Positions 1 through 64,000 of a stretch of DNA of 64,000 nt are shown one piece after another. The translations under genes were made by a program, and so were the position numbers. The notes beneath the pieces were generated by a model, which saw only the letters and a list, made by a program, of their open reading frames with translations, was not told where the DNA came from and made no database searches. Origin of the DNA: Acorus gramineus (Eukaryota > Streptophyta > Magnoliopsida > Acorales > Acoraceae); assembly GCA_030737835.1 (NCBI GenBank), contig CM060854.1, forward strand, positions 10,225,272 to 10,289,271, written 5' to 3'. The number at the start of each line of letters is the position of its first letter. Position 1 is the first letter of the stretch.

Positions 1-92
1 GCGCTGGTGCGTCCGGGGAGATGTTGTGGGTCTCTCCGGTGGATATGTATGGGTGGTCTGCTTTGTATTCTATGGTCACCTTGGTTTGGTTT
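1..92 (-). pseudogene. Malectin-like exon fragment of a third LRR-RLK copy (copy A), cut by the window edge
   Basis: Bases about 14-76 match, on the minus strand, the part of exon 2 of copies B (near 40440-40500) and C (near 53940-54010) that encodes TIEYK...YISTGETHH. Translation of the minus strand gives [18 protein letters not shown], so the reading frame is kept over this stretch. The upstream part of exon 2 (the GFISIDCG start) is not present. Beyond base about 76 the sequence turns into poly-pyrimidine and then a TTA microsatellite. The rest of the copy, if any, lies left of the window. It is therefore either a truncated relic or an exon with a changed acceptor. Confidence 0.75.
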
Positions 93-114
93 TCTTTTGT
101 GGTTTTTTTTCTTG

Positions 115-242
<128 letters not shown>

Positions 243-289
243 TTAATGATTGATTATCAAATTGATGGGTTCCTATAATTGAAAATTTT

Positions 290-1740
290 ATATATGTACA
301 TGTTTAATAAATTTATGTAATTAGTTAGTTTAATTCTGTAATTGGGCATTACATTGTAGTTTTTGAACGTATTCAAAATATGCTTTATAGTTTAAGTTGT
401 TAGTTAATTAGAACCACTTGATATACAATTATTTTAGTACTGTGGGAGCTTAAATTAATCATCGTTAAATAGTCCTAGTTACCTATATTATAGTTATGTT
501 ATAGTTGTTACATTGGATATGTTTATCATGTTGTAGTTATGTTGTATTTATTACATTGAATATGTAATGTTGGTTATTTTTTGTTATTAACAGTTTATAG
601 TTTTCGTTCTTAGTGGTCTTTGTACTTGGATTGTGTCTGTTCAGTAAATGGTAATTTCTATTATGTAAATAGTAGTTTATTTTCTGTATATGATAGTTTA
701 TGTTTTGTAAATAATACTTTATGTAATTTCATATTAATTTTTTTTAAGTTGTTATATTTATGTGATAGGGCATTACATTTTTGTACTAATGTGATTTACA
801 TATATCTTGTTCAGAGGATCCATCGAAAAGATGTTAGGGGAAACAGGGGTTCCCCTAGGATACGTTGACGGATGCACGGCTGTCTTAATGGTTATTTTAC
901 CATATATTTTTTTAAAACAATCTCCCCCTCCATTTCTTATTTTATGTAACACATGTGGTTGATCTCCTTTGCATATAAGATACACACACATCAGATTTAA
1001 TATAAAATTGTAATGTTCAATCACATATTTATAATTACAACTTACAGAACTGTAATAAAAAATTACATAAACTTCCATTTACAAAACATAAACTACCATT
1101 TACATAATAGAAATTACTATTTACATAAATGAAACAATTCAATTACAAAGACTACCAAGAAAAGAAACTATCAATTACAAACCTACTAATATTACATATC
1201 CAATGTAACAACTACAACAAAATAACTACCAATATAATGTCCAATTACAATTGAAATTGTTATTCACAAAATGTAATACCGCAACTACAGCACAATTACA
1301 CTAAGGATATCATGTAATGCGCAAACTATAAGACAGAGATATATCAGTTTATGGAATTAAACTAATGCCCAATCTACGTAAAACAACAATTATAGAATGT
1401 AATGCCCAGTGTAACAACTACAATATAATAACTATTAATGTAATATCATATATCATTCATATAACAACTATAACACAATTACATAATGTAACACCAATTA
1501 CAAACAATACCCAATTACATAATTAAACCACCAATTTACATATATGTAAATGATAGAGATTTACACAAATTTACTGAAATGTAATAACCATGTACAAATA
1601 TAAAATACAAAATTATAAAAACTTGATAAGAATTTGCATAATATAATTGTTGGTTTACAGAAATCATTCACATAACAACACTTAACAGAATGAAATGTAA
1701 AACAAACCAAGAAGTATAAACTCAGAACAACAAAGTATAT
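290..1740. repeat. Long imperfect inverted repeat (foldback, about 1.4 kb)
   Basis: The left arm (about 290-825) and right arm (about 955-1740) are reverse complements with moderate divergence. For example, the segment near 650-735 (ATTATGTAAATAGTAG...) pairs with the one near 1060-1135. Both arms are rich in TGTAATT/AATTACA. The unpaired centre (about 825-955) contains a short GC-richer stretch with GGGGAAAC...GTTCCCC. No coding capacity is seen. This is probably a non-autonomous foldback DNA transposon; its exact ends and target duplication were not found. Confidence 0.6.
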
Positions 1741-2459
1741 TAGCTGCCCTCTCTCATATATTTTTTAAACCATCGTCAAATGTGAATTTTATGACTATCT
1801 TTAGCTCTCATTCAGTTGATTCTATTGAATGAGTGGTCTAAACTCAATTATTAATATCAAATATCCTCTACTTATTAAAAAAAAAAAAACCCAAATCAGT
1901 CAACACACATTAAAAATCCATTCTTTCTTAAACTAAGATTGACAGAACTAAAAAAAAAATGAAATTAAAACAACCAAGAAGTATATTTGTACATGGAAAT
2001 TGATAAAAGAAGAAGAGCTGAAGAGGTGATGTTGAAAAGGAGGTGATGCTTTGCCGCTGCTCCTGGAGTTCTTGGCCTCTCCATGACTGGACGCAAGTGG
2101 GAGATGAAGGAGCGATGTATACCGCGGTGTCATGGCATCGATGTCTCCTTAGTGACGAGGTGACCGGCGGATCAATGAGTGACGAGGTGAACGTCGATGG
2201 GGTGAAGTTGATTGGTGAGCTGCGCTCATTTGGGGAAGGAAGACAAAACACTCGTTTGAAGAAGGAGAAGAAAAAAAAAAAGGGAGAATGATTTTAATTT
2301 GTCTTATATGAGGGGGTAATATCGGTATTAAGAAAAAATAAAGATAAAAAAACAATAGGACAAAAATGCAAAGATAAATAAAAAATAAAAAAAAGTTAAA
2401 GGGCATGAAAAAAATTAAAAGGGTCGGTCCAAAGATATATGGGCAATTCTCCCTTAAAT
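1741..2459. other. Intergenic, no gene recognised; small GC-rich patch
   Basis: Mostly AT-rich. Bases 2030-2270 are GC-richer and give overlapping open frames on both strands, none with a recognisable domain. The right end reads as purine-rich poly(A)-like runs. It may be the tail of a mobile element, but nothing decides it. Confidence 0.4.
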
Positions 2460-3060
2460 AAATTTTTAGTTGACTTCTTGTCCAGGTAACCAGGTTGACC
2501 TACATGATTGCCAAGGTCAATTAATGTTATACTCATATCAATCACCATTTTGTTTGGGGAAAATGTTCCTTCACAACCATTTTTTTACTCACTTTTGCTG
2601 TACTGGGTAAGTTTGAATTTTCTTATGAATAAATAAAAACAAAAACATGGGTAATTATCTGGATTTTGAATAAAAATATTTTTACGTAAAATCTTGAATA
2701 ATAATCATTCCCTCTTACTATCATGATTTTGACTGATATAATTGAGGTCGAAATCTATAAAATCTTCATCCATAATATGTAAGATATCCTAGCTACGTCA
2801 TTGGACCTCTTGTCATTAGTTTAATATGAGTTTGATTTATAAATAAAATTGGATCACTAAACGAAAACTCTTCTTTGTTAGAAGTCACGGTACATACATT
2901 ATCATAAAGTTGTTTATATATGTTAAGTGTTTTGATACAGTCAGTCACTCAGCCTATATCATAGTCTAGTTTGCAGTCGTCATATCAATGTCCAAAATCG
3001 TTTAACATAACATATATATACAATCTCTATATATACTCTATATCTAAGAAATCTTAAAAA
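2460..3060 (+). repeat. Duplicated segment, matches 46975-47560
   Basis: The segment runs from GTTGACTTCTTG to the GTTTATATATGTTAAG region and aligns, in the same orientation, with 46975-47560 through many shared blocks (for example TTGGACCTCTTGTCATTAG against CTGGACCTCTTGTCATTAG). The second copy lies upstream of gene B, and this one upstream of the copy A exon scrap. That suits a tandem duplication unit that included the 5-prime flank. Confidence 0.75.
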
Positions 3061-3284
3061 GTTTTATTTTTAATTAACCTTTGACCTAGTCTACTAAAAA
3101 AGGAAAAAGCTATGACCTAGAATCATGTGCAGGGGAAAAGCATAATTTGGGTGTGTTTTATTTGATTGGCTGGTTGTCGTGGAAGATGACTGTTTCAAAC
3201 TGGAAAAGTTTTCGGAGGCTCAAATAACACGAGCTCACCATGTACTATAACAAATGAGAATTTCTTTATTTTCTTTGAAAAAAT
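3061..3284. other. AT-rich intergenic DNA, nothing recognised
   Basis: No open frame, repeat or RNA signal was seen. Confidence 0.5.
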
Positions 3285-3712
3285 TAATTAAGGGTCCCTA
3301 TGATCACTCATAATTTATTTTTAGGGCCTTAAAAGTTTTCAAGTTGTTTTAGGTCCTTAAAGCGATGAAAAATTATCTTTAGGTCTTTAAAAACGGATGT
3401 CGTTGGTATGTCGGTAAGAAATACCAAAAATGCCTCTCATCGCCATTTCACATTTTGTAAATGTTAACAATGTATTTAAAACTATCAACAATATATTGGA
3501 GATATTTAATAATGTACTAGGAAGTGTTAACAGTATACTGAAAAAATTGATCAGGGGTATTTTCAGTATTTTTTATGAACACAGTAACAATATCCGATAC
3601 TAGAGACCTAAAGATAATTTTTCACCGTCTCAGGGATTAAAAAAAACTTAAAAAAAAATTAGGGATCTAAAAGTAATTCATGGGTGACCACAAGGACTCT
3701 TAATTATTTTTA
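3285..3712. mobile_element. Foldback MITE, about 430 bp
   Basis: The ends are inverted: AATTAATTAAGGGTCCCTA at the left and, reading the right end in reverse complement, AATAATTAAGAGTCCTTG. The next about 100 bp of each arm also pair (AAAAATTATCTTTAGGTC is present in both arms). A partial relative of the left arm appears near 56380-56500. Superfamily not assigned. Confidence 0.65.
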
Positions 3713-3965
3713 TTTTTTTCCTTTTTTTTTTTTTTTTTTGTTGAACATTGTGTTGAAGACGAGACGGAAAATTCATTGCTAATTGTTATCTAATATTGAA
3801 CTAATTTATTTGTGTGTTTTTGTATGAATTGTTTTTTTAATATGGAGCTACCTTATTTGTAATTATTCCATAGACACACACATATATTGGTACTTGGTAG
3901 GAAAGCTTCGTGTTCGGTACAAACAAATCATTATCATTTGGGTCTAGTTGGAAAATATACTAATA

Positions 3966-3968
<3 letters not shown>

Positions 3969-4008
<40 letters not shown>
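3969..4008. repeat. (AT)n microsatellite, tail of a SINE
   Basis: An uninterrupted AT dinucleotide run lies at the 3-prime side of the minus-strand SINE that follows. SINE tails often decay to such repeats. Confidence 0.9.
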
Positions 4009-4013
<5 letters not shown>

Positions 4014-4201
4014 GGATTCCCCGTGACTGATTTTACGGTCGACTCGATCGGAAAGGCTACCTCCGCCTGTTTGCCCCGGTCCCACGGAACATTATTTCGA
4101 ATAATCGCCAACAAACAGGTGGGTAAGTCAGCGTCAAAACTCGAATCCAAGACCTACTCTTAACACAGGTAAACCCTGAATAGTTGTGCTATGACCACTG
4201 G
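4009..4201 (-). mobile_element. tRNA-derived SINE, copy 1
   Basis: Read on the minus strand, it starts GTGGTCATAGCACAACTATT and contains a B-box-like GGATTCGAGTTTTG about 45 bases in, then ACTTACCCACCTGTTTGTTG and GGCAAACAGGCGGAGGTAGC. The same order of blocks occurs on the plus strand at 60606-60768, so it is a dispersed family. An A-box-like and a B-box-like element near the 5-prime end suit a pol III SINE. The family name is not known to me. Confidence 0.75.
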
Positions 4202-4491
4202 GGACAGTATACTGATAGGTTACACATGCCCGTTTGATTAAGTGAGAGCTTCAAACGGTCGATTTTGAAAAAGCAACCTCCCACGTTTAGAAAACATTGT
4301 TTCCAGGGAGTTTGCACGACGCTTTTAATGAATAAAACATGGAAAATGTTAGAAACGCGGTGTTTGCCATTGTCCTATATGGATCCGCATCTGACATTTC
4401 TATTGCAAAATTTATTTAGACACAGATCCAAACGGAGTCATAGTCTCTACTATGGGTAGGGAGGAGATTTGGACCAACTAACTCATTTTTG
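4202..4491. other. Intergenic, nothing recognised
   Basis: Short open frames only, with no domain or repeat identified. Confidence 0.4.
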
Positions 4492-4617
4492 TAGGGTAAT
4501 TAGCACTTTTAACCCCAAGAAAATGAATATTTACAAAAATAGCCCTATCCCTCGAATATTTGCAAAAATAGTCCTGCCCCTCGAATATTTGCTCCAGTTT
4601 CATATCAAGCTCCAGAG

Positions 4618-4818
4618 ATGCCACTCCATACATATGTTCGTGGACCACGTAGGATTTGGTGCACTTCTACTACTGCCAGTCGGAGATCGGGTGAATTGTT
4701 TACCACTCCGGCTCAATCAGCTACGCCATCTTCTATAACCACATACGTACCCTCTTCATCAGCACCTCTTGCTCCAAGGAAAGCAAAAAAAAAAGGGTTT
4801 ATGAAGTTTTTTGGATGA
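4618..4818 (+). CDS. Short open frame inside the TIR element, unknown product
   Basis: Sixty-six codons rich in Ser, Thr, Pro and Arg, ending in a basic tail KKKGFMKFFG. The base composition is less AT-rich than the surroundings, which suggests it was once coding, perhaps a C-terminal exon captured or left by the parent transposon. I do not recognise the family, and the start is arbitrary. It is not likely to be expressed as it stands. Confidence 0.25.
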   Translation: MPLHTYVRGPRRIWCTSTTASRRSGELFTTPAQSATPSSITTYVPSSSAPLAPRKAKKKGFMKFFG

Positions 4819-5055
4819 CTGTATTTATGGGACTTAAGATATATTTAGACATATGAATTTTCATGCACAAACAGTAATGAAGTGATTGTAATTTATATAA
4901 CTTGTGTTTTATTTCATTTAAGTTGTTTTATTTCATTCAAGCAGGATTTTTATACATTTTCATATATGTTCAAGTAGGATTATACACTATATTTAAGGCA
5001 GGACCATGTTCGAACAAAAACAAAAAAGGAAAAAATTTTCTAAGGCAATTGAACT

Positions 5056-5284
5056 GGAGACGTCATACATATATATATGTCGTCTCCCCTTTGAAAATCC
5101 GAGAAAAATGCATAGGAGACGGCATGTATATATGCCGTCTCCAGTGTTATTGGAGACGGCATATATACATGCCGTCTCCACCTTCAAAATTCCATTTGAA
5201 TGTTTATACTATAGACGACATATATATATGTCGTCTCCCGTGTTTTTAGATTTATAAAGGAGACGGCATATATATATGCCGTGT
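5056..5284. repeat. Array of five near-perfect palindromes (GGAGACGGCATATA type)
   Basis: Palindromes lie at 5056-5087, 5115-5142, 5152-5179, 5213-5236 and 5259-5284. Each has arms like GGAGACGGCATATA mirrored to its complement. The one at 5213 is perfect over 24 bp. The second and third are exact reverse complements of each other, so 5115-5179 can also fold as one 28-bp stem with a 9-base loop. Spacers are 9 to about 35 bases and partly resemble each other. Confidence 0.9.
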
Positions 5285-5423
5285 ATAAACATTCAAAAAA
5301 ACGGTCAGCGCTGACATGGCAGCGCTGATCGGGTCAACGGAGCTAGTTTTTATAAATATTCGAGGGACAAGGTTATTTTTTTAAATATTCATTTTTTTAG
5401 AGTTAAAAATGCTAATTACCCTA

Positions 5424-6215
5424 TATTGTACTTACCTAATTTGAGATTCATGTACCTCAATATATTGTGGAGATAAAAAAAAGAGGAAACATATCCCTTC
5501 CTCACGCGTGAATGTAGACAGATATGTCTAACCATGTAAAAATTTGTGTATGCTTGAGCTTTTACACATAGCCTTCATATTGCACTAGGTTTTCTGAGAC
5601 AAAGTTCAATAATGGTTGAAATTTCATTAACAACCAGAATACTGAATTGGATGTCGCGTTGCACATGCTTCTTTAATGAGGTGCATCGATCTGTTTAAGA
5701 GAAAAATGTAATTTGTTTTATTTTATTTTATTTGTTTTCGTACAGCTTCCCAAGATCATCCCAGTTCATTGTCACATCCAAATGCCACTCTTGTTTTCAA
5801 TTATGTTGTCCTGACATCTTTCCACCTATGATATGAGATGGTGAAACAAAGCGCAACTCTTCAAATTGGTCTTACATTTTTTTTTTAAATGGCATAAATG
5901 GTTGATAGTAAGATTTACTTCAAAAATTAGTCCAGAATTCGGTCAGCATTGTCACGTTAATGCTTATTTCTATTGAAGATGCGATTCCTGTTTAACAAAA
6001 AAAAAAAAAACATCACTGTGAATTTACATAGAGAAGACAAAAAGAAACACACAACCCCATAAGAGGAGAGTTACATGAAATACTGCCTAGTTGTAAAAGA
6101 TGAAATTTTACTTTTTATTTTTTGGATTACAAATTTTGTGGGATGAAATTATAAGTTTTTCTTTCTCAAATCAAAAGATTGTCTCTCAATAATATGAGAA
6201 AGTCAACTCAAAATG

Positions 6216-6218
<3 letters not shown>
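5424..6218. other. Intergenic, no gene recognised
   Basis: AT-rich sequence with short homopolymer runs. No coding, RNA or repeat signal was found on either strand. Confidence 0.45.

Positions 6219-6252
<34 letters not shown>
6219..6252. repeat. (TA)n microsatellite
   Basis: This TA run flanks the left side of the GC-rich element; another short TA run follows it at 6736-6754. It looks like a split target. Confidence 0.9.
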
Positions 6253-6257
<5 letters not shown>

Positions 6258-6268
6258 TGATATATATA

Positions 6269-6735
6269 GGGGCCCGATGGGGTGCGCCCGTGCGCACGGT
6301 GCACCCCATCGTGCGCCCCGTTTTTAAAAAAAAAAAAGTGAAAAAAAAGAAAAAAAAAAGACGTCGACGATCGCGACTGCACCGACCCCGTCACCCCCGT
6401 CGACGACTGCACCGACCCCCGTCGCCCCCGTCACCCCCGTCGACGACTGCACCGACCCCGTCGCCCCCGTCACCCCCGTCGACGACCCCCGTCGCCCCCG
6501 TCACCCCCGTCGTCGCCCCCGTGCGATCGACGACTGCGATGGGGTCGGCGACCCCCGTGCGATCGTCGCCCCCCGTGCGATCGCCGACCCCCGTCGTCGC
6601 CCCCCGTCGTCGCACGAGGGTTTTTTTTTTGTTTTTTTTTAAAAAAAACGTCGACCGTGCGATCGACGAGTACGGTCGACGTACGGGGGCGCACGAGGGG
6701 TGCACCGTGCGCACGGTCGCACCCCATCGCCCCCG
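6269..6735. mobile_element. GC/CpG-rich MITE inserted in a TA repeat
   Basis: The ends are inverted: left GGGGCCCGATGGGGTGCGCC, and right in reverse complement GGGGGCGATGGGGTGCGACC. Each is followed by the shared CGTGCGCACGGTGCACCCC. The core is made of CGTCGACGACTGCACCGACC-type units and CCCCCGTCGC repeats between A and T runs. Open frames here (Pro/Arg/Val repeats) are products of the low-complexity core. TA on both sides suits a TA-targeting (Tc1/Mariner or Stowaway-like) insertion, by inference only. Confidence 0.7.
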
Positions 6736-7070
6736 TGTATATATATATATATAAATCACAGAATCACCATTACTAATAACAAAATAACAATCCACTTTTA
6801 TAACCTCATCAAATCTTATCATATAATTTGGACTTTGGATCTCCAAGATAGATTTTCAATTAATCATTTAAGATTCCACCTTCACTATTTGATCCCTAGC
6901 TTCGGTCAATTGAATGACCATCCCAAAATGATCCGATGATCTCCATAGGATATGTGTACATCCGATACAATATCTTTTTAACATTTCATCCAATCCAAAC
7001 CATGCTCCACCAATACCTTCTTCATTAGGTGGAGCATGACACATTTACTCAGGTAAGAAGCATTGATTAC
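6736..7070. other. Intergenic, left flank of the PIF/Harbinger element
   Basis: Nothing recognised apart from the short TA run. Confidence 0.4.
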
Positions 7071-7432
7071 AGTGTCCACTCCAACCATATTCCTTGAATA
7101 ACTCTTAAAATAATCTTTTATTAATTTTTTTTAATTCAATTTAATTATATTTAAAATTTAAAGTCACAAAAAATAACTTAATGATAATATTTTATTTTCT
7201 ATATTATAACGGTTATATTTTAACGTTTCTTTTTTAACGGTCATATTTTAGCTGCTCTTTTTTAACAATCATATTTTAACTGCTATATTGTAACAATCTT
7301 ATTTTGATGACTTTATCTTAATGGTTGCATTTTAACGGCTATATTTTAATGTTAGATTATAAATAAATTCATATCATCTTTCATTCACCCGCCCCAACTC
7401 AATTATCTCTCTACATTCTCTAAATAGTATCT

Positions 7433-8816
7433 ATGTCTCGTAATCGTTTTCTCCATATGGTTCTTAAAGATGAACAAGGTGCTAACGAGTATGGAATGTT
7501 ATAAGCAATGGCGGCAGTTGAAGAACAACAACGGGCTAACGAGAGACATACATCACGTCGTCTTGGTTCTGTTTTGGGCCACGCGGCCATTCAATGTGGC
7601 AAAGTTCAAGATCACGAAAGACTTTATCGCGACTATTTTGCTGAAACGCCTGTATATCTTTCACATCCATTCCGGAGGAGATTTCTAATGAATCAATCTC
7701 TTTTTTATCGGATTCAATCTACGATGAAAAACCACTATCCTTATTTTGTTTAAAGAAGGGATGCTTCTAGAATTGTCAGTTTATCTTCACTTCAAAAGGT
7801 TATTGCCGCTCTGAGGATGCTTGGTTATGGAGTATAAGCAGATTTTGTAGATGAGCACGTGGAGATCAGTGAAAGCACCTCCATAGAGTCTTAAAAGATT
7901 TGTTAAAACATTTGTTACAATGTTTGGCAATGAGTATTTGAGGCCACCAAACAATGCTGATATTACTAGATTGTCAGAGCTTGGCGAACAATGTGGCTTC
8001 CCTGAGATGTTGGAGAGCATTGATTGTATGCATTGAAAATGGAAAAATTGTCCAATTGTGTGGCATGGGATGTATACTGGTCATGTTCATAAACCAATGA
8101 TTATTCTGGAAGTGATGATGTTGGGGAGCATTGATTGTATGCATTGGAAATGGAAAAACTGTCCAATTGTGTGGCATGGGATGTATATTGGTCATGTTCA
8201 TAAACCAATTATTATTTTGGAAGTGATAGCTTCATATGATCTTTGGATATGGCATGCCTTCTTCGGGTTACCTGGATCTTTTAATGACATTAACGTATTA
8301 GACCAATCTTCTGTTTTTGCTGAACTAAATGAAGGACGTGCTCTTCCCGTCCGGTATTCAATTAATGGTCACGAGCACACAATGGATTATTATCTCGCTG
8401 ATGGTGTATACCCCTCATGGTCAACGCTTGTAAAAACAATTCCATCTCCATAAGGAAATAAGAGAAAACACTTTGTTGTAGCTCAAGAGTCAGCGAGTGA
8501 GCATTTGGGGTGCTTCATGCACATTTTGTGATCTTACATGGACTGGCACGGTTTTTGGATCAAGAAACACTGAAAAATATTATGACAGTGTGCATAATAA
8601 TGAATAATATAATAATGGAATATGAGCGACATGCAGACCAGTTCAACTTCAACTATGATTCAATTGATGAAATTCCATCTGTGTCGGTGTTTCATGAGCA
8701 TACACCTGAATTACTTGAATTTATTCAAACCCATCATCTCATCAAAGACAGACAAACTCATTCTCAACTTCAATCAGATCTTGTCGAGCACATGTGGAAT
8801 CTACATGGTGGAAATT
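7433..8816 (+). pseudogene. PIF/Harbinger transposase, broken
   Basis: The frame reads in pieces. An N-terminal part has RLYRDYFAETPVYLSHPFRR (ATG at 7433, with a stop before a second ATG at 7508). Next come LSSLQKVIAALRMLGYGV and FVTMFGNEYLRPPNNADI. The SIDCMHW motif with the first catalytic Asp follows, then SYDLWIWHAFFGLPGSFNDI with the second acidic residue, and a C-terminal FLDQETLKNIMTVCIIMNNI. Three or more stops interrupt it. The region that should hold the final catalytic acid (DVERAFGV in relatives) is shortened to AFGV. The first catalytic block is duplicated. It would encode a nuclease that cuts at element ends, but this copy cannot be active. Confidence 0.85.
8007..8228 (+). repeat. 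In-frame 111-bp tandem duplication within the transposase relic
   Basis: 8007-8117 and 8118-8228 are near-identical and encode the same 37-codon block around SIDCMHWKWKNC. In the first unit the middle Trp codon is TGA. Later relatives have only one block, so this is a local duplication in the dead copy. Confidence 0.9.
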
Positions 8817-8989
8817 AGAAAGTATTTCCTAATAAGTATTTAGAAAGTATTTCCTAAGTTATTTATTGCATTTGTAATTTATGTTCTTAGGAGGGCCATG
8901 TAATCATAAGATAGATTGTCATTTTTCCAAGTACAATACAACATAATTAAAATTACAATATAATTAAAACTACTACAAAACTACATCTA

Positions 8990-9963
8990 GAAGGCCTTGT
9001 AATAATCTGCTTGCAGTGAATGCAAGTTAGAAGTATCAATCGCTATTATTCTCTCCTCCTCTTTTATTTATTTCAATCGAAGTTCTTATTTCTTAATAAA
9101 AATCATCTTCTGCTCTTGAGCATATAATTTGTCAAAGTGTTCTTTTCTCTCTTGTTTGGCCATTTTTTGCTCTTCCTTGTACCCTTCAAATAACTTCGTG
9201 ATGGGCATTCCATCCATGTTCTCAGCTGTTTGTTAGCCTTTTCCCTGTTTCAGTCGCTCCTTTGCAACCTTTCCGCCTAGTGGTCTCTCCAAAACAACAA
9301 CAGTGTAATCAACAACTGGACTAACATTGTCTTCCTAAATTTACTGAATTTGGAGTTGAAGGACAAGATGTTGTAGGACTAGGATTTCTTGAATTTTTTA
9401 GACTTATTCTTGGAACTTTCGGTGCACCACTTCGGTGAATTTTTCAATTCATTCCGGCAATGTAAAAATTGAAATGTTGAATGATGAAAACTTAAATACA
9501 TTTCCATTGCTTGACAAACCTAATTTTCAAAAAATACATAAAATTAATTAATTAAAAAATTAAAAAAATAATGAGTATAAACTTATGAATTTTAATAAAA
9601 TAAATGTCTTATCTTGTTCATTGATACCGCTTTGTTGTCTTCTTCAATCTGCATAAAATAGCCATGAAATTACCCACAGTGAGTTGAATTGAAGACCAAT
9701 GATGCATCAGAGAATTGGCAGTACACTCAGATTTAAATTGCTCAGTTCCATGCACTGCATCTATGCTAATATTGAGCCACACAGATATAAGTATCGTGTC
9801 TTCTTCAACTGAATTTTTTTTTTTTGTTGTGTTTTTCTTTTGGATAGTTTCTTTTTCGACACGAATTTGAGATGACCTGGAGGGTTGAGTTGAATATTCA
9901 CCAAACAGATGAAAAGAGTATTCATTGATAAGATCGCTGTAAAATGCATTACCACGAGGATCC
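8990..9963 (-). pseudogene. Myb/SANT-like ORF1 of the PIF/Harbinger element, broken
   Basis: On the minus strand the N-terminal part begins MDPRGNAFYSDLINEYSFHL and contains VEEDTILISVWLNISIDAVH, the EED..L...W.NIS.D pattern of the Myb/SANT-like accessory protein that helps PIF transposases bind element ends. Further down are LMHHWSSIQLTVGNF and, at the far end, EGYKEEQKMAKQERK and IAIDTSNLHSLQADYYKA, which match the usual C-terminal coil. AT-rich non-coding inserts and several stops and shifts lie between them. Confidence 0.75.
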
Positions 9964-10969
9964 ATCTACACAAAAACAATTAAAATAAATTAATAAAAAT
10001 AATACTTGAAAAAATAAAATGATTACAAATGAGAAATTCAGATCAAATGTAAAACTTAGAGAGAGAAAAAACCTTAATTTTGGAACAATAAAAATTGTAG
10101 ATTGAGAGTGTAAAAATTGTATGGATGAGGATGAGGTATATAAATAGAGAAAAATCCATTGAGATATATAGCCGTTACAGTATACATACAAAAACAACTT
10201 TTTATTTTTTTTTAACTTTCTGTGGGACCCGTCAAAATTCAAATGAAGAAAAAATATTATTTTTAATTTTTTTGGAAGTGGGAGCCACATCTGGGAGCTC
10301 TTCATCGTCTCCCTCATTTATTGAGCTTCCATGCTTGTCCACCCTAAATGTTGAGCGACGAGAGCCGGTTGGAGTAGCTTTTCTTCCCACGCTTATTGGA
10401 TTGAACGATGGAGCTGAATTATTCGGCCCCCTTGGAGATGCTCTTACACATGATCGACCGCCATAATGTCTGTGAATACAATTCCTTTGGTCTCTCTAGT
10501 GGAATGCTCTCAATTGGATTTTGCCACTACTAACTACTTCAATGAAGATTTTGAGATACAATAATGATTCTTGGGCCCCAATTGGTAGACCCCATACTAA
10601 GCCCCATGAGGTGGCAAGTGTGAATTTCCTACATTACCCCCCTTCTTTAATTCCCGTAAATGAAGGATCCCATAACCGGTCCTATAATTACGAGATTAGT
10701 TACGATTCGGAAATCACTTCTTCTCTCTCATAAACATCAAATTTTTTATCAACGGATTGTGGGAACGAAAACAAACATCAATTTTTTGTTTTCATTCGTA
10801 TATTATCGGCGGAGAAGAGAAGACAAAAAAGAAACTTGTTTTTTATTCTGTGCGATCTGTTTGTGGTGCAAAATATCAGGTTAGGCCAATCCGAACCCCC
10901 AAAAATTGACGATTTAGAATTTGCAGATCCAGTTTTATTTGTGAAACTGAAAACAAACATCGTAATTTT

Positions 10970-11815
10970 TTTTTTAGTTTGATCGGTTGAGACTATAAGA
11001 TTTTTTACACGGTTGTGGTGGAAACAATGGCGATCCATTCAGGTTAGACTGTTTTAGATCTGAATAATTTACATTGTATTGATTTTTGAATAGTTCATTT
11101 GACTTTAAATTAAGATACATGGTGTGTATCTTAATTCTGTTGGTGAGAGTTAAAAGCCTACCTAGTATTTGTTTTTTATTTTTCAGTTTGATTGGTCGAA
11201 AATATAAGATTTACACGGTTGTGGTGGAACCAATGGCGATCCATTCAGGTTAGACTGTTTTTAGATCTGAATAATTCAATTTGATACGATTTTTTTCACT
11301 GTCCCTTTGAACCATCGTATTCTTTAAATTAAGATACATGGTGTGTATCTTAATTCTGTTGGTGAGAGTTAAAAGCCTACCTAGTATTTGTTTGTTTTTT
11401 TTCAGTTTGATTGGTCGAAAATATAAGATTTACACGGTTGTGGTGGAACCAATGGCGATCCATTCAGGTTAGACTGTTTTTAGATCTGAATAATTCAATT
11501 TGATACGATTTTTTTCACTGTCCCTTTGAACCATCGTATTCTTTAAATTAAGATACATGGTGTGTATCTTAATTCTGTTGGTGAGAGTTAAAAGCCTACC
11601 TAGTATTTGTTTTTTTTTTTTCAGTTTGATTGGTCGAAAATATAAGATTTACACGGTTGTGGTGGAACCAATGGCGATCCATTCAGGTTAGACTGTTTTT
11701 AGATCTGAATAATTCAATTTCATACGATTTTTTTCACTGTCCCTTTGAACCATCATATTCTTTAAATTAAGATACATGGTGTGTATCTTAATTCTGTTGG
11801 TGAGAGTTAAAACAA
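10970..11815 (+). repeat. Tandem array, about 219-bp unit, four copies
   Basis: The landmark ACACGGTTGTGGTGGAA recurs at about 11007, 11213, 11432 and 11651 (spacing 206, 219, 219). The last three units are nearly identical. Each unit ends in an inverted pair, TTAAGATACA then TGGTG then TGTATCTTAA, able to form a 10-bp stem. The element copy at 60.9 kb has a single diverged unit, so the array expanded in this copy. Confidence 0.9.
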
Positions 11816-11958
11816 ACCTAGATGTGTATCTTAAATTAAGATACATAGATGTGTATCTTGATGTTGTTTCCAGGTTAATTTGAAGTTTGATTTATTATCT
11901 ATATGGATTTGATTAATGCTTAATTGATTAATATTCAATTGTTCACTCGCCTTTCAAG

Positions 11959-12057
11959 GTTCGAAGTAAAGGACGACCACCGTCAAGAAGGAAGGCACCC
12001 AAAGTGTATAAGCCGAGAAACAAGAAGGCGAAAATACCTGAAAGCTCTAATTGTTAG
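11959..12057 (+). pseudogene. FAR1/MULE transposase-like C-terminal exon remnant
   Basis: After an acceptor-like CCTTTCAAG, 32 codons read VRSKGRPPSRRKAPKVYKPR and so on to a TAG stop. The VRSKGRP-type basic stretch resembles the C-terminal tail common in FAR1/FHY3-related proteins, which descend from Mutator-like transposases. It is probably all that remains of the parent element's transposase, or part of a second gene. The assignment rests on this short motif only. Confidence 0.45.
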
Positions 12058-12254
12058 TAGGTTGTATTGGGCTTTTTGATTTTCTCCATTGTACAACACA
12101 TTTGATGTCAATGTGTTCTGTGAATGTGTTTTCACTATTTTCTCAAAGTGTGTAGGTTTTTATTTTATGTTTTAAGATACATTTTATGTTTTCAGGTACA
12201 TCACATTTTATATACACATGACAGTATAGATTCAAATCATTCTGTCTTCTGACA

Positions 12255-12775
12255 TTCAGGTTTTCAGATACAGTGTGTAAAATTCAGATACATACACAAT
12301 TTAAGGATCAATCTTCTGTCTTCTAACATACAGGTTTTCAGATACAGTGTTCAAAATTCAGATACAGCACACATCTAGGCAATAAGCTTGCACTTAATAT
12401 GTGAAAGACATACACAATTTGTTTTGATTCAATTGAATTAAGATACAGTGTGTAAAATTCAGATACATACACAATTTAAGGATCAATCTTCTGTCTTCTA
12501 ACATACAGGTTTTCAGATACAGTGTTCAAAATTCAGATACAGCACACATCTAGGCAATAAGCTTGCACTTAATATGTGAAAGACATACACAATTTGTTTT
12601 GATTCAATTGAATTAAGATACAGTGTGTAAAATTCAGATACATACACAATTTAAGGATCAATCTTCTGTCTTCTAACATACAGGTTTTCAGATACAGTGT
12701 TCAAAATTCAGATACAGCACACATCTAGGCAATAAGCTTGCACTTAATATGTGAAAGACATACACAATTTGTTTG
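12255..12775 (+). repeat. Tandem array, about 175-bp unit, three copies, rich in CAGATACA
   Basis: The landmark GATACAGTGTGTAAAATTCA recurs at about 12268, 12442 and 12617. Each unit carries four AGATACA-type motifs. Units two and three are almost identical. Confidence 0.9.
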
Positions 12776-13433
12776 GCAAACAAATTCATGTATATGAAGT
12801 TAGATTTGTATGTATTACTAAAGAATAACTGATTAATTTCAGATACACCATTAAGAAATACAAACCTGTTCATATTGCTAAAAAAATAAAATTAATTCCA
12901 CCAAAATGAGTTTGTCTTTCACTTTCATGTATCTTAAACACTGATTTCTTCATATTGCTAAAACAATAAAAATTAATTTCAGATACTATATGTTTGTTTT
13001 TCAGATTCACGTATCTGAAATATTTCAGATACAGTTCTTTGTTCGAATAACTCATTCATGTATCTGGAACTGATTAGTCTCACATTTTTCACAATGAAAT
13101 TCACAGATTTTTAGTGTAAGATGTGCAATATATCAATGAAGAGTCGTCGTTTTAACAGAAAAAAAAAAGTCGTCAAAGAAGAGTCGATCGTGGGAATTAA
13201 TGGTTTCCCCATTTGTGGAATTCGGTTACTTTGGGGAGAGGAATTAATGGTGCCCCAATTTGTGGGATTCGGTTACGATTTTAATGAGAATATTAATGAT
13301 AAGGGTAGTTGTGTAATTGGCCTTTTGGTGGTTAGAAAAAGTCAAACATTGGACCAATAGGATTATGCCACCTATTGGGGCTCAACAATGGGGCCTAATT
13401 TTTGGGGCCTGGGTAGCAGCACTGTTTGAGATA

Positions 13434-14316
13434 TCATTACTAAGGGTCCATTTGAATGTGCCATCCTGTGCTTTGAAAAGAGAATCATTGTTTTGGGAGC
13501 TTTTTGAAATGCTGATTTTTTGTAAATAAAACAAGTAAAACATGCCTCCAGCGCCAAACATTATTCAGATACACAATGAGGAATTTTAAGATTTTTCAAC
13601 ACCAAATCAACCCCACCACTGATCTAAACAAAGCCTTAGAGAACGTTTGGAAACCGATATTGGCATGCTTTTTATTAGGTATATATTGCACTATTATAAC
13701 ACATGGGATTATATTATAGTGTATTACATAAAAAAATATATATTTTTCAAAACAAACAAAAAAAAATGCACTGTTGTGCATTATATGTGCTTCATTTTTG
13801 TATAATAGAATGCACTTCAATAGGATAATGTATAATTAAAAAAAAAATAATAAGGATAATACAAGGGCTGGACATATCATTTTTCATACTCAGATAAATT
13901 GAATCTCGTATTATTTTATATTTTCTAATCTTGTATGTACCACAGGACTGGGTGAAGTATCAACATTTGGCAACCAAACTATACTCTAAACTTTTTGTAT
14001 CCTTTTCATATTCCATTTAGTTCCTGCTGTTTCCCCATCTTCCAGCAACTCATCCAGCAAAATCATAACATGCAAAGTGAAGGAAAATTAAAACTGAAGA
14101 CATATTGTTACTTTTTGTACTACAAAATCTTATTACCTGAATGTATAATGCCTAATTACAGTGGGCAGTTTCACAAGGAAGCACAAGAATGATAAAGGAA
14201 TATGTTGCACAAATTATACATACCTTCCATGAGCAAAAACTTAAAATACAACATTGCGGAAGCATATAGACGATAACACATGAATTCTGGTTCAGCTGGA
14301 GCCTCTCATAAACCTG
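13434..14316. other. Intergenic DNA downstream of gene B
   Basis: No gene. 13660-13900 is an AT-rich segment that loosely resembles 50000-50230 and 60320-60480 (alternating T/A runs, a TGCACT-type core, then GGGCTGGACATAT against GGACTGGACATATTAT). The 3-prime untranslated region of gene B should start just left of 14317, but no canonical AATAAA was picked out. Confidence 0.45.
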
Positions 14317-14710
14317 TCATACATCACTTTGGGATCCCAAAGAATAGCTATTGCCTGAGCTAGTATCTCCTGCTGCTGAGTCCAAAGCACTCCTGTGAGC
14401 TTTCTCCATCTCCCAGCACACATTGAGCTCGGACAGGACATGAGCCATGGTTGGTCTCGAGAAGGACGTTAGTAATGTGCATTTCTTCGCCAGGTCCATG
14501 GCTTTCTCCATGGACATCTTGTGGAAGTTCGCTTCTAATCTTGGATCGACGGTATCACTCATCGTAGATTTAGTTGCCACCCATTCAGTTACGTGCATCA
14601 CATTCGATGCTTCCACAAAATGTACATGTTTACCTGTAATTAACTGCAAGAGAACAACCCCAAAGCTGTAAACATCACTTCCCTCCCTATAAATGCTACA
14701 TTGAAGATAC
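14317..14710 (-). CDS. Copy B exon 13: kinase C-lobe and stop
   Basis: 394 nt, residues 771-901. [60 protein letters not shown] and a Ser/Gly-rich tail ending SLGSQSDV then TGA. The invariant SDVYSFG Asp and the RPTM Arg are present, so the lobe looks functional. Confidence 0.95.
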
Positions 14711-17700
14711 CTGTAACAAAGACAGAATCCAGATCAGTTTCTTGTTTTCAAGATGTAAACACAGTCACTGCGACAGACAAAGTTACATTCAGTTATGCTA
14801 AACGAGTGACTTGGTATTTTTAAAGAAGTATTATTATGAGAAAGTGAAATCGAAAAAGGAGCATACTCTGGATCAAGATATCCAAGGGTTCCCTTGACTG
14901 AACTTTCAGTTTGAGTAATACTCTCCTCAGGAAACATCTTTCCCAAACCAAAGTCTGCAATTTTAGCTTCCAATTTTTCATTTAGCAGGATGTTTTCAGG
15001 CTTGATATCCCTGTGAACAATAACATGCTCACATCCATTGTGCAAGTACTCCAGCCCTGCAAGTTAAATGTAAATATCAGCACAAAACTCCTTAAGGTTA
15101 CCTGAGGCTTCAAAGGAAATCTTTAAGGGAGATCAAGAAAATATAGTTTGGGAAGCATTTTATCCCCCCAACAAGAATGAAAATTGTTAGTTGGTGAGGA
15201 CAATAAGGGAGGGGGAGGAGAGAGAGGAAGAGGGAGAGAGACGAGGCGGAAAAGGGCTGCAGATGAAGGATGCTAGGGAGGGGGACGGGGAGGGGGAGGG
15301 TGATATAGAGAGAGAGAGAGGGAGGGAGGCTAGGGAGGGGTGGAGGGCGAAGGAGGGCGGGGCGGAGGAGGCAGGAGAGGGGGGTCATCCTCCTCTGCCA
15401 CCTGCGCCCCCACCGCCCTCTACCCTCTGCAGCCCCCCATCCAGTTATCTCTCTCTCTCTCTCTCTCTCTCACTCCCTCCCTCTCTCCCCTCCTCCCACT
15501 CCCTGGCCTCCTCCGATGTCTGACCCCCCTGCCCACCCCCCACCACCCTCTTCTCTCTCTCTCTCTCTCCCCCCCATCCTCTCTCTATCCTCCCCCTCCC
15601 CCTATTGTTCCCACCAACCAAAATTTTTACTGATTGGTGGGGATAAAGGGTAGGTTGTTGGGATTACCCGTTCCCCATGGTTTGGCCTTGTCATAATCAG
15701 TAGGAACTCAAATCCTACATAGAAAATGGATTGGGAACACAGTTGGAGACCCAAACAAAATAGTTTTCAACCAACCTTTTGCAACACTCAAAGAAATTTT
15801 AAGTCGTAGAAGCCAATCTTTTGCTCCATTATTATCTGCAGGTGAAACAGCAATGGCGTGTTACATATACGTGACACATACATCAATTGCACCATTTTCT
15901 TTAACATTTCATATAAGTGTAATAACAGTTGGCAAGTCCTAGGATCAGTGATAACAATCTTTCAGATTTTCCAATAAGTTATATATATATATATACCATC
16001 ACACTAATTTTGCACAACCCATTGTACAGCAGAGCAGTAGATGGCAAACCCTCTATGTCCAACCTATCTAAGACGATGTTCAACTATTAGTCCCCTAATT
16101 ATTGAAATAAGGATGGGAAATAAGCTCCAAACCAAATCTTAACATCCTTATTTGTGACACACACAACCTATTTACATGATTTTTTATGCAATGCCAACAT
16201 TCCCATCCATGCAATGCCCCTAGGCTACTTGCGCTTTTCTTTGAATGTCCCTTCTTAAATCTCCAACTATCCTACAATCACACAACAACTGAAGACAGAA
16301 TGCACACCTCCACCTCATCCAAGCAATAAAGCACAAAGAGTGCTCACCTTCTAAATCAGTTTGCATTAATTTAAACAAAAAATCCGGTAGTCAGGCAGAA
16401 TAACCCTATATGTCATTTATTTGATGGACAATGAGGTACAAATACTGAGTTAGGGTATTTGTCCATCACCTAGATGCCGGGATTTGCATATTGTGTGAAC
16501 TTATCCTTGTTGGTCATCTGACATAGGGTACTGGAGACTCCTTGCAGTGTTAAGCCAAATTCCAAATATTTAGATTACAACACCATGACCATTATGTATA
16601 AATATTTAACTAAAAGATGACAGGTGGTACTGCAGTACATCCCCCTCAAACATATTATATTTCAATGAATGATAAATTTGATAGAACATATAAAAAAGTT
16701 ATGGGTGACACAATAATAAGTATATTTTATAGATTATTCAGCATATCAGTATGTGTCCTAAGAAATTGATAATATTTCCATGTTCCTGTATCCCATGTAA
16801 ATATCTCTGTCCACGTATCATAGCCTATGACATCTCAAGATTGACCCTCCTCTTAAAAATATTATTTCTAGAAAGCAATATATCGATAGTATTTGCTCTC
16901 TTTAATTTTGGGAAATTAAATTTTTTTTTTTTTTTAATGAAATCAAGAACACATGCAGAAACAATTTTCATACTCATTTATAGCAGCTTATTATGAAACC
17001 ATTTCACAATATCAAGTTTTATAACTCCAAACATGCAAGAATTTCCAATTTCTTTTCCCTTGAAAATACTCGCGTAAATGCAAAAGACGTAAAACATTTA
17101 CAAAAATTATCTCAGCTTTATGTAGTAAATGAAGCATTAGTTGTAAAATATCAATAAATTTCTACAGTAGTAAAATAGTACTAAAATGGTTATTCCCTAC
17201 TTTGTCAAGCCTTTTTGTGGTAAGTTCTCTTCACACCTGTCTTCAGTTCCACATACATATTATTATCAAGAAAAATATGGTGCAATTGTATGTTAACAAA
17301 ACTAGCGATCTGTCATATCACGTTATTGAGTAAAATAAATAATTAAGAGCAATGATTGTATTTGAGAGTTCATTGCAACTTCCTCAAACACAACAACAAC
17401 TCTCAAATACAACAACCAACAAAAAATCCACCCAGGCTATCACGAGCATTTTTATATCAACCATGATAGAGATATATATCCATAAAATTGTAGCACTTAT
17501 AAGCTTATTTGTGCAAAATGTATACACATCAAATGAACCATTAAAATCTCCAGGGCCCTGCTATTTGGGTGTCCTTTCTCATTTTGGGAATTGGAAGAAA
17601 TGATGCATCCCAGTATCAAATTAACTTAACAATAATGTTTCTTCAAAAAACTTTGGATCACCAAGCAAAACTTTGCCGGCACTTTGCTTCTCTAAATTAC

Positions 17701-20700
17701 TTAAATAGTAGAGAATGATCTTTTGGAGAGGGATTCATTAATGTATTATAAAACAGCGGACAAGAATGCATCATGCATAGTTATAGTACATAAAAAGAAA
17801 GGTCTACGAAACAGAAATTGGAACGTTCAATTATGCAAGCGAAGTTATACCTGATAGGTAATCCCTTAGGTTTCCTCCGGACATGTACCTATAAATGAGG
17901 CATTTATGAACACCATTGCAATATCCAATGAAAGGGACAATGTTTTTATGTCTAACTTTTGTTAACAATTTAGCCTGCAAAAGAAATTAATGCCATCATC
18001 ATTATTTGTTTAATGCCCTTAAGGTACTAAATAGAAAAAAAGAGCTTCACTGCATATTTTAATTCGAAGCAGATACCAAATTCTGGAAAACTGGGATCCA
18101 AAAAATACGATGCAAATCAAAATGATTGTTAGAAATTGGAATGATGAAAAGAAGATTAGCATGGTTGCTGTGCAAGGATGACACACACACATCAAAAAAT
18201 GGTCAATTTTTTTCTAGCCACCAAAAACATTGTTAGAAATTATAGGGTTTTTCTAATTTTAATACAGCATTCTTTTTCATAATGCACAGAAGAAATAAAT
18301 GGAATAATATTGTATTGAGTAATGGAGGCCGAAAGGTCCCTTATATAGTTACAAGATGTACAAACCCTAGAAACAGAAAATGACCAAAATACTCATGACA
18401 AAAATTCGAGTCGGGGGCGCTACCCCCAAACCCTGTGCGGCCCAACAACAGGCCTATGTGGGGAATCGCCGATTGGGTGCACGGGTTCGGGGATAGCGCC
18501 CCCGACTCGAATTTTTGTCATGGGTATTTTGGTCATTTTCTTCTTGGCGACTTGACTGAGAAAATTCATATGGATCCTCCGCCTAGTTTTCGTCTTCAGG
18601 GGGAGTATTCCGGGAAGGTGTGTCTTCTTCTCAAATCTCTATATGGACTGAAGCAGTCACCAAGAGCATAGTTTCAGAGATTCAGTGTAATCATTCTCTC
18701 TCTTGGATTCACTCGTTGTCATGCTGATCATACTTGCTTCATTCGTCGAAGTAATGGATGGTGCACCATTGTTCTAATTTATGTGGATGATATTATTATC
18801 ACAGAAGATGATGCAGATTACATTGTCAGAGTGAAGACTGAGCTTGAACATGCATTTGATGTGAAGGATTTAGGTCCTCTTCAGTATTTTTTGGGGATTG
18901 AGATTGCTCGTTCACGCCATGATATTTTGCTCTCCTAGCGAAAATACACTCTTGACCTTCTTGAGGACACCGGTATGCTTGGATGTCGCCCTACCACTTC
19001 TCCAATGGACCAGAACCATCGCTTTCATGTTGAATCAGGCAACCTTCTGCCATATCCTTCTTTGTATCAGCGTCTAGTGGGTCATTTGATCAACTTGACG
19101 AATACTAGACCTGATTTGACTTTTGCTGTCAGCCTGGTGAGTCAATTTATGCATGCCCCATAGACTTCTCACCTAGATACTGTTTACAGGATTCTTCGAT
19201 ACTTGAAGTCATGCCTAGGTCTTGGCTATCATTTCTTGCTACATTGATGCAGATTATGCTGGTTCACTCACTCACTGATAGTCGATCCACTTCTGATTTC
19301 TGTACTTTCCATAGGGGCAACCTTATTTCCTGGAAAAGTAAGAAACAGAGTGTTGTCTCTCGTTCTTCTGCTGAGGCAGAATATCATGCCATGGCCCAAG
19401 GCACATGTGAGATCATTTGGTTGCGCTCTCTTTTGACAGAGTTGGGATTCCCTGTAGCTGGTTCATCTACTTTGTTTTGTGATAACCGATCTGCCATTAT
19501 GCTTGTCTCGGACTCAGTTCTTCATGAGTGGACCAAACACATTGAGGTTGATGTTCACTTTTTTCGAGAGAAAGTATAGTCAGGCACCATTGACATAGTT
19601 TTTGTCTCTTCCAATGAGCAGCTTGCTGATATATTCACCAAGTCCGTTGGTCCCTCTGTTCTTCGTTCTAGCTTGATCAAGTTGGGCTTGATTGATATCT
19701 TCGCTCCAACTTGAGGGGGAGTATTGGAATCATTATATAAGCCTGTTGTTGGGCCTATTCCCGGAGGCCCGGGGGTTGGGGGACAACACCCCCCATGGGT
19801 TTGTACATCTTGTAACTATATAAGGGACCTTTCGGCCTCCATTACTCAATACAATATTATTCCATTTATTTCTTCTACTTGAACCATGGGAAGGGATACC
19901 CAAAGCAAGATCAACATTTTCAAACCATCCCTACCCACCCACCTCTCAAAAAAAAGCGTATCACGCCCATTGTACCATCAACCTACCTCTGAACGTACAT
20001 GCACGTTATTTTTTCCAGCAATCCTACACCTAAGGGAAGTTTAGCACTGATGACACAGGTCAATTTAATGATTCTTGCATTATTCATAAGTCAGTAGCTT
20101 CCCAGAAACAGAAACAGGTAACAATGAACCATGTGGATTCAATTTTATCAAAACAAAAGAAGAGTTACAATGGTCAGGACATGTCTGCAGAGTGCAGAAA
20201 CTGGAATTACTATATAAAATCAGATATCTTCATCTCTCAGTTCATACTTGTTAGTTGTTCACATTTAGGATGCTTCATATGCTTGTACCAACTGATATAA
20301 CAAATCTACTGGTCAAAAACCAGTAGATTTGTATCTCCCCTTTCTTCCCTATGTTCTGGGGGCTCTTTTTTTCAGTTTTCAGAGACTGAATCCGGACTCT
20401 TGTAACCGCTTCATGATGAACAGTTATAGAAGTCTACATTTCCCTATAAAAAAAAATAAAAAAAATCTACTGGTCAAAAACCATCAGATCAAAATTTCTT
20501 TTCTGTCATTTCTGATTACCCCAAACTCATGGGTATCATATGAATTATTTTGGTAGTTATTCGAAGTATAGTGATAGGCCCTCAGAGTCTGACAACAAGG
20601 GCAACTACTACTAAAGTTTTATAATGATTGAAGTTCTTTAACTAGATAGACTTAACTAGAAAACCTAACTAAACCATTGGACAGATTCAAAGCAAGAACA

Positions 20701-23700
20701 GAGATCTAGACCCAAATTTAGCCATAGATCTAGGGCGAGTTCACCCATCCTGAGGTTGCAAAGCCTCTAGTGAACAGGAATACTTCATTGATATAAATAA
20801 TAAGAAAAAAAATCTGACAACCATGTTGGATTTATGACCCCTCTTTATAGGAGAAGCATTTCACGTCTAACTCAAAGCTTATGCAGAAAACGTTCTAAAT
20901 ATTTGCAGAAATAGGAGACGCATGTATGGCACCTATTGTTGCGGGAAAAAGTAGTCACAAATTGAAAGCAAAGCTGTCCAATCCATAGATTTATTTTGTG
21001 ATTTTAATTGTAACTTTCATCAAATTAAGTACAACACTACAACAATAACACATAAACCAAAACATTCAAGTGTAGCAAAACAGTCCCTCATCATAGATGA
21101 TCACTATCAGAAAGAGGATAACAGATAATCCTCCTACTCTAATAGAGATGAGAGCAGATTCTTGGATTGTCTCCCATGACTTCATTAACAGTTATTCTGA
21201 AATTTCAGAAAAATACGCACCAAAAGCAGCTAGACCTGGAATTGAAAATCAAGCATTCTATCTCCCCAACATCTGCAGAGACTCAGTTCTTATTATATTT
21301 CTTGAACCTTTTGCTCTAGAACTTAAGCAAACACACAGCATGTCAATTGGATCTCATGCCAATTTTAGATCATGAAATTATTCGTGAAAGCACTTTATAT
21401 TGACAATACATGATAATATGGTGAGAAGACCCAGAGGTCTGCCACAAGAGCCCCCACCTTGGACCAAATGATATAGCTATGACGACGATTGAAAAATAAA
21501 TGATCTCTAGCTTTTCCTCTACTTCACGTAAATCACAAACAATATTTCCATCATTCACCCACTTTGCTCGATTTACTTAATCGAGCATCTTATCCTGCGA
21601 AAGCAAACCACATGAAGCACTAGATTTTCAAAGAAGATTGGAATTCTTAAATTTAACGAGCAAAAATGGGTGGTTATTATCTTATGAGAAGGATCCGCAT
21701 TAAGCCTTCTATAAAATCATTTAACAGTAAAAGCATGATTGGGAGATTGTTTCCTAATCACCATGTCTTTTTCTTCCAAATCCAAAGTCATCTCTTGATG
21801 GGACGCCAATAATGATACGAACTCCTTTGCTCTCATTAAGCTTATGTAGTAAATGGGGACACAAATAATATTATGGTTACCACAAATAAAGGAGTCACAT
21901 ATAATATCATTCTTGATTGTAGCTGCCCTATAGAGATTTGGGTAGAGGGGTGCTAGTGAAGTCCTCCGTAGCCACTTTTCCTTCCCAAAATACATCGCCA
22001 CACCATTTCCAACTTTTCATAGAAGTTTCTCAATTACTTCGTTTAACAACTCAAGTATTTATTTTCACACCATCGAAATTCGAATTCTTGCAATTGGCTC
22101 CAAACGTAATCTATTACAACCCGTGTAGGATTTTTTATGAATGACCCTTACCCATAAGGAAGATGGGTTCATTAAGAGTCTCCAAAGCCATTTCCCCAAA
22201 AGAGATTTATTCATCATGTTTTAAAGATTTAACACTCCTAAACCTCCATCCACCTTGCTACAACAAACATTATTCTACTTTACAAAATGAATACCTCACC
22301 CAATTTCCTTGTTACCGGCCCACAAAAACCTTCTCCTCAAGGCTTCCATTTTTTAAATATCTCAATTGGAACTTTAAAAATAGAGGAGAGAAAAGGATTA
22401 CATCAGCAACTTTGCACTTGTACTAGCAAGCAAGTGAAAAAAACATGGAAGAGAAAGGGAGGAAAGGAGGACATGGTGGGTTCATTATCAAAGAATATGG
22501 CAAGACATGCCCGAGTTTCACATTAAGATGAACAAACCACATCGTTAATATTTCTCTTCTAGAAGTGGGAAAAGTTAAAGAACGATGGATGGATATGCAG
22601 GGTGTCCAATATGATCAATGTTTGTTTCTTTAAGCTAACTAAAACTGTAAACAGTGTCAAAATAATCAACTTACCTCATTTAGGAACATCCTGTTCTCCC
22701 GTAACATTTCTTTAAGCCTCTTGACAGCAACCTGAGTACCATCATATATCTCACCAAGGTAAACAGTCCCAAATCCTCCTCTGCCAATTTCTTTTTCAAA
22801 GTTATTGGTCATTTTTACAACATCAACATCAGTGAATTCCCAATTATCCAAGTGGAAGGAACCATCTCTGTCCTTTTTGCTCGAGCCATCGGCAGAAGTT
22901 GAGTAATCAAATTTAAAGGCACCATCTGTGTTATTCCTTTGAGGAGTAGAGGGAACCACACTGAAGCGATTCATATGTTCTCCTTGGTGGATGGAGCCAT
23001 TAACTTCAGTGAGCCCTATAATATCATTCAAATCAGCAAAAAAATCACGCTTAGGAAACTCAGTATCACAACTATTTGAAAAGAAGGGGTCGGATGAAGT
23101 GCAGATCAAGCATCATCAACAAAGCAGGTAATCGAGACAATAGATTTTATTATTAGACCAGAGTAATAATTGCCAAGGATTAAAGAAATCTTGAAGCCAT
23201 GACAAAACCACCATATCTAGGGACATCTCACACAAAAGAGATAACCAAAGGCCCTCTCGAACTTCAGAAACCTCAAGAAACATGCAGCACATAGGGCAAA
23301 AACATGGAAGGAAAGGAATGACCAGATATATTGAGAATTGGCTCCCACAAATAGTCATCCAAACAAAAAATTTATATGATATAATACTGAAAAAACGTAC
23401 TCAATAACCGTGACAAACCCGATTTTTAATTAAAATTTCAATTTTAAGGGAGCGAGCAAAAGCTAATAAATTTTCTTAAAATACATGGTATGAACAACAA
23501 ATCTCTTTTCAAACATTATAAAGATTACACCAATTTCCATGTTTGCTACAGACATAGTTGACATGCTACATTGGAAGCACATTTCAAATGTAACTGTCAG
23601 ATCGCATTTAGAAGGATCAGTGCATTCATATACTGGACCATTCTGATTTAATGGGATGTTGCGCAGGGACTAACACAGAAAATGAATTTACATCTGAATA

Positions 23701-26700
23701 CATACTGGATCAGAACGAATCAAATCCTGATAATGCTCAGGTCAAATACACTCTCTGTCTCTTTTGATGCATCTTTGGAGTAAAATCAGTGTGTTTGACA
23801 ATTCCTACCTATATGGTGGTGAATCATTCTGAATACACAGTGTTGTGATGTTAATTCCTTGGCCATGACCTCAAACTATAATTATTTTAAAGGGGGCTAC
23901 CACAAAGAAAAAAGTTAATGCACAAAACCAATCCAAGAAAGGAATTTCTTCCCCAATCTACACCCCAACCATAAAATACAGGATCCTAAATTACAATCAG
24001 AAAATAGAATACTCCATCGCCACCCCTGCCAAACACCTTGCATACACACCCAATATTAAAAATGCCTTCCTGATATTAGAGATAATATCCATAACAAGGC
24101 CCAAAAAACCAAACTTTTGAGCTCCTAATTGCCCACAGGCTTGCTACAACAGAATTTCTCCACCAATTTCCCTTCATCTAATCTTATTCCTGCCCAGTAG
24201 CACACTCAATATTTTAAAATCGTGTCTTCCAGAATCTGTATTCCATACCATGTCTACAGGTAAGGGTTTTAGCATCCGAGCACCGATAAACCTAGCTCGT
24301 GTCATGAAAATTTTGCATCAAATGCAGTGTGCTTATATTGCAAATTTTCAGACTATGATAAAGAGGATATCTATGTATAATGTAAAATCTATATTTCTAT
24401 CCAAAATGATTAACTAGTGTACAGTCTTTATGTGGGATGTAGCATTATAGTTAAAACATTTGCATTAATCAACAGTAGATAATCATATGCATATGAAAAT
24501 ATATAACAGCAATTCAAACTACAGAGGCAATCAAGGAGTTCCAATATGATAACTGGAATGGATTTTAAAAATATATGCAAACATCTTTTAACCACCAGGT
24601 TTCCAAATAAACAATTGATAAACTAATTCAATACACTGATGCTCTTAAAACAATTGACCTAGAAGAACATGGAATCTTTTTTATCTAACCTTTTTGTTTT
24701 CTTCTCAAACATAACAATTTCCACACAAGAAGAAAAAGAAGTGCCATGGCGATGACTAAGGCAACAACCACAATTATCCAAATATGCAATGAGTGCTTCT
24801 GGCATGATTCCGATTTACAGAGTTCTGGATTGCCATCAACACTGACATAAAAAAAAACCAACATCTTAGAATAGTTCAAATATATTTTTGAGGTAAATTT
24901 CAATGAAATAATCACTAATGTGCAACAACTGACACTGAAATTTAACTATACCCTTCTAGGGACGAAAACAAATATAGATAATCATCTGACATCCATCTTC
25001 TTATACATGTTTTATTCATATTCATATCTATATATTCATTTTTTAAAAGAAATACAAACACATATTTAGAAAATAATAAAATATATCTGTATCCATATCC
25101 ATTTTCGTTTTTTGTTCACAATATGATATTAGCATGATAACACTTGAATCATTTATCATTTAAATACTTGTATTTTTTTGTTTAAAAATATTATTCATGT
25201 CTCATTGGAATCTTAACTTATATTGAATTAATATGAATATTACAAGTATCCTAATGATATCCGTATCCGTTATGCCAAATATTTCATATTTGATTATTTC
25301 TATATCTGTATAATATTATTATTCTTATTTGCTGATAAAAAAAAATACGAAAATGAAAATACATATATCCAGCCTGTTTTCATCCCTATAACAATTTCTT
25401 TTTTTCTTTTTTCTTTTTTCTTTTTCTCTGTCAATCTCATTTTAACATCTCCGAAGTTTAAACCATTTCGAAACATATTAAGAGTTGAGAAGTAAGCAGC
25501 TAACTCAATCTAACAATTTTTAGTTCTTTACTTTGAGAGGCAAAAGATGTTGCAAATCATGTCATGGGTTAGGCAATTGTGTCATAATTTGAAACCATGC
25601 CAACTAATACAATGAGTATAGGGAGACAAATGAAACCTCAGAGTAAGTGACTGATTCTTTTCTCTCTGTAGAAGTAGCAAAGGTATTGACCCACTTAGAT
25701 GGTTATTGTCCAAATTCCTAGAAAAATACCATAGATTCTATCATCATTTTGTATAACAGCAAGAATGTTACAGTAATGGTAAAGCATATTATCCTCCAAA
25801 AAAAATGTTAAAGCATAGTCACAATCAATGAAATTGTAGCTGACATGAAAAATATGATTAAGAAAAAAAGGAGGAGAAGAAAGATATTATTTCTTGAATA
25901 TGTTGTCCTTCATCTCTCATCTAATTCATTAATTTCAAATTCCATTTAAATTATTCACTGTGATTATATACATAGCATTCAAATAAGAAACAATCAGGTA
26001 TATAAAAAACCAAATGTCTCTAAGAGGAAGTTCTAAAGAAGGAAAATGCTGAATTCGTAATACACTCCTACAAGATTCAAGGGCAGACTGGTGCTTCAAG
26101 ATGCATTATCACAGGAACATTATGACAGCAGAAAATCAAGAAACAAAAAAGCAAAAAGAACATAATGTTATAAAGCATATAGGTGAATACATCCTCTAGG
26201 AAAATATGAATTTTACTGATTAATGAATCTGTTAAAAAAAGTAAACCTTTAATCTATAGCCTCCGATTCCAACATTATTCTGTAGACAACAATTTCATTT
26301 ATTAATAATTGATCATTCGAGTACAATTAGAAAGGCACATTGCCACATATGTACTCAGCAGTCCCCAACAGCCATGAATGTCATCTTATTGCACCTGGTT
26401 CATGACCATGTCACAATGGCAATCTTCAAATTATAAGGTCAAGATCATCACTCCAAGAAGATAAGGTCATCATAAGTTAACAATTAAGGTCAAACCATGA
26501 CATGCAGCGCTCAAGCGATTTTTTTTTTTTTTTTGGAGAAAAGGTAGACATTCTACCATTAAATTATATTAGATAACAATAGTACAATGTGTGAAAAAGA
26601 AAAGAATTCAAAAAAAGTAAAGTATAGGAGCTGCTCACACTAACTGAAAAAAAGGAACATCTAAAACCATTATGTAGTCTTATGGTGCCTCCATCACTTC

Positions 26701-28195
26701 TAAAACATTAGAGATGCGTGTAAAGAAGGCTTCCAATGAGCAAGATCCATATATTACTGGAAATACATATTCAATGTCTTGATATTTTAAGCTAGGGTCT
26801 TAATAATCAATATGAAACATACTGAAACATACATATACACATCAGTTGTCATTTCAATGATGTGCATTTTACCTAGAATGTAATTTGGAAATATATATCT
26901 TCTATCATCCTTTACTTCCCTTTCATTTTCCTTCCTTTATGTGTACGTAAGTAATCAAACTTGGATCTCTAAACTTAAGAAAACATAGATAATAATAGTG
27001 GAAACTAGAGATCATCTCTTCTTCGGGTGCTCTTCCAGTGTGAAGTTATGGGAAAAGGTCGCCGTGGCAGTTGGTTCCTACGCAAATGGGTCGATCATCC
27101 CCGTCACATCAACAGGCATGCACAACCTTCGTCATCCAAATCCCACCAGAGAAGCCCCAGTTATGTAGCGTCCTCAGTCAACAATAAAACAATAAAACAC
27201 TTCACATATTAATCATGTTTTCCACAAACTCTCGCAACTTTGAAAATCACCTGGATTCTAATGAGCCAGTTCACCCAAAACTCGTCAGGATTAAGATTTT
27301 TGCTGCTTGACTTTGATCCCCATTCCTTTCAATCTTCTTCCTGCTTCCCACAATTTATCGAGATTTTGGAACTCCAGATTGAGCTCTTCACTATAGACAC
27401 TCACAAAATGTTCTGTTCTTTCTTTTCCCTAGGCCTTCTATTTCTTTGTTATTGTTGTTTTTTTTTTTTCTTTCCATCGTAATTTTCATTCCGGGTATTT
27501 GCTCTGATTAATAAAATAATGGCTCATGCCTACCATGCTTTCAAAAAAATATATAAAAAACTTTAAAAAAATGGTTAAATTAAACTACTTATTTGATGGA
27601 CATTATCATTCTTCTAGAGTAGCATCTACCTTGATTGGTAAAAGATGCCACACAGTCATAATACCTCTGATGACTGGGTATTGATTATCAATCACTCTAT
27701 GGTTTGATATTGCCTCGAAAGCACGGACACTCCATTTGGGGGTCTGTACCCATGTCCGACACGTGTCGGACACGGACACTATGGGGACTCGGCTGGCATG
27801 GACACGTGTCGGACACGGCTCCAGCCGTGTCTGCCCATGTCCGCCTTCATTTTGTCTAGACACGGCTGGGACACTGCCCAACCAGTTTCAGCTCAAAAGT
27901 AAAAAATAAAAAGAAAATGAAAACCCAAACATAGCCCAGAAGTATTCAACCCATTTAAAACAGCCTAGAACAACTCATTTAAACAAAAAACTCTTTCTTA
28001 AGGTTAAAAAAAATAGTGATTTATTAGTTTAAAACAGTGATTTATAAAAACAGTGGTTTATTGGTTTAAAACAGTGATTTATAAAAATAGTGGTTTATTA
28101 TTTAAAATAGTGATTTATAAAAACAGTGATTTATTAGTTTATACAATTGGTTATAAATAGTGAATTAAATGAAATGTGTTTGTTTATATAAAATA

Positions 28196-28234
<39 letters not shown>

Positions 28235-31200
28235 TATTATGTTAATTTATTTGTTGCCGTGTCCTAGCTGTACCTGTGTCCTATTTTTTCAAAAATTCCC
28301 ATGTTGCCATGTCACCGTATCCTGTGTCCGTGTCCGTGCTTCATAGGATATTGCATATATGGCGGGTGGTTTATTGCTCATATTGATAGACCAGATTTTG
28401 ATTGTCGATCAATTTATGGTTTGCAATTGCTAGTATAGACGGTGGTTTTCCTAATTGCTCATATTCATAAACATTAAGATGGATACTACATAATATGGTC
28501 AGATAAGAGTAAAATCATAATTGGTGCATACTCTTACCAAACAGTATAAATAATAATAATAACTTTTCTTAAGAAATATTATATAAACATTGACTGATTG
28601 TAGATTTCTAACTTACAGAAGTGTCAATGATGGCAGTTGTGCCAGAAAATCAGGTATATTGCCCATCAAACTATTGCCCGATAGATCCCTGAAAAAGATA
28701 ACCACAATGTAAAGGATTCCGTGAAGTCTATAAGCAGTTGAATGAATAGACCTTGCCGATAAATAGGCTTGAAACAGGAGTGTGATATATGTATGCCTTT
28801 ATGTTGCTTACACAGTCTGAATCAGTTTGAGGTCAGCAAAGGAAGCAGATATTGTCCCATTCAGTCCGCTCAAAGACAAGTTTCTGAAGGAACAAAAAAA
28901 TGCAGTTAAGATATATCATAGTTGAAAATATTAATAAAAAATTGCCTTTATTCATGCAGATACACTTTCATCTTACTTACAAAGAAATGATTCTAGGCGG
29001 ATTGTCATTGCTGCAAGCCAATCCCTCCCATGAGTAAGCATTAGGAAGGCATGGATCACCCATCCAATTCCTCTTTATGCCATAAGCCCTTTTAATTTGT
29101 TGAATTGAATCAACTGGAATACAATAAAGCAAGTATAACTATATATTACTGAAAGTAGACCATGAAAATTTACCTGGTTCAAGAGCAAGTTCCTTCATTT
29201 TTTTTTTTTTAAGTTGTACCGCATTAGACGTGATCAATTTGGAGTTTAAAATATAGTAGAGCTCAACAAAAAAACATTTTACGATTAGACACACACAGTT
29301 TAAGTTGACTCCATATACACTAATAAAAAAAGGCAAGCCCATTTTTAAAGTGACCCTGTAACACCTGCAAAAAGGCATATGGTTAAGCAAAATTATTGCT
29401 GGAAAAGCAATTTTAAGCACGAGTTCAAAAGAAAAAAATTGTTTGATGACGGGATAGAAGCAAACAAACGATCTGATTTTCTTATACACCAATTCAGATT
29501 TAAAGATTTGCAATATTATGTTCAGGTGGGTTGATTAAAAGTTGAACTAGAAATAATCAGCAGACCATTATATCATATTCTTTATTGCAATTTCATAAAT
29601 TAACTCTTACAAAGCTATTATGATATTTTTGACGGTTTTTTTTTTGTTGTTAAATATCCTCTGAGCCTTTTTTTTTTTTTTTTGGAGGGGGGGGGAGTGA
29701 ACAGTAGGAATCCTACCTTAATTCATTAAGAAAATAAAGTGCCCAAAGCATGCCAGAGGAGCTATAAAAGGAAAAAAGGGAGGACCCCCTTGGGGTTTGA
29801 TTTAGTAGAAGAGGTATCTACAAAAACGTCCAGTTGGATCCAAAGACAAACCTAACTTCAATTAAAATTTTACCCCTTAAATAAAAAACTGTACTAGTCT
29901 CAACAAAGAACCGGCCCCAATCTTAAATAAAATGAACCACCATCTTCGATACATATTATATTGGTACCCTCTGTGCATTTTTTTTCCCGTACCCGCATTG
30001 GAAAATTCTGGTTTTTACTAGGGCATTTATGATTCAGAGATAAATATTTCCTGATTGGTCTTCCTATTGTTTGATAAAAATATTATGAAATTTTGGTTGA
30101 AGTCAGATGTTAAAGGGTTTCAACATGAACACGAATAGAATGAATGTGCACTCCACTATCATTGCATGGTTTGTTCTAATTTTGATCAGTCCCACTGTTA
30201 GCCTTGCAAGGCCTGTTTGTATTTCTTGCATCGCCTACCTGTTTCCATGTTGTAACTTGATAAACTCAGCCCTCGTAAGAGTCGAGTTACCTCAAAATCA
30301 TAGATAATATGAATTTTTCGACGCCCATATAAAAAATTATGGTCCTTTGAAATTTAGGCCTTCCATGGTCCCTCTCAACCTGCTCTCTTCGTATCTTCTC
30401 ACCCCCAACAACTCTTGCTGGTCCTCACATCTCATACTACATCAATCAGATAGCAGAATGCTCATCGACTACTTTGACCCCTTCTTTTCCTTTTCCTTTT
30501 TTTACTAAAACTTTATTTTTTCAATAAATAAATTTTGGTAATACAATTCCTATCTTCCCTAAAAAAAAGAAAATTGCCATGGACAGTCTACAGTCACTTT
30601 TGCAATCCCGATAAGATCTGAATTTCCTTGAAAGTATATATTTGCGTAATGAAGTACATGTCTTCACAAAAAGATAAAGCATATATTCGAATGAATTGAA
30701 TGCAAATATTCTTACATTTTCCTTAGTACATACTTGATCAGAGAAATCATATTCTCAGTTAGGACTATAGGAATGACAGAATATGTATCCATTACCATTT
30801 TTCACAAGGAGTTTTCAGGCATACCGTCTTGGCCGAAAGTGGAGGCGTTTATCGCCCAATTGATAGCGGCATAGAGCTCCGCGGCATTCAAGAGCGGGGG
30901 AAGAGTAGAGCCGTTGCTTGCGCTGAGGTTGTAGAAGGCATTGGGGATTTCGGAGAGGGGGTCGGCGTTGAAGAGGGTGTCGGTGTACAGGAACTTGGGC
31001 TGGAAACCTGTCATGAATATCTTGTTGTTGAAGTATATGTCGATTAGTCTCGACTGATTCTTTTTGAGGACTTGGATCTCCATGAAGTGAAGGTAAACAT
31101 GGTACCCCAAAATGGGGTTCTTGAGCACATTGTTCCACAGGTTGTACATGTCGCCGCTGTCGGCAGTGTCCATGACCACCGACGGCACGTCGTAGCCGGA

Positions 31201-34200
31201 GTTGCCTTTTATTGTTGAACGGGTATCGAGCGGGGGCAATGATGCGTTTCCTAGAACTGGCCACCATCTGCGGTCGTATTTGTCTTTTGGATACCTGGAT
31301 CATCATTTTGAAACACACATCTTTCTAGGTTAGAATCCTCCGGGGAAAAGGAAATGGAGGCTCATTCTTCTGTTTCTTTTCCCTCCTCTGGCTCCGAATG
31401 CAGAACTCATCATTGGGAAATGCTACGTGGCTAAGCCCGTCAACGGGTCAGGTGGGGTTAGGGTGGACTCATTTTTATTGTCGGGTCTAGATCGGATCTC
31501 AAGTAGGTCTGTCAACGAATCACGAATCAATCAGGACTCAAACTTAACGCGATCAGATAAAAGATAAAAATACCGGATCTAAAAGACCTGATAATCAAAA
31601 CGGATCCGGTCTGTGTCCACCCAACCCGATCCTATGGACCCAACCGAAATACTATGTGATTTTTTTATATTTATGATACAACCCAACACTCATGATCCAA
31701 CCAAATATTTATAACTATATATTGAATAATCATTTAAAATTTTAAACATTTAAAATATTTTTTAAAACCTTTTAACTTCACGTAAAAATATAATAATACA
31801 AACTGTATTCCAAATGTTTACTTATAAAACATTAAAAAATCAAAATAGTGAAGAACTATTTATAATACACTAAACTCTATTAAAAAAAAATGAAGCCATT
31901 GTAAGCTTTTAAGAAGTTCATCAACCTCTCTTTGTTTAGCCTAAACTTGTTAACAGGTCGACCCGACCCGACCCGACAAGACCCGATCTAAGGCCCGATA
32001 TGGACCCGATCCAAAGGACCCAAAAATCAAACGGGTCAGGTCCGGGTCCACCCCGACCCGATCAGGACCAGACCCGTTGATAGGCCTAATTTCAGGTCTT
32101 TCGGGTCCAATCAGGTCGACCCGCTAATAGGCCTAGGTCAAACCAAGGGAAGCTGGACTTGGAGAGGTTGATAAACTTCTTTAAGGGCCTCCCATGACTT
32201 CAACTGTTTTTTTGATAAAAAATAAAAGGTTTGAAAAAAGGAAGGAAGAGGAGGAGAAGAATGTAAGAGGGTTTTGGTTTTGATATTAAGTGAGATGACA
32301 CTGCACATTGAGATAGTGGAGACCATGTTTTCTTGAGTTTAATTTTTTTTCATTTCTATTTTTACATAATGAGTTTGAATAAAAGAAGTTCAGTGTATTA
32401 TAAATAATTCTTCACTATTTTGATTTTTTAATATTTTATAAGAGAGCATTTGAAATACGTGAAGTAAAAAAGTTGTAAAAATATTTTAAATGTATAAATT
32501 TTTAAATGATTATTCAATATTTAGTTATAAATGTTGGATTGGGTCAATCGAGTCCATATGATTGGGTAGGGGTGGACCTAGACCTGACCCATTTTGATTG
32601 TCGGGTCCTTCAAGTCGGTATTTACACCTTTTATCGAGTCGGATTCAAGTCAGTTCCGGGGCGACTCACGATCCATTGACAGGCGTACATGTGTAGTCTT
32701 ATCAACGTCCCTCCTGGTTATTTTTTAAAAGAAGATTATATATTTGTCCCCTTAGTGCATATATTGTTATTATAAAAGAGTTTTTTTTTTTTGTATATAT
32801 ACCCATTTGATCATTCATTTTCGCAGAATTACTCCTCACACCTTTGGTGGCAAAAACACCCATGTAAAAATAGCACAACGATGCCCTTGTGGTTAATTGC
32901 CATGGGGTTGGCTAGAAAAATCCGCTAGTCAACGATAGGTCCACGTAAAATGTTCAAAATACCCACCCAGAGGCCTTGCATATACAATATTATATTCTAT
33001 TTTTGTCAAAATACCTCTGTAAAAACCATCCTTGGATAAATACCCCTCAAAATTTTATAAGATGTGCATTAGTGCCCCTGCGATCAATTTCGTGAGCTGG
33101 GGTTAAATGTTACCATTAAAATCTCATTTAAACAATTAAAAACCGTTGAAAAGTCTAAAATACCTTTGTTTCTTCTTCCTCTTCAACGTCCAAAACAATA
33201 TATTGTGCATTTACACAATAAATGTCTTTCATCACACAAATGGTGATTAGAATCATTTTTTAATTCAGGAGAATGAAAATGAAAGTAATGGTGATTTAGA
33301 GTAAAAGACATATATAGTTGATTTTTGGTTAAGGTTTTAATGTTTATCTGGTTGAAATAGAGGAAAGAGAGATGAAAAGTATTTGATTTAGGGTAAGGGT
33401 AAATGAGTAAATATACACACCTGGGTAATCGAGCTGGAAAGCATGTAACAGACAGGTACCGATGCACAACTTATGAAATTTTGAGAGCTATTTATGTGAG
33501 TATGGTTTTTTATAGGGGTATTTTGACAAAAACAAAATATCGCATATATATGCAAAAAATAATTTTTGAGAGTTTGAGTGGGGTAAATGAGTAATTTAAC
33601 CTGGTAGTTTAAAAAACTGATCATAGTTTACTATGGGTTTCAAATGATGACTAATAAAAGAGTATTTTTGCACTACTTTTAAATTATCCATTAGTATTTT
33701 TGCTATCAAGGATATAACGAGGGTAATTCAGCAAAACTAAATTTTAAGAAAGGCATTTATGTAAAAATACCCAAAATAAAATATACTTTGAGATGCACCA
33801 ATATAATTATTATTTTTTTTAAAATAAGAATATTACTAATTTTGATCCACTAGTATACAATATGTGTTGTTTGAGTAGTGGAATATGTAAAGAATTGTAA
33901 GAAATATGAGGAGAATAATTTTAAAAAATGGTTTTTTATTTTTAAGTCATAAACTATATAATTTAGTGATCGATCCCTCACTTTTTTATATTTCGGTTTA
34001 AGTCTCCAGATTTAAAGGATATGTTCCTTTTAGTTAGGCCTGTCAACGGGTCGGATCCAGGCCTGGGCCCGACCCGACCCGACTCGGACCCAATTACACA
34101 TCTAATATACCCGACCCCATTTGGACCCGACCCGGTGGACCTAAACATACAAACGGGTCGGGTCCGGGTCCACCCCGTCCCGACCCGTTGGACCCGAGAC

Positions 34201-37200
34201 CCGATTGTTTTATTAATATATGCTCATATATTAGAAGACTATTAGTATTAGTTGACCCATAATTTTATTTCTTACTTAACTTATTTTTGTATCCACAAGT
34301 TCATAAATCATAATCATAACAAACCCATAAATCATAAATCATAATCATAACATTTTTTTTGTTGTGTTGATGTTGCAACTTATAAGAACTTGGTTGTTTA
34401 ATATGTAGTAAACTTAGTAATGTATTGTCGTTGGTTTGTTTTGGATAAAGAACTTATTAGTTTTTGAATTTGTATAATTAATTAGTTTGTTGCATGATTT
34501 ATGTTTATTGTTTAAGTTAATATATTAGTGTTTATTGTTTTGAATGCTTGTATAATTAATTATGTTTATTGTTTAGGTTAATATGTTGTTTATGTTAGTG
34601 ATTATTGTTTTGAATGTTGTTTAGTAATTCATTTACTTTTTTGAATTGTATAAAATTATGTTCAACGTAGTCTCATTAATAATAATGTTTTATTACAAAA
34701 ATTTTCAAATAGAATGATAAGACAAATAAATTCAGAGCTCTCCCCTTTTTTTTCCAACCCTCTGGGTTGGGTCCGACCTAAGTCCGACGGGTCTGGGTCC
34801 GGGTCACCCGGCCCGAACCCAGGACCTGGACCCAATCCGTTGACATGTCTACTTTTAGTCCCTAAAATAAAAATCAAATAATTTAGGGATAGGTTCCTTC
34901 TAGGGACTAATAAGAAACATTCCCTTTAAATATAGGGACCTAAACTGAAATATGAAGAAGTGAATGATCAACCACTAAATCATGTAGTTTACAGGGGCTA
35001 AAAAATAAAAAACCCTTTAAAAAATTATTTGAGTGGAAGGAACATATGGGTATAGCTATTCTAAAATAGATGTGAATAAGTGGATATTTGTATTCTAGGT
35101 CCTCATATAATTATGTTATTCAATTCAATATTTTCACTGGTATAAGGATGTTCATATGTTAAATCAACTATTGTTACATCTTATAAATCAATGCTCCACA
35201 TATCATTTTTTATAAATCTTATCGACGTCTTATTTATATTTTATCTACAACTTATCCATTGTAAATCATACAACAAAACTTTATTATTACAATTTTCAAC
35301 AAAAAAAAATATTAAAAACACAATGAAATAGAAAATTATTTTTCCATCAGTATACTTATATATTCCTAAAATAACCAAAAATTCTAAAATAACTTATGTG
35401 TCTCTCTCCAAATGACACCAGGGGATTTTGATCTCAGCACCCAAACGAAGTCCCAACTGTCTGGCGAAGCCTCAGTGGACTTGTACATTCTCACCAATGT
35501 TCTAAAAATCCCGCCTAGACCTCTATTAATCCCCCGCCTAGACCTAGGCGGTCCCAACCCGCAACGCTTAGCGTCTAGCCTTTTTTTCAATTAATCACCA
35601 GTTGACTAAGAAGTTATTAAGTCACCTTATATATTATATATCTATTAACTAGGTTTTTATGCTATCCCTATTATGTTTATATTTTTAATTTTATTTTGAT
35701 GTTATTTTGTTATTATTTTATAGTCTAAAATCATTACAAATATATAATGTATATGTATATGTATTATATTTATTATTATAAAAAGTGATTGATTAATCCT
35801 CGATTGATCCCCGCCTAATCGATTAATCTCTAGTCCCTTCTCAACCGCCTTACTAACGCCTAGCGCTTTTTACAACATTGATTCTCACTCATGTGCTCAT
35901 CATTTCTTTCTACAAAGTTTGTTAAAAATTGAATTATTGATGAAAATGAAGAATTTTCTTTCTATACCAAACTTATTAAACTAATCCTTAGCCCTTCTGG
36001 ATGTTATTCTTTAGTCTTAAAATCTTTATTAAATTATGTACTCGAATAGTAAAGAAGAATGTCATAATGTATGTATTTAATTTTTATAAAAATATATATT
36101 TTATTTGTCATATATATCATTTTAAAATAAAAATGTATATGAACTACAAAAAAGGACTGCATATTGAAACAACTCCCAAAGGAAATTATTCAGTGTCATT
36201 AACTACAGTCCGTATTTTCAATCTAGCTCACAATTCTGCATCTTTAATGAAGTATATGCTTGATGAGAAAGGGCTTGGAAATTGTTGGGATGATTTTTTT
36301 GAAATCCAGATTTTAATCATACTTTAATCCAAAAAAATGTGTAAATGTTGCTGTCTAACTTTTTGAAAAGTTAAAAACATATTTCAATTATAAATAAGGA
36401 CTTTTCATCATTTAAAAATTATTCTAAGCGAAAATCGTTTTTCAAACTCATTTTAAAGCATTATCTCAAAGGAATAAATTAATTTTTTTATTTTCTACAA
36501 GTGGATTCATGCATTAATAGGTAGTTATATATTGATATTTAAATCTGTGACCTCTTGGTTACATCTTATGTTGTCAACCTTAAGTTACGGATCCAAGCCC
36601 CTGCTAAAGTTATTCAAGAGTACGGTGAGTGTGGATCAAACACGTGACAAAAAAAAATTTAAGCATGTAATTTTTTATTTAAACAATGTATATATATAAT
36701 TAATTGGAGAAAAAATTTTAATTTATAAAAATACCTATTTAGTTACACCAAAACATACACTTATTTTTCGGTATACAGTTATTTCGGCATAAGTGAGTAT
36801 AAATGAAGATAAAGTGATTTTTTCTTTGATTGTGTTTTAAATTATTCTCGTTGGGAAAATTAAGAATAAAATTTTGGTTGTTTGGGTAAAATGTGAATAA
36901 AGTGTGGATAAGGATTTATAAAATATGAAAAAATAATGATAGTTGATTTGACATGTGATTTATTAGAGGTGATGACAGTTGATTTGATAATGGGCCCACA
37001 TATTCTTTGGGTAGAATAGCCTGGAATAACTTTAATTCCAGGGGGTGGTTGGAATCCATATACCACTTTATACCAGTTTATTTTGCATAAGATACCATCC
37101 CCCCGTATGGGGTGTGAAATTGGGTTTTTCGCTTTTGGTAGCTATACTGGGATAAATAATAATTCATGCTGAATAAGAAACTTTGTGTTTGGTTGTCTTT

Positions 37201-40200
37201 TCTGTTATTCTCATTGGGAAACGTAAAAATGACTTTTTTGTTGTTTGATTCAAATTGGATAAAGTGATGATAAATGGTTGATAAGGGATGAATAAGTGTT
37301 TAAAACTTTTTAAATGACCATTATACCCCTGGGAATAGTGTGAGAGATGTATGATTGATTTAATAGATGTGACAGTTTTTAAAATTTGTGTGAGACTGTT
37401 AGGTGAGATAAAAATTTTAAAATGACAGAGAAGGGTATTTTTATCCATTGGCATAGATAAATCTTGATTAGCAATTCCAACATTTTTTTAGAATAGTTAT
37501 CAGGTCTTATCCTAGCTTATCCAGACATAACTATCGGGGTTTATTCTATCAAAACAAACAATTTTTTTGAGTTATTTTCATGTATTCTTTATTATTCTTG
37601 CCTTATGTTCCACGCCATACGGGGAGGGTATACCAGGCATCCAAACAAGAAAAAAAGCTATTCTATCTAATTCTCAGCTATTCTAGGGATTATTCTTGAA
37701 ACAAGCAAGGGCTTAGGATAACTTATCCTCAAAAGAAATCCGAGGAAGAAAGCAACTATTTTTCATAGGAGAGTGCATGCCGTTTTTTTTTATTTTTTGG
37801 GTAATATAAATGTTGAATGAAGTGCAATTATGAATTCTGAATTTTGAGATTAATTTTTGTATGACTTAATAATGGGTTGGTTTAATCAACCGCAACTGGC
37901 TGTTTTCAAAACTATCGATTCAGATAATGGGTTGATTGTGTTTTAAGAAATTTTTTTATGAGGGTTGTTATACCTACAGTTTTTTTTTTCAGCCCCAATT
38001 TCAATCTTATATGTTTTGATAAAAAATTAATAGAGCATATACTCACATTAACGAAGTATATGCTTCGATAGAATTTTTTTATATTTTTTTATAAATGATC
38101 AATATAATTCATTGGAACATATGTTTCATTTTTTATAAAATTATGTATCTCATTAGAGGAGATATATTATTTTAAAAATTCAAAACACTTGCCCCCTGTA
38201 TGGCTAGAGAAATAAACCCAGAATAAGGAAGAATACAGGAGAATAGTAAAAAAAAGCTGTTTGTTTTGACAGAATAAACCCCGATAGTTATGTCTGAATA
38301 AGCTAGGATAAGGCCTGATAACTATTCTAAGGAAATTGTGGAATTGCTTATCAAGGCTTATTTATACCAATGGATAAAAATACCCTTTTCTGTAATTTTA
38401 AAAAATTTATCTCACCTAACAGACTCACACAGATTCCAAAAACTGTCACATCTATTAAATCAATCATATATCTCTCACACTATTCCCAGGGGTATAATTG
38501 TCATTTAAAAAATCATAAACTCTTATTCATCCCTTATCAACCATTTATCATCACTTTATCCAAGGTGAACCAAACAACAAAAAATTCATTTTTACGTTTC
38601 CCAATGAAAATAACAAAAAAAACAACCAAACAAAATGTTACTTATTCAGCCTGGATTGTTATCTATCCCAATATAGCTATCAGGAGCGAATAACCTAACT
38701 CACACCCCATACGGGGGGTTGTAGATTGGATTTATGCTTGAAAATGGGTTGTATGTAACATTATTTTTTATACACACACACACACACACTTGGATACTTA
38801 GCCCCCGTTTGTTTTGGGAATAAGCCTCCGGATAATCTCGGATAAGGGATAAAGGGTGTTTGGAAACCCCGCATAACCCCTAATAAAGTATGCTGGTATA
38901 AACTGGTATATAGATTCCAACCAACTCCTGGAATTAAAGTTATCCTAGGTTATTCCACCCAAAGAATATGTGGGCCCTTTATCAAATCAACTGTGATCAC
39001 CTCTTATAAATCACCTATCAAATCAACTATCATTATTTTTTCACCTTTTATAAATCTTTATCCATACTTTATTCATATTTTACCTAAACAACAAAACATT
39101 TATTCTTACGTTTACCAACGAGAATAATTTAAAATACAACCAAACACAAAATCATTTTATCTTTATTTATACTCACTTATGCTTGAATAAATCATATTCA
39201 TGTTTCTAACGGGGCTTAGGATGTTGTGGAGAAACCGAATTAGAGAGATTAAACATTTACCCAGTTGACTGGGTCGGATCGGTCTTTTAAACACAGACGC
39301 GGTCAATCTAATTAGTCTCGCGTGTCCTGATGGCTATTTTATAGACATAATTGTCCCAAAGTCGCATATTATTTTATTCTCAAATCCCAATCCTTCCTCC
39401 GTGGCCAACGTTGCCATCTGCTGACAGAGTATACGATCTGCTCATCTTTGCTTCCCCAAAAATAAATAAATAACACTAATAAGTAAAGTCAATGGCACTA
39501 TATGATCTTTATATGCACATGATTTTAAGGAAATTATCACAAGTTACATTCCCTTTTTTCTTTCAGTCTTTAAAGTAGACTCGTATGTCTCGTCGTCATC
39601 CAATGGAGTATAAATATTTTCTTTAGACAATGTATATAACTCAAATTTTTCATACATTTCCTAAAAATAGATTTATTCAATTTAGAATGGAACGATATAT
39701 ATTTTTTTTATTTATCAAAGTACGTATATATCTCATTAGAGTGTTTACTTGTATTTTTTGCATTTTAAACTATAATAAAACTGAGTATAACATTTACTTA
39801 GAGGGATCGGGTTAGGTCCAACGCCCATTGAATAATTTGTTTGTTCAATAAGATTGTAACCGTCCGATCTTTTATAGTAATTATAATCAAGATATTCTTT
39901 TAAATTTTAAAATTAAAATTATGATCAATTAAATTATAATCATTTTTTTTAGTATTTAATTAAATTTTGTATCTCTAAATCATAAGATCAGACGATCATA
40001 TCCAAAAACAAACTGACCTTATAACATCCGAAGTGGCCGACGCATAGTTGGCCCGCCACATAAGCGTCAAAGACGTGTTAACGGTCACGGCTGGGTAAAG
40101 AGCATCACTTAGCGGCCTCAGCTCGATCGTCGATATATAGGGCGTCCCCTTCCCTGTGTTCACCACACACACCGACACCGTCTCCATTTGCGCCACAATG

Positions 40201-40616
40201 ATCAGATCTAACGCGGTCTTGTTGTCGCTCGTCTCGACCACCGCCCAGAGGTTGACTCCCACATAGAGATCAAACTCGGGTGCGCTGTTGAGGCCGTCGT
40301 AGTTTCCGTAGTAGAAAACAGTCCTTAACAAGTACTTGCCGCCTTTTCCTTTCGAGATGTCGATGTCATAACAGTTTCGGACCCCGGTTGGAAAGCTCCG
40401 AAGCGTCTGTAAAGCTCTCCAGTTTTGATTATATTCCGGGGAGACGTGGTGGGTCTCTCCGGTGGATATGTATGGGTAGTCTGATTTGTATTCTATGGTG
40501 GTTGTTCCGTCTACGTAGCTCTCGTTACACCCACAGTCGATGCTTATGAACCCTATATACATGCATACATTGTTTGCAATCAAAACAAAGAGAGATACAT
40601 GCATGGTTTGATATGT

Positions 40617-40675
<59 letters not shown>

Positions 40676-40755
40676 TGCTGGGACTGAACAAGAGGAAGCA
40701 GAAAAGTGAAGAGAATCAAAGTGCAGAGAGAAACAAGTGTTGCCATTGTCATCAT
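14317..40755 (-). CDS. Malectin-like LRR receptor kinase (LRR-RLK subfamily I), complete, 13 exons, 901 aa (copy B)
   Basis: Hand-spliced exons in transcript order are 40755-40674, 40552-40018, 31294-30825, 29113-28981, 28883-28812, 28688-28617, 25717-25637, 24841-24690, 23015-22675, 17974-17851, 15835-15776, 15056-14867 and 14710-14317. All junctions are GT-AG, all phases agree, and the total of 2706 nt is a whole number of codons. The order is signal peptide (about 1-25), malectin-like ectodomain (28-365), a NWMGDPC hinge, three LRRs (about 403-470), one membrane helix (about 503-527), a juxtamembrane segment and a Ser/Thr kinase (about 605-880). Kinase landmarks are the Gly loop [12 protein letters not shown] (Lys631), HRDIKPEN (Asp724) and DFG (742-744). 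HRD marks an RD kinase. In the family these plasma-membrane receptors sense cell-wall or microbial cues, but the ligand here is unknown. Large introns are filled with transposons. The exon 9 acceptor was chosen because it alone restores phase after exon 8. Confidence 0.93.
14867..15056 (-). CDS. Copy B exon 12: catalytic loop, DFG and activation segment
   Basis: 190 nt, residues 708-771. It encodes [20 protein letters not shown] then NILLN, followed by [11 protein letters not shown] and [16 protein letters not shown], the DFG triad and the GTLGYLDPE segment are all intact. The donor is CCAGA/GTATGC. Confidence 0.95.
15155..15650. repeat. Purine-rich/pyrimidine-rich foldback in intron 11 of copy B
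   Basis: About 220 bases of nearly pure purine (GGGAGG, GAGAGA) are followed by about 210 bases of nearly pure pyrimidine (CTCTCT, CCTCCC). The borders are inverted: left TTGTTAGTTGGTGAGGACAA, right GTTCCCACCAACCAAAATTT. The structure can pair with itself and each half is triplex-prone. Open frames on both strands are composition effects. Confidence 0.8.
15776..15835 (-). CDS. Copy B exon 11: 60-nt kinase exon
   Basis: Residues 688-708, [20 protein letters not shown], corresponding to the W..RL.IA...A.GL helix of plant receptor kinases (Trp and Arg kept). Acceptor CTGCAG, donor AAAAG/GTTGG, and phases fit exons 10 and 12. Confidence 0.92.
15836..17850. other. Intron 10 of copy B, no feature recognised
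   Basis: About 2 kb of AT-rich intron with a short TA run near 15981. No coding exon, repeat or RNA was identified. Confidence 0.5.
17851..17974 (-). CDS. Copy B exon 10: kinase beta-4/beta-5 region
   Basis: 124 nt, residues 647-688: [20 protein letters not shown] then [30 protein letters not shown] and LIYRYM.GGNL are standard for this kinase family. This exon has no start codon and is too short to be seen as a gene without its neighbours. Confidence 0.93.
18231..19885 (+). mobile_element. Ty1/Copia LTR retrotransposon fossil, truncated, in intron 9 of copy B
   Basis: The plus strand shows the end of a Copia pol region: reverse transcriptase with its IYVDD catalytic motif, then RNase H ([20 protein letters not shown] region), then a purine tract and an LTR fragment at about 19726-19885. 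An LTR fragment also lies at about 18290-18450 but in inverted orientation, and 18381-18430 pairs with about 18490-18540. Gag, protease and integrase are missing. It is broken, with about five or six breaks besides the truncation, and looks old. Confidence 0.85.
19886..21379. other. Intron 9 of copy B, no gene
   Basis: Nothing coding was recognised. A perfect small inverted repeat CAAATCTACTGGT/ACCAGTAGATTTG lies at about 20303-20335, and a partial repeat of it near 20463. Confidence 0.45.
21380..22450 (-). mobile_element. LINE (L1-type) ORF2 remnant in intron 9 of copy B
   Basis: The minus strand encodes, in separate frames, GGLGVLNL and [20 protein letters not shown], then [20 protein letters not shown] and ELVSLL-like [20 protein letters not shown] with FTVK. 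This is the order found after the reverse transcriptase in plant L1 elements (…GGLGVRNL…LLGKWLWR…, …P.L..LA.NK…, …W..D..G.FTVKS). Several stops and shifts, no intact ends. The orientation is the same as the host gene. Confidence 0.7.
22675..23015 (-). CDS. Copy B exon 9: juxtamembrane segment and kinase N-lobe
   Basis: 341 nt, residues 533-646. An acceptor TATTATAG after a T-rich tract joins in phase to exon 8. The open frame runs further upstream to about 23112, but no acceptor there fits the phase. [20 protein letters not shown] leads into the Gly loop [20 protein letters not shown] with the catalytic Lys. The exon ends MFLNE, with the likely alpha-C Glu646. Confidence 0.88.
23016..24689. 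other. Intron 8 of copy B
   Basis: An open minus-strand frame at 23116-23358 (rich in Cys, Leu and Trp) has no recognisable domain and no splice support. The rest is AT-rich with nothing identified. Confidence 0.45.
24690..24841 (-). CDS. Copy B exon 8: cysteine pair and transmembrane helix
   Basis: 152 nt, residues 482-533. [13 protein letters not shown] closes the ectodomain, and the helix [20 protein letters not shown] with KLLCL is followed by a basic stop-transfer RRKQK. The donor is AAAAAG/GTTAGA, phase 1. Confidence 0.92.
24955..25395. mobile_element. hAT-like MITE in intron 7 of copy B
   Basis: The ends are inverted: TAGGGACGAAAACA on the left and TAGGGATGAAAACA on the right in reverse complement. 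The interior is AT-rich with ATATCCGTATCCGT, the same style as the element at 54577-55143. No clean target duplication was found. Confidence 0.55.
25637..25717 (-). CDS. Copy B exon 7: third LRR
   Basis: 81 nt, residues 455-482, encoding [20 protein letters not shown] then NQSLTL. The split codon AG/T gives the Ser that precedes VDGNPELC in exon 8, exactly as in family members, which confirms the splice. Confidence 0.92.
26995..27550 (+). mobile_element. LINE 3-prime end fragment in intron 6 of copy B
   Basis: The plus strand opens with [20 protein letters not shown], the H..F.C zinc-binding-like segment near the C-terminus of plant L1 ORF2, and ends in A-rich sequence near 27545. Stops follow soon after, and only the 3-prime part is present. 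A poly(T) plus TGGAGAAAAGGTAGACATTC segment at 26518-26565 may be another retroposon end in the opposite direction. Confidence 0.65.
27714..28346. mobile_element. hAT-type MITE with perfect 8-bp target duplication
   Basis: The direct repeat GATATTGC flanks it (27706-27713 and 28347-28354). Terminal inverted repeats are CTCGAAAGCACGGACAC and CTATGAAGCACGGACAC. Subterminal GTGTCCG/CGGACAC motifs are frequent. The middle has AAACAGTGATTTATAAAA-type tandem repeats (about 27990-28170) and an AT run at 28198-28230. It lies in intron 6. Confidence 0.9.
28617..29113 (-). CDS. Copy B exons 4-6: hinge and first two LRRs
   Basis: Exon 4 (29113-28981) encodes [20 protein letters not shown] and then [12 protein letters not shown]...PRIISL, the conserved hinge between malectin-like domain and LRRs. 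Exons 5 (28883-28812) and 6 (28688-28617) are each exactly 72 nt, one LRR per exon: [20 protein letters not shown] and [20 protein letters not shown]. All are split after the second codon base. The two introns between them are short (97 and 123 nt). Confidence 0.93.
29114..30824. other. Intron 3 of copy B
   Basis: No exon. Poly(T) followed by GGAGGGGGGGGAGTGAACAG at about 29655-29710 resembles the reversed A-tail of a retroposon, whose body may reach about 29990. Open frames seen here are short and AT-rich. Confidence 0.4.
30825..31294 (-). CDS. Copy B exon 3: second malectin-like domain half
   Basis: 470 nt, residues 206-363. It begins [20 protein letters not shown] and holds [23 protein letters not shown]-type variant [11 protein letters not shown] and a terminal [13 protein letters not shown]. 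The acceptor lies after GATCCAG and the donor is GACG/GTATGC. If the donor were skipped, the frame would stop after seven more codons. Confidence 0.95.
31432..32687. mobile_element. Foldback MITE (about 1.26 kb) with a related element nested inside
   Basis: Outer ends are TAAGCCCGTCAACGGGTC and, in reverse complement, TACGCCTGTCAATGGATC. Arms of 300-450 bp pair (31670-31880 with 32345-32560). A related unit with TAGGTCTGTCAACGA and GTTGATAGGCCTA ends (about 31504-32088) lies within. CGACCCGACC-rich subterminal blocks mark the same family as 34035-34851. Confidence 0.7.
33060..33600. repeat. Dispersed repeat, second copy at about 60500-60871
   Basis: Parts of this stretch match 60.5-60.9 kb: AAAATACC...AAATGAGATTT in reverse complement near 33100-33200, and GATGCACAACTTATGAAATT plus GGGGTATTTTGACAAAA directly near 33462-33535. 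It serves as an unoccupied-site reference for the SINE at 60606 and the Mutator-like element at 60872. Confidence 0.7.
33930..35014. mobile_element. Foldback MITE interrupted by a hAT MITE
   Basis: The left arm 33930-34034 (TTTAGTGATCGATCCCTCAC) and right arm 34860-35014 (in reverse complement ...GGTTGATCATTCACTTC) are inverted copies. The same family recurs at 41160-41515, at 41334/43862 and at 44121-44395. The hAT MITE at 34035-34851 sits inside the left part. Confidence 0.75.
34035..34851. mobile_element. hAT-type MITE, 817 bp, perfect 8-bp target duplication
   Basis: CTTTTAGT flanks both ends (34027-34034, 34852-34859). Terminal repeats are TAGGCCTGTCAACGGGT and TAGACATGTCAACGGAT, with subterminal GACCCGACCC blocks. 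The 8-bp duplication is the hAT signature. It lies in intron 2 of copy B. Confidence 0.9.
35400..36650 (+). repeat. Intron 2 segment duplicated in copy C (50470-51260)
   Basis: Outside the MITE, this stretch aligns in order with 50470-51260 (for example CTAGTAAAGAAGAATGT-type blocks, ATTCAGTGT, CAAACTCA.TTTTAAA, CATCTCAAAGGA). It shows that copies B and C share intron as well as exon ancestry. Confidence 0.75.
35495..35880. mobile_element. hAT-type MITE, 386 bp, perfect 8-bp target duplication
   Basis: ATTCTCAC flanks both ends (35487-35494, 35881-35888). Terminal repeats are CAATGTTCTAAAAA and CAATGTTGTAAAAA, with CCGCCTAGAC/GCCTAGCGC motifs near the ends. The paralogous stretch of copy C intron 2 (about 50500-50600) lacks it. 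Confidence 0.92.
36775..39219. repeat. Composite inverted repeat, two MITE families mirrored (B-A-core-A-B)
   Basis: 36775-37080 is the reverse complement of 38801-39215, and 37125-37690 is the reverse complement of 38215-38705, around a 0.5-kb core. Overlapping antisense and sense open frames in the arms (TVTSIKSII...[10 protein letters not shown] in both) come from this mirroring and are not genes. The structure lies in intron 2 of copy B. Confidence 0.8.
38801..39215. mobile_element. Tourist/Harbinger-like MITE
   Basis: Ends are GCCCCCGTTTG and, in reverse complement, GCCCCGTTAG. TTA is found on both sides (38798-38800 and 39216-39218), the 3-bp target size of PIF/Harbinger MITEs. The mirrored copy at 36775-37080 is truncated at both ends. 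Confidence 0.65.
39805..40003. mobile_element. Small foldback MITE next to the exon 2 donor of copy B
   Basis: It starts GATCGGGTTAGGTCCAAC and ends in AAGATCAGACGATCATATCC. The ends pair weakly. A better preserved member lies at 59165-59424. Its right edge is about 15 bases from the exon 2 splice donor at 40017. Confidence 0.6.
40018..40552 (-). CDS. Copy B exon 2: first malectin-like domain half
   Basis: 535 nt, residues 28-206. It opens [20 protein letters not shown], the usual FISIDCG start of the malectin-like domain, and continues with [46 protein letters not shown] and [12 protein letters not shown]. Copy C has an exon of identical length at 53526-54060. Confidence 0.95.
40619..40671. 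repeat. (TA)n(GA)n microsatellite at the intron 1 donor of copy B
   Basis: On the transcript strand, intron 1 begins GTCTCTCTCT and stays CT-repeat for about 36 bases, then becomes TA-repeat. The donor GT is part of the repeat boundary. Confidence 0.92.
40674..40755 (-). CDS. Copy B exon 1: start codon and signal peptide
   Basis: Encodes [20 protein letters not shown] followed by PLVQSQQ, a classic hydrophobic signal peptide with a small-residue exit site. A second Met follows directly and a third two residues on, so the exact start could be any of the three. The donor is CAAG/GTCTCT, and the intron starts directly inside a CT microsatellite. Confidence 0.9.
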
Positions 40756-40801
40756 CTACAACGTAACGGAGTTCGCGAGTGAATGGTTTTCTTTCCGTAG
40801 G

Positions 40802-40811
40802 CAAATATAAA
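40802..40811 (-). promoter_or_regulatory. Possible TATA box of copy B
   Basis: On the minus strand CTTTATATTTG lies about 50 bases before the ATG. The position is plausible for a short leader. No other core element could be fixed, and copy C has no equally good match. Confidence 0.35.
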
Positions 40812-40849
40812 GGAGTGCTATCGATCAATTGGAATAATAAAAAAAAAAG

Positions 40850-41159
40850 GGACTCTTTTAGGATGAATTGTCTAAATACCCCAAATCAACTGTCATATTT
40901 TTTCTATGCCCCTAAACTTTTCTTAAATTTTTATTTTACAGTGTTGTCCTATTTTTTTTTTCTACCCTTTACCAATGCCACCACATACTTTACTACCTAA
41001 ATTATTAGTCTTTTTCGATTTCTTCTCTTATCTCTCCCAAATTGATTCATCTCCCCCCAAAACTCACTAAACCTAAACAATTATTCCCTCCATTTTTTCT
41101 ATCTCCCTCAAATTGATTTATCTCCACCAAACCTAAACACATTTGTATCAGTTTAAGAG
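40850..41159. other. Upstream region of copy B
   Basis: AT-rich intergenic DNA with no gene. Only general promoter composition is visible. Confidence 0.4.
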
Positions 41160-41515
41160 ATTCTTTTTTTAAGTCCATGTAAACTATGTTATTTAATTAG
41201 TGACCAATCTCTCCCTTCTTCATATTTCATTTTAAGTCCTCAAATTCAAATGACTTTTTTGTTATTAGTCTCACCACCAAACTTCTGTCTGTTTAGGATT
41301 ACAGATAGTTGAAATTCCTCTACTACCCTTTGATATTTTTATTTTTAAATCCTATAAACTATGTTATTTAGTCATCGATCCCTCCTTCTTCATATTGCAT
41401 TTGAAGTCCCAACTTCTAACACATTTTTTGTTATTAGTCCCTGCACAAAATGTTCGTCTCTTTGAGGCTAATAACAAAAAAGTCATTTGAATTTGAGGAC
41501 TTAAAATGTTCATAT
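41160..41515. mobile_element. Foldback MITE of the AGTGATCGATCCCTC family
   Basis: The segment holds repeated blocks AAACTATGTTATTTA, CTTCTTCATATT and TTTTTTGTTATTAGTC, and its right end inverts the left (GACTTAAAATG... against ...TTTTAAGTCCTCAAATTC). A further half (41334-41460) pairs with 43862-44000 on the other side of the next element, so two members are entangled. Confidence 0.6.
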
Positions 41516-41978
41516 TTGAAAATTTTAAACTACTTATCCTCTAAATGAAATCACTAAATCTCTAAATCACTAAAAATAAAAAGTTTAAAATCACTAAATC
41601 ACTTTCCATAAAAAAAATCACTCAATCTCTAAATAATTAAATAGTTAGATTCCCTTAAAATCACTAATTCACTAAATAAATAAAATTTAGCATTACGCAA
41701 AATAAATTTTCATTTACTGCATGCAAATTTTTTAATGGCATCTAAATTTTTAAAATTAAAATTCTAAACAAACACAAAAGTCTAATTCGATATTTCACAA
41801 GTTTGAACCAAGAAAAATCCTTTAAATCAAAATTCAATAATAAAAAATCCTCAAAATTTACATATGTAATCATTCTTTTTCTTATTATATAATCAATCAT
41901 AATTAGACAGATAAAGCTATTAGAGAATGCAATACTAGATTGAGTGGGCATGTGTAGTGTTAAGTAATACTAATAGGG

Positions 41979-43766
41979 GGGTAGTCGATACGGACTTTGA
42001 TGGATTTCTGTGGACATTATTTAAGTGATGGACTTTTGTAGACTTTGCAGACTTTCACAGATTTTTGCAGACTTTCGTGGACTTTTGCAGACTTTCACAA
42101 ATTGACTCTCATGGACTTTCACAGATTTTCACATACATTTGCAGACTTTCATAGATTGACTCTTATGGATTTTCATAGACTTTCAGAGACTTTGACAGAC
42201 TTTCACAAATCACTCTCATAAACTTTCACAGACTTTTGTAGACTTTCACAAATCACTCTCATGGACTTTCACAGACTTTCACAGACTTTTACAGACTTTC
42301 AGAGATTGACTCTTTTCACATGTGGATTTCTATTAATAAACACAAAAATATTTTTAGAATTTTAAAATAACATTGATGCAGCATTACATTATGCATGGCA
42401 TTGTAATCAATTTCATACACACACCCACACACACGGACAAAACACGGCTACTTGATTAACCACATCATATAAATCTAATTTCATATATACACACATATAC
42501 CAAACAATACAATATATAATGGACCACCAAACAGAAAGTACCATAAACATGTATAATGTACGGTAGATATCAACACAAGAACAATATGCTTCAGTTTGAA
42601 AAAAAAATAGTGGATGATATAAGTATATATTATATATTATACACAGTATTAAAAAATAATTTATTGCAACAAAAGCAAATCCATAATTCTTAGATATTCG
42701 TCAAATATATGAGTAGATATCAATATTTCATGCATATTCACATTCATAAAAAATTCTTCTTCATTAAAAACAATCAATCTAATAAAATAACAAAGAGAAA
42801 AAAAATACCTTCTATTGAGAAAAATCCACAATGAGCCAACTTTTTTTTTTATAGAGAGAAAAAATCATAAGCTTTTATAGAGGGGAGGGATGAGTTTTTA
42901 ATTAGGAAGATAATAAAATAAGGAAATATATATATTATAAAAATCAAATCAAACATTATACATATAATCAAATATATGATAAATCTATATTTTAAAAAAT
43001 AATTGTGGATGATCTAGGCATATATAATATAATCTACCATTCTCATATATTCATCAAACATATGAGGTGATAGGAATATTTCATACATATGGACATTCAT
43101 AAAAAAAAAGATGATAAATAAAGAAAAAAAATGTGAATAAAAATATGAAAGGCATGTGATAAAAATCATAAAGTAGATTTGTTAAAAGAAAAAAAGAAGA
43201 AATATTCACAATGCTGGAATAAAAGTCCATGAGAATCCCACCCATTTGGGTGGGATTTTGAAATGACTTTTTCCTTTATATTTCTCTCTCTAAAGTCCAC
43301 AAAAGTCCACAAGAATCCATCACTTATGAAAGTCTTCACAAATCCTGTTTAAATTGAATAACACATGACAAAATGTCTACTATGAGGAGTCTCAATCGAA
43401 TAACGCTGGACTTTTTGTCCACGAAATAATGTCTCAATCGAATAACACTAGACTTTATGTCCACGAAATAATGTCTCAATCGAATAACGCTGGACTTTAT
43501 GTCCACGAAATAATGTCTCAATCGAATAACGCTGGACTTTTTGTCCACGAAATAATGTCTCAATCGAATAACGCTAGACTTTATGTCCACGAAATAATGT
43601 CTCAATCGAATAACGCTGGACTTTTTGTCTATGAAATAATGTCTTAATCGAATAACGCTGGACTTTTTGTCCACGAATCAAAGTCCTGATTGAAAAACAC
43701 AAGATTTACAAATCCACGAGCATGGACATTTTGTCCATGAAAATCCTAATTGACTACCCCCTGTAA
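41979..43766. mobile_element. TIR element with CT/GA-type minisatellite interior, about 1.8 kb
   Basis: Ends read GGGGGGTAGTCGATACGGAC on the left and AGGGGGTAGTCAATTAGGAT in reverse complement on the right. Both are followed by GACTTT/GGATTTT-type repeats. 42000-42310 consists of GACTTTCACAGACTTTTGCA-type short repeats, and 43389-43690 is a 42-bp tandem array. It splits a foldback MITE whose arms lie on both sides. Confidence 0.7.
43389..43690. repeat. 42-bp tandem repeat, about seven units
   Basis: The unit reads GTCTCAATCGAATAACGCTG then GACTTTTTGTCCACGAAATA and AT. GGAC...GTCC within each unit is a small palindrome. The long open frames on both strands (14-residue repeat with SSVIRLRHYF) arise because 42 is a multiple of three, and no gene is implied. 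Confidence 0.93.
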
Positions 43767-44008
43767 AATTGTCATTGGTCACTTAACAATATAATGTTGT
43801 TTTGTTTTAGATGTTTTACCGAGTATTTTGTATACCAGTTTCTAATATTAAAATACTTAATAATCAGACAGACATTTTGTTGAGAGACTAATAACGAAAA
43901 AAAGGTGTTTAAAGTTGGAGATTTAAAAAATGAAATATGAAAAAGGGATGAATTAATTAGTAAATAAGATAGTTTATAAGGACTTAAAAATAAAAATTCC
44001 AAACAAAA

Positions 44009-44948
44009 GTGTAATTTGCAAAACTAACCCCAAAGTTTTGAATATTCGCACAACTGACCAGGCTTATCGAATATTTACAAATAGACTTTCAACGCTGTCA
44101 TATCAGCACTTTTATTTTCAGGGATTTTTAGTTTTAAGTCCCCACAAACCATCATATTTAGTGATCGATCCCTCTTTTTTTCGTATTTAGGTTTTAGTCC
44201 CCCAATTTAAAGGATAATTCATGGATAGGTCCCTCATAGGGACTAAAAAGTAAATTAAATAATTTATGGATAGGTCCCTCTCAGGGACTAAAAAGGAACT
44301 ATCATTTAAATCTGAGGACTAAAATCTAAATACGAAGAAGGGAGGGATCGATCACTAAATATGATGGTTTGTGAGGACTTAAAACTAAAAATCCCTTTTT
44401 TTTATTATATCAAGAATGTATTATGTCTCTAGTGTAAAGATAGGCGTGATATATGTATCACGTATCCATGGCACTAAGTTACAAAAATCTTGGAATCAAG
44501 TTCTTTTTACACGGTTCATGTCTCTTTTATGCCCTCATATTTTTCTTTACCTAATATCCACATCTTCATATTCTTTGTTATTTGATAGATTGGATTTAAA
44601 ATTAAATTAGTAATAATATTTAAATTGTAGATAAGATTATTTTGAATTTTATAATATTGATATAAAATTTAAAATTTGAATCATTTAAATAGATATGATA
44701 GATTTAAAATTTAAATTTTAAAATGTAACTCAATCTCACCCCAAGAGACCAGACATCAGCATCATATATATAACGTGTCCGTTTATAAAGAGATGTGGTG
44801 TCAGGTATGTACACCATATCTCCATATCAAAAAGTAAGCAAATCAGAAGTGTTGCTAGGGTCAAAGGCCATTAGTTTTTGCAAATAACCATTGGGTAGAG
44901 TCATTTTTGGTAATATTAAAAAAATAGGATTAGTTTTGCAAATTAAAC
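44009..44948. mobile_element. TIR element, distant relative of the 4.5-5.4 kb one, with a nested foldback
   Basis: Ends are GTGTAATTTGCAAAACTAAC and, in reverse complement, GTTTAATTTGCAAAACTAAT. Subterminal AACCCCAA...GAATATT...GAATATTTACAAATAG resembles the left end of the element at 4492. A 275-bp foldback (44121-44395, both ends GGGATTTTTAGTTTTAAGTC) is inserted in it. Confidence 0.7.
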
Positions 44949-46974
44949 AAAAAAAAGGGAAAATTTAATATATATAAATAAATAAATCCCTATAAAATCA
45001 ATAAATTCCAATGGGTAATGTTAAGTACAGTTCCTTTTTTCATCCTCAATTTTAGTTAATGTTTTAAATTTTTTAAAAATAGCATACATCATTTAATGAG
45101 GTTCATGCTTTTATAAAAAATAATCATGTGGTCCAATAAATTGCATGATTGTGTTTATAAAAAATGAAAAAAATTTCTATCAATATGCATATACCTCGTT
45201 AATGAAACTATATGTATCGATGCTTTTAATTTCTATTGATGCATATAGGACTAGAATTGGTGTTGGAAGAAACTATGTGTAACAACATAATTCCATTGGG
45301 TCCCTATCTTTTTTCCCCTAGTTAATGGTATTATTGCCTGTACAGTGAGCATGTTCTAGAAATATTCTGTTTAAGTTAACGGAATCACTGAAAACATCAA
45401 ATAAGTTCTTGAAAAAAATAAAATATAAATCATTCATATTTATGACTGAAATACCCTTCAAACCTAGAAACACCGAAAATGCCATTATCACTTCCACTAA
45501 GAAACCTCTTACAATCAGAGAAAATTGTGTATTTTCTTTTATAATTATTTTTTAGAGAATCTGATATTATATAAAATTTATAAAATATATATTACATATT
45601 TAAATCTTAAGATAAGAGTAGGAGAAGAAATAATTGTTTAGGATAATAAAATATTTTAATAAATTTGTAAGGGTAAAAACGTACAAAAGAATTATGCATA
45701 GAGTTGAAAGTTGAAAAACACTAATGGTTAGTATAATAGATCAAAATATAAAGCATGTTCTCAGCATAGTGCCTAAAACAGTTTATTCTAATTATAGTAC
45801 ATTTGTATAGTATCTAAAACAATTTGTTTTTGACAACGTACATTAAAAGTTTGCATCTACAGTTAATTCTAGCTATGATAGGAACTGAAAAAAAAAATTT
45901 GCCCAATAAAATGTAGATATGAGAGAATTAATAATTTTATAGAGACATTTTCTGATTTTCATAAATTTGCATAAATTTATATTGATTTTTTCAAAGAAAG
46001 AAAATAAATGTTAAAAGAGTATTATATATAGTAATGTATCATGTATAGTTATGGTTAACCACAGATCTAGTTATATTATGTTAAGATAAAGACTAAAATA
46101 GATATTATGGAGTGCTGTTGATGTTGGGTGTCTCTGTCTATGCGCTGGCTAAGATGTAGATGGTTGGGGCCTTGGGGGGGAGGGCCCGGAGGGGGGGATT
46201 GGAGTTTCTGTTAGTTTTTTTACTTGATCATCAAATACATAAATTATAAATATGAGTTGTGGTCAATGCAGCAAATTACCTTAGGAGGATCTGACTAGAT
46301 ATGCATGGGTAGTGATTTTTGAAGATCACGTTGGGCTGTATATTTTCTCTAACATGCGCATGAAATGTGAAAAATTTCACATATAATACCTTTCTAATAA
46401 TATATATATATTATATTAAACAAACAACTATCATGGGGACTATGTGTACAACACTCATACTAGAACTCCATAGAAAACCAAGGTCTTTCAAGGAGATTCA
46501 GTTCACACACATTCTAGTAGAGATTTCGTAATCTATATACGTTTGTCTTTTTTTTCCCCTAGGCATCTAAGATTTTTCAAAGCATGTTTCTTGTGCCTTT
46601 TCTTTTTTTTGCTTGTTTACAAATTTAAAATTGAACTTGTCATTTAAAATTATTTTTAAAACTAGATCACAAAGGAAAAATATTTTGTTAATTTGAGTCC
46701 GTAAGAGCTATTTTTTCATTGTTTATAGAAGATGGGGATACTTGGAACTCATTTGAAAATGCCGTTTTTGCATTAATCATGTTTAACCTAAACATGTTTT
46801 GACTTTTAAGGTTTGCTAAGAACATTTTATGTGGTTGAAAAGTAGTTGATAAGAAAAAGTTACATTTGAATTGACCATTGTTATATATGTATATGTTTAA
46901 TTCTTCTATGTATCCAACAACCCTCTAATTGACTTCTGGATATTTAACCTACAATGTCGTTTTGTAATTTTTGC
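44949..46974. other. Intergenic, no gene
   Basis: AT-rich. 45040-45290 belongs to a loose dispersed family (TTTATAAAAAAT...CATTAATGAAG...TATATG) also seen near 38040-38200, 49280-49560, 50290-50460 and 58990-59050. A G-rich patch GGGGCCTTGGGGGGGAGGGC lies near 46168-46196. Confidence 0.45.
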
Positions 46975-47560
46975 AATTGACTTCTTCTCCAGGAATCCAG
47001 GTTGACCTGAATGCTTGCCAAGGTCGTCAATGTCACATTCATATCAAATGGGAAAATTTTGGGAAAATGTTGGTAATTAAATGTCACATCCAACCATTGA
47101 TCATTTTTGCAATCCTGGTGCGGTTTAAATTTTTATGAAAAAAAAAAAATGAAAATATAGATAATTATCTTGATTCGTAATGAAATATAGATTTTTTCCA
47201 TGTAAAAGCTAAAAATAAAAATCATGCCCTTCTTTTTGCATTTCTTGATTTTGACAAATGTAATGGAGATCTAAAAATCTATAAACTTTTTATCTATAAT
47301 CTGCCACCACTAGTAAAAAATTCCTAGCTATACCACTGGACCTCTTGTCATTAGTTTAATATGATAAGTTTGATTAACAAATTGATGCATTAGATCACTG
47401 AAATAAAAACTCTTATTTTATCTAGAAGCCACACTATAATATATTCTCTCTTTCTTAGGTTGTTTATGTTAAGGGTGTTGATAGACTCACTTTTTTTTAT
47501 AATCCTCATTTACAGTCATCACTTCATTGATGTACAGCCTGAAATTGTCTAAACAATAAC
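46975..47560 (+). repeat. Duplicated segment, matches 2460-3060
   Basis: Same order and orientation as the left-edge copy, with many small indels. It lies about 6 kb upstream of the copy B start. Confidence 0.75.
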
Positions 47561-47689
47561 AGGTTTCACTATTTCTATATATATTCTTATTATTAAAATG
47601 TAATACATATATAAATAAAGCCAAGGATGGTTGACTATAGAAGTACTTATTTACTTTTTTTTGTAAAACCTAAACAAAGAAGTACTTGT

Positions 47690-48330
47690 CAACCCCATCA
47701 CTCCTGAAAGTGATGTGCAAATAAAAGATGGGGGCGGATATACCCACCATCCATTTTATTTGTCCCACCATCCTATTAAATCCACCTCCTACCATTTATG
47801 GATCCAGAGAGGGAGATATTGCGCGAGCCGGCTGCCTTTTCGAGGAAAGATCGAGCAAGTCAGAGAGTTTTCAAAGAAGGCGATGATACGTAAGGAGGGC
47901 TTGCTGACGGCGACCATGGGCTGGACGTGGCTGCCGCGTTGGATCTTGGAGAGGTAGGCAGTGATCTGTTATTCGAAGCAAGAGGACATTGATCTCCCAT
48001 TTTTAGGATTTTTTAAAGGCTTGTGTTTCATCTCTTTCAATCTGCTAATAATATCGAGTTTGACATGTGGATTGTCAAACTGGGACTATCGAGTGTGTCA
48101 GTGTAGATTTTTGACGAAGAGATCATGATCTGGGTTCTTTGAAACTTGGTTCTAGCTTGTATGCACGTTCCGAATCACCGTCTAAAAGATCGTCTAAGGT
48201 TGTTGACATCTCTCAAAAACGTTGGGTAATCGTCACTTGTTTTTTTTGAAAAGCAAGAAAATACGATTCTTATAATACTTGCATTTGTTGGAAAATATGG
48301 ATTCTCCTCTCACAGATCACAGCCGACCCT
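47690..48330. other. GC-richer patch of unknown origin
   Basis: Between 47800 and 47960 both strands stay open and GC content rises. The minus strand reads [20 protein letters not shown] and the plus strand [20 protein letters not shown]. Neither matches a family I know. It may be a captured gene fragment or an old exon. Confidence 0.3.
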
Positions 48331-48410
48331 GAAACATAGGGTGACCAACAACCTTCAGAAAATGTTTGAAAATCAAGTGGACCCTGAAACATAGGGTGAC
48401 CAACACCCAT
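48326..48410 (+). repeat. Short direct repeat
   Basis: GACCCTGAAACATAGGGTGA followed by CCAACA occurs twice about 60 bases apart, just downstream of copy C exon 3. Confidence 0.85.
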
Positions 48411-48425
48411 TTTTTTTGCTATTCC

Positions 48426-48466
48426 CTATTCTCGAATCAAACAATGGGAAGGAGTTTCAAGCATAC
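48426..48466 (-). CDS. Read-through extension of copy C exon 3
   Basis: If the donor at 48466 is not used, the frame continues GMLETPSHCLIRE and stops at 48426. The three exons plus this extension total 1116 nt, a whole number of codons. It is an alternative 3-prime end and is not proven. Confidence 0.3.
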
Positions 48467-49018
48467 CGTCTTGGCCGAAAGTGGAGGCGTTTATCGCCCA
48501 ATTGATGGCGGCATAGAGCTCCGCGGCGTTCAAGAGCGGGGGAAGAGTAGAGCCGTTGCTTGCGCTGAGGTTGTGGAAGGCATTGGGGATTTCGAAGAGG
48601 GGGTCGTTGTTAAAGATGGTGTTGGTGTACAGGAACTTGGGCTGGAAACCTGTCATGAATATCTTGTTGTTGAAGTATATGTCGATTAGTCTCGACTGAT
48701 TCTTTTTGAGGACTTGGATCTCCATGAAGTGAAGGTAAACATGGTACCCCAAAATGGGGTTCTTGAACACATTGTTCCAAAGGCCGTAAATGTTGCCGCT
48801 GTAGGCAGTGTCCATGACCACAGACGGAACGTCGTAGCCGGAGTTGCCTTCCATGGTTGAACGGGTATCGAGTGGGGGCAATGATGCCTCCTCTGGAAAT
48901 GGAAACCATGCGCGGTCGTATTTGTCTTTTGGATACCTGCATTATTTTGAAATAGACAGCTTTATGGGTTAGAATCCTCCGGGGAAGAGGAAATGGAGGC
49001 TCATCGATTCAAAATCTG

Positions 49019-49053
<35 letters not shown>

Positions 49054-52000
49054 CGCTTTTCCTGAGGTGGCTCTGTATCCAGATTCCAGAACATACAATT
49101 GTCATCCGTTGGAAGATTGGGCGAAGTAGAGGGAAGGAAAATGCCCATTTTATAAGGGTGCCCTTTTTTCATTTCTTCAAATTCATGCATCTCATCCACC
49201 AAGTTATAATACATATGACGCTGTTCCACGATCCAAAATACAATACCATGTATCTCAATAAAAATCCTATATCCCATTAGACAAAAATTTTGGGAAACAT
49301 ATATCTCGTTAGACGATGTATATATTTCATTAAATATTTTTTTACACTTACTAAAAATGTATTCATTCAACTTGAAATGGAGCAATATACACTTTTTATT
49401 AAAACATATGTTTCATTAAATGATGTTTACTACTTTAAAAAAATAAAAGCATGTGTGGTCGGAGTTTTGATCGATAAAAAATGATTTAATCTAATATTTT
49501 CCACTTATATATTTTTAAAAAAACTGAAGTATATAGTCTAATGAATTGAAAGATATAATTTATAAATTACGTAAAAAAAATTTCAAATATATACCTCAAT
49601 ACAATAAGTGAAGGGGGCTAAGAAGGTATATAATATTGAGACTGTAAAAAGGACTGAGTGGTACATAATTCTAGAACTAATAAATGAACCGAAGGCCCAA
49701 GAATATAGTCATTTTTTAACAAAAAATGTTACACAGTCACAGTTCACTCATATTTTTATATTTTTAAAATCATATATTTACATGTTTTTACATTATTTAT
49801 AAATGTGAATTTTTTTTTTAGGTATATAACTATTTACTGTGAGTAAAGGAGGCTAACGAGGCATATTAGACTGCATTATGACTGTAAAAAAAGACATTAT
49901 AACAACGCTCTTTGTTCATTGGAGACTGATATACTCAACTCGTTTTGCAGTCTCATCTGCACCCAAAAACAGTCCATCAGCGGCCTATATACTGCTATAT
50001 TGCAATATATAGTGTCATAAATTATACTTTACTATCCCAGTTCATGAAATTTTTAAAAAAATCATTTTTTCAAATAAAAAAATGCGCTATTGCGTCTTAG
50101 TGTATATTTCACATTTTATAACAATATGTATTTTAACGAGCAAGCATATTTTTTGTTACCAAAAAAAATGCGATGAGGGTTGTGGAAGGGGCTACATATA
50201 GGACTGGACATATTATTTTATTTTCCTTTGCAGTTTGTGCTAAAGAGAATTGAGCATTGTTATACTCAATCATTTTTACCGTCTTCAATGCAATCTCATA
50301 TACCTCGTATCACTGAAAATTTTTCATATTTTCTATAAATGAAATATTCAATTTATCAGAACATATATTTATATTTATAAAAGTATATTACCTCATTAGA
50401 TGAGGCATATGATTTTTAAATAATAAAAAGATTAATGTACTGCATTTAGAATTGTAAAAAGAATTGAATGTAACATTATCCAAGGGAATTTTGATCCTAG
50501 AACCCCACAAGGTTACCTCCTGCTGGGACTTGTGTTCATTCTCATTCTTTCCTCTGCAACACAAGTAAACGATCTCATTCATGCGCTCATTAGTCATTAC
50601 TCCTTCCTACAGAGTTTATGAGAAATTGAATCACTGAGAGTTAGGAATTTTCCCTTTTGATACTAAAATTGTGAAACTGATCCTCAGTCATTCCGGATGT
50701 CGATCATGTAGTCTTCAAATCTTTAACAAGGCATGTATCCTATTAGTAAAGAAGAATGTAACAAACTGTGCATTAAATTGATTCAAGTATATATATTTTA
50801 TATTTATAAAGATATAATATATTTTATTAGATAAATATGTATCTTTAAAAAATAAAATGTGTAAAGACTACAAAAATTATTGCAAATCGAACAACTTCCC
50901 AAAGTAAAATATTCAGTGTTGTTATATACATGTTTGATGGAGTATATACACTTCGTTATAAAGTGTTTGGAAACTGTTTAGACGACTCTTTCGAAATCCA
51001 TATTTTATTATACTTACATCTAAAAAAAATACTTTAGTTATAATTAATAAGAACATTCCATCATTAGAAAGATATTTTAAAAATAATTTTAAGTAAAAAT
51101 CTTTTTTCAAACTCACTTTTAAATAGCATCTCAAAGGAAGTTTTTTTTTTTTATATGTAAGTGGATCCATATATTGGTAGGTAAATGTTGAGATTCAAAC
51201 TCATGAGCTTTTGATTGCAAATTCTATTATCAATCATTAAGTTATATATTGAGTGGTTTAACACAATTGCACTAGTGACCTGGAATACTAATATCAGTTT
51301 ATTCACATATATTCTAGCATGGTTATACCTATCTATTTCTTATACATAAACAATATTTATTCATCCATGTTCTTCCCTATTTCCTCCTATGTTCTACTAC
51401 CGCACATGGCTAAAAGATCCGCCTTTGTTTTTAGTGTAATTTATTAATCTATTTTCCCCTATATTCTACTACCATACATGGCTAAGAAATCAGCCTTTGT
51501 TTTTAGTTTAATTTATCAATCTAAAATTTTACAGCTTTATTTATTGTTGATTTTTTGTTATAAAAAGAAGTTTCGTTATAAAAAAAAAAAGATGATGCAT
51601 ATGCTTAACTATATAGCTTTATTTTTAAAAAATATAAAAAAAAATCAACAAAATATATATCTCCTCTCCTCGAACAACAATCAAAATTTATGAGACGGGA
51701 TCCAGAATTCCAGATCTTTTGTTTTTTAAATTAATTTGTATATACTCAATGTAGGATTGTCACATTACCATGATCAGAATATTCTATGATTTTAAATGCA
51801 TAAAGTGAAATGATTTTTTTTTAAAAGATTTTACAAGTATTTGTTGTAAGAATGTGACCCATTAAGAAATGAATATGGACATGTAATGATCAATGTTCCA
51901 TTTCATTATTTGGTTCATAAAAGGGTACATTGGAAGAGTAAATCAATTAAGTATAAATTAATTGAGTTTTTATGTGGTTCAATTCCCATGACTATCCATT

Positions 52001-54220
52001 GAATAATATACAATGTATAAAGAGTAATTGTGTGTATCCCATTAAGTGGTACATAATGTATGTACATTTTCATTAAGTGATAGACAATGTATATACATCT
52101 CTTTAAAGTGGTACACAATGTATGGAATAATTGTGTATATGTATAACCATTGGAATGAGGAAAATATTCAATGTCTTTGTATTCCCAACATCCACCCATT
52201 ATTAGATACATTCCCAAAAACATTTAGTAGGTTCATTGGATTCTTCAATGGGTTTTAAGAATCCAATTTATGTTTGAGTGTGGGAGGGTTCCCCCTCTCC
52301 ATCTATAAAAGGGAGTGGACTCCCAACCCATTTGTCATGTCTCACAACATCTTGTGTTTGCACAAGCAAGAGTAAGTCCACTCCATAGAGAGATAGGAGA
52401 GTGAAGAATCATTCTATTCTTCTTCAAGTCCTTGTACCAAAAAAAGACTACTTACCATGGAGAAAGGTTTGTATATGTGTGTGTGTATATATATATATAT
52501 ACTATAATGATTCCGCATGACAGAAATATATGATTATAGTATTCGCAAACATGTTAATCAAGATTCTAAGTGCTATTATGATTTATATTACATTTGTAAC
52601 TATCATTTTTTAATATATGGATGTGACAATCCAATAATAATAACTTGTGTATCGGGTGAAACGAGGATGACAAAACAGATGAATAATAACGGGCAAGTCT
52701 AGACCCACTACCCTAATAGCTGATCCCACCATTTAACTTAACTCACCAACTCAAATTTTTTTGTTACTTCTTAACCCACAATCATATATATTCATCACAC
52801 ATCTAACCCTAAACCCACCACAATCATTTTCACAAATCTCTCTCTTTCCTCTTGTCCATTCAAAATCACACTCGCTGTTATCTCAGTTGCCGACCTCCCT
52901 TCGACAAGCTGTGGTGAACGTCTCCACTTCCGTTGCTAACCCTCCCTTCACGACATGCCCGATGAGCGCCTCCACGGTCCATACTCTCGCTGACTTCCCT
53001 TCTCTCCCTCTTTTTCACAGTTGTTCAGTGTGTGTGTTTTGGTGAGATGGCCTTATTCAGGCATGGGAGGTGAGGAGGTTAGCTATTTGACGGTCTCGGA
53101 GGATTTCAATGTGTTGAACAATCTTATTGTGAATGTATTATTTGTTGTGTTCAAAGCAAGTTTTTTTTTAAAAAAAAAAAAAAAAAAGAAGCCGACTGAA
53201 GATCCAAAGTTCCAATTTGACAACCTTTGTGTGGTAAATATTTGTCTAATTCAACAGAAAGTTCATCGATTGGATTAGAATCAAGATCGTTTTTTGACTT
53301 ACTAATTCGACAGGGTTAATGTCTGACATCGCACTTACCAGTTCGACAAGACGTCTGTCGAGAGTCTCTGTACCGTTCGACGACAGAACGTGCCCAATAA
53401 TAATAACCCCGCACTACTACTCACCTAGCGGGCGGTTGAGTTGCACCCTCCCCTCGCGGGTGGTAATAGGTTCGAACCCTAACCCTGACAACCCCCTTAA
53501 ATTAAAATAATAATAATAATCTCACCTTAAAATCTCGTTAGTGGCGGCCGCAAAGTTGGCCCGCCTCTGGAACGTCAAAGACGTATTATACGTCGCGGCC
53601 GGGTAAAGAGCATCACTTAGCGGCCTCAGCTCGATCGTCAATATGTAGGGCGTCCCCTTCTCCGTGTTCACCAGACACACTGACACCGTGTTCGTTTGCG
53701 CCACCATTACGAGCTCGAACACCGTTTTGTTGTTGCTCGTCCGGACCACCGCCCAGAGGTTGACCCCCACATAGAGATCGAACTCGGGTGCGCTGTTGAG
53801 GCCGTCGTAGTTTCCGTAGTAGAAAACAGTCCTTAACAAGTACTTGCCGCCTTTTCCTTTCGAGATGTCGATGTCATAACAGTTTCGGACCCCGGTTGGA
53901 AAGCTCCGAAGCGTCTGTAAAGCTCTCCCGTCTGGATTATATTCCGGGGAGACGTGGTGGGTCTCTCCGGTGGATATGTATTGGTCATCTGATTTGTATT
54001 CTATGGTGGTTGTTCCGTCTACGTAGCTCTCGTTACACCCACAGTCGATGCTTATGAACCCTATATACATACACATACATAGTTCATGATATATATGACA
54101 ATCAAATAAACATATACATATATATGTGGTTGGAGAGATAGAGATGAGACCTTCTTCTTGGCTCTGAACGAGACGACTCAAAAAAGAAAAAAAAATCAAA
54201 ACAGGTATAATTGCCATCAT
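48467..54220 (-). CDS. 5-prime half of a second malectin-like LRR-RLK (copy C): ectodomain exons only
   Basis: Exons 54220-54151 (signal peptide MMAIIPVLIFFSFLSRLVQS then QEE), 54060-53526 (535 nt, [20 protein letters not shown] to AAATNEILR) and 48936-48467 (470 nt, [20 protein letters not shown] to STFGQD) have the same lengths, phases and splice sites as copy B and no stop. I searched 40756-48466 on the minus strand and found no hinge, LRR, membrane or kinase exon before copy B begins. So it is a truncated gene, a secreted malectin-like protein (if exon 3 reads on, a stop follows 13 codons later and gives 371 residues), or an alternative 5-prime part that splices into copy B. Intron 1 is 90 nt, in frame and without stops. 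Confidence 0.75.
49021..49052. repeat. (CT)n microsatellite in copy C intron 2
   Basis: About sixteen CT units lie where copy B has a non-repetitive homologous sequence (near 31370), so the repeat arose after duplication. Confidence 0.9.
49053..50469. other. Intron 2 of copy C, left part
   Basis: AT-rich dispersed-repeat sequence. 50080-50225 resembles 60330-60480 (GCTATTG..TCT.AGTATATA then TGTGG..GGG.CTACAT). No exon was seen. Confidence 0.5.
50470..51260 (+). repeat. Intron 2 segment shared with copy B (35400-36650)
   Basis: In-order matches to the copy B intron. The hAT MITE of copy B (35495-35880) is absent here, so that insertion postdates the duplication or was never in this copy. 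Confidence 0.75.
51261..53394. other. Intron 2 of copy C, right part; possible solo LTR
   Basis: 51840-52540 starts TGTTGTAAGAATG and has a TATAAAAGGG element near 52305 and short direct repeats (GTGGTACA.AATGTAT) near 52045-52120. It looks like an old LTR without internal region, but ends and target repeat are not convincing. 52850-53110 is GC-richer without a recognised product. Confidence 0.3.
53395..53520 (+). mobile_element. tRNA-derived SINE next to the exon 2 donor of copy C
   Basis: An A-box-like TAGCGGGCGGTTGAG and a canonical B-box GGTTCGAACCC about 45 bases later are followed by CCTGACAACCCCC and an A/T-rich tail ending in AAT repeats. It lies in copy C intron 2, and its tail stops about 6 bases from the splice donor at 53525. 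Confidence 0.65.
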
Positions 54221-54500
54221 TTATTATCAGTGAATCCGAGAGAAAGAATGATTTTCAGGAGAGGGATGCATGGGGAGATACTTTTTCAATTAATAGGTGA
54301 AGTTTGGACTGCATTTATTAATCTTTGCGTAACGTGCTTTGGGGGTTCTGTCGGATTTTTACAAATGAGACACTGGAAGAATACATTTTGATGGGACATT
54401 CACTCTGTTGGAACGTCCGCGATGGGAAAATCAGTGGGCCACGATGTCTCGTTTAAAAAGTATTGTTTTATAGCTTTTATTGCTTATAAAAAGTAAAAAT
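54221..54500. other. Upstream region of copy C
   Basis: No gene and no clear TATA box was found in the first 100 bases before the ATG. Confidence 0.4.
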
Positions 54501-55275
54501 GACCAACGCGTAAGAGGAGTTGGGTTATCATTTAAAAAACATTGTTTTATAGCTTTTAAAATGTTAGTAAAATTAAGTCTATAAATTATTTAAAAAAATA
54601 TCTGTATTTGATTTGAATTTGTATCTGAAAATATCCGATATCCGAATAATCCGTATCCGTATTCGAAAAAATTATCCATATCAGAAAATTTTCTATATGC
54701 ATGTATCCTATCAAAAAAATATCTGTATTCAAAAATGTTATTATATTATTATTTATTTAATTATATATTTATATTTTTTGAATTAGTATGAGTTTTTATT
54801 TTTATTTTTACTCTTAAGCATGTAATGTTTTATGTATATACTTATAATTTTATATTTTATACTAGGTAATTATTAGATTTTTTTAGATATTTCAAATATT
54901 ATATATATGAATTTTATTTTTGGATATTTGATCTTTGAATATTTTAATAATTCCATATTTATTTTGAATTTTTGGATATTTCGGATAATTATTCGTATCC
55001 GAATCCGGATTTTCGGATCAGATACGGATACCTACTTTCAATATCCGTCGAATATCGGATACAAATATTTTTTCAGATATCCAGTTTGGATACGGATACG
55101 GATATGGGCCTATCTGATCCGTATCCGTCCGATTGATAGGTTTAGTAAAAATGACCTACGCGGAAGAGGAGCTGGGTTATCGTTTACAAAAGCATTGTTT
55201 TTATAGCTTTTAAAATGCTAGTAAAAATGACCTACGTGTAAGAGGAGCTGGGTTACCTTTGTCAAAACGCCAAAA
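54500..55275 (+). repeat. About 75-bp tandem repeat split by a MITE
   Basis: Units beginning AGTAAAAATGACC.ACG.G and ending TATAGCTTTTAAAATG.T occur at about 54497-54572, 55144-55219 and (partial) 55220-55275. The first and second are separated by the MITE at 54577-55143. Confidence 0.85.
54577..55143. mobile_element. hAT-like MITE rich in ATCCGTATCCG
   Basis: It sits between TTAGTAAAA on both sides, which is both the tandem-repeat sequence and a possible 8-9 bp target duplication. Ends TAAGTCTATAAAT and, in reverse complement, TAAACCTATCAAT are weakly inverted. Subterminal TATCCGTATCCG motifs are abundant at both sides. Confidence 0.7.
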
Positions 55276-58093
55276 ACATTTAGATCTGCGGTAGCGTTTG
55301 TGTGGTTTCTTTTCACTGTGAAATTCGTTCCACTGATCCAAACAGGACCTTCGTCTTTTATAAAAATAAGGCAAGTAAATGGTATAAGTCATAAGAAAAG
55401 GAAAATGTCAATTTTACGATCCAAACACATACCGCACATTTTTTTCATTTTTTTAAAAATCATATATACCTAATCTAGTAAAGATGTGTTTTTATAAAAG
55501 ATAAAATACATACTCCAATTAATTAAATTGTATCATTTATAAAAAATATGAAATAAAATTTCTCGAATGAGAGATATAGAACTGCATGAGGGACTATAAA
55601 CTTAAAAGGTTATGAGTGTAACATATGCATACATTTTCATTTTTTTTACACAATTGAATACTTCATCTAATTTATATAAAGCCATTTAGAGAAAATGTGA
55701 ACAATTTTTTAATCTTCTAGATAGCTATCAAAAATAAGCAAAGCTATAAATAATACTGTGTGTAACAGCACCCAAACCCTAATTCATCTCTCAAAAAACA
55801 GTGTTTGAGGATAAAAAATGATATACAAATAACAAAAATATTTTCACATATTTGTTATCAAATTAACAATATTGCTTTACCGGTCAATATACACTATGAA
55901 AATGAACCTTAAAAAACATATAAATTATAATATCGGGTCTCCACAACTTCAACCCTTCCTTGAACACATAAAATAGTGCCGATCCCAGGGACTTAGAATG
56001 CAAGTTCATATTTCATAAGCTAGGTTTCTCTGGCATTGGTGGTTGTCGGTCGTCGGAGAAGTGTTGGTCGATCTCGAGACAACATAAATCAGTTTGGTGT
56101 GCAGGATGTTTGTGTTTGGTGTGCAGGATGATATCTAGTTAGTGTTGTATCTTATCAGCTTTTATCAGTAATAACATGTCTCCTCACATGTTTAATATGT
56201 CATATTTTACGTTAATTTTGGATATGCGTTAACAACCCCCCCCCCCCCTCCTCATTGAAGTGTGCGATCTAGCACTATCATGATCCATCTCATTTGACTT
56301 TGTCTCACAATGTGTTGCGTGTACTATGCTTAATATGCCATATATGTTTGACAGGGCTTTTTACACACACCAGAAAGGAGAAATTAATTAGAGATCCCCC
56401 CAATCTATCCTTCATTATTTTTAGGTCCCTGGACCTTTTCAAGATATTTTAGGTCCCTAATCTCTTATTTAATTATTTCTAGGTCCAAACTAACAGCTGT
56501 CGTTTGCTTCCTCCGTTAGCATACCCAATATACCCCTTCAACAATTAGTTTTTCATTTCCCTTCTTCTTCCCCAACCCTCTGAACACTCCATTTAAAACC
56601 CTAAGTTGCATTGAACACCCTCCCATGGCTATGACGGCTAAACCACTGAAAATCGGGTCTCTGACACCCTAAATCGCACCTAGAGATCGATAATGACTGC
56701 GGTTGAACCATCCAATCTTCTTCTTCTCCATTGAAAACTCACGACGGCGATGAAGGAACCACGAGTTACAAATAGCTATGGAAAATCATAATGCTCTAAC
56801 CAAAGAGATTGTTTGAATAACAATGACATTGCTTTTGGTTCTGGATTTATATTACAGTATAAAACGCAGACTGTGTTAGCATTCATGTCAACTGATATTA
56901 TTCATATAATTCTGATGGTTATATAGATATACGATTACGTTGTTCCCATATCAATTAACAATGTACCCAAATTCCATGATTACGTTATAAGCCTCTCTTG
57001 CTCGTCGTCTTCCTCCTTCTTTGGCCTTTGAACACCTGAAACTCACACCAGTGTGGTGCAGATTAACTTCCCTCCGATGCTCAAGTCAATAACCTCTCCA
57101 TGAGAAGAAGAAGAACTTAGAATTCTTGAGTGCAAGTAGGGGAAAGAGAGAGAGTGCTTGCATACCTTGAGAGGGAGATGAAGTCCCCATTTTATACTCG
57201 AGAAGGGGTATGCCGAGATTAGCCTTGTGGAGTGACCGTATCATGAGATGGAATCTCCACGTGACTCTTGGATCTACGGACATGTGTCAACTAGGGGATT
57301 ACCATTCTGTAATCGATTTTTTGACATCTAGTCCTTTTTCTATGTCAGGGAGTATTCCCTTGGTTAACTGTTATTTTGAAGGGGTAAATGTATGGCCGAC
57401 TTGCATTTCAGTTCGGGTATTAGGTTTTGGTCAATTTGTACTTTAGATCAGACCTTTTGTACTCTGCCATCTTGATTTGGTCGGGTAACATTATGGGTCC
57501 GTTCTTGGTCGGCCAAAAGTTAATCATCCAACCTGCTGTATATGTTCGACTTGTCCTGATCGGGCAATATCATTTACTGACCTGACGAGGAAGATTGGGC
57601 CCGTTTAACCCGTAAGATGATTTGGGCCCATGGACTTCCTCACCTTGGGTTTCCTTCTAATCATGATGGGCTCATCGACACCTAATTCTCATACTTATGC
57701 AATCTTATTCTTTATTTCATTTTGTGATAAATTTGGTCTCCTACAAAAGCTAAAGGCTGTTTTTCAAATTGTGTTTTCAAACGCACAATACCCACGAGAT
57801 TCCATGAGCTAGATTTTCCAAGAGCTCTTTTGTGGTTAAAATTTGATTGAAAATGTCAAATTTGTATTAACCTGCTCATTGTGCATGATGTTTAATTTCT
57901 TTTCCGTAATCCAACAGGCAACAACCAAATTTCATGAAAATTTTAAAAATAGAAATAATGAGGCATCAAAATAGCTTGAGACAACTGGATAGTCACGTTA
58001 TCCTACAATAATGTCATTTCCACATTTAATTGATAGCTTTTTTGCAACAAAAGAAAAAAGGGATTACACCAAAAAAAAAAAAAAAAAAAAAAG
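55276..58093. other. Intergenic, no gene recognised
   Basis: 56380-56500 matches part of the foldback MITE at 3285. 57000-57700 is GC-richer and repeat-like (TCGGGTAACATTATGGG, GGGCCCGTTTAACCC) but without coding. A poly(C) run lies at 56237-56250. The rest is AT-rich. Confidence 0.4.
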
Positions 58094-58620
58094 GAAAAGG
58101 AAATTCAAAACTGACTAAAATCCATATAACTCCCTGACTTTTCTTGAAATCCATATAACCCCGTGAAAACACTTAGTAAATCCAAATAACCTCCTGAATG
58201 AAATTTTTGTCGACGGATGATAAATATTTTATGAATATTCTGTTTGGTTAATCCTGACTGAAAACACAATATACTAAAAACCACCCCATATAATGTATTA
58301 AAAATGTAAAACATTCTATGAAAAATACGATTTTACCCCTCTGAATAGATTATAAACCCTATTCAGAGGAATAAAATCATAATTTACAAATGATATAATG
58401 CATTTTTAACACATTGTAGGATTTTTTTGATATACCGTGTTTTCATCCAGGGTTAACTAAACATATATTTACAAAATATTCATCATATGTCAATAAAAAT
58501 TTTATTCATGGGGTTATTTGAATTTACTAGATGTTTTCAGAGGGTTATCTGGATTTCAAGAAAAATCAGGGGGTTATATAGATTTTAGTCAGTTTACATG
58601 GGGTTGTATGAATTTTTCCC
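58094..58620. mobile_element. Near-complete foldback MITE, about 525 bp
   Basis: The arms pair almost throughout: left ACTGACTAAAATCCATATAA, right in reverse complement ACTGACTAAAATCTATATAA. They meet at a centre CTCTGAATAG/CTATTCAGAG near 58340-58365. No target duplication was settled. Confidence 0.8.
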
Positions 58621-59164
58621 AAGAAAAAAATGATTTATAGCTTCAGCAGGAATAGAGGTTGACATGGATGTGCATGCATTAGAAGGTCAATGTCACCTTC
58701 AGAAAAACTGCCATTATGTTGTTCTTCTTCCCCTTGTCATAGTAAATATATAAATATATGATGGCCTATGAATATGATGCCCCAGAATATCGAGTACTGT
58801 AGTAAAATCTGCTATTACAATAGAAACATGAAACATTAGTACGAGTATATTGTAAACTGGTATATATAATGTTAAAGGCAGTCCCAATGCAGCTAGCCTG
58901 GCATGGTTTGATTAATATGCTTCATGTAAAATATGAATATCATAAGAAAAAAAAATGCTTAAGCAAATTGTATATACTTACAAAAATAAAAATAAAAAAA
59001 ATTACACACTTCATTTAATGAAATATACACTTTGTCTGAGATTGTATGTGGGATTGTGTTAAATTTTACAACAAAAATTAAAATGGTTAGGATGTCATAT
59101 ATGTGTTATCCAATTCCATAGCACATATATGTGGAGCGTAATTACAGTGAATAGCCCATGAGAT
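58621..59164. other. Intergenic, nothing recognised
   Basis: AT-rich. 58649-58700 (AGGTTGACATGGATG...GGTCAATGTCACC) weakly recalls the start of the duplicated segments at 2480 and 46995. Confidence 0.35.
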
Positions 59165-59424
59165 GGGATCGGATTAGGTCCAACCCACATTAGATAATTT
59201 GATTGTCCAATGTGTTCGTGACCATCTGATTTTATCACTTTAAGATACACAATTTAATTGAATTTTTGAAAAAGAAGTGGTAGAATTTTATTGAATTCTA
59301 GAAAAAGAAGGGTTATTAATTTTTTGAGGATTCATATTTAAAATGATAAGATCAGACAGTCACGAACACATTGGACAATCAAATTGTTCAATTGTTCAAC
59401 AAGGATTGGACCTAACCTGATCTC
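59165..59424. mobile_element. Small foldback MITE, relative of 39805-40003
   Basis: Ends GGATCGGATTAGGTCCAAC and, in reverse complement, AGATCAGGTTAGGTCCAATC. Both arms contain AATTTGATTGTCCAATGTGT and TCGTGAC. Confidence 0.8.
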
Positions 59425-60329
59425 CATGTGCTATTGTTTCATATGGGCGAATGCAGCAGAATTTCTTTTTCTTTTCTAGTCATTTTGTACAATTCATGAC
59501 TAACCTAATTTTTTTTTATAAGAAAAAATAGATTTTACTATTCGATTTCGTTACTGAATTCAATTTACAAAATCCGGGAGCAGGAAAGAAGGGAAAGAAA
59601 ATCAAATGTTTTACAAATTTATTTTCGATTTAGTTAACCGAACTGAATAAAGTGTAAAATGTGAGATATATAGGTTCCCTATAGACAGATTGACAAAAAA
59701 TAACAACCATGGCAGTTTCATGTATCACCCATCATATTATCAAGGACCCTTTGCCACCACACATTTGTGCTTCAAAGAAAAACAAAGTCTCCTCACCAAC
59801 CCTAAGTCAATGCTTCCAAAGAAAAACAACACGGAGTGGTGATACCGACATGTTTCATAGACCGACTTTTCTATTGCATGATCAGTCAATGTTACAACGG
59901 AAATCCTTTTCGACACTGTTTTGCTAAGCACACTACGTGAAAGCCTGAATAACTCTTATGGATCTTCATGCGCCAACGCATCTATCTCCTTCACGTTGAT
60001 GACTTGGTAGTCACTACCGTGTTTTGACCGGCCTAACCGTCAACTGGGCTAAGAGTAGAAGAGTACGTACGCATGATTCTCGCCTTGGGTTCGATCCGCC
60101 TCGTCAACAGTTCCGCATGTTACGTCTTCAATCAGCTACACTTTTATTGTGGAAATATCTCCGGGTCACGGTCTCCGGGAACTGGTCATCCCTTGCCCAA
60201 GCCCAAGTCCCAACTCCCACCACAACTGTGGAGATAAGAGCGTCGATACACTCTCACCATGTTTTGCAGTCTTGTGATTAATGCATTATCACACTCTATG
60301 TGATTTTACCGTAGCGTATGACAACGTAA
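59425..60329. other. Intergenic, with a tRNA-Pro-like scrap
   Basis: No gene. 60071-60109 reads CATGATTCTCGCCTTGGGTT then CGATCC, close to the D-stem/anticodon region of plant tRNA-Pro joined directly to a B-box. It cannot fold as a tRNA and is at best a degenerate SINE head or a tRNA relic. Confidence 0.3.
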
Positions 60330-60871
60330 ACAAGAAAAATATGCTATTGTATCTCAGTATATACTTCATTTTGTATACCAACATGTATTTCAATGGGCCG
60401 AAGAGTGTATGATTTTTTTTAAAAAAAAAAATGTGTGGGCTGTGGATGGGACTACATTTGGGGCGCTGGTCATCATTTTCTGTGTAGATGAGAGGCATCC
60501 GTGGTGTGAATGCATGGTATATTGTTTTGGATGTTGAAGAAGACGATGAAACAAGGGTATTTTAGACTTTTCAAACATTTTTAATGGTTTAAATGAGATT
60601 TCAGTGGTCATAGCACAACGGTTCAGGGTTCACCGATAAATTCTGGGTTTGAGTCTTGGTGCTGACTTACCCACTTGTTTGTTGGCGATTATTCAAAAGA
60701 ATTTTCTGTGGAACCGAGGCAAACAGGCGGAGGTAGCCTTCCCAGCTCGACCGTAAATAATAAAAAAAAAAACATTTGACCTAAGCTCACAGAAATTGAC
60801 TGTAAGGGCACTGATGCACAACTTATGAAATTTTGATTTATATAGGGGTATTTTGACAAAAAAAAAACATA
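60330..60871. repeat. Dispersed repeat interrupted by a SINE
   Basis: 60330-60480 resembles 50080-50225. 60500-60605 and 60770-60871 match 33060-33540 on either side of the SINE, giving an empty-site comparison. Confidence 0.65.
60606..60768 (+). mobile_element. tRNA-derived SINE, copy 2
   Basis: Starts GTGGTCATAGCACAACGGTT, B-box-like GGGTTTGAGTCTTG, then ACTTACCCACTTGTTTGTTG and GGCAAACAGGCGGAGGTAGC, ending in an A run. It is the same family as 4009-4201. The unoccupied site near 33110 reads continuously across the insertion point. Confidence 0.8.
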
Positions 60872-63641
60872 CAATAATGATTTTTAGGCCCCAATTGATA
60901 GACCCCATCCCAAGCCCCATGAGGTGGCAAGTTTGAAATACCTATATTACCCCCCTCCCTAATTAATCGTTTTAGTATTCCATAACCGCCCCATTAATCC
61001 CGAGGTAGTTATGATTTGTGATATCTTTCTGTTTTTGAATATTTATTTTCAATTTGACGTCAAAAAAATTCACGATTCTCCATTTCTGATTTGTGAATAA
61101 TCGGTTGATAGGAAAACAAATATGAATTTCATTTTTTATTTAGATCTGGTTGGTGTATACGAGGTGAATTCAAGATTTTTTTTTCTGTGCGATCTAATTC
61201 TGGGGCAAAAAGAAATTGATACATCCATGTTAGGTTTTTTCGGATCCCAAAAATTACAATATTTTACGATTTTTTAGTTTTCAGATGGATTTGAAAACAA
61301 ACATCGAATTTTATTTTTGTTTCAGTTCGATCGGTGGAGAAGAGAAGAATTTGATTCATTTAGTTTTAAGTGACCAGTTTATGGTGCAAACAATGGCGAT
61401 CTATTCAGGCTAGTCCTTTTTCGATCTGAATAAATTATGTTGATTTTGATTTTTCGTTATTCCTTTGAATCATCATATACATGTATTGAATCTGAATTTA
61501 ATTTTAAATTCAGATACATGGCCTGTATCTTGATTTATATGCATTGTTGTGTACCAGGTATTATCTGTACAATCGTTTTATGATTGTGTGTTTGTGTATA
61601 ATTATGCATAATGTGTCATTCATGATATTTTTTAGCTTTGTATCAGCATTATTCGACTCATTCAAATTTAAGATTTTCAAATACAGTGCACATTCACTTG
61701 TATTGAATGTGTATTCGATAATTCAAATTCCAGATACACCTGTATCTGAATTTGATATCTAACCCATTTTGATGGTTGTTATTTATATTTTCATGGATTT
61801 AATTGATGTATAGCTGATTAATATTTAATTACTTATTGTTGGTATTTTGAAGACCTTTTATGAATTTTCTGTGCAGTGCTCAGTAGCATATAGGCCATAA
61901 TTGTACATTTGGATTTTCAGATACATTACTGTATCTTAATTTAATAATATGTGGTTGATGTTCTAAGTTTTCACCAGGCAGTGATGGTGATTTTATGGAG
62001 GACACATGCGAAGACTCAATTCATTTGGATGACATCAATCATTCATGTTCTGTGAAAACCAATTGCCGAATGAATTATTTGTTGTGGCTGGTCAGCAAAA
62101 TATATACGAGATACAACTTGTTTTTGAAGATGCGCAAATCGCGGCAACAAAAAAAACTACTGTGAAGCTTTAGAAACAAGTTGATGAACATAGTTGATCA
62201 ACATGTTTTATACAACAATTTCAGATATAATTGATTCAGATACATAAAGTGTTTACAAAAACATTAAGATATTTTCATCAAGGGATTATGTTTTATAGAA
62301 CATGAATACAACATTTCAGATACAGTTGAGTAAAAGCTCTTTTTCTTGTAGTGCAAATTATAAGTTTGAAGATATTAATACACTATATATTTTGATTCAC
62401 GGCACATACAACTTCTTAATAGCATGTAATGTGACTAATGGGATCTCTATTTCTCCATAATTACTCCAGATTCAGATATTTTTGGTTAACAGGTTTTCAG
62501 ATACAGATACAGTTGATTCAGATACATACATTGTTTACAAAACATTAAGATATTTTCATCAAACCGATATATTCTAATTATCAAATATAAGACAATAATA
62601 CATGATCTACATTTATATGACATTTCAAGCATATCATTTGATTATTTTCAATTGCTCATTCAATCAGATTTTGTTTCACTGAATTAAGAAACAGTTACAT
62701 ATTATATACATTTTCAGATATATGTCTTTGATATATGTATTCGTTCATCAGTTTTTTGTTTCCTCAAAAAATGAACTGTGTACACGAGAAACCCTAAAAC
62801 AATTGAAAAATGTCAATTTTTTTCCTTTAATCTAGATACATTGGTAGACAAAGACAATGTAGCAGAAACAATTTCGTTATATATTTGAGATTTAGCACAT
62901 GCTTCCAAACCTAAAAAAAAAATTCAGATTTTGTTTGGATTCAGATACATGTACTTGAAACACTAATTTCAAACTAATCTTTTTTAGATTTCAGATGCAC
63001 GTATCTGAAACACTGATTTTTCAAATGGATTTCAGATTCAATCAGATTAACAGGAGACCAGAAAATGGAAGGGAATCGTTTCATATTTAATTTTGAAAAT
63101 CAGATATTTTGTCTTATAAGAAGTACAAAAAATTAATCTAGATTGATTTGTTTATATCGCCAAAAAAAAAAAAAAAACCGCGACGGTGAAGTTTCGATTG
63201 TGGCAAGAAATCTAACATTTTTTTTTGCCATTGTTGACGATCTGTTTGGGGAAGAGAATAGGATGATATGAACTTTTCATAGTCGATTTTTTTTTTGGTT
63301 CGTATGGTTTTGCCCAATTTGGAAACCCTAAGTTTTAAATTTTTTTTGGGAATATGTTCAGACGGGGGAGAGGATTCAATGATCCCCCCTTTTTTGAGAT
63401 TCTGTTACGAGGATTAATGATGAGGAGAGGATTCAATGATCCCCCATTTTTTAGGGATTTCATTACGAGCATTAATGTTGATATTAGTTAGTTAGAGCCA
63501 ATTTTTAAAAATCTTAGAAGGGTAGTCATGTCATTGTCATTGTGGTGGTTTGAAAAAGTGAAACAGAGAACCAATAGGAGAGTGCCACCTATTGGAACTC
63601 ACCAATGGGGCCTAATTTCTGGGTCCCAGGTAGCAGGACTG
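60872..63641. mobile_element. Mutator-like element, copy 2 (about 2770 bp)
   Basis: Same ends as copy 1: left CAATAATGATTTTTAGGCCC, right in reverse complement CAGTCCTGCTACCTGGGACC, with CCAATAG...GCCACCTATTGG blocks near the right end. ACATACAATAAT occurs on both sides, so the target duplication and left border are ambiguous by a few bases. The interior is AT-rich with about fifteen AGATACA/TGTATCT motifs but without the tandem arrays of copy 1. No transposase was found. Confidence 0.78.
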
Positions 63642-64000
63642 ACATACAATAATATAACAGGGGTATATATGCAAAACAAAACCCATTTTTATTTTATCGA
63701 TGAATATGGGTGTGGTTCATTTATTTTATTCTATTTTATTTATTTTATTATTAAAAATAATTCATTTGGATTAAAGGGGTTGAACATCATATTATTTTAT
63801 TTTATTTATTGGGTGTTTTTTTAGATTTATTAACATATTATATTATTTTTAAATTTTATATTCACGCAAATCGTGCATGGGTGAAGATTAGTATATTATT
63901 AGTTTTCTCCCACCCACAATGTGCATGTAAATAAAAATATATTTTGAAAAAGCTGCCCATAACCAATACTCTCAATGTTTTTCAATTCATTTATATGCGA
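63642..64000. other. Right edge, AT-rich, nothing recognised
   Basis: TTTTATTTTATT-type low-complexity sequence, with no gene. Confidence 0.5.

Follow-up and report, generated by a model that had tools for sequence, protein, structure and literature searches.

The window analyzed here is a 64,000-bp stretch of the Acorus gramineus genome (C8:10225272-10289271 of a 398.6-Mb assembly). It contains two Mutator-like elements (MULEs), copy 1 and copy 2, whose features are listed below in window coordinates.

10550..10558, no strand: left TSD of copy 1, 9 bp, TTTGAGATA, identical to 13425-13433
10559..10616, + strand: left TIR of copy 1, CAATAATGATTCTTGGGCCCC..., about 58 bp, imperfect; inner border set by eye
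11103..11812, + strand: array 1, 219 bp x 3.2, in the 5' non-coding part of copy 1
11971..12057, + strand: FAR1-type transposase remnant in copy 1 (last 28 codons), ending ...GRPPSRRKAPKVYKPRNKKAKIPESSNC stop
12266..12774, + strand: array 2 of copy 1, 175 bp x 2.9, rich in AGATACA
13367..13424, - strand: right TIR of copy 1, reading inward CAGTGCTGCTACCCAGGCCCC...; inner border set by eye
13425..13433, no strand: right TSD of copy 1, TTTGAGATA
60867..60875, no strand: left TSD of copy 2, ACATACAAT, overlapping the first bases of the element (CAAT slip inferred)
~60872..63641, + strand: copy 2, a non-autonomous MULE of a related subfamily, with 14 AGATACA
61998..62078, + strand: remnant of the transposase N-terminus in copy 2, EDTCEDSIHLDDINHSC...; 3' border set by eye
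63642..63650, no strand: right TSD of copy 2, ACATACAAT

Both copies are non-autonomous and arose by deletion from a FAR1/Jittery-type MULE. TIRs and TSDs of about 9 bp, a trait of Jittery/FAR1-type elements, are present in the family. In copy 1 the duplication is exact, and its 9-bp TSDs flank precisely the interval, 10559..13424, that the initial annotation had assigned to the element; in copy 2 the TSD ACATACAAT holds only with an assumed CAAT/CAAT slip at the left end. The ends of the family read CAATAATGATT...GGCCCC on the left and, inward, CAGTGCTGCTACC...GGCCCC on the right, and a comparison of left with right ends in four long relatives gave 74-77% identity across 53 columns. The sequence retained by copies 1 and 2 is largely motif-bearing non-coding DNA: every unit of array 1 holds one facing pair AGATACA...TGTATCT, and the DNA of array 2 is, in long relatives, located between two genes (gene 1 and gene 2, see below). 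As for the coding remnants, the transposase end in copy 1 matches the ends of ORFs in L009 and L010, and EDTCEDSIHLDDINHSC in copy 2 resembles, when compared by eye, CEDSISLEDIHDAC in L009.

With both strands counted, copy 1 has 28 instances of AGATACA and copy 2 has 14. In 500 dinucleotide shuffles of each, the mean counts were 0.53 and 0.49, respectively, and the maximum was 3 in both cases. The initial annotation had estimated about 30 and 15 instances and proposed the comparison with shuffled sequence, which places both copies far above every shuffle. It had also described many instances as part of a longer word, and CAGATACA was indeed found 13 times in copy 1 and 10 times in copy 2; the two tandem arrays that it held to multiply the motif are the 219 bp x 3.2 and 175 bp x 2.9 repeats listed above. 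With each array cut to one unit, copy 1 contains 14 AGATACA in 2,050 bp (shuffle mean 0.32, maximum 2). The excess is restricted to the two elements, because the other 58,356 bp of the window are near the shuffle level (14 instances; mean 9.74 and maximum 18 in 100 shuffles). AGATACA-type words reached k-mer scores of 12.5-20 in loci of groups A, D and E, described below, and at best 10.2 in copy 1, but k-mer ranking alone is no proof, because G+C-rich low-complexity words score up to 13.1 in 9-kb control chunks of the window.

Both elements have many relatives in the assembly. With 40 candidates scored per element, copy 1 has at least 127 matching aligned pieces. Copy 2 has at least 61 pieces at no fewer than 40 places, its own included; at 19 or more of the at least 39 other places, a single piece spans no less than 2,550 of the 2,771 bp (87-92%). 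AGATACA was enriched in 15 of 15 further shortened copies with both ends placed (13-58 instances versus 0.30-1.14 expected, with 0-1 in the flanks), a count from which copies with a missing or unplaced end were left out. The motif is thus not absent in other family members, an outcome that the initial annotation would have taken as a refutation. Long two-gene relatives also exist in the genome.

Four long copies were studied: C87 and C43 (14.5 kb each), C10 (13.5 kb) and C2 (11.1 kb taken). The left end of C2 was not found, and its likeness to copy 1 starts after about 610 bp of the sequence taken, at a point that corresponds to position 485 of copy 1. The long copies carry a FAR1+MULE transposase gene (gene 1) and a convergent gene 2, located between gene 1 and the right end; a separate extra gene next to the MULE transposase, a VANDAL/VANC trait, is therefore present. 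The product of gene 1 matched Pfam FAR1 (PF03101, 52.1 bits) followed by MULE (PF10551, 128.1 bits), both above the cut-off. Its C-terminal part has, by eye, a SWIM-like C-x-C...C-x-H pattern, for which a 110-aa piece gave no Pfam match.

The gene 2 model, made in C43, has eight exons with AG/GT borders; an upstream first exon was not found. It is open over 825 codons in C43, and in C87 the same model loses the frame in exon 3. Single exons gave only weak Pfam matches, and the domains emerged with the spliced model. PMD scored 42.9 bits (cut-off 34.9), overlapped by a weak DUF1985 match (at most 23.5 bits versus a cut-off of 35.1), and DUF287 was not among the Pfam matches of the protein. The 225-aa C-terminal part matched Peptidase_C48 (Ulp1; 26.0 bits, cut-off 20.7), a family not listed in the Pfam scan of the whole 825-aa protein. 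The nearest solved structures were SENP5 and yeast ULP1 chains (E 0.008), and a PDB sequence search with the PMD gave no match. A lysine-rich (basic) stretch, a coiled coil and the Ulp1-like H-W and Q...DCG were recognized by eye. Protease activity of the Ulp1-type domain is uncertain, because by eye an Asn apparently replaces the usual Asp.

The long copies contain 77 (C87), 76 (C43), 68 (C10) and 63 (C2) AGATACA, of which 75, 74, 66 and 61, respectively, are clear of coding DNA. The remaining two per copy are an upper figure, since the marking of about 4.8 kb as coding bridges short introns, and the initial view of a motif spread over non-coding DNA holds in all four long copies. Instances lie in the 5' region of each gene, in intergenic DNA, in gene 2 introns and in one gene 1 intron of less than 200 bp. 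The wider consensus is TTT(C/A)AGATACA (TTTMAGATACA), and facing pairs AGATACA-N(1-6)-TGTATCT occur repeatedly. Measured from the three located left ends, the first instance comes after 582, 624 and 828 bp, and measured from the four right ends after 512-522 bp, so that AGATACA is absent within 510 bp of all seven located ends; the outermost left motif of C2, at 692 bp, has an offset not counted from an element end.

When all words were ranked with repeated contexts collapsed, AGATACA and its extensions were at or near the top; C2 has 34 distinct contexts against 1.45 expected, and C10 has 33 against 1.84. Forward orientation prevails in the A family. The DNA between the genes, tested in three A copies and one D locus, has the motif in a single orientation; both orientations occur in the introns of gene 2 and in most of the 5' regions. 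With repeats collapsed, the spacing did not show a clear period of 10.5 bp (resultants of 0.16 for A, 0.29 for D/E and 0.41 for F), and other periods equaled or exceeded 10.5 bp in all three groups. Some G+C-rich words also rank high: the CGTCGCTA word family ties AGATACA in k-mer score in C2, and CCGCGCGC ranks above AGTTACAT in L047.

Relatives of gene 2 at graded distance came from the 55 of 1,122 candidates that were scored, and gene 2 has at least 199 exon matches in this genome. Two D and two E loci, which are 72-80% identical to A in the PMD and 51-63% in the coiled-coil exon, contain 67, 33, 26 and 32 AGATACA. Clade F has the two-gene plan of A and a related transposase, and its word is TGTTACA, with 74 instances in F133 (9.7 kb core; expected 4.3) and 45 in F5, next to 2 AGATACA in each. 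TGTTACA is absent from four A loci and two D loci, and two E loci have a single instance apiece. Two of the 74 TGTTACA in F133 touch coding DNA (coding spans set partly by eye), and 20-bp arrays also include this word, the motif of its family. A third word, AGTTACA, is the main word-family variant in four short or partial loci with 4-10 instances each, i.e., L051 (4), L052 (5), L053 (10) and F55 (10), the last being a remnant with no recognizable gene 1 in 14 kb; L054 has 8 AGATACA. In L051-L054, 2.5-2.6 kb were read per locus, and the expectation of about 0.35-0.5 is that of a word model, without shuffles. The top 7-letter word in L051 and L052 is GTAACTA, which overlaps AGTTAC, and CACATAC slightly outscores AGATACA in L054.

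Between A and F133, the transposase is 92% identical in MULE, 78% in FAR1, 69% in the SWIM-like part and 47% in the last 94 residues; the gene 2 protein is 49-59% identical in the PMD, 30% in the coiled coil, and 62% and 38% in the Ulp1 exons. On a PMD tree of 15 sequences, motif labels assigned from the motif counts need 2 changes, which is the minimum. None of 200 label shuffles reached 2, a generous figure because near-copies among the 15 PMDs cluster any label. Supports were 100/99 for the AGATACA group, 80/83 for AGTTACA and 100/100 for TGTTACA. The PMD alignment has columns that tell the groups apart. Judged from these sequences, related families carry motif variants that differ by one or two bases and follow the gene 2 tree, although the tree cannot tell gene 2 from gene 1 as the partner of the motif because the two genes are co-inherited. 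The gene 1 intron after ...EKLGR contains 2-3 AGATACA in three A copies and 1 in D_C7 and in E_C5, and two TGTTACA, 20 bp apart, in F133 and F5. Since the protein just before this intron is conserved, the word has been replaced in place.

The dN/dS values of the PMD exons were 0.10-0.17 between A and D/E, 0.10-0.11 between the two D loci, and 0.13 and 0.40 between D_C7 and E_C5; by these estimates, the PMD exons are under purifying selection. From A to F133, where dS is high or saturated, dN was 0.056 for MULE, 0.133 for FAR1 and 0.162 for the next piece of the transposase, and 0.32-0.41 for the PMD and 0.67 for the coiled coil (94 codons) of gene 2.

The motif itself was retained better than its anagrams: 21/26 versus 67/185 from E_C5 to E_C2, 46/63 versus 113/247 from D_C5 to D_C7, and 5/8 versus 9/43 from A_C2 to D_C7. 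Of 14 comparisons run, 10 were tested, and retention exceeded the anagram controls at p<0.05 in nine and at p=0.067 in the remaining one; these p values are optimistic, because reciprocal pairs and array units are not independent. Two small comparisons outside the ten gave 2/5 versus 3/16 and 2/4 versus 8/41, and in the reciprocal pair of copy 1 and copy 2 no motif fell within the aligned DNA.

A known case of a transposon protein that recognizes a motif in its own elements is VANC of Arabidopsis VANDALs. The parts of the literature considered here describe VANC proteins with DUF1985 and DUF287 and a far more conserved transposase, VANA (PMC5735166, PMC10398659). VANC21 binds YAGTATTAY (Hosaka et al. 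2017, PMC5735166; Sasaki et al. 2023, PMC10398659), and the VANC6 motifs AGTTGTCC/AGTTGTAC were derived from methylation loss, with a motif-dense region bound in vitro (PMC5735166, PMC10398659). The Acorus family shares with this system a MULE transposase accompanied by an extra gene, a short non-coding motif amplified in tandem repeats, motif variants among related families and a transposase more conserved than the extra gene. Unlike VANDALs, whose TIRs are degenerate or absent, it has a FAR1-type transposase and clear TIRs of about 58 bp. Gene 2 differs from VANC in its PMD and Ulp1-type domains, with DUF1985 weak and DUF287 unlisted, and the motif is AGATACA/AGTTACA/TGTTACA rather than YAGTATTAY or AGTTGTCC/AGTTGTAC. 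The anatomy is that of VANC/VANDAL anti-silencing on a different transposase lineage; VANC anti-silencing has been demonstrated in Arabidopsis, and its Acorus counterpart is a prediction from sequence. Sasaki et al. (2022) reportedly surveyed eudicots and may cover related elements.

Genes with Ulp1 or PMD domains are known from other plant MULEs. ULP genes adjoin Jittery-like transposases in melon and grapevine, where they are described as transduplication (PMC2528002). Gene 2 resembles these ULP-carrying MULEs (Kaonashi; melon, grapevine) in placing an Ulp1-like gene by the transposase, in either orientation there; it differs in adding a PMD and in co-varying with a motif, no target motif being named in the portion of PMC2528002 drawn on. 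Similarly, a PMD gene beside a MULE transposase is shared with PMD-carrying MULEs: PMD adjoins several MULE groups, with 'PMD and/or DUF' in half of the VANDAL group, and plant Jittery-group elements are tabulated with FAR1 and one ORF, without PMD (PMC6446971, in the sections concerned). MAIN and MAIL1 are host PMD silencing proteins (PMC5418596, PMC7156037), and MULE-captured PMDs have been speculated to serve anti-silencing (PMC5418596). In the portions of this literature considered (PMC5418596, PMC7156037, PMC6446971), no cognate motif is described, whereas the Acorus family has a candidate for one. A limited literature search met no report of a cognate motif or anti-silencing for FAR1/Jittery-type MULEs.

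These observations suggest that the gene 2 protein may read the motif to find its own kind and perhaps undo host silencing. We consider it probable that this is a two-gene MULE family whose gene 2 protein binds AGATACA, marks the DNA as 'own' and acts in VANC-like anti-silencing. Non-autonomous VANDALs also take part in VANC anti-silencing. In the proposed mechanism, the gene 2 protein, most likely via its PMD region, would bind AGATACA (TTTMAGATACA), which has accumulated throughout the non-coding DNA of the family, in long and short copies alike. Occupancy of many sites would label the element DNA as 'own', and the protein would then lift silencing over the whole element, by analogy with VANC on VANDAL; the Ulp1-type domain could supply the effector step by stripping SUMO from silencing factors. 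The motif has diversified with gene 2 into AGATACA, AGTTACA and TGTTACA. The VANC-like self-recognition code raised by the initial annotation gains from the anatomy, the non-coding confinement, the domains of gene 2 and the match between variants and tree; binding and anti-silencing are what we infer from them.

Gene 2 is the most likely reader because the motif fills coding-free DNA, spares the outer ~500 bp, the expected docking zone of a transposase, persists in short copies and shifts as a set with the faster-evolving gene 2. The initial annotation had offered transposase docking sites as its alternative, in which the transposase, through its FAR1 domain or a different region, would read the motifs so as to bring the element's ends together. 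Repeated subterminal sites are used by other transposases, the transposase here has a FAR1 DNA-binding domain, and short copies without gene 2 hold the motif. This reading is nevertheless disfavored and seems unlikely to us: the ends are motif-free, with outermost instances 582-828 bp from the left and 512-522 bp from the right, many motifs lie kilobases inside, gene 2 introns included, and over the motif switch FAR1 and MULE diverged less than the PMD did (FAR1 78% versus PMD 49-59% identical). Gene 2 is not the sole changing part, however, as the SWIM-like part (69%) and the C-terminal end of the transposase diverged as well, its last 94 residues (47%) as much as the PMD.

Two further readings dispense with a reader encoded by the element. 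TGTA occurs on one strand of all three variants, and the word could be an expression signal, read as RNA (TGTA-type RNA elements) or by a host transcription factor; the mostly forward orientation in the A family and the single orientation between genes in three A copies and one D locus fit this idea. RNA-level recognition is weakened by facing pairs and by the presence of both orientations in the introns of gene 2 and in most of the 5' regions, and under a shared host factor one would not expect the word to switch between families, which leaves such signals a small chance. A host GATA-factor site was set aside, since AGATAC does not fit WGATAR and TGTTACA lacks a GATA. Least probable is a satellite-like word that hitch-hikes on tandem-repeat growth and has no reader. 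Arrays do multiply the motif, both in copy 1 and, at 20 bp, in F133, but the 34 and 33 distinct contexts that remain in C2 and C10 after collapse, the better retention of instances than of anagrams, and the switch of the word as a set between families, also in one small array-free intron, all speak against a by-product.

If gene 2 is the reader and an anti-silencer, a second MULE lineage would follow VANDAL logic, now with PMD and Ulp1 domains, which would suggest that self-addressed anti-silencing is a more general strategy. A more specific version can be advanced only tentatively: the PMD itself would be the DNA reader, its specificity moved by single steps, and PMD-Ulp1 proteins would be sequence-addressed de-SUMOylating anti-silencers of Jittery-type MULEs. 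In that case ULP and PMD genes, whose presence on plant transposons has long been a puzzle, would share one function. PMD function is stated as still to be determined in the part of PMC5418596 consulted, and the present proposal would give a testable role to the PMD and to the ULP/PMD genes often present on plant transposons. The three naturally occurring motif variants and their matching protein variants would also make the recognition code directly testable; AGATACA, AGTTACA and TGTTACA are linked by single changes.

Two relatives of copy 1, the AGATACA-rich non-autonomous MULE of the window, L017 (C10:12368890) and L025 (C1:2959906), have equal match scores to copy 1 across much of their own length, yet they are not alike in the unit number of the second AGATACA-rich tandem array. 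Such equal scores, combined with unlike unit numbers, suggest that this array has recently gained or lost units. At another locus of the family, L024 (C3:9038250, locus positions ~750-765), two left ends lie head to head with approximately 8 bp between them, and this arrangement is an insertion next to the end of another copy of the same family.

The PMD, which is encoded by the convergent second gene (gene 2) of the long relatives, is very common in this genome. A whole-genome search for PF10536 yielded at least 163 matches, a lower bound, as 117 of 1,380 candidates were scored. Many of the matching loci listed have open frames of ~500 aa, and many PF10536 loci probably belong to other transposon families.

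In the long two-gene copies on C43 (L009/L030) and C87 (L010), gene 1, which encodes the FAR1+MULE transposase, contains a G+C-rich repeat in both cases. The same type of repeat lies close to the PMD remnant on C55 (L047/L050). It generates long spurious reading frames, rich in Arg, Ala and His in several frames, and is apparently a nested mobile repeat.

Additional repeats were found on C133, which carries a sister family with a TGTTACA motif, and in the window to the left of copy 1:

C133:75740-75920 and C133:79040-79230 (L046 and L048 region), a pair of minisatellites built from 20-bp units resembling TGTTACATTTACYCAATAGT; one is inside a gene 2 intron, and the other lies in the opposite orientation, upstream of the first exon recognised in gene 2
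Window 6374-6613, minisatellite rich in G+C, in which CCCCCGTCG-type units repeat at several periods nested within one another
Window 8006-8227, direct duplication of 111 bp

The duplication is located within a fragment (window 8000-8830) that, judged by eye from residues ...SIDCMHWKWKNCP..., reads like a PIF/Harbinger-type transposase.
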